Source of the DNA: a virus
Strand: one strand, 5' to 3'
IMG/VR virus record: IMGVR_UViG_3300025889_000281
Coordinates: 1 to 40,287 of that record
Length of the DNA: 40,287 nucleotides
The first letter of the stretch is position 1. Each line of letters starts with the position of its first letter. This document shows, piece by piece, positions 1 to 40,287 of the stretch. The translations under genes were made by a program, and so were the position numbers. The notes beneath the pieces were generated by a model. The model saw only the letters and a list, made by a program, of their open reading frames with translations. It was not told the DNA's origin and made no database searches.

Positions 1-46
1 CATAATCGTCAATGTGAACCCAATCCTCGCTGTTATACCAGGACAT
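1..46 (-). CDS. coiled-coil protein, 5' fragment (repeat copy)
   Basis: These are the first 15 codons of the gene that is complete at 39939-40175, cut by the contig start. The ATG is at 46-44, and a ribosome-binding AGGAG lies just upstream, overlapping the stop of the 25-aa gene. The translated part is identical to the complete copy despite the one-base difference. Confidence 0.9.
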   Translation of the reverse strand, partial: MSWYNSEDWVHIDDY

Positions 47-55
47 TATATTCTC

Positions 56-133
56 CTAAGAATAGATAAATGTTAAACCATAAATGAGTGCAAAGAATGC
101 AATAGGGATCGCCAATCCCACGATGGCTTTCAA
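56..133 (-). CDS. 25-aa single-pass membrane peptide, TTG start
   Basis: I read a 25-residue ORF here: TTG start, then Lys-Ala-Ile-Val and an almost unbroken hydrophobic stretch containing one proline, ending in Tyr-Ser. A strong AAGGAG at 144-139 sits five bases before the TTG and overlaps the stop of the upstream 82-aa gene. Its own stop overlaps the ribosome-binding site of the downstream coiled-coil gene. This tight packing between two real genes argues that it is translated. It would be one transmembrane helix with almost no soluble part. The function is unknown; membrane-active early peptide or lysis/superinfection factor are guesses only. It is repeated at 40185-40262. Confidence 0.6.
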   Translation of the reverse strand: MKAIVGLAIPIAFFALIYGLTFIYS

Positions 134-145
134 TCAGTCTCCTTA

Positions 146-394
146 TTATTCGATGCTGGTTTGTTCATTATTATCTCCAATAATGGTTATTGATGCATTG
201 GTTTCGATCCACACATGGGCACCACATGACAAGGGTTTATCAGGTGAATACACCACCCGACTAGCCCCATTGATAATCACATCGTGGGCATAATGGTTGG
301 ACTTGTAGGTCTTAATAGTCAGCACAGGGTCTTGTGCGCCAGTCTTACGATTGGCTTTGATAATGTGCTGGTTAACGTGGATTATCTTTTTCAT
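146..394 (-). CDS. hypothetical protein, 82 aa
   Basis: This small protein is rich in beta-type and polar residues, with a basic N-terminus (Met-Lys-Lys-Ile-Ile-His). I see no known motif, signal or membrane segment. Its ATG overlaps the TGA of the upstream GP88-like gene as ATGA, so it is probably translated by coupling; no strong ribosome-binding site is visible. It belongs to the leftward operon started at the promoter near 1991 and is followed immediately by the 25-aa membrane peptide. I do not recognise the family. Confidence 0.7.
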   Translation of the reverse strand: MKKIIHVNQHIIKANRKTGAQDPVLTIKTYKSNHYAHDVIINGASRVVYSPDKPLSCGAHVWIETNASITIIGDNNEQTSIE

Positions 395-1059
395 GCTTTA
401 GACTTTCTTGATATTAGAATCTTGATTACTTTGGCCTTAGACGCGCCATGGTACGGATATGCAATGGTCTTGATAGACTTGTCCCAACATGCTCGACAAT
501 CACCACACTTGCCATCGCGTCTGTATGCTGGGCACTCGTAGACGCTAGACTTATCGAGCACATCGAGTTCAAAGGCAAGCCAGGGCGTGATAGTGCTATT
601 TGGCACGTCAACATCTAAGACTTCGCCTGATACGCTATCGCTAGACAATCGAACGCATACATTGTCCAATTGCATCATGTCGAATAGCACAGGTTTAAAC
701 TTATCAAACTTATGCATGCGAGTCGGTAGCCAATGTTTGACATGTGGAGTGCGTTTCATAACCTCCAGAATACGCTCAGCCAGGGTCACAGAGTACATAT
801 CACCTGAATCAAACCACCTGAAATGGGTCTGCTTCTCCAGGTCCTTGACCATACGGTCCACCCAGTCCACATTGTGCCAATCTTCTTTGTTCTCAGCACG
901 TACACGTTTAACGTCAGGCATGTGGTACATTCCACGCCTAGCGTAACAGAACGTGCATGCGTCCACCACAGACCCGTCAGGATTGACTGAGCCTGGGCAC
1001 GTATCGAATGCCTGGAGAGACCAGGACAGGCACCCCAGTTTGCTAGTCTTGCTGAGCAT
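391..1059 (-). CDS. GP88-like cysteine-cluster phage protein
   Basis: From the ATG at 1059 the protein is 222 aa. It opens with a Ser-Lys-Thr-Ser-Lys-Leu-Gly stretch, then a Thr-Cys-Pro motif (C21) followed by C35 and C38-Tyr-Ala. A second cluster, C176, C185, C188 and C191, lies near the C-terminus. The SKLG...TCPG...CxxCYA arrangement is what I know from the phage gene product 88 family, whose biochemical role is not established; the two cysteine groups suggest metal or Fe-S binding. An upstream ATG at 1098 would add 13 residues and overlap the previous gene by 56 nt. The ATG at 1059 has GGGGA before it and starts where family members usually start, so I prefer it. Confidence 0.72.
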   Translation of the reverse strand: MLSKTSKLGCLSWSLQAFDTCPGSVNPDGSVVDACTFCYARRGMYHMPDVKRVRAENKEDWHNVDWVDRMVKDLEKQTHFRWFDSGDMYSVTLAERILEVMKRTPHVKHWLPTRMHKFDKFKPVLFDMMQLDNVCVRLSSDSVSGEVLDVDVPNSTITPWLAFELDVLDKSSVYECPAYRRDGKCGDCRACWDKSIKTIAYPYHGASKAKVIKILISRKSKA

Positions 1060-1333
1060 GATTTTCCCCATAGGCGCAAACGCTATCGGTAGGCCCATAA
1101 ATGTGCGGTCTAGTAATGTCCAGGATTTCCTGGTGCAATTTTTCTAGTGCATACAATGCGATCTTCGCACCACGTTTCGACATTGGGTAAGTCTCGCCAG
1201 TAAACTCTGACGCCATGCGGATCATGTCATTGCGTCCAACACCGCGAACGGGTTTGATGCCAGTCTTGATCCACAGACTGAGACTGTTTTTAAGTACAAT
1301 GAGACGGAACAGCGATGGGTCAATTGATGCCAT
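1043..1333 (-). CDS. hypothetical protein, 96 aa
   Basis: I place the start at the ATG at 1333 because GGAGG lies six bases before it. The ATG at 1345 has no such site and its own codons supply the GGAGG. The product is mostly helical and moderately basic, with an N-terminal half rich in Leu/Ile and a KRGAK-type stretch in the middle. No catalytic motif is visible. It overlaps the start of the GP88-like gene by 17 nt, so the two are probably translated together. Family unknown. Confidence 0.65.
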   Translation of the reverse strand: MASIDPSLFRLIVLKNSLSLWIKTGIKPVRGVGRNDMIRMASEFTGETYPMSKRGAKIALYALEKLHQEILDITRPHIYGPTDSVCAYGENHAQQD

Positions 1334-1388
1334 GATGGCCTCCATGTAGTTGTGCTAGACCCCAGGATACTCCCAGGGTTTCGACTCG

Positions 1389-1661
1389 TCAAGTCTCTTC
1401 AGTAGCACTTGCGTATTCGTCAATCTTATGATCTGCGATCTCCCTCCAGTTAACTTCTGAGATAAAGGCCAGGGCATAGTCTACCACCCTGGAGTCTGCC
1501 ACCATGTCATACTGGCATTCGATGCAGTCCGTCACATGTTCTTTCATTGCCTGGGCTACATCATAGACATCTGATCCCCAGTCCCTGCAGTCCATGCCAT
1601 CGAACCATTCGAGATTGACCCGCCATGTTTCGTAGTTCGTCCATCCGTTGTGCGTTGCCAT
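1389..1661 (-). CDS. small phage protein, NGWTNYETW family, 90 aa
   Basis: The protein starts Met-Ala-Thr-His-Asn-Gly-Trp-Thr-Asn-Tyr-Glu-Thr-Trp, a signature I know from many small phage proteins of unknown function. The remainder is acidic and helical. The open frame extends further upstream, but that part overlaps the previous gene in another frame. The ATG at 1661 has an AAAGG-type site before it and matches the family N-terminus. The stop of the preceding gene lies two bases upstream. Function unknown. Confidence 0.82.
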   Translation of the reverse strand: MATHNGWTNYETWRVNLEWFDGMDCRDWGSDVYDVAQAMKEHVTDCIECQYDMVADSRVVDYALAFISEVNWREIADHKIDEYASATEET

Positions 1662-1663
1662 GA

Positions 1664-1909
1664 TTAAAACCTTTCGTAGTTGCCATCCAGGGTCATATGA
1701 TGATGGTCTGCATTGACCATGTCCACTTTGAAATTCCAGACCCGCACTAGCTTCTGATTGTCTGCACGCTGAATCGTGGCCCAGATCGGATTGGTCTTCA
1801 GTACTTTGCCATTGACTTTGCTGCTGCCCTTGTATACTGTGATCCATCGTCCTCCGCGATGCTTGAAGACTGCGTTAAAGTGTACGCTCAGTTTGATGAT
1901 TGGTCGCAT
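1664..1909 (-). CDS. hypothetical protein, 81 aa, first gene of leftward operon
   Basis: This is a basic small protein with alternating hydrophobic and polar residues that suggest a beta fold; no motif is recognised. The ATG at 1909 has AAGGA upstream. An in-frame ATG at 1957 would fall on the expected transcription start of the leftward promoter (-10 at 1964-1969), so it would leave no leader; I therefore prefer 1909. It is the first gene of the leftward transcript. Confidence 0.65.
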   Translation of the reverse strand: MRPIIKLSVHFNAVFKHRGGRWITVYKGSSKVNGKVLKTNPIWATIQRADNQKLVRVWNFKVDMVNADHHHMTLDGNYERF

Positions 1910-1963
1910 GATGCTGATCCTTTCGGTTGGTGGTTGGTCTGCGTTATTGCATCCCATGTAGTA

Positions 1964-1991
1964 ATCATACCCCTATGGATTTTATTGTCAA
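1964..1991 (-). promoter_or_regulatory. leftward sigma70 promoter
   Basis: On the minus strand, TTGACA (1991-1986) is followed after 16 bases by TATGAT (1969-1964). It stands in front of the leftward operon and points away from the rightward promoter at 2334-2362, so the hub is divergent. Confidence 0.7.
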
Positions 1992-2011
1992 GACCCCCTC
2001 CCTGTTTTTTC

Positions 2012-2109
2012 ATAGGTACTTTCCCCTATTGACATCTGCCCAGGATTGTGGTGTGTTATAGGGTACTTACAAGCCTTTCCCTCTGCAGTCAATAGGTAGT
2101 TTCCCTAAT
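2012..2109. repeat. repeated ATAGGTAnTTTCCC element in the hub
   Basis: ATAGGTACTTTCCCCTAT at 2012-2029 recurs with three differences, including a one-base shift at its end, at 2092-2109. A partial copy, ATAGGGTACTTA, lies at 2058-2069. The first copy has inverted ends (ATAGG and CCTAT). The spacing is 80 bp between the full copies. They lie between the leftward promoter and the DnaA-box array, where operators or initiator sites would be expected. Confidence 0.5.
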
Positions 2110-2218
2110 GTTGTATAAATGAGACACGGGGGGAGGGGCTACACAGTGATCTAGTGCGTAGAGGGCCCTTAGCAGACACAAAAAAGGGTGAAATAGGGCT
2201 AAAAAGTAAGGAAAAAGC

Positions 2219-2279
2219 TGTGGATAAGTCTGTGGATAACTCTATGATTCCTGTGGATAACTTTGTAATCTGTGGATAA
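2219..2279. other. four tandem DnaA-box-like 9-mers, candidate replication origin
   Basis: TGTGGATAA, the reverse complement of the DnaA consensus TTATCCACA, occurs at 2219-2227, 2231-2239, 2252-2260 and 2271-2279, all in one orientation. Three are followed by C. To the left is a purine-rich A/G stretch and to the right an AT-rich leader. The array lies in the only long non-coding region and between divergent promoters, a usual place for a replication origin. Whether host DnaA or a phage initiator binds them is not shown by the sequence. Confidence 0.65.
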
Positions 2280-2333
2280 CTAGAAAAGGAGAGACAATCT
2301 GTGCATCCGATAGGACTTTTTAGAAGAAAGTAC

Positions 2334-2362
2334 TTGACAAATCCTGAAAAGTATGCTATAAT
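2334..2362 (+). promoter_or_regulatory. consensus sigma70 promoter of the late arm
   Basis: TTGACA (2334-2339), a 17-base spacer and TATAAT (2357-2362) are all perfect, with a TG one base before the -10 (extended -10). The core AAGTATGCTATAATATA is shared with the promoter at 16793-16821. It faces the terminase-capsid genes; transcription should start near 2369. Confidence 0.9.
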
Positions 2363-2369
2363 ATATGCA

Positions 2370-2487
2370 TTGTTAAACCTACTATGCAGGAACTAAGTAC
2401 CACGAATAATTATCATTTTTATATTATTAACCGTATTTGCCTAACTAGCACTGCATAGATATCTAAATAGTAAGGAGAAACACTAAA
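2370..2487 (+). promoter_or_regulatory. structured 5' leader of the terminase transcript
   Basis: The leader is about 118 nt. CTATGCAG (2382-2389) pairs perfectly with CTGCATAG (2451-2458), and inside this an AT-rich hairpin forms from AATAAT (2405-2410) and ATTATT (2423-2429 region). A 24-codon ORF (2384-2458) is present but lacks a ribosome-binding site. The ribosome-binding AAGGAG of the terminase gene (2472-2477) lies just outside the outer stem. Confidence 0.4.
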
Positions 2488-2880
2488 GTGTCCCTTAAAG
2501 AGAAGGATGTTGTTTTGTCTCCCCCTAAAAAGCGAGGTAGACCTAAGAAGGCAGACATAGAGGCTAAGAAAAGCCGTGCCGTGCTAGGTAGACCCCCTGG
2601 AGAGACGGCAAGAATTAAAGAGTTTCACGCTCGTCTGCTTGCTACAAGTGGTGAGAAGGTGATCAATACTATCATTCGTAAAGCTTTGGATGATAATGAC
2701 AAGGATCAGGTTGCTTGTCTAAAGATGTGTGTTGATCGTGTCTTACCCATGTCCTACTTTGAGAAGGAAAAGCAGGCTGGCAGGGGTGGAATTAACATTA
2801 CCATTAGTGGTATCAATGGGACTACTGAGGTATCTGAGTCAGAAGTGATTGACGCTGAGGACGTAGACTATGAATCTTGA
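2488..2880 (+). CDS. terS: putative small terminase subunit
   Basis: The gene starts with GTG, ten bases after AAGGAG. The 130-aa product opens with a basic AT-hook-like segment (Pro-Lys-Lys-Arg-Gly-Arg-Pro-Lys-Lys, about residues 12-20). A helical middle contains Ala-Leu-Asp-Asp-Asn-Asp and a Cys-Val-Asp-Arg-Val-Leu-Pro stretch, as is common in phage small terminases, and the tail is acidic. It overlaps the large terminase gene by 11 nt, the usual order. Small terminases recognise the packaging site and load the motor. The assignment rests on position, size and the DNA-binding look, not on a catalytic motif. Confidence 0.75.
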   Translation: MSLKEKDVVLSPPKKRGRPKKADIEAKKSRAVLGRPPGETARIKEFHARLLATSGEKVINTIIRKALDDNDKDQVACLKMCVDRVLPMSYFEKEKQAGRGGINITISGINGTTEVSESEVIDAEDVDYES

Positions 2881-4132
2881 TATCAAGCTACTACCTTGGC
2901 AGCAAGAGGTGTGGAATAGTAACCATCGGTTTAAGGTTATAGCTGCTGGACGGCGTACTGGTAAGTCTAGGATGGCTGCGTGGGCTCTTATCGTAGAGGC
3001 TTTGCAGGCGGATAAGGGTCATGTCTGGTATGTGGCTCCTACCCAGCAGCAGGCTAGGGACATTATGTGGTCTCAGTTGCTGGAGTTAGCGCATCCTATC
3101 ATTGCTGGTAGTCATGTTAATAATATGCAGATCAAGCTGGTTAATGGTTCACAGATCAGCCTGAAGGGAGCAGATAGGCCAGAGACCATGCGTGGTGTGG
3201 CGTTGAAGTTCCTGGTATTGGACGAGTATGCGGACATCAAGCCGCAGGTGTTTGAGCAGATCTTAAGGCCTGCGCTTGCTGACTTGAAGGGTAAAGCCAT
3301 CTTTATTGGTACACCGAAGGGAAGGAATCACTTCTATGACCTCTATAAGATGGGACAGGCAGGCAAGGAGAAGGATTGGAAATCGTGGCACTTCACATCG
3401 CTCGATAACCCGCTTCTTGACCCAGAGGAGATTGAGGTTGCTAAGGCGTCAATGTCCAGCTTTTCTTTCAGGCAAGAGTTCCTAGCTAGTTTTGAGGCTC
3501 CGCAGTCGGATATCTTTAAGGAAGAGTGGATAAAGATTAAGGATGAAGACCTAGAACCTGATGATGCAACGTATTACATGGCTGTTGACTTGGCTGGTTT
3601 TGAGGCGGTAGCTGCTAATGCAGCAAACAAGAAGAAACATCTAGACAATACGGCTATTGCGATAGTCAAGGTAGGTTCAGATAACAAGTGGTGGGTAGAT
3701 AAGATTGATTATGGCAGGTGGGATATCAAAGAAATCTGCGAGAAGATCCTAAAACATGCCAAGAATTACGATATTAAGGTTATTGGGATAGAAAAAGGTG
3801 CTCTGAAGAGGGCTCTTATGCCTTATTTGAGTGAATTGATGCTCAAAAAGGGCATTTACCCCAGGGTAGAAGAAGTTAACCAAGGCAACAGAAGTAAGAT
3901 TGATAAGGTTGTTGGTGCTTTGCAGGGCAGGTTTGAGCATAAGACCATTACCTTGAAGGAGGACGAGTGGAACAAAGCGTTTATTGATGAGTTACTCAAC
4001 TTTCCTACTACTGGCGTTCACGATGACATGGTGGATGCACTCTCACTCATTTCTGTTATTGCGGTAAACACCTTTGATCTAGAGATAGATGACGAGGAAT
4101 ACGAACCATTAGATGTAATTTCAGCCTACTAA
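2870..4132 (+). CDS. terL: large terminase subunit
   Basis: This is the DNA packaging motor: ATPase plus nuclease that fills the prohead and cuts the concatemer. The 420-aa protein has an adenine-binding Gln motif (Trp-Gln-Gln, residues 10-12), Walker A AAGRRTGKS (25-33), Walker B Leu-Val-Leu-Asp-Glu-Tyr (D118, E119) and a coupling motif Ile-Gly-Thr-Pro-Lys-Gly (146-151). The RNase H-like nuclease half shows D240, E308 and the D385-D386...D389 group. The length is ordinary for a compact terminase. It overlaps terS by 11 nt and is followed 10 nt later by the portal gene. Confidence 0.95.
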   Translation: MNLDIKLLPWQQEVWNSNHRFKVIAAGRRTGKSRMAAWALIVEALQADKGHVWYVAPTQQQARDIMWSQLLELAHPIIAGSHVNNMQIKLVNGSQISLKGADRPETMRGVALKFLVLDEYADIKPQVFEQILRPALADLKGKAIFIGTPKGRNHFYDLYKMGQAGKEKDWKSWHFTSLDNPLLDPEEIEVAKASMSSFSFRQEFLASFEAPQSDIFKEEWIKIKDEDLEPDDATYYMAVDLAGFEAVAANAANKKKHLDNTAIAIVKVGSDNKWWVDKIDYGRWDIKEICEKILKHAKNYDIKVIGIEKGALKRALMPYLSELMLKKGIYPRVEEVNQGNRSKIDKVVGALQGRFEHKTITLKEDEWNKAFIDELLNFPTTGVHDDMVDALSLISVIAVNTFDLEIDDEEYEPLDVISAY

Positions 4133-4142
4133 AGGAACCATT

Positions 4143-6128
4143 ATGGCTTACGAAGAAGAAAACATGCAGTCAGTTGAAGAATACGAAGTAACGGAATCCG
4201 ACAAGGAACTCGTTGAATTCGTAACTACCCACTGTGATCGGTGGCGTGACTGGCGTGATACTAATTTCATGATGCAGTGGGACGAGTATGATCGCCTGTA
4301 CCATGGGATCTGGGCAGACCAGGATAAGACCCGTGACACTGAGCGGGCTAGGATCGTGTCTCCTGCTATCCGTCAGGCTGTGGATAACAAGGTTGCTGAG
4401 ACCCTTGAGGGCATCTCTGGCAACGGTAAGTTCTTTGAGATTGACGATGATGTCATGGACCAGGATAAGTCCGATGTCACCCTGATGCGTACCCTGCTGC
4501 AGGAAGATATGAAGAAGGACAAGGTGATCAAAGAGATTGCCAAGGTGGTAAAGATTGCCGAGATGTTTGGTACTGCAGGCGCAGAGATCCTGGTTAAGAC
4601 CAAGATTGATCGTGCCCCAGCCACCCAAGCAGTCCCTGGGCAGTCCTATGCTGCTGTTGGTGTCATGGAAACCGAGCGTATCTCTATCCCCATCAAAGCT
4701 ATCCATCCCCGTAACTTCCTGATTGACCCCAATGCAGACGATATCATGGACTCTATGGGCGTTGCCGTGGAAGAGTACGTGTCCCTGTATCAGGTAGTCA
4801 AAGGCATCGAAGACGGTATCTATCGTAAATGCAAGATTGAACCCATGTACGATGAGACTGATCTTGAGCCTGACCAGAACACCAGCACGTTCCAGGACGA
4901 TAAAGTCAAGGTTATGCGCTACTACGGTCTGGTTCCGCGTGAGTACCTGGAGCAGCTAGAGAACGATGGCAAGGAAGTGGTTGACCTGTTCCCTGAAGAC
5001 AGTGCTATGGACCGTGTGTCTGACCTCGTAGAAGCTATCGTTGTTATTGCTAATGACCAGCACCTCCTGAAGGCTGAGAAGACCCCGTACATGATGCAGG
5101 ATCGTCCTATCGTAGCATATCGTCCAGAGATCGTCCCAGGGCGTTTCTACGGCGTTGGTACGATTGAGAAGGGCTACAACATGCAGAAGGCCATTGATGC
5201 CCAGCTACGGGCTCATTTGGACTCTCTGGCCCTGACTACTGTGCCTATGATGGGTATTGACGCTACCCGCCTACCACGTGGTATGAAGTTTGAAGTACGC
5301 CCAGGTAAAAACATTCTGACCAATGGTAATCCTTCCGAGATCCTCCAGCCGTTTAAGTTTGGTAACACAGACCCTGCCAACTACGAGACGGCTAAGGGCT
5401 TTGAAGGCATGCTTCTGCAGGCTACTGGTACGCTGGACTCTGCTCAGTTGACCCTAGCAGCAGCAGGTAACCAGGGCGGTGGTGGTATTGGCCTGTCGGT
5501 TGCCATGTCATCCATTGTCAAGAAAAACAAGATGGCCCTGATCAACTTCCAAGAGGACTTCATGATCCCTCTCATTGAGTCGGTTGCCTTCCGTCATATG
5601 CAATTTGACCCTGACCGCTATCCAATGAAGGACTTCAAGTTCGTTCCTGTAGCCTCTATTGGTATGGTTTCGAGGGAGTACGAGCAACAGCAGATGGTTG
5701 GCCTTATGCAGACTCTTGGACCTACATCCCCAATCGTGCCTTTGTTGCTCAAAGGTATTATTGCCTCGTCTAGTCTTGCTAACCGTGAGGAACTGGTGGC
5801 TCAGATGGATCAATTGTCCCAGCCCGATCCCCAGCAAGTTGAGCTTCAGAATGCCTCTCAACAGGCTAATTTGCGGCTTGTACAGGCTCAGGCTGTCGAG
5901 TTGGAGGCTAGGGCCCAGGAGAGTACTGCAAACGCCACAGAGAGCCAAGCAAAGGCTCAGAAGGCCATTGTGGAGGCACAGCTTATGCCTGAGGAAGTCA
6001 AGGCTAAGATTATCCAGGGCCTCTCCTCTAATCTGAAGGAAGACCGTGACTTTGAGAAGCGGGCTAAGATTGCAGAACTGATGCTCAAAGAAGCAGAGAT
6101 TAAAGCAAAAGTTATACCACAACAGTAA
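4143..6128 (+). CDS. portal (head-tail connector) protein
   Basis: The 661-aa protein sits directly after the large terminase and before scaffold and capsid, the classic portal position. It has an acidic N-terminus, a long alpha/beta body with many Pro/Gly turns, and a C-terminal region of about 110 residues rich in Gln, Ala and Glu that looks like a long helix or coiled coil, as in the portal barrel. The dodecameric portal forms the DNA channel and the docking site for the terminase and tail tube. AAAGGAACC precedes the ATG. A DnaA-box-like 9-mer (4379-4387) lies in the coding sequence, probably by chance. Confidence 0.88.
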   Translation: MAYEEENMQSVEEYEVTESDKELVEFVTTHCDRWRDWRDTNFMMQWDEYDRLYHGIWADQDKTRDTERARIVSPAIRQAVDNKVAETLEGISGNGKFFEIDDDVMDQDKSDVTLMRTLLQEDMKKDKVIKEIAKVVKIAEMFGTAGAEILVKTKIDRAPATQAVPGQSYAAVGVMETERISIPIKAIHPRNFLIDPNADDIMDSMGVAVEEYVSLYQVVKGIEDGIYRKCKIEPMYDETDLEPDQNTSTFQDDKVKVMRYYGLVPREYLEQLENDGKEVVDLFPEDSAMDRVSDLVEAIVVIANDQHLLKAEKTPYMMQDRPIVAYRPEIVPGRFYGVGTIEKGYNMQKAIDAQLRAHLDSLALTTVPMMGIDATRLPRGMKFEVRPGKNILTNGNPSEILQPFKFGNTDPANYETAKGFEGMLLQATGTLDSAQLTLAAAGNQGGGGIGLSVAMSSIVKKNKMALINFQEDFMIPLIESVAFRHMQFDPDRYPMKDFKFVPVASIGMVSREYEQQQMVGLMQTLGPTSPIVPLLLKGIIASSSLANREELVAQMDQLSQPDPQQVELQNASQQANLRLVQAQAVELEARAQESTANATESQAKAQKAIVEAQLMPEEVKAKIIQGLSSNLKEDRDFEKRAKIAELMLKEAEIKAKVIPQQ

Positions 6129-6135
6129 AAAGTAC

Positions 6136-6164
6136 TTGACAAATTAAGGTTTTTGTGGTATAAT
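6136..6164 (+). promoter_or_regulatory. consensus sigma70 promoter after portal
   Basis: TTGACA (6136-6141), 17 bases and TATAAT (6159-6164), with an extended TGG before the -10. The upstream AAAGTAC is shared with other promoters in this genome. It re-drives the scaffold and capsid genes; the -35 begins eight bases after the portal stop. Confidence 0.9.
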
Positions 6165-6195
6165 AGATACACTCTAGTAAATTAAGGATCTCCTA

Positions 6196-6429
6196 ATGGA
6201 CAAAGATCTACAAAAGTATTATGAAGACAGGTTTGATATGATGGCTACCCCAGGTTGGAAAGACCTGTTGGAAGACATAGATAACATGTCGATTACTTAT
6301 AATAATTTGTTTGAAGTCTCTACGATTGAAGATTTACATTTCCGTAGAGGACAGATTGATATGCTGCTTTGGCTGAAAACCTTGAAGGAAACCTCAGAAG
6401 AGGCCTGGGAGGGAATACAAGATGCCTAA
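6196..6429 (+). CDS. hypothetical protein, 77 aa, between portal and scaffold
   Basis: This acidic helical protein contains Pro-Gly-Trp-Lys-Asp-Leu-Leu-Glu-Asp-Ile and a Leu-His-Phe-Arg-Arg-Gly-Gln-Ile stretch. The same pattern occurs in small genes at this place in other short-tailed phages. It is the first gene after the promoter at 6136 and has AAGGA before the ATG. It overlaps the zinc-ribbon gene by 8 nt. It may take part in head assembly, judging only from position. Confidence 0.75.
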   Translation: MDKDLQKYYEDRFDMMATPGWKDLLEDIDNMSITYNNLFEVSTIEDLHFRRGQIDMLLWLKTLKETSEEAWEGIQDA

Positions 6430-6649
6430 GCGGATGTTTGAATTTGTGTGTGTCAAAGGACATAACACTGAGAAATTTGTGGATACTGAGGTCAGAGTAG
6501 TAGAATGTCCTCATTGCCACAATGACGCTTCCCGCGTTATCTCGTCTCCCAGAATCGCTCTCGAGGGCATCACAGGTGCGTTCCCCGATGCGGCGGCTAA
6601 ATGGGCCAGACTACATACGGAAGCGGCAAGGAAACACTCACAAGACTAA
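6422..6649 (+). CDS. small FmdB-like zinc-ribbon protein
   Basis: The 75-aa protein has a metal-binding layout of C10-x3-H14 and C29-Pro-x-C32, followed by a Ser-Arg-Val-Ile-Ser-Ser stretch. This resembles the FmdB zinc-ribbon family, and similar proteins lie between portal and scaffold in podophages. The C-terminal half (Gly-Ala-Phe-Pro-Asp...Lys-Trp-Ala) is conserved in that phage group as far as I recall. A regulatory or head-assembly role is possible but not shown. Confidence 0.75.
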   Translation: MPKRMFEFVCVKGHNTEKFVDTEVRVVECPHCHNDASRVISSPRIALEGITGAFPDAAAKWARLHTEAARKHSQD

Positions 6650-6704
6650 GATCCGAGTGTTATTTTTTAATTCCTATAATCACGTATTGTGACAGGAGGC
6701 TAAT

Positions 6705-7556
6705 GTGGCTAATTTTGTTGATGAATCGGTTGATGACAACCAGGAAGTAGAGAACCTCTTTGAAGTACAGGCTGAGGAACCTCAAATCGAGGATAATCCA
6801 GAACCTGAGGGAGAAGAGATAGTAGCTGAAGAGCCAGTCGTAGAAGAACAAGAGGAAGAAGAACTTCCCAGCAAGTATAAGGGTAAATCTGTTGCAGATA
6901 TTATCCGTATGCACCAAGAAGCTGAAAAGCTAATTGGCAGACAGGCTCAAGAAGTAGGCGAAGTTCGTAAACTTGCTGATGATCTCATTAAACGGCAACT
7001 CGAAACTGGACATGTTCCAGCAGTGGCAGATGAAGCTACAAAAGAAGACGAGATTGACTTCTTAGATGATCCGAAACAGGCGATTAGTAAGGCAGTAGAC
7101 AAGCATCCTGCAATTGCTGAAGCGCGAAAACAAGCACTTCAGATGAAACAAATGCAGATTGCTCAAAGACTGGCAACTGAGTTTCCTGATTTTCAGCAGA
7201 CCATCCAAGATCCAGAGTTTGCACAATGGGTAACTGCATCACCTGTACGTTTGAAGTTGTATAACGAAGCCAATACTAATTTTGATTTTGATTCCGCTGC
7301 TGAGTTGCTTGGTAACTGGAAATATGTCAGAAAAGGTAAGGCAGAAGCTACAACTGAAGCCGTGCAAAAGACAGTTAAACAAGATCGCAAACAAACGGTC
7401 AAGGCTGCTGCTGTAGATACAGGGGCTGTTGGGGTTAGTTCTAAAAAGACTTACCGCCGTGAAGACATCAGAAACCTTATGATTCGTGATCCAGACCGTT
7501 ACCAAGCTATGCAAGATGAGTTAATGTCCGCATATGCCGAAGGACGGGTAATTTAA
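6705..7556 (+). CDS. scaffolding protein
   Basis: The 283-aa protein starts with GTG five bases after AGGAGG. Its first 65 residues are extremely acidic (runs of Glu/Asp), followed by helical, Gln/Lys-rich sequence and a basic C-terminal end. This composition and the position directly before the capsid gene are typical of podovirus scaffolds, which guide capsid assembly and then leave the head. I see no protease motif. The C-terminal basic end is where scaffolds usually bind the coat protein. Confidence 0.85.
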   Translation: MANFVDESVDDNQEVENLFEVQAEEPQIEDNPEPEGEEIVAEEPVVEEQEEEELPSKYKGKSVADIIRMHQEAEKLIGRQAQEVGEVRKLADDLIKRQLETGHVPAVADEATKEDEIDFLDDPKQAISKAVDKHPAIAEARKQALQMKQMQIAQRLATEFPDFQQTIQDPEFAQWVTASPVRLKLYNEANTNFDFDSAAELLGNWKYVRKGKAEATTEAVQKTVKQDRKQTVKAAAVDTGAVGVSSKKTYRREDIRNLMIRDPDRYQAMQDELMSAYAEGRVI

Positions 7557-7573
7557 CTTGAAAGGAATTAAAA

Positions 7574-8491
7574 ATGGCACTAGGTTCTAACCATGTAACC
7601 AAGACTACGGCGGATAAGTTTATCCCCGAGATTTGGTCCGATGAAATCATCGCTGCGTATAAAAAGCAACTCGTTGCTGCTAACCTGTTCTCGAAGATGT
7701 CGTTCAAGGGCAAAAAAGGCGATACGCTGCATATCCCGAAACCCACTCGCGGTGCTGCTTCTCTGAAAGCTGCCGCTACTCAGGTTACTCTGCAAGCTGC
7801 TACCGAGACCGAAGTTCAGGTTCTCGTTAACAAGCATTATGAGTACAGCCGCCTGATCGAAGACATCGTTGAAGTCCAGGCTTTGTCCTCGCTGCGTAAG
7901 TTCTACACCGATGACGCTGGCTACGCTCTGGCTAAACAGGTTGACACTGATCTGGTTCAGCTTGGTCGTGGTGCTAACAGCGGTGACGGCACTGCTGCTT
8001 ACACTGGTGCTTTCCTGGGTGGTGATGGTACTACCGCTTATGTTGACGGCACGACTGCTGGTACGGCTATTACTGATGCCGCTATCCGCCGCAGCATTCA
8101 GCGTCTGGATGACCAGGACGTTCCCATGACTGATCGCTTCCTGATCGTTCCTCCTTCGGCTCGTAACAGCCTGATGGGTATCGCTCGCTTCACTGAGCAG
8201 GCTTTCGTTGGTGAAGTCGGCGGTGGCAACACTATCCGTAACGGTCAGATTGGTGACATCTATGGTGTTAAAGTTTTCGTTACCACGAACGCTGATACGC
8301 CCACCACCACTACGAACCGTATCGCTCTGCTTGCCCATAAGGATGCATTTGTCCTGGCTGAGCAGATGGGTGTCCGTTCGCAGACCCAGTACAAGCAAGA
8401 GTACCTCGGTACGCTGTTCACCTCCGACATGCTGTACGGTGTCGCTGAACTGCGTGACGGCTCTGCTGTTGCTCTCGCTGTTCCTGCCTAA
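7574..8491 (+). CDS. major capsid protein
   Basis: The 305-aa protein has the composition and length of a HK97-fold coat protein and follows the scaffold. Its opening (Ala-Asp-Lys-Phe-Ile-Pro-Glu-Ile-Trp-Ser, about residues 13-22) and a phosphate-binding-like Gly-Lys-Lys-Gly-Asp-Thr stretch are typical of podophage capsid proteins. Codon choice is strongly biased to GCT, CGT and CTG compared with its neighbours, consistent with very high expression. A strong terminator follows at once. Confidence 0.92.
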   Translation: MALGSNHVTKTTADKFIPEIWSDEIIAAYKKQLVAANLFSKMSFKGKKGDTLHIPKPTRGAASLKAAATQVTLQAATETEVQVLVNKHYEYSRLIEDIVEVQALSSLRKFYTDDAGYALAKQVDTDLVQLGRGANSGDGTAAYTGAFLGGDGTTAYVDGTTAGTAITDAAIRRSIQRLDDQDVPMTDRFLIVPPSARNSLMGIARFTEQAFVGEVGGGNTIRNGQIGDIYGVKVFVTTNADTPTTTTNRIALLAHKDAFVLAEQMGVRSQTQYKQEYLGTLFTSDMLYGVAELRDGSAVALAVPA

Positions 8492-8498
8492 TTAGGCT

Positions 8499-8526
8499 CT
8501 GCCCTGGCTTCGGCTGGGGCAGTTTT
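8499..8526 (+). terminator. UUCG-loop terminator after capsid gene
   Basis: CTGCCCTGGC (8499-8508), loop TTCG and GCTGGGGCAG (8513-8522) form a 10-bp stem with two G-U pairs, followed by TTTTC. The C(UUCG)G loop is exceptionally stable. It lies between the capsid gene and the tail genes, with no promoter seen directly after it, so read-through must occur. Confidence 0.9.
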
Positions 8527-8570
8527 CTAAGTAGATTCTAAGAGTCTATTTAGCAAACTAAGGAGATATA

Positions 8571-9938
8571 ATGGCTATTTACCGTGGTGCTGGTGGTCCA
8601 GGAGACGCTACCACCGATGCTGCTAATGAAGCTACCGTAGCCTCTAATAAGGCCACAGAAGCTGCTGCTAGTGCTGCTGCGGCGGCTGCTAGTGCCTCTG
8701 CTGCTGCTTCCTCTGCCTCATCTGCATCCTCTTCTGCAAATTCTGCAACTAGTAGTGCATCTTCTGCTACAAGTTCTGCAAGTTCTGCATCGTCTTCTGC
8801 TTCTTCTGCCTCTTCAAGTGCTACTTCTGCTACTGCCTCCGCAGGCCAAGCAGCTACTTCTGCTGTAAATGCCAGCACTTCTGCAACTGCTGCAGGGGTT
8901 GCTCAGACTGCTGCCGAGGCTGCACAAGCTGCTGCTGAACTAGCACAGACTGGTGCTGAGACTGCAGAGACTAACGCTGAAACTGCACAGGCTGCTGCTG
9001 AAGCTGCCAGAGATGCTGCTTTGTCTGCTCTTGATAACTTTGATGATCGTTATCTTGGTGCAAAAGCTAGTGATCCTACACTAGACAATGATGGCAATGC
9101 ACTGGTATCTGGTGCGTTGTACTTTAATACCACTAGCAATGTAATGAAAGTGTATGACGGCTCTGTATGGCGGGCTGCATATGCTGATGTTTCTGGTGCT
9201 TTACTAGCTGTTAACAATCTTTCTGACCTAACAAGTGTTCCTACAGCTAGGACTAACCTTGGATTAGGTACTGCAGCTACTACTGCTTCTACTGACTATG
9301 CCACGGCTGCTCAGGGTGCATTGGCTGACTCTGCTACCCAGCCTGGAGATCTAGCTACTGTAGCAACTACTGGTGCTTACTCTGATCTGACTGGCGCACC
9401 TACCAATGTATCTAGCTTTACCAATGATGCTGGTTACCTAACCACCGAGACTTATACTGGTACGGTTACTAGCGTTGACATGACCGTGCCTACTGGCTTG
9501 TCTGTCTCTGGTAATCCTGTTACTTCTAGTGGTACTTTGGCTGTTACTTATTCTGCTGGTTATGCTATCCCGACTACTGTTAAGCAAAGTAATTGGGATG
9601 ATGCTTATGTCTTTACTGCTGCTTTTCCAAGTCAGTCTGGTAACTCTGGTAAGTTTTTGACTACTGATGGTTCTAGCCTGTCTTTTGCTACTGTAGATGC
9701 ACTGCCTAGCCAGACTGGTAATAGTGGTAAGTTTCTAACCACGGATGGTACTGATGCAAGCTGGCAGACCATCGCTACTGGTAACACCACTGCTACTGGT
9801 ATTTGGGAGAACGCTAACACCATCTCTGCTGATTACACGGTTACTACTAACTATAATGCTATGTCGGTTGGTCCTATCACTGTAGCTTCTGGTGTTACGG
9901 TGACTATTCCTTCTGGCTCTACTTGGGTGATTATCTAA
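8571..9938 (+). CDS. tail fibre protein with Ala/Ser-rich shaft
   Basis: The 455-aa protein has an extraordinarily simple segment of Ala and Ser (about residues 25-110, many Ser-Ser-Ala units), then Ala/Glu/Thr heptad-like sequence to about 155, suggesting a long trimeric coiled shaft. The distal part has short beta repeats, including a duplicated block with Gln-Ser/Thr-Gly-Asn-Ser-Gly-Lys-Phe-Leu-Thr-Thr-Asp-Gly around residues 350-395. This is usual for receptor-binding fibres. A stop-start overlap (TAATG) couples it to the next tail gene. Confidence 0.82.
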   Translation: MAIYRGAGGPGDATTDAANEATVASNKATEAAASAAAAAASASAAASSASSASSSANSATSSASSATSSASSASSSASSASSSATSATASAGQAATSAVNASTSATAAGVAQTAAEAAQAAAELAQTGAETAETNAETAQAAAEAARDAALSALDNFDDRYLGAKASDPTLDNDGNALVSGALYFNTTSNVMKVYDGSVWRAAYADVSGALLAVNNLSDLTSVPTARTNLGLGTAATTASTDYATAAQGALADSATQPGDLATVATTGAYSDLTGAPTNVSSFTNDAGYLTTETYTGTVTSVDMTVPTGLSVSGNPVTSSGTLAVTYSAGYAIPTTVKQSNWDDAYVFTAAFPSQSGNSGKFLTTDGSSLSFATVDALPSQTGNSGKFLTTDGTDASWQTIATGNTTATGIWENANTISADYTVTTNYNAMSVGPITVASGVTVTIPSGSTWVII

Positions 9939-11107
9939 TGGCTATTGTAATTAACGGTTCAACTGGAATCAGTGCTACTGAGTCATCGTCAGTATTGGGT
10001 AATGGAGTAGTAGAAGCTGCTGACTTAGCTGCTGGTGCTGCTGTAAGTAATATTGGTTACACCCCTGCTAATCAAGCCAATGTGATGGGCCGCAACAGGA
10101 TCATCAATGGTGATATGCGGATTGACCAGAGGAATGCTGGGGCGAGTGTTACTGCTCCAAACGGTGAATACACTTTAGACCGTTGGGCTACTTTGTCGAG
10201 TGCGGCAAGCAAATTCACGATTCAGCAAAATGCTGGAAGCGTTACTCCTCCGGCTGGCTTTTCTAATTATGCTGGTATGACCGTTACTTCTGCATACTCC
10301 CCTACTGGTGGCGAAGTATTCGGTGTTCGGCAGCGTATTGAAGGTTATAACATGGCAGACTTTGCTTGGGGGACTGCCAATGCTAAAACAATAACTTTGT
10401 CTTTTTGGGTGCGTTCTAGCCTAACTGGAACTTTTGGCGGGGTTTTGCAAAACAATGGAGCAAGCCGTTCCTATCCATTTACTTATACCATTGATGCAGC
10501 AAACACATGGGAACAAAAAACCATAACAATTGCTGGCGATACTTCAGGGACTTGGCTTACCACTAATGGCGTTGGTATTACTGTGTTATTTAGCATAGGT
10601 GCTGGTTCTAGTATTTTGGGAACTGCTGGAGCCTGGGCTGGTGCAGCATATTACTCTGCAACTGGCTCAACCAATCTAATTGCTACAAACGGAGCAACCT
10701 TTTATTTTACCGGCGTCCAACTAGAGGTTGGCTCTGTTGCCACTGAGTTTGAGCGCAGACCTTATGGGTTGGAGTTGGCGTTGTGTCAGCGGTACTATCA
10801 ATCTATCACTGCTATGTGGTTTTATGGTTCTGGAAACGGATCTGCAACAACTGCATCAACAATTACTGAAACTAGTTGCCCTTTATTTGTTCCATTACGA
10901 GCCAGTCCTACTTTGGGGACGGTGAATGTTTCTCAAATGGACGCAGATTCGTATAGTTCAAAATCTGGAATTACACCAACAGCAAACGGTTTTAATGTAA
11001 ATAGTCAATTAGTTTTAAATTGGTCAGGATTAAACGCTGATTTGCAGGATAACAGACCGTGCGCCGTTCGTAACAATACAGTTTTAACGATTAGTGCGGA
11101 GTTATAA
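9938..11107 (+). CDS. tail protein with carbohydrate-binding-like domain
   Basis: The ATG at 9938 overlaps the previous stop as TAATG, giving 389 aa. After a short Gly/Ala-rich lead, the motif Asn-Arg-Ile-Ile-Asn-Gly-Asp-Met-Arg-Ile-Asp-Gln-Arg (about residues 50-62) and Tyr-Thr-Leu-Asp-Arg-Trp follow. This is a common start of beta-sandwich modules in phage tail proteins. The rest is Thr/Ser/Gly-rich beta sequence with Phe-Glu-Arg-Arg-Pro-Tyr near residue 275. It likely helps bind surface sugars. Confidence 0.78.
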   Translation: MAIVINGSTGISATESSSVLGNGVVEAADLAAGAAVSNIGYTPANQANVMGRNRIINGDMRIDQRNAGASVTAPNGEYTLDRWATLSSAASKFTIQQNAGSVTPPAGFSNYAGMTVTSAYSPTGGEVFGVRQRIEGYNMADFAWGTANAKTITLSFWVRSSLTGTFGGVLQNNGASRSYPFTYTIDAANTWEQKTITIAGDTSGTWLTTNGVGITVLFSIGAGSSILGTAGAWAGAAYYSATGSTNLIATNGATFYFTGVQLEVGSVATEFERRPYGLELALCQRYYQSITAMWFYGSGNGSATTASTITETSCPLFVPLRASPTLGTVNVSQMDADSYSSKSGITPTANGFNVNSQLVLNWSGLNADLQDNRPCAVRNNTVLTISAEL

Positions 11108-11108
11108 A

Positions 11109-11285
11109 ATGTATAAACTTAGAAAATTTTCTTTGAAAGACGGTACGTTTATTCAAGATATTTTGTTTACATCTAGCAATGGTAATGTTTATTCCATCCC
11201 ATTCGATGAAGCCAACACAGACTACCAAGAGTATTTAAAATGGCTCGCTGAAGGTAACGAGCCTTTACCAGCAGACGGAGAATAA
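11109..11285 (+). CDS. small tail-associated protein, 58 aa
   Basis: I choose the ATG at 11109, directly after the previous stop; the open frame extends 15 bases further but would overlap the tail gene. The C-terminus has Tyr-Leu-Lys-Trp-Leu-Ala-Glu-Gly-Asn followed by Pro and Asp residues, a pattern seen in small proteins next to phage tail-fibre genes. It may be a fibre assembly factor, but no direct motif proves this. Confidence 0.65.
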   Translation: MYKLRKFSLKDGTFIQDILFTSSNGNVYSIPFDEANTDYQEYLKWLAEGNEPLPADGE

Positions 11286-11287
11286 CA

Positions 11288-11722
11288 ATGAGTATTAAGA
11301 TTAACGGTGGTGCAACTAACTTCGCATCTACTTTTACTGCAAGCCCTACCGCAGACCGCACTGTAACCATCCCTGATGCTAGTTTTACAGTAGCTGGTAC
11401 TGACGCTGCTCAGACTTACACAGCTTCACAGCGAGGCACTGTTACCACCGATAATGACGGCTCATTTGACATGAGTGCAGGTAACAACTTCAAGTGTACT
11501 CCGACTGCTAACTTCACGCTGACCTTCACCAACATCACTGCTGGTCAGTCTGGCAACATCTGGCTGGATAACTCTGGTGGCTACACAGTCTCTGCTCACA
11601 GTGCTGTGTACATTAATGCTGACACGCTGACTGCTATCTCGGTGGCTGGTGTGTACTGGATGAGTTATTACAGTCCTGATGGTACTAACGTAGCTGTGGC
11701 CGCTACTGGAGCAATTGAGTAA
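11288..11722 (+). CDS. fibre-like tail protein, 144 aa
   Basis: This small Thr/Ala/Asn-rich protein is predicted to be mostly beta. It contains the phrase Asp-Arg-Thr-Val-Thr-Ile-Pro-Asp-Ala, common in phage fibre tips, and a Gly-Gln-Ser-Gly-Asn-Ile-Trp-Leu-Asp turn region. It lies between two large tail proteins and overlaps the next gene by one base (stop TAA and start ATG share an A). It is probably a structural accessory of the tail fibre complex. Confidence 0.72.
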   Translation: MSIKINGGATNFASTFTASPTADRTVTIPDASFTVAGTDAAQTYTASQRGTVTTDNDGSFDMSAGNNFKCTPTANFTLTFTNITAGQSGNIWLDNSGGYTVSAHSAVYINADTLTAISVAGVYWMSYYSPDGTNVAVAATGAIE

Positions 11723-14700
11723 TGGCAATTATCCAAGGTAACTCTTCTGTTGAAAGCGCAGTAGGCGCATACGAGATTCCTAACAGCCTGCGGTTTAACT
11801 CTGCGGATTCTGCTTATCTAAGTTGGACACCATCAGTTTCTGGTAATCGTAGGACTTGGACTTTATCTTTTTGGCACAAGCGCTCTAAGATTACAGATAG
11901 TGCGCTAACGCCTATTCTTGGAACACCAAGCAATACAGACTTGATTTCTTTTGATACTGATGATGTCTTTCGGGTATGGTTTGGCACAAACACTTACAAC
12001 ATTGAAACCACGCAAGTTTTTCGTGATGTTAGCGCATGGGGCCATTGGGTTGTTGCTGTTGATACCACGCAAGGAACACCTAGCAACCGAGTAAAAATCT
12101 ACTATAACGGCTCTGAGATTACAGCATTTTCAACCGCTTCGTATCCGACTCTAGACTATGATACTGGCGTAAACAATACTGTTGAGCATCGTATTGGAAG
12201 AATGCCTTCTAACGATTATAACTATCTCAACGGCTACCTCACTGAGGTTCAATTCATCGATGGCTCTGCCAAGACTCCATCAGACTTCGGTGAATTCAAC
12301 ACGGACACAGGTGTGTGGCAACCTAAAGCCTACACTGGCTCTTACGGCACTAACGGCTTCTATCTGCCGATGACGCAAGACCAGATTGTTGAGGGCTTTA
12401 ACACTGTTCTTTATCGTGGTAATGCTTCAACAAATAAGGTTACTGGCGTTGGATTCGCCCCCGATCTAGTGTGGATTAAAGATAGAACATTTGGAAGCGG
12501 TTCAGATCACTTCTTGTTTGACAGCCTTCGCACAACTTATTCGCTTTCAAGCAATACGACAGGTAATGAAACGCAAAAAAGTAGCGATGGTTTTACAAGT
12601 TTAGATGCCGATGGATTTACATTAAATGGTAGTGGCGGCGGTGACAATGTAAACAGAAGCGGCTCTGGGATGGTCGCATGGTGTTGGGATGCTGGTAACT
12701 CCACTGTTACTAATAACGATGGCGACATTGCATCACAAGTTCGAGCAAATCCGACTTATGGGTTTAGCATTGTTACTTGGACTGGGAATATTACACAATC
12801 GACCATTGGGCATGGTTTAGGAACAGCCCCTAAATTTATCATTGTAAAAAACAGAACCGATAGTGACACAAACTGGCAATGTTGGCACACTGGTTTGTCA
12901 TCAGATAGAAGCATTATATTAAATGCCACTGACCCACAAAGTACTGATGGGCCGTATTTTTTTGGGAATAACACAAATATTGTAGTCCCTACTGATACTG
13001 TATTTACTGTTGGCGGAAATAACCAAGTAAACGGCAGTAGTGACAATATGTTGTGCTATTGCTTCTCTGAAGTATCTGGCTACAGCAAGTTTGGTTCGTA
13101 CAGCGGCAACGGATCAAGCACAGGGCCTACTGTCACGACAGGCTTCCGTCCCGCTTTCCTGCTTATCAAAAGTTCTACAAGAACAGGTACTGAGTGGCAT
13201 ATTATTGATGACACTAGAGACACGGTAGACCCGCTAACAAAAGCACTAAGAGCAAACAGACCAGATCCTGAATTTGAAACAACAGCCCTAAACGCTGCTT
13301 GTAATGTGCAGATTACTGATACTGGTTTTACTGTAAACGGTAATGTGGACCACTTTAACTTCAGTGGTGAAACTTACATCTATGCTGCCTTTGCAGACAA
13401 GCGTGAGGCTGCTTTCTGGCGTGACTTCTCTGGTAACGGAAACAACTGGCAACCTAACAACCTAGACTTCAATGACTCTATGGTTGACACGCCTACGCCT
13501 TACGGTACTGACACTGGTGTCGGTGCAGAGGTGCGGGGTAACTACGCTACTTGGAATCCTTTGGCAAAGTCAGACAACCATACGCTATCAAATGGAAACC
13601 TGACAATTACAAGTTCTTCTTACGGTGCTGCTTGCGCTACCTTTGGCGCACAGTCTGGTAAGTGGTATTGGGAATTTGCGTACACAAACCGCACCGCAAC
13701 CAATTCACCTGTGGTTGGTTTTGGAAATGAAAACTTTAATTACAGGAATCCACCATCAGGCTATCTTGGTAGTGATTTAAACGGCGGTGGTATAAACACA
13801 ATAAGTGGAACCGCTCAGATTAACGCTACCAGCACTTCTTATGGTTCTGCCATTTCTAGTGGCGATCTTCTCATGTTTGCAATGGACTTGGATAACCGCA
13901 AGTTCTATATTGGAAAGAATGGCACTTGGTTTAATAGTGGCGATCCTGTTGCTGGAACTGGTCAGTGGCCTTATTCTGGAACAATCACTGGGACAACATT
14001 CTTCCCCGCTGTGAATATGTTCCAAGACACAGGAACAGCCAACTTTGGTCAGTTGCCCTTTGCCTACGCAGCCCCCACTGGTTATAAGTCCCTGTGTACT
14101 ACCAACCTGCCTGATCCAGCCATTGCAGATGGTTCTACTAACTTTGATGTGGCCTTGTATACAGGCAACGGTGTAAACACTAACGATGGAAACACAATCA
14201 CTGGCTTAAATTTCAAACCAGATTTTGTTTGGCTAAAGTGCCGTTCATCCGCAGAGACACATTCTTTGCAAGATGTTTTGCGTGGCCCTAGAGCAACAAT
14301 GTACTCGCAAAGTACTGAAAATGAAAATGCTAACCGTGGTTATATAAACTCATTTACATCTGACGGCTTCACTACTGGTAACGCCAACGGAGCGAGCATC
14401 AATCCCAATAATGCAAACGGTTTTACTTATGCAACTTGGAACTGGAAAGCGGGCGGCACTGGTGTAAGTAACACTGCTGGCTCTATCACCTCGACAGTTT
14501 CGGCCAATCCTACGGCTGGGTTCTCAGTTCTGACCTATACTGGTAACGGAACCGCTGGTGCTACAGTCGGCCACGGGCTTTCTGTTGCGCCTTCGTTCTT
14601 GGTTGTTAAGAACCGAGATACCGCTGGCGAGCAGTGGGTTGTTTATCACAAAACACTAGGCGGCACACAGTATCTAAAACTAAGTGATACATCAGCCGTG

Positions 14701-15165
14701 GGTGCAAGTGTTATCGTTTGGAACAATACAGACCCAACTAGCAGTGTTATCACTCTTGGAAACTGGAGTGCTGTAAATCAAAGCACCAAATCTCATGTCT
14801 GCTATGCGTTTTCTCCTGTTGAAGGCTACTCTGCCTTCGGTTCCTACACCGGCAATGGTAGTGCTGATGGGCCGTTTGTTTACACGAACCACCGCCCAAG
14901 ATTCCTGTTGGTCAAGTGTTCATCGGTGGCTGGTGAGGATTGGATTATTGTTGACGCAGTTAGAAATGAATATAACTATGTCAATAAGTTTCTTTTTCCA
15001 AACTTATCAAATGCAGAAGGTGCAGCCGCATCAAACAATGTGGTTGATTTTTTATCAAATGGTTTCAAGGTTAGAAGCACCTCGGGTGCATGGAACTCAT
15101 CAAGCGCAACCTATGTGTACGCTTCATTTTGCGAAAACCCATTTAAGTATTCTTTAGCGAGGTAA
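11722..15165 (+). CDS. giant modular lectin-like tail protein, 1147 aa
   Basis: This is the largest protein of the window. Residues about 15-190 resemble a concanavalin/LamG-type lectin fold (Trp-Thr-Leu-Ser-Phe-Trp strand, Gly-Tyr-Leu-Thr-Glu-Val-Gln-Phe-Ile-Asp-Gly end). Three related modules follow, starting near 228, 349 and 456, each with a Thr/Ser-Gly-Asn-Gly turn and a Pro-x-Phe/Leu-x-x-Val/Ile-Lys strand. A SPRY-like domain spans about 622-793 (Gly-Lys-Trp-Tyr-Trp-Glu-Phe). The triplet then repeats near 810, 935 and 1039. These modules are known in phage tail proteins (DUF7483-type, from memory). The likely role is binding cell-surface glycans. Confidence 0.82.
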   Translation: MAIIQGNSSVESAVGAYEIPNSLRFNSADSAYLSWTPSVSGNRRTWTLSFWHKRSKITDSALTPILGTPSNTDLISFDTDDVFRVWFGTNTYNIETTQVFRDVSAWGHWVVAVDTTQGTPSNRVKIYYNGSEITAFSTASYPTLDYDTGVNNTVEHRIGRMPSNDYNYLNGYLTEVQFIDGSAKTPSDFGEFNTDTGVWQPKAYTGSYGTNGFYLPMTQDQIVEGFNTVLYRGNASTNKVTGVGFAPDLVWIKDRTFGSGSDHFLFDSLRTTYSLSSNTTGNETQKSSDGFTSLDADGFTLNGSGGGDNVNRSGSGMVAWCWDAGNSTVTNNDGDIASQVRANPTYGFSIVTWTGNITQSTIGHGLGTAPKFIIVKNRTDSDTNWQCWHTGLSSDRSIILNATDPQSTDGPYFFGNNTNIVVPTDTVFTVGGNNQVNGSSDNMLCYCFSEVSGYSKFGSYSGNGSSTGPTVTTGFRPAFLLIKSSTRTGTEWHIIDDTRDTVDPLTKALRANRPDPEFETTALNAACNVQITDTGFTVNGNVDHFNFSGETYIYAAFADKREAAFWRDFSGNGNNWQPNNLDFNDSMVDTPTPYGTDTGVGAEVRGNYATWNPLAKSDNHTLSNGNLTITSSSYGAACATFGAQSGKWYWEFAYTNRTATNSPVVGFGNENFNYRNPPSGYLGSDLNGGGINTISGTAQINATSTSYGSAISSGDLLMFAMDLDNRKFYIGKNGTWFNSGDPVAGTGQWPYSGTITGTTFFPAVNMFQDTGTANFGQLPFAYAAPTGYKSLCTTNLPDPAIADGSTNFDVALYTGNGVNTNDGNTITGLNFKPDFVWLKCRSSAETHSLQDVLRGPRATMYSQSTENENANRGYINSFTSDGFTTGNANGASINPNNANGFTYATWNWKAGGTGVSNTAGSITSTVSANPTAGFSVLTYTGNGTAGATVGHGLSVAPSFLVVKNRDTAGEQWVVYHKTLGGTQYLKLSDTSAVGASVIVWNNTDPTSSVITLGNWSAVNQSTKSHVCYAFSPVEGYSAFGSYTGNGSADGPFVYTNHRPRFLLVKCSSVAGEDWIIVDAVRNEYNYVNKFLFPNLSNAEGAAASNNVVDFLSNGFKVRSTSGAWNSSSATYVYASFCENPFKYSLAR

Positions 15166-15167
15166 TC

Positions 15168-15695
15168 ATGTCATTTGAACTCAACGGTAAACCAATCAAC
15201 ATCTATAAAGCCTACACCACGGCTGATGGAATTAAGTACGCTAACCTGCGTGATGCCTCTGTCCGTGAAGCATTGGGCGTGGTTGAGGTGGCTGACCCAG
15301 AAGCCTATGATCAAAGATTCTACTGGGGCGTAGACAACCCCAAACTGCTAGATGACCGTGAAGAGTCTGACGAGGAAGGCAATCCTCTGTATGTCAAGGT
15401 TTATGACCCAGTGTCAGAATCGATGGTGGATACTGATGTTCGGTTGGTGACCAAGGGACTCAAGAGCCAGTGGATTGCACAGGTCAAGGCTACGGCTGGT
15501 TCGCTATTGGCTGCTACAGACTGGATGGTTATCCGTAAGGCTGAGCGTGATGTGGCTATCCCTGCTGCTACCGTGGCTTATCGTGCTGCAGTGGTAGCTG
15601 AGGCTGATCGTCTTGAGACAGCTATTCTAGCATGTACAGATGTCCCTGGCCTGATCGCTGTAGTGGAGGCTCAAGCTTGGCCTAAGGCTGAGTAG
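15168..15695 (+). CDS. putative tail-fibre assembly protein
   Basis: The 175-aa protein follows the giant tail protein by two bases. Its composition, an acidic loop in the middle (Asp-Asp-Arg-Glu-Glu-Ser-Asp-Glu-Glu), and a C-terminal Ala-rich helical part ending in Ala-Trp-Pro resemble phage tail-fibre assembly chaperones. The Trp-Met-Val-Ile-Arg-Lys-Ala-Glu-Arg stretch (about residues 121-129) is reminiscent of that family. It would fold or trimerise the neighbouring fibres. The assignment is moderate because chaperones diverge strongly. Confidence 0.62.
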   Translation: MSFELNGKPINIYKAYTTADGIKYANLRDASVREALGVVEVADPEAYDQRFYWGVDNPKLLDDREESDEEGNPLYVKVYDPVSESMVDTDVRLVTKGLKSQWIAQVKATAGSLLAATDWMVIRKAERDVAIPAATVAYRAAVVAEADRLETAILACTDVPGLIAVVEAQAWPKAE

Positions 15696-15979
15696 TGGAC
15701 CCAGTAATTGGTCAGATCAAGGGAGCAATCGGAGGACTATCCCAAGCGATCTCCCTTGCTGATGACCTGGAAGGCGTTGCCAAGCAGGTACAGGATCTTG
15801 GAAAGAAGGAACTAGCTGCCCGAGCAGAGTGGCGCAGGAAGCAGACACAGGTCAATGGTGACTATGCTTTCCTGAATGCTGTAGACGAGTATCATCGCGT
15901 CAAAGAAGCTGTACAGATGCGGGAGCAAGTCAAGAAGCAGGTTATACAAGAGTATGGCAAGGCTGGCTGGAAGAAGTAG
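15695..15979 (+). CDS. phage structural-region protein, 94 aa, ends at amber codon
   Basis: The GTG start shares a base with the previous stop (TAGTG). The product begins with a Gly/Ala-rich hydrophobic stretch, then becomes a charged helix (Lys-Glu-Leu-Ala-Ala-Arg, Tyr-His-Arg-Val-Lys-Glu-Ala). It ends Ala-Gly-Trp-Lys-Lys at a TAG. The same frame continues for 59 sense codons to a TAA at 16157-16159, encoding a basic helix and one membrane segment. Related phage proteins that I recall are longer, so this may be the N-terminal part of an interrupted or read-through protein. Confidence 0.6.
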   Translation: MDPVIGQIKGAIGGLSQAISLADDLEGVAKQVQDLGKKELAARAEWRRKQTQVNGDYAFLNAVDEYHRVKEAVQMREQVKKQVIQEYGKAGWKK

Positions 15980-16159
15980 AGCGTATCGAGAAAGCGTCAG
16001 AAGGAAGAGTTTAAGAAGCTTTACACCGAAGACGGGCATGATAAAGCAAAAATGTTTAAATTAAAGCTGGCTTGTTTCGGGCTGGCTTTTTGTATAACTA
16101 TGATTATGTACATGACTGGTATGATTCGTGAGATGTCAATAGCCTTTTACGGAGCGTAA
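15980..16159 (+). pseudogene. in-frame continuation after TAG, one membrane segment
   Basis: After the amber stop, 59 codons stay open in the same frame. The first 29 are highly charged (Lys-Arg-Gln-Lys-Glu-Glu-Phe-Lys-Lys, then His-Asp-Lys-Ala-Lys), followed by a hydrophobic segment of about 20 residues rich in Met, Ile and Leu. The end is Tyr-Gly-Ala. An internal ATG at 16052 would make a 35-aa membrane peptide, but it lacks a clear ribosome-binding site. It is either a broken 3' half, a read-through extension or a small separate gene. Confidence 0.45.
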
Positions 16160-16161
16160 GT

Positions 16162-16599
16162 ATGTTTGGTTTACCTATCGAAGCTATCTCCATGCTAGGA
16201 TCTACTATCCTGGGTGGTATCATGAAGATGATGGGACAGGCTCAGCAGGACAAGGCTGACCAGTGGAAGATGATGATGGCTCAGAACAAGCAGACTGAAG
16301 AGTTTGTGGACGCTGCCCGTCAGATGCAGAACCCTAACGCAGCCTGGATTCGTAGGTTTATCGTTGTCCTGGCTATGACTGGTGGTCTAGGGATTGTCTT
16401 CCTGGCTCCTGCTATGGATACCGTGACGAATGTGCCTGTCACCACCACCGAGGGCTTCAAGTTCTGGTTGTTTGACTTCACCCGTCCAGTGACCACCTAT
16501 GTACCTCTCAAGGGCTTTGTGACCCCTGACTGGCTACCAGTATCAATCATGAATATTATTGGTTTCTATTTTGGATCTGCTGCCATGCAGCGTAGATAA
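16162..16599 (+). CDS. holin-like membrane protein, 145 aa
   Basis: The protein has a short hydrophobic N-terminus, an amphipathic Met/Gln/Lys-rich helix (about residues 20-60), then Arg-Arg-Phe-Ile-Val-Val-Leu at 64-70 opening a membrane segment to about 85, and another hydrophobic end (Ile-Ile-Gly-Phe-Tyr-Phe-Gly). The layout resembles three-transmembrane phage holins and similar tail-region membrane proteins. GGAG lies seven bases before the ATG. The adjacent 59-aa gene is an alternative holin. Confidence 0.6.
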   Translation: MFGLPIEAISMLGSTILGGIMKMMGQAQQDKADQWKMMMAQNKQTEEFVDAARQMQNPNAAWIRRFIVVLAMTGGLGIVFLAPAMDTVTNVPVTTTEGFKFWLFDFTRPVTTYVPLKGFVTPDWLPVSIMNIIGFYFGSAAMQRR

Positions 16600-16611
16600 G
16601 GAGAGGTAAGT

Positions 16612-16791
16612 ATGGCAGTAGAACATGTCTCAGAAGGCACTAAACACGTCCTAGACGGGGTTTCTGTGATCACGGTAATAGGAGCCCTAGCCGATGTGCT
16701 GCCAGCCGTTGCAGCCCTGTTTACGATCGTTTGGACGGGTATCCGTATTTGGGAAACTGACACAGTTCAGGGTTGGCTAGGTAAGAAATAA
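16612..16791 (+). CDS. putative small holin, 59 aa
   Basis: The ATG at 16612 follows a strong AAGGAGAGG. The 59-aa product has a soluble N-terminus (Val-Glu-His-Val-Ser-Glu-Gly), then about 27 hydrophobic residues (Val-Ile-Gly-Ala-Leu-Ala-Asp-Val-Leu-Pro-Ala...Leu-Phe-Thr-Ile-Val-Trp) and the end Gly-Ile-Arg-Ile-Trp-Glu-Thr-Asp-Thr-Val-Gln. I recall this Trp-x-Gly-Ile-Arg-Ile-x-Glu-x-x-Thr-Val-Gln signature from small putative holins of marine and freshwater podophages. Its job would be to perforate the inner membrane at lysis. Confidence 0.72.
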   Translation: MAVEHVSEGTKHVLDGVSVITVIGALADVLPAVAALFTIVWTGIRIWETDTVQGWLGKK

Positions 16792-16792
16792 C

Positions 16793-16821
16793 TTGACAAA
16801 ACGTCAAAAGTATGCTATAAT
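16793..16821 (+). promoter_or_regulatory. consensus sigma70 promoter behind holin gene
   Basis: TTGACA (16793-16798), 17 bases and TATAAT (16816-16821) with an extended TGC. The -35 begins one base after the holin stop. The core AAGTATGCTATAATATA is identical to that of the promoter at 2334-2362. It drives the small-protein and tail-tube block. Confidence 0.9.
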
Positions 16822-16846
16822 ATAGTATCTTTAGAGAACTTAAAAC

Positions 16847-17194
16847 ATGTCCAGAAAAATATCAGTAGCAAGTACAAAGAATACGACAACCAAAGATGTA
16901 TTGTATACTGTTCCCACTAAGAATACTGCTTTATGGAACTTGATGTACATTATTTCTTTGACTGGTAACTCAACACCTAAAGTTTATTGGTATGACAAAT
17001 CTACTAATACAGAGTTTTTTATCGTGGGTGGTAAGAACTTAGGTATTGGTGAGTTTATTCTTCTTAACCAAGCTGAAGTTGTATTACAAGAAGGTGATGA
17101 GATTAGGATTCAAAACACAACTACTTATACGGTAACTTATGTTGCCACGTTAGAGCTAGTACCTAACCAAGCAACGCAATTCCACGGAGCATAA
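16847..17194 (+). CDS. beta-rich virion protein, 115 aa
   Basis: The protein has Thr/Val/Ile-rich alternating sequence. A repeated phrase pattern (Tyr-Thr-Val-Pro-x-Lys-Asn-Thr-Ala) and a Leu-Gln-Glu-Gly-Asp-Glu-Ile-Arg-Ile-Gln loop (about residues 84-93) suggest a small beta sandwich like capsid-decoration or tail-tip proteins. It is the first gene after the 16793 promoter, with only about 19 nt of leader and no strong ribosome-binding site. I place it as a structural protein on position and composition only. Confidence 0.68.
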   Translation: MSRKISVASTKNTTTKDVLYTVPTKNTALWNLMYIISLTGNSTPKVYWYDKSTNTEFFIVGGKNLGIGEFILLNQAEVVLQEGDEIRIQNTTTYTVTYVATLELVPNQATQFHGA

Positions 17195-17195
17195 C

Positions 17196-17360
17196 ATGCC
17201 AATGGTCGGTGACAAGAAGTACCCCTACACTAAGGCTGGTAAAGCCAAGGCTAAGAAAGCCTCTGAAAAGATTTCTAAGCTTCGTAAAGAAGGCTATCCT
17301 CAGAAACAGGCTGTTGCTATCGGCCTGAGCATGGCTGGAATGAAGAAGAAAAAGAAATGA
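17196..17360 (+). CDS. small very basic phage protein, 54 aa
   Basis: The ORF begins one base after the previous stop and encodes a Lys-rich protein ending in five consecutive Lys. The Lys-Glu-Gly-Tyr-Pro-Gln-Lys-Gln-Ala-Val-Ala-Ile-Gly-Leu stretch (residues 31-44) is a signature I know from small phage proteins of unknown role. It would bind nucleic acid non-specifically; packaging or DNA condensation is an inference. ATGA overlap with the next gene. Confidence 0.75.
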   Translation: MPMVGDKKYPYTKAGKAKAKKASEKISKLRKEGYPQKQAVAIGLSMAGMKKKKK

Positions 17361-17500
17361 AGCCAGGACTCTACGCTAATATCCATGCCAAGCGCAAGCG
17401 TATTGCTGCTGGTAGTGGTGAGAAGATGAAGAAGCCAGGACAGAAGGGTGCTCCTACGGCTAAAGATTTTAAACAAGCAAAGAAGACGGCTAAAAAATGA
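17357..17500 (+). CDS. small basic phage protein, 47 aa (KGLYANIHAKR type)
   Basis: The protein opens Lys-Pro-Gly-Leu-Tyr-Ala-Asn-Ile-His-Ala-Lys-Arg-Lys-Arg-Ile and contains Gly-Ser-Gly-Glu-Lys-Met and Lys-Gly-Ala-Pro-Thr-Ala-Lys. This conserved pattern recurs in many cyanophage-type genomes as a short unknown protein. It overlaps both neighbours with ATGA junctions (17357-17360 and 17497-17500), so the three genes are translated as a chain. The function is unknown. Confidence 0.78.
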   Translation: MKPGLYANIHAKRKRIAAGSGEKMKKPGQKGAPTAKDFKQAKKTAKK

Positions 17501-17682
17501 ACTTTTGGATAGGCGTAGCGTTCTTCTGTTTATCGGATACCTGCGCCTTCTGGAAAGCTGATCAGAACTTCTATAGTAAAGAGAAGTGTGAAGCTAGGGT
17601 TGAGTTCGTAATGAAAGAAGTGACAGATGCGGGTGGTATTGCTAACGGTGTCTGTCTTCCAATTAAACCAGGACAAGCATAA
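17497..17682 (+). CDS. small cysteine-containing exported-type protein, 61 aa
   Basis: A hydrophobic N-terminus (Phe-Trp-Ile-Gly-Val-Ala-Phe-Phe-Cys-Leu) resembles a short signal or anchor. Cysteines at 11, 16, 31 and 53 and a Lys-Glu-Lys-Cys-Glu-Ala-Arg segment follow. Four cysteines in so short a protein suggest disulfides outside the cytoplasm. It lies in a translationally chained block (ATGA upstream, TAATG downstream). I do not recognise the family. Confidence 0.6.
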   Translation: MNFWIGVAFFCLSDTCAFWKADQNFYSKEKCEARVEFVMKEVTDAGGIANGVCLPIKPGQA

Positions 17683-17927
17683 TGGTTAAGAAGGTTTATC
17701 AAAACAAAGAAGGTGGCCTCAATGCCAAAGGCAGAGCTTACTTTAAGCGCACTGAAGGGGCTAATCTAAAGCCTCCAGTGTCCTCTAAAGAGGCTGCTAA
17801 ATCACCTAAGAAGGCTGCACGGCGTAAGTCTTTCTGCGCTCGAATGTCTGGCGTTGAGGGACCAATGAAGGATGAAAAGGGCCGTCCTACTCGTAAAGCC
17901 CTGGCTCTTCGTAAATGGGATTGCTAA
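17682..17927 (+). CDS. small basic phage protein, DUF6321-type, 81 aa
   Basis: The sequence contains Gly-Gly-Leu-Asn-Ala-Lys-Gly-Arg-Ala-Tyr-Phe-Lys, Leu-Lys-Pro-Pro-Val, then Arg-Arg-Lys-Ser-Phe-Cys-Ala-Arg-Met-Ser-Gly and Gly-Arg-Pro-Thr-Arg-Lys-Ala-Leu-Ala-Leu-Arg-Lys-Trp. This is a highly conserved phage signature that I know as DUF6321 (name from memory). Basic charge points to nucleic acid contact. The role is unknown. The start shares a base with the previous stop. Confidence 0.82.
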   Translation: MVKKVYQNKEGGLNAKGRAYFKRTEGANLKPPVSSKEAAKSPKKAARRKSFCARMSGVEGPMKDEKGRPTRKALALRKWDC

Positions 17928-18575
17928 ATGACCTACCTAGAAATTGTTAATGAAGTTCTAGTACGCCTGCGCGAGAGCGAGGTTACTTCTGTCTCTGATA
18001 CTCCGTACTCCAAGCTGATCAGCAAGTTTGTTAATGATGCTAAGAGGCAGGTAGAAGACGCATACAACTGGAATGCTCTGTCAGAGACCCTGACTGTCAC
18101 CACTGCTCCTGACCTGTTTAACTATGTCATGACTGGCTCTGGTCAGAGATTCCGTGTACTGGATGTCTTGTGTCTTGAGAAGGATAATTTCCTGACTTTT
18201 AAGACTACCAGGGAGATGGATAATCTGTTCTTGAACCAGACAGTTCAAAAAGACTTTCCTACATATTATAACTTTAACGGTGTGGATGCTAACGGTGACA
18301 CGCAGGTTGACCTGTATCCTGTTCCTAATGCCATCTATAATGTTAACTTCAATATCATCAAACCTCAAGCTGCACTAGCTACTAACTCTACTCGTTTGTT
18401 GGTGCCTTCTGAGCCTGTAGTTTTCCTCGCTTATGCTAAGGCACTTGCTGAGCGTGGTGAGGATGCTGGACTAGGAAGTTCTGAAGCTTACCAGCTTTAC
18501 TCCAACTCTCTGGCAGACCATATTGCCATCGAAGAGAGCCGTTATCCTGATGAGAATATCTGGACTCCATACTAA
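17928..18575 (+). CDS. tail tubular protein A-like (T7 gp11)
   Basis: The 215-aa protein starts Tyr-Leu-Glu-Ile-Val-Asn-Glu-Val-Leu-Val-Arg-Leu-Arg-Glu and continues with a helix-rich first third and a beta middle. The last third includes Pro-Glu-Pro-Val-Val-Phe-Leu-Ala-Tyr-Ala-Lys-Ala-Leu-Ala-Glu-Arg-Gly-Glu-Asp. This is characteristic of the T7 gp11 gatekeeper family, which joins portal and nozzle. Its length and its position before the gp12-like gene agree. Stop and start overlap (TAATG). Confidence 0.88.
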   Translation: MTYLEIVNEVLVRLRESEVTSVSDTPYSKLISKFVNDAKRQVEDAYNWNALSETLTVTTAPDLFNYVMTGSGQRFRVLDVLCLEKDNFLTFKTTREMDNLFLNQTVQKDFPTYYNFNGVDANGDTQVDLYPVPNAIYNVNFNIIKPQAALATNSTRLLVPSEPVVFLAYAKALAERGEDAGLGSSEAYQLYSNSLADHIAIEESRYPDENIWTPY

Positions 18576-20194
18576 TGGCTAAACCTCTTAACACCGCTAC
18601 GATTGCTGCTCCTGGCTTCCTGGGACTAAACACTCAGGAATCTAGTATTCAATTGTCTAGCGGTTTTGCCTTAACTGCTCAGAACTGCGTTATTGACAGA
18701 TACGGACGTATTGGTGCTCGGCGTGGTTGGACTGCTGTCAATGCTAGTAATGCTGATCTAGGATCTAATAATGTTGAGTTTCTGTTTGAGATGGTTGATC
18801 CAGTTGACGGTAATAAGCTTATCTCTGGGGGTAACAATAAGTTATTTATCGGAACTACTACGCTAGTTACTAAGACAGTACGTAACACGGATAACACGGG
18901 TGATGTTGCTTATACGATTTCTGGTAACGATTGGCAGGCTGCTTCCATTCCTTTTGGTGATGCTGCTGACGCTGTTCCCCACGCCTACTTGGTTCAGACT
19001 GGTCACGAAGCATTGGTCTACCATGAACTACCTACTGCTGGTGGTAATCCTCATGACCATGATAGTGGTGTTTATGGCCTTCAGCGTCTCGGTGATGTAG
19101 GCTCCTTGCCTCCTGGATATACGACTACTGACTTTAAGCCTAACACTGTTGTAGCTGCTTATGGACGTATCTGGATGGCAGACATCATTGGTGATCGTCA
19201 GACTGTCTACTTTAGCAGGCTCTTAAATGGTTCTGAGTTTAATGGTGGTGACTCTGGTTCCTTGTCTGTCAATGCTGTGTTTCCTAATAACGATCAGATC
19301 GTAGGACTAGCTGCACACAACGGTTTCTTGATTATCTTCGGACGGAACAATATTGCTATCTACGCTAACCCAATTGACGTTACTGAGCTTACTCTGGCTG
19401 ACTTTATTCCGAATGTGGGCTGCTTAGCTAGGGATTCTATCGTTAATACTGGTACTGATATTATCTTCTTGTCTGACTCTGGACTGCGTAGCTTGCAGCG
19501 AGTGATCCAAGAGAAGTCGCTACCGATGCGTGACTTGTCTAAGAATGTGCGTGACGAGTTAGTGCAGAACGTAGGCTCAGAGACAACGACTAAGATTAGG
19601 GCTGTATATTATGATCGAGATGCTTTCTATCTACTTGCTCTACCTGCCACTCGTTATGTGTACTGCTTTGATCTTCGGGCTCCTCTTCAGGACGGATCGG
19701 CACGTGTTACTATTTGGGATAACATTGAGCCTCATGCCTTTACTGTTAATACTGCTAAAGAGCTACTCATTGGGAAAGCTGGTTATGTCGGTAAGTACTT
19801 TGGGCATAATGATAACGGTAGCAGCTATCGCCTGCGCTATTTCACTAACTATTTTGACTTCGATCAACCTACTAACCTCAAGGTATTAAAGAAAGCTGGC
19901 TTTGTAGTTATAGGTGGTTCTGCCCAGGCTATCTCTGTTAAGTATGGATTTGAGTACACAGATAACTATAAAGCTATTACGAAAGTACTTGACAGCGCGG
20001 TAGTTTACGAGTATAATATAGCAGAGTATAATATTGGTGAATACTCTGGTGGTATCGTGCTTGATAGGTTTACTGCTAACCTAGGTGGGTCTGGTGCTGT
20101 TATGCAGATTGGACTGGAGTCAGATATCAATGGTAATCCACTATCCGTTCAGAAGATTGACGTAGGTGTTAAACTAGCTAAGACTATAATCTAA
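18575..20194 (+). CDS. tail tubular protein B-like (T7 gp12 nozzle)
   Basis: The 539-aa protein has Pro-Gly-Phe-Leu-Gly-Leu-Asn-Thr-Gln-Glu (about residues 13-22) and Asn-Cys-Val-Ile-Asp-Arg-Tyr-Gly-Arg-Ile-Gly-Ala-Arg-Arg-Gly, familiar from gp12-like tail stabilisation proteins of cyanophage and pelagiphage type. It is shorter than T7 gp12 (about 790 aa), as in that group. It builds the tail nozzle. A consensus promoter is embedded near its 3' end (19989-20017). Confidence 0.85.
   Translation: MAKPLNTATIAAPGFLGLNTQESSIQLSSGFALTAQNCVIDRYGRIGARRGWTAVNASNADLGSNNVEFLFEMVDPVDGNKLISGGNNKLFIGTTTLVTKTVRNTDNTGDVAYTISGNDWQAASIPFGDAADAVPHAYLVQTGHEALVYHELPTAGGNPHDHDSGVYGLQRLGDVGSLPPGYTTTDFKPNTVVAAYGRIWMADIIGDRQTVYFSRLLNGSEFNGGDSGSLSVNAVFPNNDQIVGLAAHNGFLIIFGRNNIAIYANPIDVTELTLADFIPNVGCLARDSIVNTGTDIIFLSDSGLRSLQRVIQEKSLPMRDLSKNVRDELVQNVGSETTTKIRAVYYDRDAFYLLALPATRYVYCFDLRAPLQDGSARVTIWDNIEPHAFTVNTAKELLIGKAGYVGKYFGHNDNGSSYRLRYFTNYFDFDQPTNLKVLKKAGFVVIGGSAQAISVKYGFEYTDNYKAITKVLDSAVVYEYNIAEYNIGEYSGGIVLDRFTANLGGSGAVMQIGLESDINGNPLSVQKIDVGVKLAKTII
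19989..20017 (+). promoter_or_regulatory. sigma70 promoter inside the tail nozzle gene
   Basis: TTGACA (19989-19994), a 17-base spacer and TATAAT (20012-20017) are perfect, within the last 210 bases of the tail nozzle gene. The upstream GAAAGTAC matches the promoters at 2334 and 6136. It would drive the second fibre and adhesin genes. Confidence 0.8.
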
Positions 20195-20203
20195 GGATTT
20201 AAG

Positions 20204-20662
20204 ATGAGTAATTATACTAAAGCAACTAACTTTACCGCTAAAGATTCTCTGCCTACTGGTGACTCAGGTAAGATTGTTAAAGGTACTGAGATTGATACCG
20301 AGTTTACAGCAATTGCATCTGCAATAGCTTCTAAAGCTGATACTAACAGTCCTACGTTTACTGGCACTCCGACTGCTCCTACTGCCTCTTCTGGAGCTAA
20401 TAATACTCAGCTTGCTACCACAGCCTTTGTTACAACTGCTGTCACCACAGCAACTGGAAGTCTTGGTACTATCTCTACTCAAAACTCTAACAGCGTAGCT
20501 ATCACTGGTGGGACTATGTCTGGTGTAGCAATTACAACTGGTACTATCAATAGCTTGACTACTGCCTCTATCGGAACTAATTCTTACGGTACTCGTACTA
20601 TTAGTACTAGCACTCCTTCTGGTGGTTCTTCTGGTGATATCTGGTATAAGGTAGCTTCCTAA
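20204..20662 (+). CDS. tail fibre-like protein, 152 aa
   Basis: The N-terminus (Asn-Tyr-Thr-Lys-Ala-Thr-Asn-Phe, then Lys-Ile-Val-Lys-Gly-Thr-Glu-Ile-Asp-Thr-Glu-Phe) is typical of podophage fibres that attach to the tail tube. A Phe-Thr-Gly-Thr-Pro-Thr-Ala-Pro repeat-type segment and a Thr/Ser-rich end follow. At 152 aa it lacks a long receptor-binding tip. The neighbouring glycine-rich protein, with which it overlaps by one base, may supply the tip. Confidence 0.78.
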   Translation: MSNYTKATNFTAKDSLPTGDSGKIVKGTEIDTEFTAIASAIASKADTNSPTFTGTPTAPTASSGANNTQLATTAFVTTAVTTATGSLGTISTQNSNSVAITGGTMSGVAITTGTINSLTTASIGTNSYGTRTISTSTPSGGSSGDIWYKVAS

Positions 20663-21453
20663 TGTCAACGTATGTAAACGACTCAGGGGTCAATAAAGAA
20701 GTCCTTGAGATTTATGTCAATGACGGGGGTACTTGGAAGACCTGCCAGGATGCTTACGTCAATCAGAATGGGACATGGAAGTCTGTTCTGTATGAAGCCG
20801 GAAGCATTACTTATAATCCTGACCAGGGCGGTACTACTTCGTTTACTGTTCCTGCTGGTGTGTTTAGTCTTACTTACACAGTTTATGGTGCAGGTGGTGG
20901 ATCTGGCTCATGTAATTCCAATGGTGACGCATGGGTAGGCGGCGGTGGAGGCGCAGGTGGTAAGTCTACTGGAACATTGTCTGTTACTCCTGGAGAAACT
21001 CTTACACTAATTGCTGGTACTAGAGGACGTGGTGCTTCTTACCGTTTTAATGATAACTATTCTTACAATCCTAATAATAGTAATCTTGGTGTAGGCACTG
21101 CTGGTGGTTCTAGTTATATTAAAAGAGGTGGGACTTCTCTTGTAACTTCTACTGGAGGAGGCGGCGGCGCAGGTCTAAATAATGGTGACTATGGTGGTGC
21201 AGGGGGTGCTCCTACTGTAGCTGGAACTGCTCCTACTTCTCCTGGTGGTGGTTCTGATGGTCAAGGCGGAGCAGGTGCTAATACTTCTCGTTATGGTTAT
21301 GGATATACTGGTTCTATCCCTGGAGGTAGGAATGGATCAGGTACTCCTCCTTCAGGCGGTAACAGAGGATCTGGGTACGGTAACGGAGGCGGTCAGTCTG
21401 GACTTGGTGTAGGCACCGATGGACAAGACGGAGCAGTTCTCCTCACGTGGTAA
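20662..21453 (+). CDS. glycine-rich tail adhesin candidate
   Basis: The 263-aa protein has an N-terminal part with two Tyr-Val-Asn-x-x-Gly-x-Trp-Lys repeats (about residues 17-47) and a beta stretch ending at Tyr-Gly-Ala-Gly-Gly-Gly. Almost all the rest is poly-glycine with spaced Ser, Asn and Tyr, closing with Asp-Gly-Ala-Val-Leu-Leu-Thr-Trp. Such Gly-rich sequence recalls polyglycine-helix sandwiches in adhesins like phage S16 gp38. It probably defines host range. It is coupled to the preceding fibre gene. Confidence 0.72.
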   Translation: MSTYVNDSGVNKEVLEIYVNDGGTWKTCQDAYVNQNGTWKSVLYEAGSITYNPDQGGTTSFTVPAGVFSLTYTVYGAGGGSGSCNSNGDAWVGGGGGAGGKSTGTLSVTPGETLTLIAGTRGRGASYRFNDNYSYNPNNSNLGVGTAGGSSYIKRGGTSLVTSTGGGGGAGLNNGDYGGAGGAPTVAGTAPTSPGGGSDGQGGAGANTSRYGYGYTGSIPGGRNGSGTPPSGGNRGSGYGNGGGQSGLGVGTDGQDGAVLLTW

Positions 21454-21731
21454 AGTTTCCAGTAGTACAGCGTCCTGAGTATATTATGTATTTAGAGTAC
21501 GCTCATGATATGTTTTGGCTCCATGCTGATGTATTTAAGTGGACCGCTGCAGTAAAGAAAGATTTTGTTCGTAACCTAGATAGACTCCAAGACTTGATCA
21601 ACTCGCCTATCTATGGAATGGTTGACAATAGTAAACTAGGTAAGTTTGGTAAGTCGATTGGGTTTGTGTTTCACAGTCTCGTAAGAGGAAATGATAATAA
21701 TGTATATGAAGTATACTCAAGGAGTTTATAA
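21447..21731 (+). CDS. hypothetical protein, 94 aa, after adhesin
   Basis: The ORF starts with a GTG inside the end of the adhesin gene (overlap 7 nt) and ends overlapping the next ATG (TAATG). It contains Gln-Arg-Pro-Glu-Tyr-Ile-Met-Tyr-Leu-Glu-Tyr-Ala-His-Asp and Trp-Leu-His-Ala-Asp-Val, conserved-looking but unknown to me. There is no clear ribosome-binding site; translation is probably coupled. A later ATG (residue 14) has no better site. Confidence 0.65.
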   Translation: MVKFPVVQRPEYIMYLEYAHDMFWLHADVFKWTAAVKKDFVRNLDRLQDLINSPIYGMVDNSKLGKFGKSIGFVFHSLVRGNDNNVYEVYSRSL

Positions 21732-22612
21732 TGGGTAAGATTGTAGGCAATATCCTCGGATTCACTTCTGCTGGTAATCAGGCGGCAAGAGAACAGCTTG
21801 AAGCTGGTAAGATGGCTGCATCTGCTGCTGCGTTTAGACCAGTAGACATTACGAGTCGATTTGGTGCCGGTGCTTTCCAGACTGGTGTAGACCAATATGG
21901 TACTCCAACTCTTAAAGGAGCATCTTATACTGTCTCTCCAGAGATGCAGGCTATTCAGAATGCAGTCTCTGCTCAGATGCCATACTCTGCTATGCAAGCT
22001 GCTAATGTCACAGGACAGACTGCTCCTTGGCTGATGGGTGGCGCACAGAATCTATTTGGCCTCGGTGCTCAGTATCTTTCTCAGTCTCCACAGGCTGCTG
22101 CTCAAGACTATTACGCTACTCAGCAAGCATTGCTTGAGCCAACCCGTCAAGCTGAAGAGGCTCGACTGGCTCAATCAGTGTTTGGACGAGGACGTGCTGG
22201 TCTCAGCGTAGGAGGTGTTAATCCTGACCTAGCTACTTATGCTGGTGCTAATCGTATGCAGGATCTGCAGTTGGCTGCTCAAGCTGAACAGGCTGCTCAA
22301 CAGCGTATCGGCTTTGGTGCTGGTCTGTTTGGTCAAGGTACTGATCTCTACAATCAACTGTATGGTCTTCAAACTACTGCTTACAGCCCGCTCCAGACTC
22401 AGCTTGGTATGGTTCAGTCCATCGAAGAACTGGCTCAACAGCCTCTGCTTCTCGGCGCACAGCTTGGTGGTCAGCAGGCTACCGCAGGTGCAAACATGGG
22501 TCAAAGCTTGTTGCAAGCAGGTCTCGGTGCTGCTCAGTCTCGTCTGCAAGGAAATCTGGCAGGTGGTCAGGTGCTTGGTAATATTCTCAGTTCGTTTGCT
22601 GGAAGGAAATAA
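21731..22612 (+). CDS. internal virion (ejection) protein, 293 aa
   Basis: The protein is rich in Ala, Gln and Gly with long helical stretches (Ala-Gln-Ala-Glu-Gln-Ala-Ala-Gln-Gln) and Gly-rich hydrophobic patches such as Gly-Phe-Gly-Ala-Gly-Leu-Phe-Gly. This composition is typical of the small ejection proteins (T7 gp14 position) that form a channel in the cell envelope. The gene begins the internal virion protein block. GGAG lies six bases before the ATG. Confidence 0.7.
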   Translation: MGKIVGNILGFTSAGNQAAREQLEAGKMAASAAAFRPVDITSRFGAGAFQTGVDQYGTPTLKGASYTVSPEMQAIQNAVSAQMPYSAMQAANVTGQTAPWLMGGAQNLFGLGAQYLSQSPQAAAQDYYATQQALLEPTRQAEEARLAQSVFGRGRAGLSVGGVNPDLATYAGANRMQDLQLAAQAEQAAQQRIGFGAGLFGQGTDLYNQLYGLQTTAYSPLQTQLGMVQSIEELAQQPLLLGAQLGGQQATAGANMGQSLLQAGLGAAQSRLQGNLAGGQVLGNILSSFAGRK

Positions 22613-22614
22613 TA

Positions 22615-23448
22615 ATGGCCCAGATGAATCTATCACAGCTTGGCTCTTTGTTTAAAACTCAACAAGAGATTATTGACGAAGAGAAAAAGAAGCAACGAGA
22701 AGCTTACCTTAATAGATTGAAGATGTATCAGTCTGCTGGTCAGGGTCTTGGTCCTTTCCAGGGATCTGTACAGGCTTGGTCTGGTATTGGTGAGTTTATG
22801 CATTCTTATCTTGATAAACAAGAACTAGAAGCAAAGAAAAATGCTAGTCCCCTTGACAATCCTGATATCAACAAACAGCTTATTCTTGAAAGTTATGCCC
22901 AGGAAGACTTAACTGACCCTACTGTTCTTAGAAGCTTAGCAAAGAATCTACAGTCTCAGGGATTTATTAAAGAAGCATTGACTGTTGCTGGTACTCTGCA
23001 ATCTATGGAACAACCACAGAACGAAGCTGTTACAGCGTTCACTGGTAAGGTTGATGACAAGCGTGTTCCTCTTGTCTTTGATAAAACTACTGGTGCTTAT
23101 AAGTATCGTAAGGATAATAAGCTGGTTCCGTATGATGGTGAGATTGAATATAAACCAGGATCAGTTGATGAAATTAAAGGCGTTGTTGCTGCCGCTCTAA
23201 AGGCTCAAATGGAAGCTAAAACTGGTGGAGGCGGTGCTACTGGTGTTAAAGTCGGCAAGGACGGTAGGCCTACTGGTAAGGTTAATCCTGCTAATCTTCC
23301 TCCTCCCGCTCCTGGTAGTGTTAGTCCTCAAGATGCAGTGAAGATTGCTGAGGCAGATCGTCTCAAGCGCAAGGCTATTCAAGAGGCAGAGAGAAAGCGT
23401 CTATTAGAAGAAATGACAGGTGGCTGGGGCGGCAACGTAGCACCATAA
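22615..23448 (+). CDS. internal virion protein, 277 aa
   Basis: A Lys/Glu/Gln-rich helical N-terminus (Glu-Glu-Lys-Lys-Lys-Gln-Arg-Glu) is followed by a middle domain with Tyr-Lys-Tyr-Arg-Lys-Asp-Asn. A Gly/Pro-rich linker (about residues 200-235) and a final basic helix follow. No enzyme motif is visible. Its position inside the ejection-protein block, as in T7 gp15-like genes, is the only guide. The ATG follows the previous stop by two bases with AAGGAA upstream. Confidence 0.65.
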   Translation: MAQMNLSQLGSLFKTQQEIIDEEKKKQREAYLNRLKMYQSAGQGLGPFQGSVQAWSGIGEFMHSYLDKQELEAKKNASPLDNPDINKQLILESYAQEDLTDPTVLRSLAKNLQSQGFIKEALTVAGTLQSMEQPQNEAVTAFTGKVDDKRVPLVFDKTTGAYKYRKDNKLVPYDGEIEYKPGSVDEIKGVVAAALKAQMEAKTGGGGATGVKVGKDGRPTGKVNPANLPPPAPGSVSPQDAVKIAEADRLKRKAIQEAERKRLLEEMTGGWGGNVAP

Positions 23449-23457
23449 GGAGTTAAC

Positions 23458-24855
23458 ATGGCTTATGAAGTCTCATGGGATGCGTTCAGTAAGGAAGATA
23501 TTGACGCAATCCTAGCGGGTAGGTATGACCAAGTATCAGAGCCTGGGCTACGTCTACTTACAAACAATCCGTATGAATCAGGTGAATCGTTCCAACGTGG
23601 TGTGGAGCGAGGGTTTACTTCGACTCTCCGTGGTGTAGCTGAACTCTTTGGAGCAGACAAGACCCAGGACGATATCGAGAGAGAGCGTGAGTATCGAGCA
23701 ATGCTTGAACTCAACCCAGGTGCTACCATCTCTGGCTCTGTTGTTGGTGGTCTTACCGATCCTACTAACCTAGCCCCTATCGGCACTGCTAAGACCTTTG
23801 GTCAGTTTGTTGGTCAGGGTATCGCTGTAGGTGGCGTTGCAGGGGTCTTAGAGCCCACGTACACGGCTGCTCAAGAAGGTGGATACGATGATAGCCGACT
23901 ACAGAATGTGGGCGTTGGAGCGGCTTTTGGAGGCGTTGTAGGGGCAGGTTTAGGTAAGCTTCTCACTCGCTCCGCTGGCAAGGAAGACCAACTAGCTACT
24001 GATCTGGTATCTAACGCTCAGGCAGAACTACAAGCTGCGCTCACCAACCCAGGTGACAAGTCTAAATTCCTAGGTGCTTCCCTGGATACTCTGTTGCAGC
24101 GCAAAGCTGAGGCACTCAAGGGTACTGGTGAGGTTCCTGTCCAGCCTACCACGTCTGTAGAGGGTGCTGTCCAGGCGGTTACCAATATCCAAGGCGAGAA
24201 AGCCCTGCCCACTCTGGACCCTCAACTGAGGGCTGCTCAGAACATGTTCGGTAGAACTCCTATGGCCTTTAGCAATGACATCGACATGGCTGCATACATC
24301 GCTGGTAAGGGCACTTCTACGTCCTCTGGCAAGTATCTAGGCTTCCTGGCTAGAGCCCTTAACCTCCCCGTGTCAGACGCTCAGAAGCTCGCTAAAGAGG
24401 CTTACAACGAGATGAAGAAGAGCAATGGTCAATACCTAGTCCAGATGGGGTTGAAGGGCGAGAATGCTGCTCAGCTTCCTGTACGGACTAGCCGTGCTAT
24501 TGATAGAATCATCAATCCTGTTGATAAATTCCTTGACAACGAGTCAAAAGTAGTGTATAATTATGGTAGTAAAATGCTTGAGCAAGAGGGTAAAGGTAAA
24601 TGGAAGATCAATGCTTCTGATACCAACCTGAAGAATATTCATGCAAAACTACTAGAGACTGATCCTAACGCTGGTGTGATTGATGCTGCTAAGGCAGCTT
24701 TCGGTTATGCCCGTGGACTACGACACATGAAGAATGAGTTTGGTCCTACGTTTAAGGCTCGGTCTTTTGATGATTACCTAAAGAATGCTGGCGATGATAA
24801 TGACATGTTGCTGTCGATCCTAAAGAGTGGTGATATTGATGGGTGTCCGATCTAA
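23458..24855 (+). CDS. large internal virion protein, part 1, 465 aa
   Basis: The N-terminal half is charged. At about residues 95-175 there are Gly/Ala/Val-rich hydrophobic blocks (Gly-Gly-Val-Ala-Gly-Val, Gly-Ala-Ala-Phe-Gly-Gly-Val-Val-Gly-Ala-Gly-Leu-Gly) that could insert into membranes. The rest is helical. It ends Asp-Gly-Cys-Pro-Ile at a TAA that overlaps the next ATG. A consensus promoter lies inside it at 24533-24561. The three consecutive genes 23458-27631 look like pieces of one very large ejection protein. Confidence 0.7.
   Translation: MAYEVSWDAFSKEDIDAILAGRYDQVSEPGLRLLTNNPYESGESFQRGVERGFTSTLRGVAELFGADKTQDDIEREREYRAMLELNPGATISGSVVGGLTDPTNLAPIGTAKTFGQFVGQGIAVGGVAGVLEPTYTAAQEGGYDDSRLQNVGVGAAFGGVVGAGLGKLLTRSAGKEDQLATDLVSNAQAELQAALTNPGDKSKFLGASLDTLLQRKAEALKGTGEVPVQPTTSVEGAVQAVTNIQGEKALPTLDPQLRAAQNMFGRTPMAFSNDIDMAAYIAGKGTSTSSGKYLGFLARALNLPVSDAQKLAKEAYNEMKKSNGQYLVQMGLKGENAAQLPVRTSRAIDRIINPVDKFLDNESKVVYNYGSKMLEQEGKGKWKINASDTNLKNIHAKLLETDPNAGVIDAAKAAFGYARGLRHMKNEFGPTFKARSFDDYLKNAGDDNDMLLSILKSGDIDGCPI
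24533..24561 (+). promoter_or_regulatory. sigma70 promoter inside internal virion gene
   Basis: TTGACA (24533-24538), 17 bases, TATAAT (24556-24561), perfect consensus inside the coding sequence. The local codons leave the GCT/CGT-rich style of the gene for an AT-rich patch exactly here, which suggests the promoter is kept by selection. Confidence 0.78.
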
Positions 24856-25493
24856 TGGCTAAGTGCTACGCTCCGTACTATAAGCATCTGCTTCCTAAGA
24901 AGAGGATCTCTCCTCTGACTCCGCGTCAGTTGAAGATGATCTCTGAGATTAAAGATCCTACCAGGAAGGCTAAGACGCTAGGTGTGCTTGCTAAGTATCT
25001 TGATGATACGTCCCTAGCTGCACTGAATATTGCTGACCAGATCAGTCCTCAGCGTCTGAAGCAGTTGACTCGCCTGGGGCAGCCCATGTCCGAGCAAGAG
25101 CGTCAGGCTCAAGGGCAGATCCAAGAGATCATGCAGTCACTCGATCCAAGTGCTAAGCAAGACTTTGACTGGGTGTCTGATCAGATTGCCAAACAGTATC
25201 GCAAGGGTGATGTTCTTACCGAAGGTGAACGTGAAGTTCTGTACGCAGTCTTTGCTAAACAGCAGCAAGAGTTGCCTGTTGTGATGGCTCAGTTGGAAGA
25301 AGCCGTAGCATTGAATGATGATGAATTGATCTCTTTGTTCGGCGGTAAGTATCTACAGTTTGTCCAGGCTGCTGCTGCAGTTGCTGGTGATAAGAACGCT
25401 GTGTCTATGGTCCAACGCTCGTACAAGCGGCTGAATAAGCAGATCAAAGATAACACGGCGATTACAAGACTATTTGATGATGAGGCTTGCTGA
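24855..25493 (+). CDS. internal virion protein, part 2, 212 aa
   Basis: The ATG at 24855 overlaps the previous stop (TAATG); an ATG four codons earlier would lie inside that gene. The protein is all-helical, rich in Gln, Leu and Lys, with a Gln-Gln-Gln-Glu-Leu-Pro-Val-Val stretch and no recognised motif. It ends overlapping the next ATG (TGATG). The overlaps on both sides imply strictly coordinated synthesis with its neighbours. Confidence 0.68.
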   Translation: MAKCYAPYYKHLLPKKRISPLTPRQLKMISEIKDPTRKAKTLGVLAKYLDDTSLAALNIADQISPQRLKQLTRLGQPMSEQERQAQGQIQEIMQSLDPSAKQDFDWVSDQIAKQYRKGDVLTEGEREVLYAVFAKQQQELPVVMAQLEEAVALNDDELISLFGGKYLQFVQAAAAVAGDKNAVSMVQRSYKRLNKQIKDNTAITRLFDDEAC

Positions 25494-27631
25494 TGGCTCT
25501 GAGTGAACGCTGTAAAACAATGCTGGGCAACGTAGCCCGTGCTGCTAGGAATATGCTGAACAATCCTCACCTGGATCGTAAGACAGCTATGTCTAGCATT
25601 ACCAAAGGAGCAGTCGATAGCATCAATGACCCCTCGCTTCGTCAGCAATTGTCTACTGTTGTCCGTAATAACTTCCTGTCTGCTACTGCTACGTTCTTCA
25701 AGAACCTTGGTGGTAACATGGGCAGGCTGATTGAGTTGCCTCTGACTCGTTTGTTCTCTGGCAGACCGATGGAGTCTGTAGCTATCCTGGAAGGCTATGC
25801 TGGTGCATTCTGGAAAGCATTTCCTCGCTTCCTCGGTGGCTTTGCAAACAAGAACATTGAGTTCGATGGACGCACTGGTCAGAATATGGACATCTACTTT
25901 AAGATTCCGTTGGTTGACAAGAAGCATCTAGACCTGATCAACAAGCCGCTCAACGCAGTGCTAACCTTCCCTCAGAGCCTCCAGCGTGGAGTGGACGAGG
26001 GTTTTGCTGTTATGCTTGAGCAGGCTCAGTTTGAGATCATGAAGCATCGTGTTAAGCATATGGCTGACGAGGACGTACTTGCTAGGTTCGGTATGGATAA
26101 GCATGACTTCGTGAACCAGATGGATGATGTTCTCAAGTCACGTGACAAGGTGTACGCCGAGGCAATGAAGAAGAATGATCCTGAGTCCTGGGCTAAGATG
26201 AAACCTCTGTGGCAGATGATGGAAGGTATTGATGCACAGATGGCATCAGAGATGGAAGACTTCGCTCGCTATGGTGTGTTCCGTCAGCGTCTTGGTGATT
26301 CGTTCATTGACCAGAGTACGCGTAAGATTGCTGAGATGGTGACCAAGAGCCCTGAATTGGCCTTGATCCTCCCCTTCGTTGTCACTCCTGTTAACATCGC
26401 TAAGTTTGGCTTTGGCTTTGTCCCTGGCATTGGCCTGCTGCGCTCACGCCCTGACTTTGGTAATCTGTTGACCAAGGGCAAGCTGGTTCTGAAAGACATC
26501 CAGAAGTACGAGGACGCTATCGCTAAGCGTGAAGTTAAGCTTGCTAAGGCTATCGAGAACGGTAGCGAGGGTGCTATCGAGCGACTGAATAAAGAGATTG
26601 GTACACTGAAAGGCAGGCTGCAGTTTGAGCGTGACTTCAATCGTGACCTGATCGCTCAGCAAGTGCTTGGTGCTGGCTTCGTTGGCACTGCCTACTACAT
26701 GAAGCAGAGTGATATGCTGACTGGTGAGTACTCTTCTGATCCAGCTAAACGCCGTGTGCAAGAAGAAGCTGGCTTCCAGCCTAACTCGATCAAGATCGGT
26801 GGCAAGTGGGTTAGCTACGCTGGTATCGAGCCCCTGCATACTGTGCTGTCAATGACTGCTACTGCGATGGATCAGGTGCAAGAGGGCATGATGAAGGGCG
26901 AAGATATGACTGAGCGGATCTTCCGCGTTGGTAACGTGGTCAAAGCTTCGTTCCTAAGCAAGACCTTTACCGAGCAGTTGGCTAATGCTCTATCTGCTGT
27001 CCAGGCCGACAATCCAAGAAAGATTGAGCAGTTCGCAGTCAACATGACTAACGGTCTTGTGCCTAACCTGCTGAACGAGATTGCTCGTATTGAAGACCCC
27101 ATCCGCCGTGAGATCAGAGATCCCGAGTTGAGTGCCTGGGTGATTAACAATATTCGTTCACGTGTGCCTTCTTTCCTTGGCGGTAATCGTCAGGAACTAC
27201 CAGCCTCTGTTGGCCTGCTTGGTCAAGAGCGTCAGCTACCTAGCACTGCAAGTCAGATCTCTGGCTTCCCTGTCAAGTCAGCAAACAGGACTGCTGTTCA
27301 AGAGTTGATGAACAATCCTGAGTTGCGCCTCACCCCAGTCAGCAACAAGATTGGTGGAGTAGAGTTGACCCCTGACCAATACAACCGTTTGGCTACTCAG
27401 TCTGGTCAGATGCTCAACGTCTTGGTCGAGGCTCTTTCTACTAGCGAAGGATTCTTGATGTTGCCTAAGTCCATGCAAGCCAAGTTCATCAGGGACTACA
27501 CTTCTAACTTCCGTAGAGATGCACGTCTAGCCATGCTGCCTGAGATCATCAAAGATCCTGCACAGCGTGAGCAATACATCCTCAACGAGATGCTGAAGAA
27601 CGGTATCAACCCATACACTTATGATGAATAA
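25493..27631 (+). CDS. large internal virion protein, part 3, 712 aa
   Basis: I start it at the ATG at 25493, which overlaps the previous TGA. It is a long helical protein with one marked hydrophobic stretch (Leu-Ala-Leu-Ile-Leu-Pro-Phe-Val-Val-Thr-Pro-Val, near residue 288) and a second (Gly-Phe-Val-Pro-Gly-Ile-Gly-Leu-Leu). A coiled-coil region (Lys-Arg-Glu-Val-Lys-Leu-Ala-Lys-Ala) follows. These fit a large ejection protein that leaves the head with the DNA. No lytic transglycosylase motif is visible; the lysozyme is the separate next gene. Confidence 0.72.
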   Translation: MALSERCKTMLGNVARAARNMLNNPHLDRKTAMSSITKGAVDSINDPSLRQQLSTVVRNNFLSATATFFKNLGGNMGRLIELPLTRLFSGRPMESVAILEGYAGAFWKAFPRFLGGFANKNIEFDGRTGQNMDIYFKIPLVDKKHLDLINKPLNAVLTFPQSLQRGVDEGFAVMLEQAQFEIMKHRVKHMADEDVLARFGMDKHDFVNQMDDVLKSRDKVYAEAMKKNDPESWAKMKPLWQMMEGIDAQMASEMEDFARYGVFRQRLGDSFIDQSTRKIAEMVTKSPELALILPFVVTPVNIAKFGFGFVPGIGLLRSRPDFGNLLTKGKLVLKDIQKYEDAIAKREVKLAKAIENGSEGAIERLNKEIGTLKGRLQFERDFNRDLIAQQVLGAGFVGTAYYMKQSDMLTGEYSSDPAKRRVQEEAGFQPNSIKIGGKWVSYAGIEPLHTVLSMTATAMDQVQEGMMKGEDMTERIFRVGNVVKASFLSKTFTEQLANALSAVQADNPRKIEQFAVNMTNGLVPNLLNEIARIEDPIRREIRDPELSAWVINNIRSRVPSFLGGNRQELPASVGLLGQERQLPSTASQISGFPVKSANRTAVQELMNNPELRLTPVSNKIGGVELTPDQYNRLATQSGQMLNVLVEALSTSEGFLMLPKSMQAKFIRDYTSNFRRDARLAMLPEIIKDPAQREQYILNEMLKNGINPYTYDE

Positions 27632-27636
27632 TATCT

Positions 27637-28581
27637 TTGATCAAACTGTTAAGTTTATTATTTTGTTGTGGTTTAGTCCTTATTTCCTGTTCGGAGCCAG
27701 TGATGCGTAAAAAAACTACTTATGAAATTATTCAAGAAGAGTTACTTAAAAAAGAAGGTAAAAAGAATCATGTTTACAAAGATTCAAGACAGCTTTTAAC
27801 CTATGGCGTTGGTCATCTTCTTACCGCTGACGATGTAAAAGACCTTGGACTAACTGGACGGGTTAAAGAAGTACAAGTAGGTGGGACAACAGGATATAAA
27901 TTAGTTGAAGGTAAAGACGCTAAGTTCCAATACATTAAAAATAGTAAAGGAGTAGTCTACGATAATAAGGTAACTTTAAAAGGAAAACCTTTGACGGTAG
28001 ACGAAGAGAAAGTAAATGACACTTTTTCAAAAGACTTAGAATCAAAATACTTACAAGCTAAAGCTTCTATTCCTAATTTAGATAGAATGGGAGCTTCAGA
28101 GCAAGCCGCAGCAGTCTCAGGCTTCTTCCGTGGAGATCTTTCTGGTAGTCCTAAAACCTTGAGACTGATAAATCAAGGTAAGTTTGAAGAAGCAGCTAAA
28201 GAATTTCTTGATCACAAAGAGTACAAGACAACTAAAGATGAAGGTATTAAATCCAGGATGGAGGGCATAGCTTCTAATATTAGAACTATGGGATTAAGTC
28301 AACGTGGATATGAGATGCTACCTGATGATGGATTCAACAGAGAGCGTTCAGGCGGAAGAGGTGTAGGTTTGTCACAGGTAGATGTAACAAGCGATGCTCC
28401 TCCTGTAGCTGCTGGTATGGTTCAACCCCTGAGCCAGGAGGAAGTTGCTGCAAGGCGTATGGAGATCGACAACCTACTCAATCCTCTGGTCGAGGAAGAC
28501 AAGCGTAGCTGGTGGGAGAAGCTGTTCCCGATGGGTGGTGACGAGTACGGTTCATACTCTGACGTTAAGTATCGTAGATAA
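27637..28581 (+). CDS. T4-type lysozyme (GH24) with lipoprotein-like signal
   Basis: The 314-aa protein has the GH24 muramidase triad at exact T4 spacing: E40 in Lys-Lys-Glu-Gly, D49 in Tyr-Lys-Asp, T55 in Leu-Leu-Thr-Tyr-Gly-Val-Gly-His. It cleaves peptidoglycan. From the TTG at 27637 it begins with Met-Ile-Lys, a hydrophobic core and Leu-Ile-Ser-Cys (C18), a lipobox. No clear ribosome-binding site precedes this TTG. An internal ATG at 27703 has GGAG six bases upstream and would give a form without signal. A C-terminal extension of about 90 residues is Pro/Glu-rich with a Trp-Trp-Glu-Lys-Leu-Phe patch. It could be endolysin or a virion lysozyme. Confidence 0.82.
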   Translation: MIKLLSLLFCCGLVLISCSEPVMRKKTTYEIIQEELLKKEGKKNHVYKDSRQLLTYGVGHLLTADDVKDLGLTGRVKEVQVGGTTGYKLVEGKDAKFQYIKNSKGVVYDNKVTLKGKPLTVDEEKVNDTFSKDLESKYLQAKASIPNLDRMGASEQAAAVSGFFRGDLSGSPKTLRLINQGKFEEAAKEFLDHKEYKTTKDEGIKSRMEGIASNIRTMGLSQRGYEMLPDDGFNRERSGGRGVGLSQVDVTSDAPPVAAGMVQPLSQEEVAARRMEIDNLLNPLVEEDKRSWWEKLFPMGGDEYGSYSDVKYRR

Positions 28582-28708
28582 AAAAAGACCCCTCCGAAGA
28601 GGGGCCGTCAAGTACTACTCTGGGATATTCCTACTCAACAAGATCCTCACGATACCAAGATCAATGACGAGATAACCCTTGTCTAGTTCTTGGTACTCGA
28701 TACCAAGC
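28582..28708. other. convergent intergenic region with hairpin
   Basis: Besides the terminator it holds a perfect 7-bp inverted repeat, CTTGGTA at 28689-28695 and TACCAAG at 28701-28707, directly behind the reductase stop. A 10-base minus-strand repeat, CTTGGTATCG, occurs at 28698-28707 and again at 28649-28658. On the minus strand 33 codons (28717 to 28619) read like protein (Lys-Leu-Gly-Ile-Glu-Tyr-Gln-Glu-Leu-Asp-Lys-Gly) but there is no start codon before the last ten, so I call no gene. Confidence 0.5.
28587..28606 (-). terminator. terminator for leftward transcripts, UUCG loop
   Basis: CCCCTC (28589-28594), CGAA and GAGGGG (28599-28604) form a stem; read leftward the loop is TTCG and is followed by TCTTTTTT. 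It therefore ends the reductase transcripts. On the plus strand the A-run precedes the hairpin but there is no T-run after it, so termination of the late arm here would be weaker. Confidence 0.85.
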
Positions 28709-29716
28709 TTACGCCGCTAATAAGTCCGACTTCAATGTCCATAATCCTTTTTCTCCTTCTCCACTCCAACCCCAGTTGCCTGTCATACCGTTAGCATTGT
28801 AGTCAGTCACCACGCCCTCGAAGAAGTTCTTCAGGCTGTCACCATTCACAATCCAATCTAGCCAAGGCAGGGGGTTCTCCTTGACCTTCCAGTTGCCCTT
28901 CAGTCCTAACTGAATGAGCCTACGATCTGCGATGTATCGGATGTACTTCTTGACCTCATCAGCAGACAGTCCATCAATCTCTTTCTTCTCCTTGTAAGCC
29001 AAGTCAATCACCTTGTCCTCTAGGGCTACTGCGTCCCTGAACATCTGGTAGATGCCTTGCTTAAACTCATCGTTGACAATCCGAGGGTGCTCCTTCAAAA
29101 ACTCATGGAACAGGCGAGTCATGCCTTCCACGTGCTTGGACTCATCACGGATACTCCACTCCACGATCTCACACATGCCCTTCATCTTGCCCTGACGCTG
29201 GTAGTTGAGCAGCATCACAAAGGCTGAGAACAGGCTCATACCCTCGTTACAGGCAGACTGAGCCAGAGCCTTAGCAAGCCCCTGCTGGGTGTGTACATCA
29301 GCCGACTGCATGAACTCAATCTTCTCCTTCATCTCATCGTACTCCAGGAATGCAGAGTACTCCTCCTCAGCCAGTCCCAGGGTGTCATTGAGCAGCGCAT
29401 AAGCCCGCTGGTGTACGAACTCACGATTGACAAAGCTAGTCAGCATAGCCCTGATCTCGTTGTTCTTGAACTTAGGCAGGAACTGCTCGATGTAGTTGGT
29501 CCCTACTGCTACGTCTGACTGGGTGAAGAGGCGCAGGATAGAGGTGATATGGTTCTTCTCTTCCTTACCGATAACGCCTGTCTTCCACTGAGCTACGTCC
29601 TCAGCTAGTTTAGCTTCCCATTCGCCCCAATGGATCTTCTCATGCTCTACTGCAGCCTCGACTGCCCAGGGGTATTGGAAGGGTTTGTAAGTAATGGATG
29701 GTGCTAGTACGCTCAT
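28709..29716 (-). CDS. nrdB: class I ribonucleotide reductase, beta (small) subunit
   Basis: The protein makes the radical needed to reduce ribonucleotides to deoxyribonucleotides. The 335 aa contain the di-iron ligands D68, E99, H102, E158, E192 and H195 in a four-helix arrangement, and the radical tyrosine Y106 at the E-x2-H-x3-Y spacing known from E. coli NrdB. It is about 40 residues shorter than the E. coli protein. The gene follows the alpha subunit by 9 nt. It supplies dNTPs during phage replication. The conserved acidic or aromatic tail of cellular NrdB is not obvious at the C-terminus (Leu-Leu-Ala-Ala). Confidence 0.95.
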   Translation of the reverse strand: MSVLAPSITYKPFQYPWAVEAAVEHEKIHWGEWEAKLAEDVAQWKTGVIGKEEKNHITSILRLFTQSDVAVGTNYIEQFLPKFKNNEIRAMLTSFVNREFVHQRAYALLNDTLGLAEEEYSAFLEYDEMKEKIEFMQSADVHTQQGLAKALAQSACNEGMSLFSAFVMLLNYQRQGKMKGMCEIVEWSIRDESKHVEGMTRLFHEFLKEHPRIVNDEFKQGIYQMFRDAVALEDKVIDLAYKEKKEIDGLSADEVKKYIRYIADRRLIQLGLKGNWKVKENPLPWLDWIVNGDSLKNFFEGVVTDYNANGMTGNWGWSGEGEKGLWTLKSDLLAA

Positions 29717-29725
29717 TGTTTCTCC

Positions 29726-31468
29726 TTATCCGTGGCAAGCTACGCATTCATCTGCGTCTTTAAGTGCGTTACGAACTACTTTCTGACTAATCTTATCTGC
29801 CGTTGCTCCAGCAGTGGTACGAAGGTAATACAGACCTTTGAGCCCACGCTTCCAGGCTCTCAAGTGTACAGCATTCACATAGCCTTTGTCACTACCTGAC
29901 GGGAAGAACAGGTTAACTGACTGGCCCTGGCAGATGTACTGCTGACGCTCTGCTGCGTGGTCTACTACCCACATCTGGTCTAGCTCGAATGCAGTCTTGA
30001 ACACATCTTTGGTGTAGTCATCGAGGAAGTCCAGGTGCTGCACTGAGCCTTCGTTCAGGATGATTGACTGCCAGATGTCATCAGAGTTTTTACCTTGCTC
30101 TTCAAGCTTTGCTTCAAGGTATTTATTCTTGACAAGATGGGCTCCAGCCCTGGTTCGATGTACGTACGCGTTAGACTTAACAGGTTCAATAGATGGAGAG
30201 CAGCCCACAATAATAGAGCTATTGGCATTAGGAGCAATAGCAAGCAGGTAAGCATTCCTAGTTCCAGTACCCGTAAGATCTGCTGGTTCGCCACGCTCTT
30301 GGGCAAGAAGTTGGGTCTCATTAAATGCTTTCTCCTTAATAGTTTTAAAAATACGATCATTGATGCCCTTAGCCATTGGTGACTCCCAGGCAATACTCTT
30401 CTTCTGTAGGTAGCTGTGGAAGCCCATAGCACCCAGGCCCAGGCTGCGCTCAGACGAGGCAGAGAACTTGGCCCTCTCTAGCTCATCAGGTGCATTGTCA
30501 ATAAAGAACTGCAGCACGTTGTCGAGGAAGCGAATCAGATCACCAATCATGTTGGTATCCTTCCACTCCTCAAAGTACTCCAGGTTCACAGAGGACAAGC
30601 AGCAGACAGCAGTACGATTCTCGTCAGTGACAAGATGGATCTCGTTGCACAGATTCGATCCTTTGATGCTCAAGCCAAGCTTACGCTGGGCAGGATTGAT
30701 AGCACCATTGGCAGTGTCGATGAAGTTAATGTAAGGCTCACCAGTACGAAAGCGCGTCTCAAGGATACGATGCCATAGCTCACGGGCAGGGATAGTCTCC
30801 CGCACAGTCTTGTCATTAGGGTCAATCAGATCCCAGTCAGTGCCTTGGGAAACTGCCACCATAAAGTCATAAGATACGTTAATAGCGTTATGAAGATTGA
30901 GGCACTTACGATTAGGGTCACCGCCAGTAGGTACACGTATATTAAGAAATTCAATAATGTCGGGATGAGAGACATCAAGATACGCCGCATAGGAACCCTT
31001 CCGTGTTTTGCCCTGACGATATGCTGTCATGTCTGCATCAACAGTCTTGAGGAATGGAATGGGACTAGGTGCGATATCGCTAGTAGAACGGATATCAGAC
31101 CAATGACCTCCTACTCCACCGCCTAGTACAGATAGCCACCGTAGCTCTGTTGAATGTGCGATCAGGCCTTTAAGTGTATCTGGTACGTAGGACAAGAAGC
31201 AAGAGATAGGAAGTCCTCGAGGCTTCTCACCTGGGAGAGGTGCATTTGAGAGTACTGGGCTGGCAAACATGAACCAACCTTTTGCTGCGTACTCGTAGAT
31301 GCGCTGGGCGAGCTCCATGTCCCCGTAGCTGTAGGCAACTGCTGCTCTTGCATACGCCTGATCTGGGATGTACTCATCCTTTCGCATGTAGTAGTCTTTG
31401 AGTAGTTTGTCGGCTTGTTCTGTATATTCATATTGTTTGTCTAGTAGTTTAATTCCCAGATGTTCCAT
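29726..31468 (-). CDS. nrdA: class I ribonucleotide reductase, alpha (large) subunit
   Basis: The 580-aa protein has the catalytic residues N272, C274 and E276 in Asn-Leu-Cys-Asn-Glu, the redox cysteines C90 (Pro-Ile-Ser-Cys) and C289/C290, the radical-relay pair Y547-Y548, and a C-terminal C575-x2-C578. It lacks the roughly 90-residue ATP cone at the N-terminus found in cellular NrdA (about 760 aa), so overall activity is probably not switched off by dATP. It starts directly after the stop of the small acidic gene (TGAATG), with a GGGAAGA-type site. Confidence 0.95.
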   Translation of the reverse strand: MEHLGIKLLDKQYEYTEQADKLLKDYYMRKDEYIPDQAYARAAVAYSYGDMELAQRIYEYAAKGWFMFASPVLSNAPLPGEKPRGLPISCFLSYVPDTLKGLIAHSTELRWLSVLGGGVGGHWSDIRSTSDIAPSPIPFLKTVDADMTAYRQGKTRKGSYAAYLDVSHPDIIEFLNIRVPTGGDPNRKCLNLHNAINVSYDFMVAVSQGTDWDLIDPNDKTVRETIPARELWHRILETRFRTGEPYINFIDTANGAINPAQRKLGLSIKGSNLCNEIHLVTDENRTAVCCLSSVNLEYFEEWKDTNMIGDLIRFLDNVLQFFIDNAPDELERAKFSASSERSLGLGAMGFHSYLQKKSIAWESPMAKGINDRIFKTIKEKAFNETQLLAQERGEPADLTGTGTRNAYLLAIAPNANSSIIVGCSPSIEPVKSNAYVHRTRAGAHLVKNKYLEAKLEEQGKNSDDIWQSIILNEGSVQHLDFLDDYTKDVFKTAFELDQMWVVDHAAERQQYICQGQSVNLFFPSGSDKGYVNAVHLRAWKRGLKGLYYLRTTAGATADKISQKVVRNALKDADECVACHG

Positions 31469-31633
31469 TCAGTCTTCCCAGTCTATAAGTTTTTCTAATC
31501 TATCCGCTTGGTCTTCGATGAGATCCTCAAACCTGTCCACTATATCTTCTGAGGTTAGGTTTAACTCTTCCACCAAAGTCATCTCGTCTAGGGACTTGAG
31601 CCGTTCTTGTATTTCTGTCAGTGTCAATGCCAT
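31469..31633 (-). CDS. small acidic helical protein ahead of the reductase, 54 aa
   Basis: I read this 54-aa ORF by hand: Thr-Glu-Ile-Gln-Glu-Arg-Leu-Lys-Ser-Leu-Asp-Glu, then Leu-Thr-Ser-Glu-Asp-Ile-Val-Asp-Arg-Phe and an acidic end Asp-Trp-Glu-Asp. The same pattern occurs in short phage proteins that I remember from cyanophage genomes. It is the first gene after the promoter at 31647-31675, with a leader of only about seven bases. Its stop touches the reductase ATG. The role is unknown. Confidence 0.75.
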   Translation of the reverse strand: MALTLTEIQERLKSLDEMTLVEELNLTSEDIVDRFEDLIEDQADRLEKLIDWED

Positions 31634-31646
31634 AGAGGAACCTAAT

Positions 31647-31675
31647 ATTATATCACAGGTTTACGTTTTTGTCAA
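31647..31675 (-). promoter_or_regulatory. leftward promoter of the reductase genes
   Basis: Minus strand: TTGACA (31675-31670), 17 bases, TATAAT (31652-31647), with extended TGA. The -35 overlaps the 3' end of the 92-aa gene. Expected transcription start is near 31640, seven bases before the first ATG, so the message is nearly leaderless. Confidence 0.9.
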
Positions 31676-31931
31676 GCTCATCTACAACTAATTGAGCATA
31701 CCCAGCGATATCTAGCCATGAATCCCGATAGTTAGGATCACCATTTAAGATTCTAGCTAACTTGTTGGAGATAAGATCCAGGCTCTCCTGCTGATACCAC
31801 TCCAGGCTGTTGTTCCGCACGTTGTAAGAACTTCGGATAACATCCTTTAACATCTGTGAAGTTTGTGCAACGCACCTGTACGATCCATATCGGTCACCAC
31901 GTTGCTTCAGGGTTTGTTCGATTTCATTCAT
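31653..31931 (-). CDS. phage protein, DUF6378-type, 92 aa
   Basis: The protein has Arg-Gly-Asp-Arg-Tyr-Gly-Ser-Tyr near the start and Ser-Asn-Lys-Leu-Ala-Arg-Ile-Leu-Asn-Gly-Asp followed by Tyr-Arg-Asp-Ser-Trp-Leu-Asp-Ile-Ala-Gly-Tyr. This is a conserved phage family of unknown function (I recall DUF6378), resembling small all-alpha nucleotide-pyrophosphohydrolase-like proteins. Its ATG overlaps the lipoprotein stop as ATGA. A role in nucleotide metabolism is suggested by the reductase genes next to it. Confidence 0.8.
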   Translation of the reverse strand: MNEIEQTLKQRGDRYGSYRCVAQTSQMLKDVIRSSYNVRNNSLEWYQQESLDLISNKLARILNGDPNYRDSWLDIAGYAQLVVDELDKNVNL

Positions 31932-32065
31932 GTTCTTTTAATCCTCGGGTCATGTATCCATTGATCTTCACATTTAACTGGCTCGGGAGCCGGAACCTCA
32001 AAGAAGTCGGCTATCCCACAACCAGTAAGGTTAACTAGCAGCAACAGGGCTATCAGTCTTTTCAT
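31928..32065 (-). CDS. small lipoprotein, 45 aa, nested in phosphoesterase end
   Basis: The start ATG at 32065 follows GAGGAAG; the first 35 bases overlap the 3' end of the phosphoesterase gene in another frame. The product starts Lys-Arg-Leu-Ile, has a Leu-rich core and a lipobox Leu-Thr-Gly-Cys (C16), then Pro-rich sequence (Val-Pro-Ala-Pro-Glu-Pro-Val). It resembles an outer-membrane o-spanin (Rz1-like) of the lysis system. No matching inner-membrane spanin is directly upstream. An ATGA overlap links it to the next gene. Confidence 0.72.
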   Translation of the reverse strand: MKRLIALLLLVNLTGCGIADFFEVPAPEPVKCEDQWIHDPRIKRT

Positions 32066-32828
32066 ACTTCTTCCTCAAGTACTTTAAGCTCACAGGCATC
32101 TCGTCAAAGCTTCCGTTGTCCACCTCATGCAGCATCCAGACACCACGCCAGTAGTTGTTGCCTTGTGCTCCAAGGTAGTCCTCATCATGTAGGTAGCAGC
32201 ATCCTGAGAACAGACCAGTAAGCTGAGACCCATCTGCACGGTTCGCATAGGCTATCTGACGGCCTTGTACGTGTCCCATGACAGCAGACATATGACGCTT
32301 GGTCAGCAGGGCAGCAGCGGACGCTACAGGCCTTCCCATCACCCCACTTGTAAAGAAATGACAATAAACCACGCCGTCAATAACAACAGGAGTAAGGTAA
32401 TCAAACACCTCCCAACCAGCCTCTTCGTATCCAAGGTCTCCCATGCCAATTGTTCCATCAAGTTTTGGATCTCCTTCAACGGCTCGGGCAATTCGCTCTT
32501 CATGGTTTCCGAGTGTGAGGACCATTCGGGGTTTGTATTGTTTCTCTTTGTTTTTTCGTTGTCGCTCATTAAACTTCCTCATAGGGTCCAGCAATAGGTT
32601 CATTGCATACTTGGTTACTTCGATGTCCGTTTTGTAACGCCTGCCTTCAAAGCTCTTCTTGCCTACGTCATAAGATGAAAGGCTAGGCATATCAGAGAAG
32701 TCTCCAATGTTGATGATAACGTCAGGCTTCTTGTCAACAATATATTGCCCAACCCAGGATAGATACGAGAGATCGACTCCATCTTTAACTTGACAATCAG
32801 GTATTACTAAATGTGTTCGGCTGCTCAT
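32031..32828 (-). CDS. calcineurin-like metallophosphoesterase
   Basis: The 265-aa protein has the metal-binding motifs of this superfamily: D11 (Asp-Cys-Gln, where the usual His is Gln), Gly-Asp at 42-43, Gly-Asn-His-Glu at 107-110, H157 and Gly-His at 185-186 followed by Gln-Gly. Such phage enzymes may act on nucleotides or DNA ends; the substrate cannot be told from sequence. It lies between the small endonuclease region and the reductase genes. Its end carries the nested lipoprotein gene. Confidence 0.85.
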   Translation of the reverse strand: MSSRTHLVIPDCQVKDGVDLSYLSWVGQYIVDKKPDVIINIGDFSDMPSLSSYDVGKKSFEGRRYKTDIEVTKYAMNLLLDPMRKFNERQRKNKEKQYKPRMVLTLGNHEERIARAVEGDPKLDGTIGMGDLGYEEAGWEVFDYLTPVVIDGVVYCHFFTSGVMGRPVASAAALLTKRHMSAVMGHVQGRQIAYANRADGSQLTGLFSGCCYLHDEDYLGAQGNNYWRGVWMLHEVDNGSFDEMPVSLKYLRKKYEKTDSPVAAS

Positions 32829-33057
32829 TCTTTACTTGCTCCTTAATGTTATAGCCATAGGCTGCACCGAGGAAATCTAAAAACATATCGTGTACGTCTT
32901 GCCATGATGCCCAGTCACTGACTTCGATCTCTTTGGTCAGGACATCTCTTACTGTCTCTTCTCCAGGGTAAATCTGCGCTTCATGCACAAACTTGAACTT
33001 CATCGTTGGTGCTTTCTTAATCTCTTCTACCTCGTAGGGTACACCACTCACTCTCAT
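32797..33057 (-). CDS. hypothetical protein, 86 aa
   Basis: This is a mixed alpha/beta small acidic protein with Trp-Ala-Ser-Trp-Gln-Asp-Val-His-Asp-Met-Phe in the middle. It overlaps the endonuclease end by 4 nt upstream (ATGA) and the phosphoesterase start by 32 nt downstream. I do not recognise it. The overlaps support translation inside the leftward operon. Confidence 0.68.
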   Translation of the reverse strand: MRVSGVPYEVEEIKKAPTMKFKFVHEAQIYPGEETVRDVLTKEIEVSDWASWQDVHDMFLDFLGAAYGYNIKEQVKNEQPNTFSNT

Positions 33058-33401
33058 GATCTAGCCTCCTTCAATAATCTAAAAAAGTATTCAGCATCTA
33101 CAACTACCAGGGGGCATCTTCGATTCTGTTTAATAACGACAACAGCTTCTCGCGCTTCTGGCGTGTTTGTTTTTGCTTGGTCATAGTAACCGTATACGGC
33201 AATTCGATCCCTTGACTTGCACTCCACAGAAATGCCAAGTCTCTGTCCCGCTCCTGCGCTGAAGAGGATATCTTCCCCACCCGCCCCCATACTGGTTGAT
33301 CGGATGTCTTCAATGGTTAGTTCCTTGAAGTTCGCTAGTAACTGGTCCCGAGTCCATTGCTGTAGTAATCTTCCTTTGTTCTTTGCGCTGCTTGGTTTCA
33401 A
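33054..33401 (-). CDS. small endonuclease, PD-(D/E)xK type
   Basis: With a TTG start at 33401 the protein is 115 aa and begins Lys-Pro-Ser-Ser-Ala-Lys-Asn-Lys-Gly-Arg, the usual N-terminus of this phage endonuclease family. The catalytic core is Gly-Gly-E43-D44 and E60-x-K62 (Val-Glu-Cys-Lys). Such proteins are thought to resolve or cut branched DNA in replication or packaging. An ATG at 33455 would add 18 residues and lengthen the out-of-frame overlap with the upstream gene to 146 nt; GAAGGG lies before the TTG, so I favour it. Confidence 0.75.
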   Translation of the reverse strand: MKPSSAKNKGRLLQQWTRDQLLANFKELTIEDIRSTSMGAGGEDILFSAGAGQRLGISVECKSRDRIAVYGYYDQAKTNTPEAREAVVVIKQNRRCPLVVVDAEYFFRLLKEARS

Positions 33402-33651
33402 GGTTAATTGCCCTTCGTTTAATGATCCACGCTTTCGGTATGTGCATTCTAGCATTACTCATTGTCTTTGACCATGTAGCTGCAACCACGATTGCGTCTT
33501 TCGTTTCATCAATAATATACCCTACTGTGTGACATGCATGCAAGGAAGCTTTGACATTCTCTTCCCAGCCTAGATCTGCTACTGCATCAACCCACTCTAA
33601 GTAGACAAGCTTGGGGGTTGCCACAACTCGTTTTCTTTTCTTCTTATCCAT
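33310..33651 (-). CDS. hypothetical phage protein, 113 aa
   Basis: After a basic start (Asp-Lys-Lys-Lys-Arg-Lys-Arg) it shows Tyr-Leu-Glu-Trp-Val-Asp-Ala-Val, Val-Gly-Tyr-Ile-Ile-Asp-Glu-Thr-Lys-Asp-Ala-Ile-Val-Val-Ala and Ile-Pro-Lys-Ala-Trp-Ile-Ile, as in small phage proteins with a beta-barrel look. The last 30 residues overlap the endonuclease gene in another frame and the first 19 codons overlap the exonuclease end. The function is unknown. Confidence 0.65.
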   Translation of the reverse strand: MDKKKRKRVVATPKLVYLEWVDAVADLGWEENVKASLHACHTVGYIIDETKDAIVVAATWSKTMSNARMHIPKAWIIKRRAINLETKQRKEQRKITTAMDSGPVTSELQGTNH

Positions 33652-34280
33652 AGTAACTGGGCCATCTCCGTCATGCGGTGAATATCGTTGTCATACGCCG
33701 CAAGAACTGCGGTGAATAGTTCCTGCTCGGTAAGAGCATCACCAAGGATCTTATCAGCTTTCTTAGGACCAATGCCTTTAAGACCAGGAATGTTGTCCAC
33801 TCTGTCCCCAGTAAGGACTTGCTTGTAGAAGGTTCGTAGTGTGTCATCCTCATCAACAAAGTACTTGTGATCCTTGTTGAAATTATAATGCCAACCGCGA
33901 ATCATGTCAAGGTCTTTGTCGATACTATAGATCATGTAATCCTCAATGTCCATTGTATAGGCTTTAATCCCTATAGCATCGTCAGCTTCTTGACCTTCCA
34001 CAACTTCAAATCCCCAAGACTTTACGAGGTATTCCCGAAGGAGCTCGTAGTGCTGCGGCTTAGGGGCACTCCTGTTCCCTTTGTAAGGGGCTTCCTTGGC
34101 TATCTCCACACGATAATTGTTGGAGCCTGTCAAGTACCCTTGATAGTCACCTATCTCAGGCATCATGATTAGGTCTTCAACAAATGAGGCCATCCTAGAA
34201 ATGGCAATACCCTTGCTCTCCCCTTCGGAAGCGAACCCCACTCGGTATACAAAGATATCACCATCTAGAATAGCCAGCAT
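33597..34280 (-). CDS. 5'-3' exonuclease / flap nuclease
   Basis: The 227-aa protein shows the FEN-family acidic residues D6 and D8, E98-D100-D101, D121-D123 and D159-D162, plus a helix-hairpin-helix (Gly-Leu-Lys-Gly-Ile-Gly-Pro-Lys-Lys-Ala at 166-175). It resembles T7 gp6 and removes RNA primers or degrades host DNA from 5' ends. It is shorter than T7 gp6 (about 300 aa). A perfect promoter is embedded in the gene at 33882-33910. One-base overlap with the following 76-aa gene start. Confidence 0.9.
   Translation of the reverse strand: MLAILDGDIFVYRVGFASEGESKGIAISRMASFVEDLIMMPEIGDYQGYLTGSNNYRVEIAKEAPYKGNRSAPKPQHYELLREYLVKSWGFEVVEGQEADDAIGIKAYTMDIEDYMIYSIDKDLDMIRGWHYNFNKDHKYFVDEDDTLRTFYKQVLTGDRVDNIPGLKGIGPKKADKILGDALTEQELFTAVLAAYDNDIHRMTEMAQLLWIRRKENELWQPPSLST
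33882..33910 (-). promoter_or_regulatory. sigma70 promoter inside exonuclease gene
   Basis: Minus strand: TTGACA (33910-33905), 17 bases, TATAAT (33887-33882). All twelve bases match consensus, in the middle of the exonuclease gene. It would boost the endonuclease, phosphoesterase and lipoprotein genes. Confidence 0.78.
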
Positions 34281-34510
34281 TACTTGACCTTAAACTTGTC
34301 GAGGAAGTCAGCCATCTGACGCAGGGCAGTAGCTGCTACCTTCGTAGAGTTAAAGGTGTCATCGTTAATGATGACTTCACCACTCGGATAGACAGAGAAC
34401 TGAAAGGTGTCAGGCCAAATACCATGAAGGTCAGGCACTTCTACCTCGTACACCGCACGATTCTCCTTGACAGATCCTGATACTACTGGTTTCTTTGCTG
34501 CTTTGGTCAT
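34280..34510 (-). CDS. hypothetical protein, 76 aa, after SSB
   Basis: A Lys/Ala-rich N-terminus leads into a short beta region (Tyr-Glu-Val-Glu-Val-Pro-Asp-Leu) and a C-terminal helix ending Asp-Lys-Phe-Lys-Val-Lys. No motif is recognised. It starts 10 nt after the SSB stop with AAGGAG-type spacing, and its last base is shared with the exonuclease start. The neighbourhood suggests a replication accessory. Confidence 0.68.
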   Translation of the reverse strand: MTKAAKKPVVSGSVKENRAVYEVEVPDLHGIWPDTFQFSVYPSGEVIINDDTFNSTKVAATALRQMADFLDKFKVK

Positions 34511-34520
34511 TCTAGTCTCC

Positions 34521-34931
34521 TTAAAGTGCTTCGGTTAGATCTTCGGCTGGCTCATCCTTGGTGTACTCAATGAGATCAGTCACGATTAGTTTGTTGATAC
34601 CTGCTCCAATACCTTTGTTGCCAGCATTGTTGTATTGATACGGCTTAATCAATGCGACACCTTTTGACCCGTTACCAATCTTGACGTTGATTGGGGCTCC
34701 GTTCTCATCCACCACAGGGATGGGATAGTTCGCTGATTTAGCAGTGACAAAGAAACCCTTGTCATCATACTTGGGGTTAGTGCGAACGCTAATGCCCATG
34801 TCTTCGAGTGCCTGGATCGCATTCTTGGACAGATTACAAAGGTCAACCTGATACTTGCCTGACTTTACATTACGCTCGGCTGTATTGGCCCACATGATAT
34901 CAGCTTTTACTTTGATTGGTTTCAATTCCAT
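34521..34931 (-). CDS. single-stranded DNA-binding protein
   Basis: The 136-aa protein has the OB-fold pattern of podophage SSBs: an opening Lys-Val-Lys-Ala-Asp-Ile-Met-Trp-Ala, Gly-Lys-Tyr-Gln-Val-Asp-Leu, then Gly-Phe-Phe-Val-Thr-Ala-Lys-Ser and Ile-Gly-Asn-Gly-Ser-Lys-Gly. The C-terminus is acidic (Asp-Glu-Pro-Ala-Glu-Asp), as in T7 gp2.5, where it contacts polymerase and helicase. It coats ssDNA in replication. Two promoters lie just upstream. Confidence 0.85.
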   Translation of the reverse strand: MELKPIKVKADIMWANTAERNVKSGKYQVDLCNLSKNAIQALEDMGISVRTNPKYDDKGFFVTAKSANYPIPVVDENGAPINVKIGNGSKGVALIKPYQYNNAGNKGIGAGINKLIVTDLIEYTKDEPAEDLTEAL

Positions 34932-34965
34932 TTAGTTCTCCTGAACAAGTTAAGTTAGTACTACT

Positions 34966-34994
34966 ATTATACCACACTATTGCAGGGTTAGCAA
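34966..34994 (-). promoter_or_regulatory. leftward promoter before SSB gene
   Basis: Minus strand: TATAAT (34971-34966) with extended TGG, 17 bases from a weak -35 TTGCTA (34994-34989). It lies at the end of the 77-aa gene and about 35 bases before the SSB ATG. Confidence 0.7.
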
Positions 34995-35210
34995 GTTCTC
35001 TGGAGCCCCGCTCTCCAGTGAGTGATCGAGCATATCATACACTAGCCCTACCATCTCAAATGCTTCATCTAATTCTACTGAGGATCGTGCATTGACCTGA
35101 CCATCCTTGACTCCGATTATAACAAAATTTTCCTGGGTTGTCAACCAGTCAATCAGATCCGTCCATACTTTCATTTGCTCTGGTGTTAAACTCAATGCGT
35201 GTCTCCCCAA
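34977..35210 (-). CDS. hypothetical protein, 77 aa, after polymerase
   Basis: This helical acidic protein has Leu-Thr-Pro-Glu-Gln-Met-Lys-Val-Trp near the start and Glu-Leu-Asp-Glu-Ala-Phe-Glu in the middle. It overlaps the DNA polymerase gene end by 19 nt. I do not recognise it. A consensus promoter lies inside it at 35116-35144. Confidence 0.68.
   Translation of the reverse strand: MGRHALSLTPEQMKVWTDLIDWLTTQENFVIIGVKDGQVNARSSVELDEAFEMVGLVYDMLDHSLESGAPENLLTLQ
35116..35144 (-). promoter_or_regulatory. sigma70 promoter inside the 77-aa gene
   Basis: Minus strand: TTGACA (35144-35139), 17 bases, TATAAT (35121-35116), with extended TGT. Together with the site at 34966 it forms a tandem pair for the SSB gene, whose product is needed in high amounts. 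Confidence 0.8.
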
Positions 35211-36856
35211 TTGTTACCTATATTTGCCTCGCCGTCAAGTGGACATTGCAAGTTAAACTTCTGCCCTGCTTGACGAATACTTTGAATACCCATAGCTGCT
35301 ACCATATCAGCGTCCTCCTCAGCTACCTCGATCTGCCACTCGTCATGCACGTTAGCGACAAACCTAGCGTCCAGTTTCATGGTCCTGATCTTACGATCTA
35401 GCAGCACCAGGGCCTTCTTCATTACAATTGCACCAGCACCCTGTAAGAGCGTGTTAAGTGCAGCGTGTGCGGAACGAATTTGCAGATGCCTTCCGTCCAG
35501 CCCTTTAATCCAGCCTTTCGCAGAGTCCCTCTCAACTTTTGTTCTGAGTGCTTTGAGCGCGGGAGTGTTATCAAGAAATTTCTGTAAGATCCCCTGACCC
35601 TTCGCTTGGCTAACACCAGCAATAGTTGCGATTTTCCCTGGTCCGCAGCCGTATAGCAGGGCATAGATGAAAGTCTTCGCCTGATCCCTGGTTGCCAGTC
35701 CCGCAGATACTTGGTTTTTGGTGTGAATGTCAGTACCGTCCTCTTTCCTCCCCTCAACAACCGCTTTAGCATACTCCTTGTCTCCCATATAGTGAGCCAG
35801 CATACGTAGCTCTAATCCTGATGCATCAATACCAACCAGTTTATAGCCCCCTGGTACGATCCAGCATTCTCTGCACTCCTTACCCCACGGACTACCTGAG
35901 GAAGGCACCTGAGCCATATTAGGGCTGTTGTGTGTCATCCTACCTGTGACTGCTCCGTTGGTGAACACCTTACCGTGAACCCGTCCATCTTCGGCTGCAC
36001 ACTCAAGCCAGGATTCAACCTGAGCCACCCGTTTCTGAATGAGCAGGTACTCGGCAATCTTTCTTGCTTCTGGTATATCAACTCCAGCCAGTACTGATTC
36101 ATCAACCACCACCTGTCCTTTCTCAGTGAACTTATTGGGCTTCCATCCAAGTGATTGGAGTCGCTTAGCAATCTGTTGACGTGAGCCTGGGTTGAATGTT
36201 TCGATGTCATCCTTCAGCCTCTTACCAGTTTTCTCAGAGTAACGCTCAGTGACAATTGGAGGAAAGATAGCTTGGAGATCCTCTTCGATCTGGGAAAGCG
36301 TTGACTTCCAATCGGCAACGAGACAAGTGGCTTTTGTTCTGTCGAGTAGAAATCCATGCTGCTCCTGAGCTCTGATGATTCTTGCAACTTCATGTTCGAG
36401 TTCATTGCTTTCACCCCAATCCTTGAGTTCGTTGGTCAATCGTTTATACAACTCATGTGTTACGTGTACGTCTTGAATACAGTAGTCAATCATCTCCTGA
36501 CTTAGACCGAGATCGAAGTCGCTGAAGCTCCCTTTGTTTTTCCCTAGCCTCTTCCCCCATGCGTCTAGACTGTGCCCGCCCTCTAGCTGGGGATTCCACA
36601 GCCTGCTCATCACTAGCGTATCTGCTACTGGGTTCGATTGCGTCTTCAAGTTCCATCGCTGATTCAATATCGGTAAGTCGAACGAAATGAGATTGTGTCC
36701 AACGAGTCTGTCGCTTTCCTTTAAATACTCGCTCAACTTTTTTGGTTCCGTCCATACGTTTACTTCCCCCGTCTCTGTGTCTTTGGTAACGCAGCACCAA
36801 ATGGTGTCATGCTTGGTGTTTGTTTCAATGTCAAGGATTATTGTCCTATAGTCCAT
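35192..36856 (-). CDS. T7-like family A DNA polymerase
   Basis: The 554-aa protein copies the phage genome. The proofreading 3'-5' exonuclease motifs are D9-x-E11, His-Asn...D60, and Y125-x3-D129. Polymerase motif A is Asp-Ala-Ser-Gly-Leu-Glu-Leu (D344), motif B R390-x3-K394-x3-Y398-x3-Y402-Gly (tyrosine at the dNTP-selecting position, as in T7), motif C His-Asp-Glu (504-506). Compared with T7 (704 aa) the thumb segment before Phe-Asn-Pro-Gly-Ser-Arg is about 20 instead of more than 70 residues, so the thioredoxin-binding insertion is missing. Overlap with the helicase end is 11 nt. Confidence 0.95.
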   Translation of the reverse strand: MDYRTIILDIETNTKHDTIWCCVTKDTETGEVNVWTEPKKLSEYLKESDRLVGHNLISFDLPILNQRWNLKTQSNPVADTLVMSRLWNPQLEGGHSLDAWGKRLGKNKGSFSDFDLGLSQEMIDYCIQDVHVTHELYKRLTNELKDWGESNELEHEVARIIRAQEQHGFLLDRTKATCLVADWKSTLSQIEEDLQAIFPPIVTERYSEKTGKRLKDDIETFNPGSRQQIAKRLQSLGWKPNKFTEKGQVVVDESVLAGVDIPEARKIAEYLLIQKRVAQVESWLECAAEDGRVHGKVFTNGAVTGRMTHNSPNMAQVPSSGSPWGKECRECWIVPGGYKLVGIDASGLELRMLAHYMGDKEYAKAVVEGRKEDGTDIHTKNQVSAGLATRDQAKTFIYALLYGCGPGKIATIAGVSQAKGQGILQKFLDNTPALKALRTKVERDSAKGWIKGLDGRHLQIRSAHAALNTLLQGAGAIVMKKALVLLDRKIRTMKLDARFVANVHDEWQIEVAEEDADMVAAMGIQSIRQAGQKFNLQCPLDGEANIGNNWGDTH

Positions 36857-38435
36857 CAGTAAAGGTTTCCGTCATTCGTCCAGTCATCTTATCATAGTAC
36901 AACGAACAAGCTGGTCCTGTCATGCCAGAGAAACGATTCTTCAGTACTCGAACCCTGGTGGTGTGACGGTCCTGTAGATCTTCTGCCTGCCCGTTGCGCT
37001 CCAATCCTATCACAAGATCAGACAACTGTCCAATACTACCTGACCCTCGAAGCTGGCTCAAACTTGTAGCTGCACCTTCCTCATGGCCCTTGGTGTCAGG
37101 ACGCTTCAGGTGTGAGACAGCGAACAGGCACACTCCAGTCTCTGCTACGATCATGCGTAGCTTGGTCATGATCTCGTCCAAAGCTTTGCGCTCGTCACCA
37201 TTCTCCTGACTTGACACAACGATACTTACGTGATCAAGGAAAATGTATTTACAACCAAGAGCTTTTGCCATGAACCGCACTCTGGAGATGATGTTGTCAA
37301 CTCCCGTGCTACCAAAATGATCAAACAGATAGAGCCTATCAGTTCCAAGAGTATCCTCAAAACTGAAACGAAGTTCTTCATCACTTGCCTCCGCGTCTGG
37401 TAGGTGTAGTGGCTTGTTGATGGACAGACTCATCAGGCTGCGAGCAGTCTTCTTAACAGATTCCTCCAGGAACATCAAGCCAATATTATCGTTGGTGTTC
37501 TTCAGGGTGTGATAGACAATCTCACGTAGGAATTGTGACTTGCCTAACCCAGAGCCTGCAGTGACAGTGATGAGCTCACCAGTACGGATGCCATAGGTCA
37601 GTTCGTTCAAGCCAGAGAACGGGTACATCACCTCTGCTCTTTCGACTGGCTGGTTGACAAGACTCCACAAAGTACTGCCACAGACGATGCCATCTGGTAC
37701 GTACTGTTCTGACTTCCACCATTGGTCTACGAATCCTTTTGATTGTTGTGCGGCGAGATAGTCACACGCATCTTTGAGCCCTTGCTCATGTTTGAACACT
37801 CTAGCTTTGGTTCCAAATAGTTCAGCAACCTGAGCAGCAGCAGTTCTACCTTGTTCGTCAGAGTCAAAGCAGATAACCACATTCTCGAACGAGTCGATCC
37901 ACTCATAATTCGCCTTGCAATCTGCAAGTGCTGACCCTGCACCGTTTCGTATACTGACAACAGGATAACGTGAACCCAGCATTTGATACGCTGCGAGCGC
38001 GTCAAACTCTCCTTCGACAAGCGTGACATACTTCCCTCCTTTTGTGAATAGCTGCTGACCGAAGAGCCCTGCTTCCTTCCAGGAACCCTCGATGCTGAAT
38101 TGCTTTTGTTCTGTCCCTCTTTTCTTGTAGGCTACAAGCTGCTCAGAGCCATTGTAATAGGGGAAATAATAGTGATTGTTGGTGATACCGACACCATAGT
38201 CCAGACAAGTGTCCCTGGCAATGCCCCTGGAAGCCACGGAACGGTACTCTAGAGCCGTTGGTTGGACCAGGGTAAGGGTATGCATAGTCATCTTCTCTTT
38301 CAGCGGCGTAGAGACGCTATTGGACCGTCTTGTGACCCCACAGGAATAGCACTTGGTTCCCCAGTCATAGGTAGTCAAGGCATCAGACGAGCCACAGTCA
38401 GGACAAGGTTGATGGGATTGTAGTTGTTCAGCCAT
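36846..38435 (-). CDS. T7 gp4-like DNA primase-helicase
   Basis: The 529-aa protein has a zinc module (C11, C14, C29, C32), a TOPRIM primase core (E141-Gly-E143 and D191-x-D193), Walker A Ala-Gly-Ser-Gly-Leu-Gly-Lys-Ser (293-300) and Walker B ending at D401. The helicase motif Gly-Ser-Gly-Ser-Ile-Gly-Gln lies in the C-terminal half. It unwinds the fork and lays down primers. Methionines at 49 and 51 lie between zinc module and core, as in T7 where an internal start yields a helicase without zinc module. Confidence 0.95.
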   Translation of the reverse strand: MAEQLQSHQPCPDCGSSDALTTYDWGTKCYSCGVTRRSNSVSTPLKEKMTMHTLTLVQPTALEYRSVASRGIARDTCLDYGVGITNNHYYFPYYNGSEQLVAYKKRGTEQKQFSIEGSWKEAGLFGQQLFTKGGKYVTLVEGEFDALAAYQMLGSRYPVVSIRNGAGSALADCKANYEWIDSFENVVICFDSDEQGRTAAAQVAELFGTKARVFKHEQGLKDACDYLAAQQSKGFVDQWWKSEQYVPDGIVCGSTLWSLVNQPVERAEVMYPFSGLNELTYGIRTGELITVTAGSGLGKSQFLREIVYHTLKNTNDNIGLMFLEESVKKTARSLMSLSINKPLHLPDAEASDEELRFSFEDTLGTDRLYLFDHFGSTGVDNIISRVRFMAKALGCKYIFLDHVSIVVSSQENGDERKALDEIMTKLRMIVAETGVCLFAVSHLKRPDTKGHEEGAATSLSQLRGSGSIGQLSDLVIGLERNGQAEDLQDRHTTRVRVLKNRFSGMTGPACSLYYDKMTGRMTETFTDGL

Positions 38436-38626
38436 TAGAACGGTAGATCCTCGAAGTCAGTTGGGCTAGATTTCTTCTTCTCGAAAGCTTGACGCTGTTT
38501 AAAGAGGTCAGACAAGTCCTCAAACACCTTCTCCTTGCCTAACATTTCCATGTAGTCAACGACATCAGTGAGACAGAACCAGTAGCGTCCTTCCTCACAG
38601 GCTTGTTCGTAACCATCGTCATACAT
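38435..38626 (-). CDS. hypothetical protein, 63 aa, ahead of primase-helicase
   Basis: The acidic, aromatic-rich start (Tyr-Asp-Asp-Gly-Tyr-Glu-Gln-Ala-Cys) is followed by a Lys/Glu helix. AGAGGAG lies six bases before the ATG. Its stop shares a base with the helicase ATG (TAATG), so the two are co-translated. It is first in the transcript from the promoter at 38728-38756. No family is recognised. Confidence 0.72.
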   Translation of the reverse strand: MYDDGYEQACEEGRYWFCLTDVVDYMEMLGKEKVFEDLSDLFKQRQAFEKKKSSPTDFEDLPF

Positions 38627-38742
38627 TTGGAGCTCCTCTGAATAGATTTAAATAGTAGTGATAAGAAGTAATAATAATAGTAATCATAAATATTAAATAA
38701 GGAACTAATAAGAAACTATAAAGTATTATTGTAGCACATTTT
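38627..38742 (-). other. AT-rich leader of the replication genes
   Basis: About 116 bases of strongly AT-rich sequence separate the zinc-finger gene from the 63-aa gene. It holds short direct repeats of TAGTA/TAATA type and the -10 box at 38728, so most of it is the 5' leader of the helicase-polymerase message. I see no ORF or stable hairpin. Confidence 0.5.
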
Positions 38743-38756
38743 TTAAGAAAAGTCAA
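38728..38756 (-). promoter_or_regulatory. leftward promoter of replication genes
   Basis: Minus strand: TTGACT (38756-38751), 17 bases, TACAAT (38733-38728), extended TGC. One mismatch in each box. The -35 lies in the last codons of the zinc-finger gene. Confidence 0.75.
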
Positions 38757-38937
38757 GAGGCTCATCATCTTCTGTCTCTCCATCCTCATGTTCTAAGTCT
38801 GGTCTGTCAACCACATCCATGTCATCCTCAACAAAGACAAAACACCTGTTGCACAGATCAATGTACTCGTTAGTGTGTGCTGACTTTCTTGTTGATTCAT
38901 AGTCAGTCAGGATACAATCACAGGACAAACATCTCAT
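38743..38937 (-). CDS. small zinc-finger protein, 64 aa
   Basis: Started at the ATG at 38937, which forms an ATGA overlap with the previous gene, the protein has C3, C6, C8 and C29, C32, plus the stretch Thr-Asp-Tyr-Glu-Ser-Thr-Arg-Lys-Ser, a known small phage zinc-finger pattern. The C-terminal third is very acidic (Asp/Glu). It could regulate transcription or modulate host proteins; nothing in the sequence decides. The earlier ATG at 38949 would overlap the previous gene by four codons. Confidence 0.8.
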   Translation of the reverse strand: MRCLSCDCILTDYESTRKSAHTNEYIDLCNRCFVFVEDDMDVVDRPDLEHEDGETEDDEPLDFS

Positions 38938-39068
38938 AGTAGAACCCATTCCCTTGTTTCAGTGTGGTATTTATACAACAGTCCGTTGTTGCCTAGCCCA
39001 ATGATGTTACCTTTTGGGTCAGATGTAATCCCTACAATCTCTAGGGGCTTTTTAGGTACAATGTCCAT
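38934..39068 (-). CDS. small hypothetical protein, 44 aa
   Basis: I read this by hand: ATG at 39068 overlapping the previous stop (TGATG), stop at 38934-38936 overlapping the zinc-finger start (ATGA). It contains Ile-Val-Gly-Ile-Thr-Ser-Asp-Pro-Lys-Gly-Asn-Ile-Ile-Gly-Leu, then Gly-Leu-Leu-Tyr-Lys-Tyr and Trp-Val-Leu-Leu, like one blade of a beta-propeller. I recall similar short phage proteins of unknown role. Both overlaps support it. Confidence 0.72.
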   Translation of the reverse strand: MDIVPKKPLEIVGITSDPKGNIIGLGNNGLLYKYHTETREWVLL

Positions 39069-39352
39069 CAGTTCTTCGTCTGTTGAATCCTGACGTTTAC
39101 TTCTTCGAGCCATGAGTTCTCCTGTTCTAAGCGTTTAACACGTTCTCTGACCATGCGAATCTCTCGCTCTAGTTCAGACATCATCTCTTCGTAGCGAAGG
39201 CTTACAATCGCTTCTACGGCCCTTCCAAAGCGATATACAGGGCCATCAGCAAAGGTGTTCAGATAACATTGCTGGTCCTTGGCGATAGCAATTAGTTCTG
39301 CATCACTGATGATCTCCTGCATACCATGTAGTTGACAAGGCCCAAGCTTCAT
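39068..39352 (-). CDS. coiled-coil phage protein, 94 aa
   Basis: The N-terminal part (Glu-Ile-Ile-Ser-Asp-Ala-Glu-Leu-Ile-Ala-Ile-Ala, Arg-Phe-Gly-Arg-Ala-Val-Glu-Ala-Ile) is a pattern found in short phage proteins; the C-terminal half is a clear coiled coil (Met-Val-Arg-Glu-Arg-Val-Lys-Arg-Leu-Glu-Gln). The ATG at 39352 overlaps the previous TGA (ATGA) and has AAGGAG upstream, so I keep it over the ATG ten codons later. Unknown function. Confidence 0.75.
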   Translation of the reverse strand: MKLGPCQLHGMQEIISDAELIAIAKDQQCYLNTFADGPVYRFGRAVEAIVSLRYEEMMSELEREIRMVRERVKRLEQENSWLEEVNVRIQQTKN

Positions 39353-39579
39353 TCGACATTCTCCTTGATTGTCTTGTAGTGGTCTACTTGGTGCATCTTA
39401 CAGAACACCTCCCACAGCTTCCATTGTCGTAGTGCTGATACCTGCCACAATGCCATCAGCATGTTGTCCACCTCGTCCTGTGACATAGGCTGTCCATCAC
39501 AGTGACGCTCGAACGCAGCTTTAAGGTCCGCCGTCATGTCTGCCTCATAGATTGCCTGCTCTAGATCGAATCGGTCCAT
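39349..39579 (-). CDS. hypothetical phage protein, 76 aa
   Basis: This acidic helical protein begins Asp-Arg-Phe-Asp-Leu-Glu-Gln-Ala-Ile-Tyr and continues with a spaced Asp/Asn pattern (Asp-Glu-Val-Asp-Asn-Met-Leu-Met-Ala-Leu), then a Trp-rich helix. Proteins of this kind occur in many podophage early regions with no known role. It shares its start base with the previous stop (TAATG) and its end with the next ATG. Confidence 0.75.
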   Translation of the reverse strand: MDRFDLEQAIYEADMTADLKAAFERHCDGQPMSQDEVDNMLMALWQVSALRQWKLWEVFCKMHQVDHYKTIKENVE

Positions 39580-39767
39580 TATTTCCTCTTAGTAGTTGAC
39601 ATATTGAGTTGACGTTCCATCAATGTGACACGATAGTCCGTTTCCTTCTTGTAAGTATACCACTCTTCTCGAATCTTTTCAAGCTGCATAACAGAATAAA
39701 GTGAAAACGCACCCAACAGTAATGCGCCGATAGAAAAAATATAGTTCATGAATTGGATTGCTTCCAT
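39579..39767 (-). CDS. single-pass membrane protein with cytoplasmic helix, 62 aa
   Basis: Start at the ATG at 39767, which has AAGGA seven bases upstream; a TTG at 39791 would overlap the previous gene. Residues about 8-26 are a transmembrane helix (Ile-Phe-Ser-Ile-Gly-Ala-Leu-Leu-Leu-Gly-Ala-Phe), followed by a charged helix (Glu-Lys-Ile-Arg-Glu-Glu-Trp) and a basic end. This layout resembles an inner-membrane spanin, but it lies far from the lipoprotein gene. No function is assigned. Confidence 0.68.
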   Translation of the reverse strand: MEAIQFMNYIFSIGALLLGAFSLYSVMQLEKIREEWYTYKKETDYRVTLMERQLNMSTTKRK

Positions 39768-39768
39768 G

Positions 39769-39942
39769 TTAGGTTCCTTGAATAGCGACAATCATCAGGC
39801 CAATATTAGCCACAGCATAGGCCACGTAAGCCACAGAGAGCCCCACCTTGCCCTCGTAAGCGAAGGCTATGCCCGCACCTACGTAGAGCAGGGTTGAGAC
39901 AATCAGAATCCACGTGCCTAGCGTCACACCAAGCCACGTCAT
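39769..39942 (-). CDS. two-pass membrane protein, 57 aa
   Basis: Started at the ATG at 39942, which overlaps the previous TGA as ATGA. The product is nearly all hydrophobic: one helix at about 3-23 (Leu-Gly-Val-Thr-Leu-Gly-Thr-Trp-Ile-Leu-Ile-Val) and one at 33-53 (Ala-Tyr-Val-Ala-Tyr-Ala-Val-Ala-Asn-Ile-Gly-Leu), joined by Tyr-Glu-Gly-Lys-Val-Gly. It forms an early membrane-protein cluster with its neighbours. Confidence 0.7.
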   Translation of the reverse strand: MTWLGVTLGTWILIVSTLLYVGAGIAFAYEGKVGLSVAYVAYAVANIGLMIVAIQGT

Positions 39943-40175
39943 ACAGGCACCTCGCTTTCTAGTACTCGTTTCTCTAGCCATTTAATGTCTTGCTCCAGGT
40001 TATGAATCTTCGTGGTCAATGCTTTCTTGCAGTCCTCGAGTTCCTGGATCTTCTGCTCCAAGTACATCTCGTCTTCGTCTGCCACTTTGAGTTGCCTACG
40101 TAGTTCGTCACGCTCTGCCACAACGTCACCATAATCGTCAATGTGAACCCAATCCTCGCTATTATACCAGGACAT
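39939..40175 (-). CDS. coiled-coil protein, 78 aa, spans contig join
   Basis: After a Trp/Tyr-rich start (Ser-Trp-Tyr-Asn-Ser-Glu-Asp-Trp) and an Asp-rich loop, the rest is one long coiled coil with heptads (Leu-Glu-Gln-Lys-Ile-Gln-Glu-Leu-Glu). Its first 46 bases are repeated at 1-46. AGGAG precedes the ATG. It may oligomerise or tether a partner; the neighbours are small membrane proteins. No known family. Confidence 0.72.
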   Translation of the reverse strand: MSWYNSEDWVHIDDYGDVVAERDELRRQLKVADEDEMYLEQKIQELEDCKKALTTKIHNLEQDIKWLEKRVLESEVPV

Positions 40176-40287
40176 TATATTCTCCTAAGAATAGATAAAT
40201 GTTAAACCATAAATGAGTGCAAAGAATGCAATAGGGATCGCCAATCCCACGATGGCTTTCAATCAGTCTCCTTATTATTCGATGCTG
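40130..40287. repeat. 158-bp terminal direct repeat, right copy
   Basis: This is the right-hand copy of 1-158 with one synonymous difference at 40161. The last 13 bases (40275-40287) are the 3' end of the 82-aa gene whose full copy lies at 146-394. The genome therefore continues from here into position 159 without a gap, and the unit length is about 40,129 bp. Confidence 0.95.
40185..40262 (-). CDS. 25-aa membrane peptide, repeat copy
   Basis: This is the identical second copy of the TTG-start membrane peptide gene at 56-133, inside the terminal repeat. If the genome is circular these are one gene. Its stop overlaps the AGGAG of the coiled-coil gene. Confidence 0.58.
   Translation of the reverse strand: MKAIVGLAIPIAFFALIYGLTFIYS

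Follow-up and report, generated by a model that had tools for sequence, protein, structure and literature searches.

DnaA is usually treated as the initiator of chromosome and plasmid replication, and T7-type phages are treated as independent of it. Perfect R1-type DnaA boxes bind DnaA with nanomolar affinity, plasmids that carry boxes raise the initiation mass of Escherichia coli, and the datA locus mixes perfect boxes with weaker ones (PMC5835720). DnaA is also a known activator and repressor of transcription, including at the lambda origin (PMC8203912), and the iterons of plasmids are phased (PMC5043065). Among phages, DnaA boxes are already known in the ends of T5, where they are named among the features of the injection stop signal (PMC13250531). 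In the T5 sequence, perfect boxes at 6121 and 6194 lie in the left terminal repeat with divergent pre-early promoters on either side, and another, at 9510, falls within the annotated injection stop signal. The terminal repeats of cobaviruses have a conserved GC-rich 5' end (PMC6775973). Here, we compare these systems with a tandem array of DnaA boxes in an uncultured podophage (IMG/VR record IMGVR_UViG_3300025889_000281, positions 1 to 40,287); "the window" denotes this whole stretch of 40,287 nucleotides.

A tandem DnaA-box array where two gene arms diverge

Bases 1-158 and 40130-40287 of the window are near-identical, with one mismatch, so the window is close to complete and is essentially a whole, circularised phage genome. 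Its rightward arm encodes a putative small terminase, the large terminase (TerL), and portal, head, tail and internal virion proteins; its leftward arm encodes a ribonucleotide reductase, an exonuclease, a weak match to single-stranded DNA-binding proteins, a family A polymerase and a T7-like primase-helicase, in line with the phage's own helicase and polymerase named in the first-pass annotation. Scans against PHROGs and Pfam detected no phage RNA polymerase among the window proteins scanned and recognised no replication initiator gene among them (some small proteins were outside the scan), and tRNA and Rfam scans of the window returned no tRNA and no known RNA family. The best TerL match among cultured phages that covers most of the protein is 29% identical and the best cultured primase-helicase match is 53% identical (Pelagibacter phage HTVC115P); by these comparisons, no cultured phage is close to the window phage. 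Because relatives of its TerL are spread over genome bins of many phyla, assignment through genome collections failed and the host cannot be named.

The array sits in the largest intergenic gap of the window (1958-2487, 530 bp; the next largest is 302 bp), which is bounded by predicted divergent sigma-70 promoters. The features of this region are as follows.

1964 to 1991, minus strand: predicted sigma-70 promoter of the leftward arm (TTGACA-16-TATGAT)
2128 to 2138, plus strand: G-run GGGGGGAGGGG, first half of a conserved core, at a fixed 45-48 bp from the A-run across many relatives
2173 to 2187, plus strand: CAGACACAAAAAAGG, second half of the conserved core, with the same conserved spacing
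2219 to 2227, plus strand: DnaA box 1 (TGTGGATAA), exact match, missing in relative L206
2231 to 2239, plus strand: DnaA box 2, exact match, kept in L206
2252 to 2260, plus strand: DnaA box 3, exact match, kept in L206 and in relative L209
2271 to 2279, plus strand: DnaA box 4, exact match, kept in L206 and L209
2334 to 2362, plus strand: predicted sigma-70 promoter of the rightward packaging and structural arm (TTGACA-17-TATAAT, extended -10)
2488 to 2880, plus strand: putative small terminase (TerS), without a family match and assigned by position; its homologues adjoin TerL in relatives
2870 to 4132, plus strand: large terminase

The earlier description of four perfect tandem boxes in one orientation, placed in the main non-coding region between divergent promoters, was borne out in full. 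The 9-mer TGTGGATAA occurs four times on the plus strand of this gap, with start-to-start spacings of 12, 21 and 19 bp, and reads TTATCCACA on the minus strand, where all four copies match the DnaA box consensus TTWTNCACA. The array lies upstream of the predicted rightward promoter, ending 54 bp from its -35 element, and 66 of 92 relatives have a promoter scoring at least 10/12 at the same place. A fifth copy of the 9-mer (4379-4387) falls within the portal gene. In 100 dinucleotide shuffles of the window, the 9-mer occurred 0.31 times on average and at most twice, so that none reached five, and in a full scan a reversed control pattern matched 8 contigs compared with at least 120 for the real three-box pattern; together, the shuffles and the reversed pattern rule out a chance origin of the array. 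Between the array and the late promoter, a stretch around GTGCATCCGATAGGAC (2299-2315) is well conserved in the relatives L206, L209 and L210.

Conservation and turnover of the array

In L206, whose TerL is 92% identical to that of the window, boxes 2, 3 and 4 are intact, box 1 is missing and the flanks diverge. In L209 (88% TerL identity), whose contig covers only that part of the array, boxes 3 and 4 are intact and the flanks differ. Boxes were better conserved than flanks in these comparisons (Fisher p about 0.001 each, with boxes set against all aligned flanking sequence and gaps scored as differences). Diverged sequence stands in place of the boxes in L210 (87% TerL identity). Presence in related phages, one of the checks proposed in the first-pass annotation, holds for the 92% and 88% relatives and fails for the 87% relative, where the boxes have eroded, and for most of the clade, where they are absent.

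In the viral contigs found with the three-box pattern (at least 120), the commonest box spacings are near 11-12, 21-22 and 33 bp. The pattern requires three boxes on the same strand with starts 10-29 bp apart and sets no preference among spacings within that range. Neighbouring boxes on these contigs were on the same strand in 388 cases versus 34 on opposite strands, a ratio that the pattern partly builds in; because the regions are related, neither these counts nor those of box variants are independent. Among one-mismatch variants, the CACA part (TGTG on the other strand) was nearly intact and position 5 followed the order C >> G, A > T, that is, with G and A above T when the box is read as TTATNCACA. 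The reported box preference of DnaA ranks variants in the same order as the clade does (PMC5835720). Because of the conservation, phasing, orientation and pattern of tolerated variants, the 9-mers are very probably genuine host-DnaA boxes, with host DnaA as the most probable ligand, a point on which the original reading is well supported. The boxes are under selection, and the recurrence of similar clusters in many other lytic phages, often within their repeated genome ends, marks the array as a real, little-studied hook onto a host protein and not a chance pattern.

Relatives of the window share a core made up of a G-run, 45-48 bp, and then a stretch near ACAGAYACAAAAAAG; in the window (2128-2187) it consists of the G-run, 46 bp and ACACAAAAAAG, and it occurs in clade members whether or not they carry DnaA boxes. 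We used this core to draw a sample independent of the boxes. Among its 88 distinct regions, 67 had no exact box, 21 had between 2 and 7, and none had just one, and every box lay on one strand, a strand result that in this sample owes nothing to the three-box pattern. About three quarters of core-bearing relatives are therefore without exact boxes, and the array is not essential to the clade. Of the 9-mers repeated three times in core regions, TGTGGATAA was the most widespread (22 of 99 regions). Most relatives with an array have it just left of the G-run, where the last box starts 16-21 bp ahead of the run; the arrays of the window and L206 are on the opposite, terminase side, right of the core. 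Arrays of the clade hold up to 11 boxes each. On a TerL tree, array state changed at least 12 times on well-supported branches, or 9 times when pattern-selected loci were left out; these counts are approximate because the box pattern had been used to choose part of the tree sample and scoring covered 1000 bp per locus.

Other lineages have different repeats at the place of the array, namely TCTTATATAAGAC (L190, L221, L312), TGTCTCATTTATACAACAT (L271, L382, L397) and TGCACTGCA (L334, L356, L416), which looks as if modules had been exchanged. Fur-box-like inverted repeats (e.g., AATGAGAATCATTCTCATT) occur 45-205 bp left of the G-run in L243, L250, L257, L328 and others. Such sites number 42, where the background predicts 1.4, and are spread over 26 of the 99 core regions; they occur together with DnaA arrays in 20 regions (of 25 and 26); no Fur-box-like site lies left of the window's own core. 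Upstream of TerS in L212, L213, L224 and L234, between the core and the late promoter, there are repeated short palindromes such as GCACTGCGAAGCAGC, which contain the mini-hairpin word GCGAAGC. Tandem DnaA boxes are also present in two phage contigs with packaging genes of another type, L033 (3933-3974) and L087 (5732-5797), and L033 shares with the window a GP88-like gene family (phrog_1392).

Arrays at the genome ends of cultured phages

Podophages in culture that carry the same arrays were recovered with an array-like query; picked in this way, they show that the arrangement exists and not how frequent it is. In five records that hold both repeats around the array, 44 of 48 boxes fall within the direct terminal repeats (phiEap-1, 10/11; VB_Ship_A7, 8/8; ZK1, 12/13; Kp7, 10/11; cp31, 4/5), which make up 0.6-1.3% of these genomes. 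In the records of P483, nasanit, FBKp16 and SEqdws-315, the array is outside any detected repeat; by gene order, in P483 and nasanit it separates the large terminase from the early genes, which is the usual site of T7-type ends. As in the window, TGTGGATAA is on the terminase-coding strand in a single orientation in phiEap-1, VB_Ship_A7, P483, ZK1, nasanit, FBKp16 and Kp7; the boxes of cp31 are on mixed strands, and box spacing is less regular in VB_Ship_A7, P483 and cp31. No array was found in the isolates HTVC115P (first 49 of 55 kb), HTVC112P, Vibrio 1.157.O and SIO1. The premise that a T7-like phage should be free of DnaA sites is not supported, since cultured T7-like and SP6-like podophages carry these arrays, mostly in their terminal repeats. 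Boxes in T7-like ends are apparently undescribed, as we found no published account of DnaA arrays in podophage terminal repeats in the literature searched; what is new here is the modular, recurrent arrangement in this uncultured clade.

We hypothesize that the corresponding region of the window may be a physical genome end. The primase-helicase of cobavirus ICBM1 is about 45% identical to that of the window, and the annotated terminal repeat of ICBM1, which has a GC-rich 5' end, is at the divergence of its replication and structural arms. The window shares this plan, although likening its core to a terminal repeat is purely an analogy; equating the ICBM1 repeat with the window region by alignment failed, as nothing beyond 15 bp aligned. 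Among nine near-complete relatives, five have an end no more than 800 bp from the core (binomial p about 2e-5 versus random ends, with the 800 bp limit chosen after the distances were seen). The contig ends of relatives cluster near the core at no common coordinate, and this clustering could also come from assembly breaks in a hypervariable region. The G-run was rejected as an exact packaging cut because only 1 of 56 contigs starts exactly there.

Readings of the array

Our preferred reading, to which we assign a rough probability of 0.42, is that the array may be a docking site for host DnaA in the genome-end or control region of the phage, used for handling the genome end. The docking region would be the non-coding DNA that adjoins the terminase genes and from which the two gene arms run apart. 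With four perfect boxes that face the same way and are roughly helically phased, host DnaA could bind cooperatively and assemble into a nucleoprotein complex alongside the conserved G-run and A-run. Such a complex would most likely act locally on the genome end, by organising or pausing it as it enters the cell or by helping to replicate or join the terminal region. The boxes, their conservation, orientation and spacing, their recurrence by the core, and the same arrays inside the terminal repeats of cultured podophages can be read directly from sequence; DnaA binding, the physical end in the window region and the role of the complex are inferred.

A DnaA-dependent replication origin, at which DnaA would open nearby DNA and load helicase so that replication runs outward with both arms, is an unlikely reading. 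The phasing of the same-facing boxes, as in bacterial and plasmid origins, favours it, as does the lack of a phage RNA polymerase or recognised initiator among the proteins scanned, and a stretch within the gap (2319-2468) ranks second among the least stable 150-bp segments of the window. The cumulative GC skew has its minimum at the array, as expected of the switch point proposed in the first-pass annotation, and its maximum near 28.5 kb; however, skew tracks the coding strand exactly and is not independent, so we rejected this confounded signal as evidence of an origin. Most relatives are without the boxes and the 87% relative has eroded ones. Arrays of the clade have no flanking AT-rich DNA (adjacent AT content is 0.41-0.56, lower than further out), and the classic oriC layout of an adjacent AT-rich element or DnaA-trios was not found in the clade; the window's own left array flank is A-rich, which is only suggestive but weakens this negative for the window taken alone. 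In cultured phages, moreover, the arrays occupy terminal repeats, and these phages encode an RNA polymerase of their own. A better candidate for a T7-style origin lies elsewhere in the window.

38646 to 38745, minus strand: rival origin candidate, the 100-bp segment of lowest stability in the window; it lies upstream of the primase-helicase and behind a predicted promoter (38756-38728, minus strand)

Similar AT-rich stretches are present in several relatives, not all. Because most relatives are without the array, no AT-rich element flanks it and another candidate exists at 38.6-38.75 kb, we consider a primary DnaA-dependent origin less likely than a docking site. The array could serve as a secondary or end-specific origin.

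Two further uses of DnaA binding are each improbable, and more so than an origin. The array could be a titration decoy, with many phage copies of the boxes soaking up DnaA and stopping new rounds of host replication. Perfect R1-type boxes are nanomolar-affinity sites (PMC5835720), clade arrays have up to 11 boxes, arrays that lie in terminal repeats are doubled, and repeated gain and loss fits a host-directed trait; but a pure decoy needs no single orientation, fixed distance to the core or single place, and all of these are seen. Alternatively, DnaA bound between the divergent promoters could activate or repress one or both arms. The array does lie between two predicted promoters, 54 bp upstream of the rightward -35 element, DnaA has both regulatory activities (PMC8203912), and Fur-box-like sites accompany the arrays of relatives, a pattern that resembles a promoter region under host control; however, the boxes overlap neither promoter, and their distances to each vary between lineages.

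The least probable reading is that the 9-mers only look like DnaA boxes and in fact serve as binding sites for a protein of the phage or as plain repeats, like the short repeats beside T7 ends. Quite different repeats take the place of the array in other lineages, and many small early proteins are without assignment, but the exact DnaA consensus recurs in unrelated phages, no other repeated 9-mer is as widespread in core regions as TGTGGATAA, and its variants follow the tolerance of DnaA. This variant pattern, together with the lack of a recognised initiator among the proteins scanned, also leads us to disfavour the iterons for a phage initiator suggested earlier.

Beyond the docking site proposed for the window, we raise as a doubtful generalisation that tandem sites for host DnaA arose repeatedly, as an exchangeable module, at the genome ends of lytic phages from several families, that DnaA handles the invading end (by pausing entry, joining ends or priming duplication of the terminal repeat), and that sites for Fur or other host regulators serve as an alternative or addition. 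A DnaA module gained and lost at or near the ends of lytic podophages would point to a general way, so far little studied, in which phage DNA makes contact with the replication switch of the host, and because cultured laboratory phages carry the same arrays, the role of DnaA is directly testable.

Among bacterial systems, E. coli oriC and the Bacillus basal unwinding system resemble the array in having same-facing boxes 11-12 bp apart; unlike the clade arrays, they have a flanking AT-rich unwinding element. E. coli datA shares the clustering of high-affinity boxes but has an IHF site, whereas the boxes of the window clade are constrained in orientation and position. Cobaviruses (ICBM1 and SIO1; Zobellviridae) share with the window the lack of an RNA polymerase, a T7-like primase-helicase and two diverging arms; the terminal repeat of ICBM1, however, is without DnaA boxes, and its non-coding region has no sequence similarity to the window. 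T5 likewise has perfect DnaA boxes, some of them between divergent promoters and in its terminal repeat, but these are few and scattered, with no tandem array, and T5 has a 10-kb repeat and enters in two steps. The arrays of Autographiviridae (Eapunavirus phiEap-1, Berlinvirus VB_Ship_A7, Przondovirus cp31 and the Molineuxvirinae ZK1 and Kp7) differ in that these phages have their own RNA polymerase and the arrays are inside recorded terminal repeats, whereas no RNA polymerase was found among the window proteins scanned. They nevertheless match it in their tandem TGTGGATAA copies, mostly on one strand and in non-coding DNA, with box spacing of about 21-22 bp in phiEap-1, ZK1 and Kp7, and, like the window phage, they are lytic podophages with a T7-like primase-helicase.
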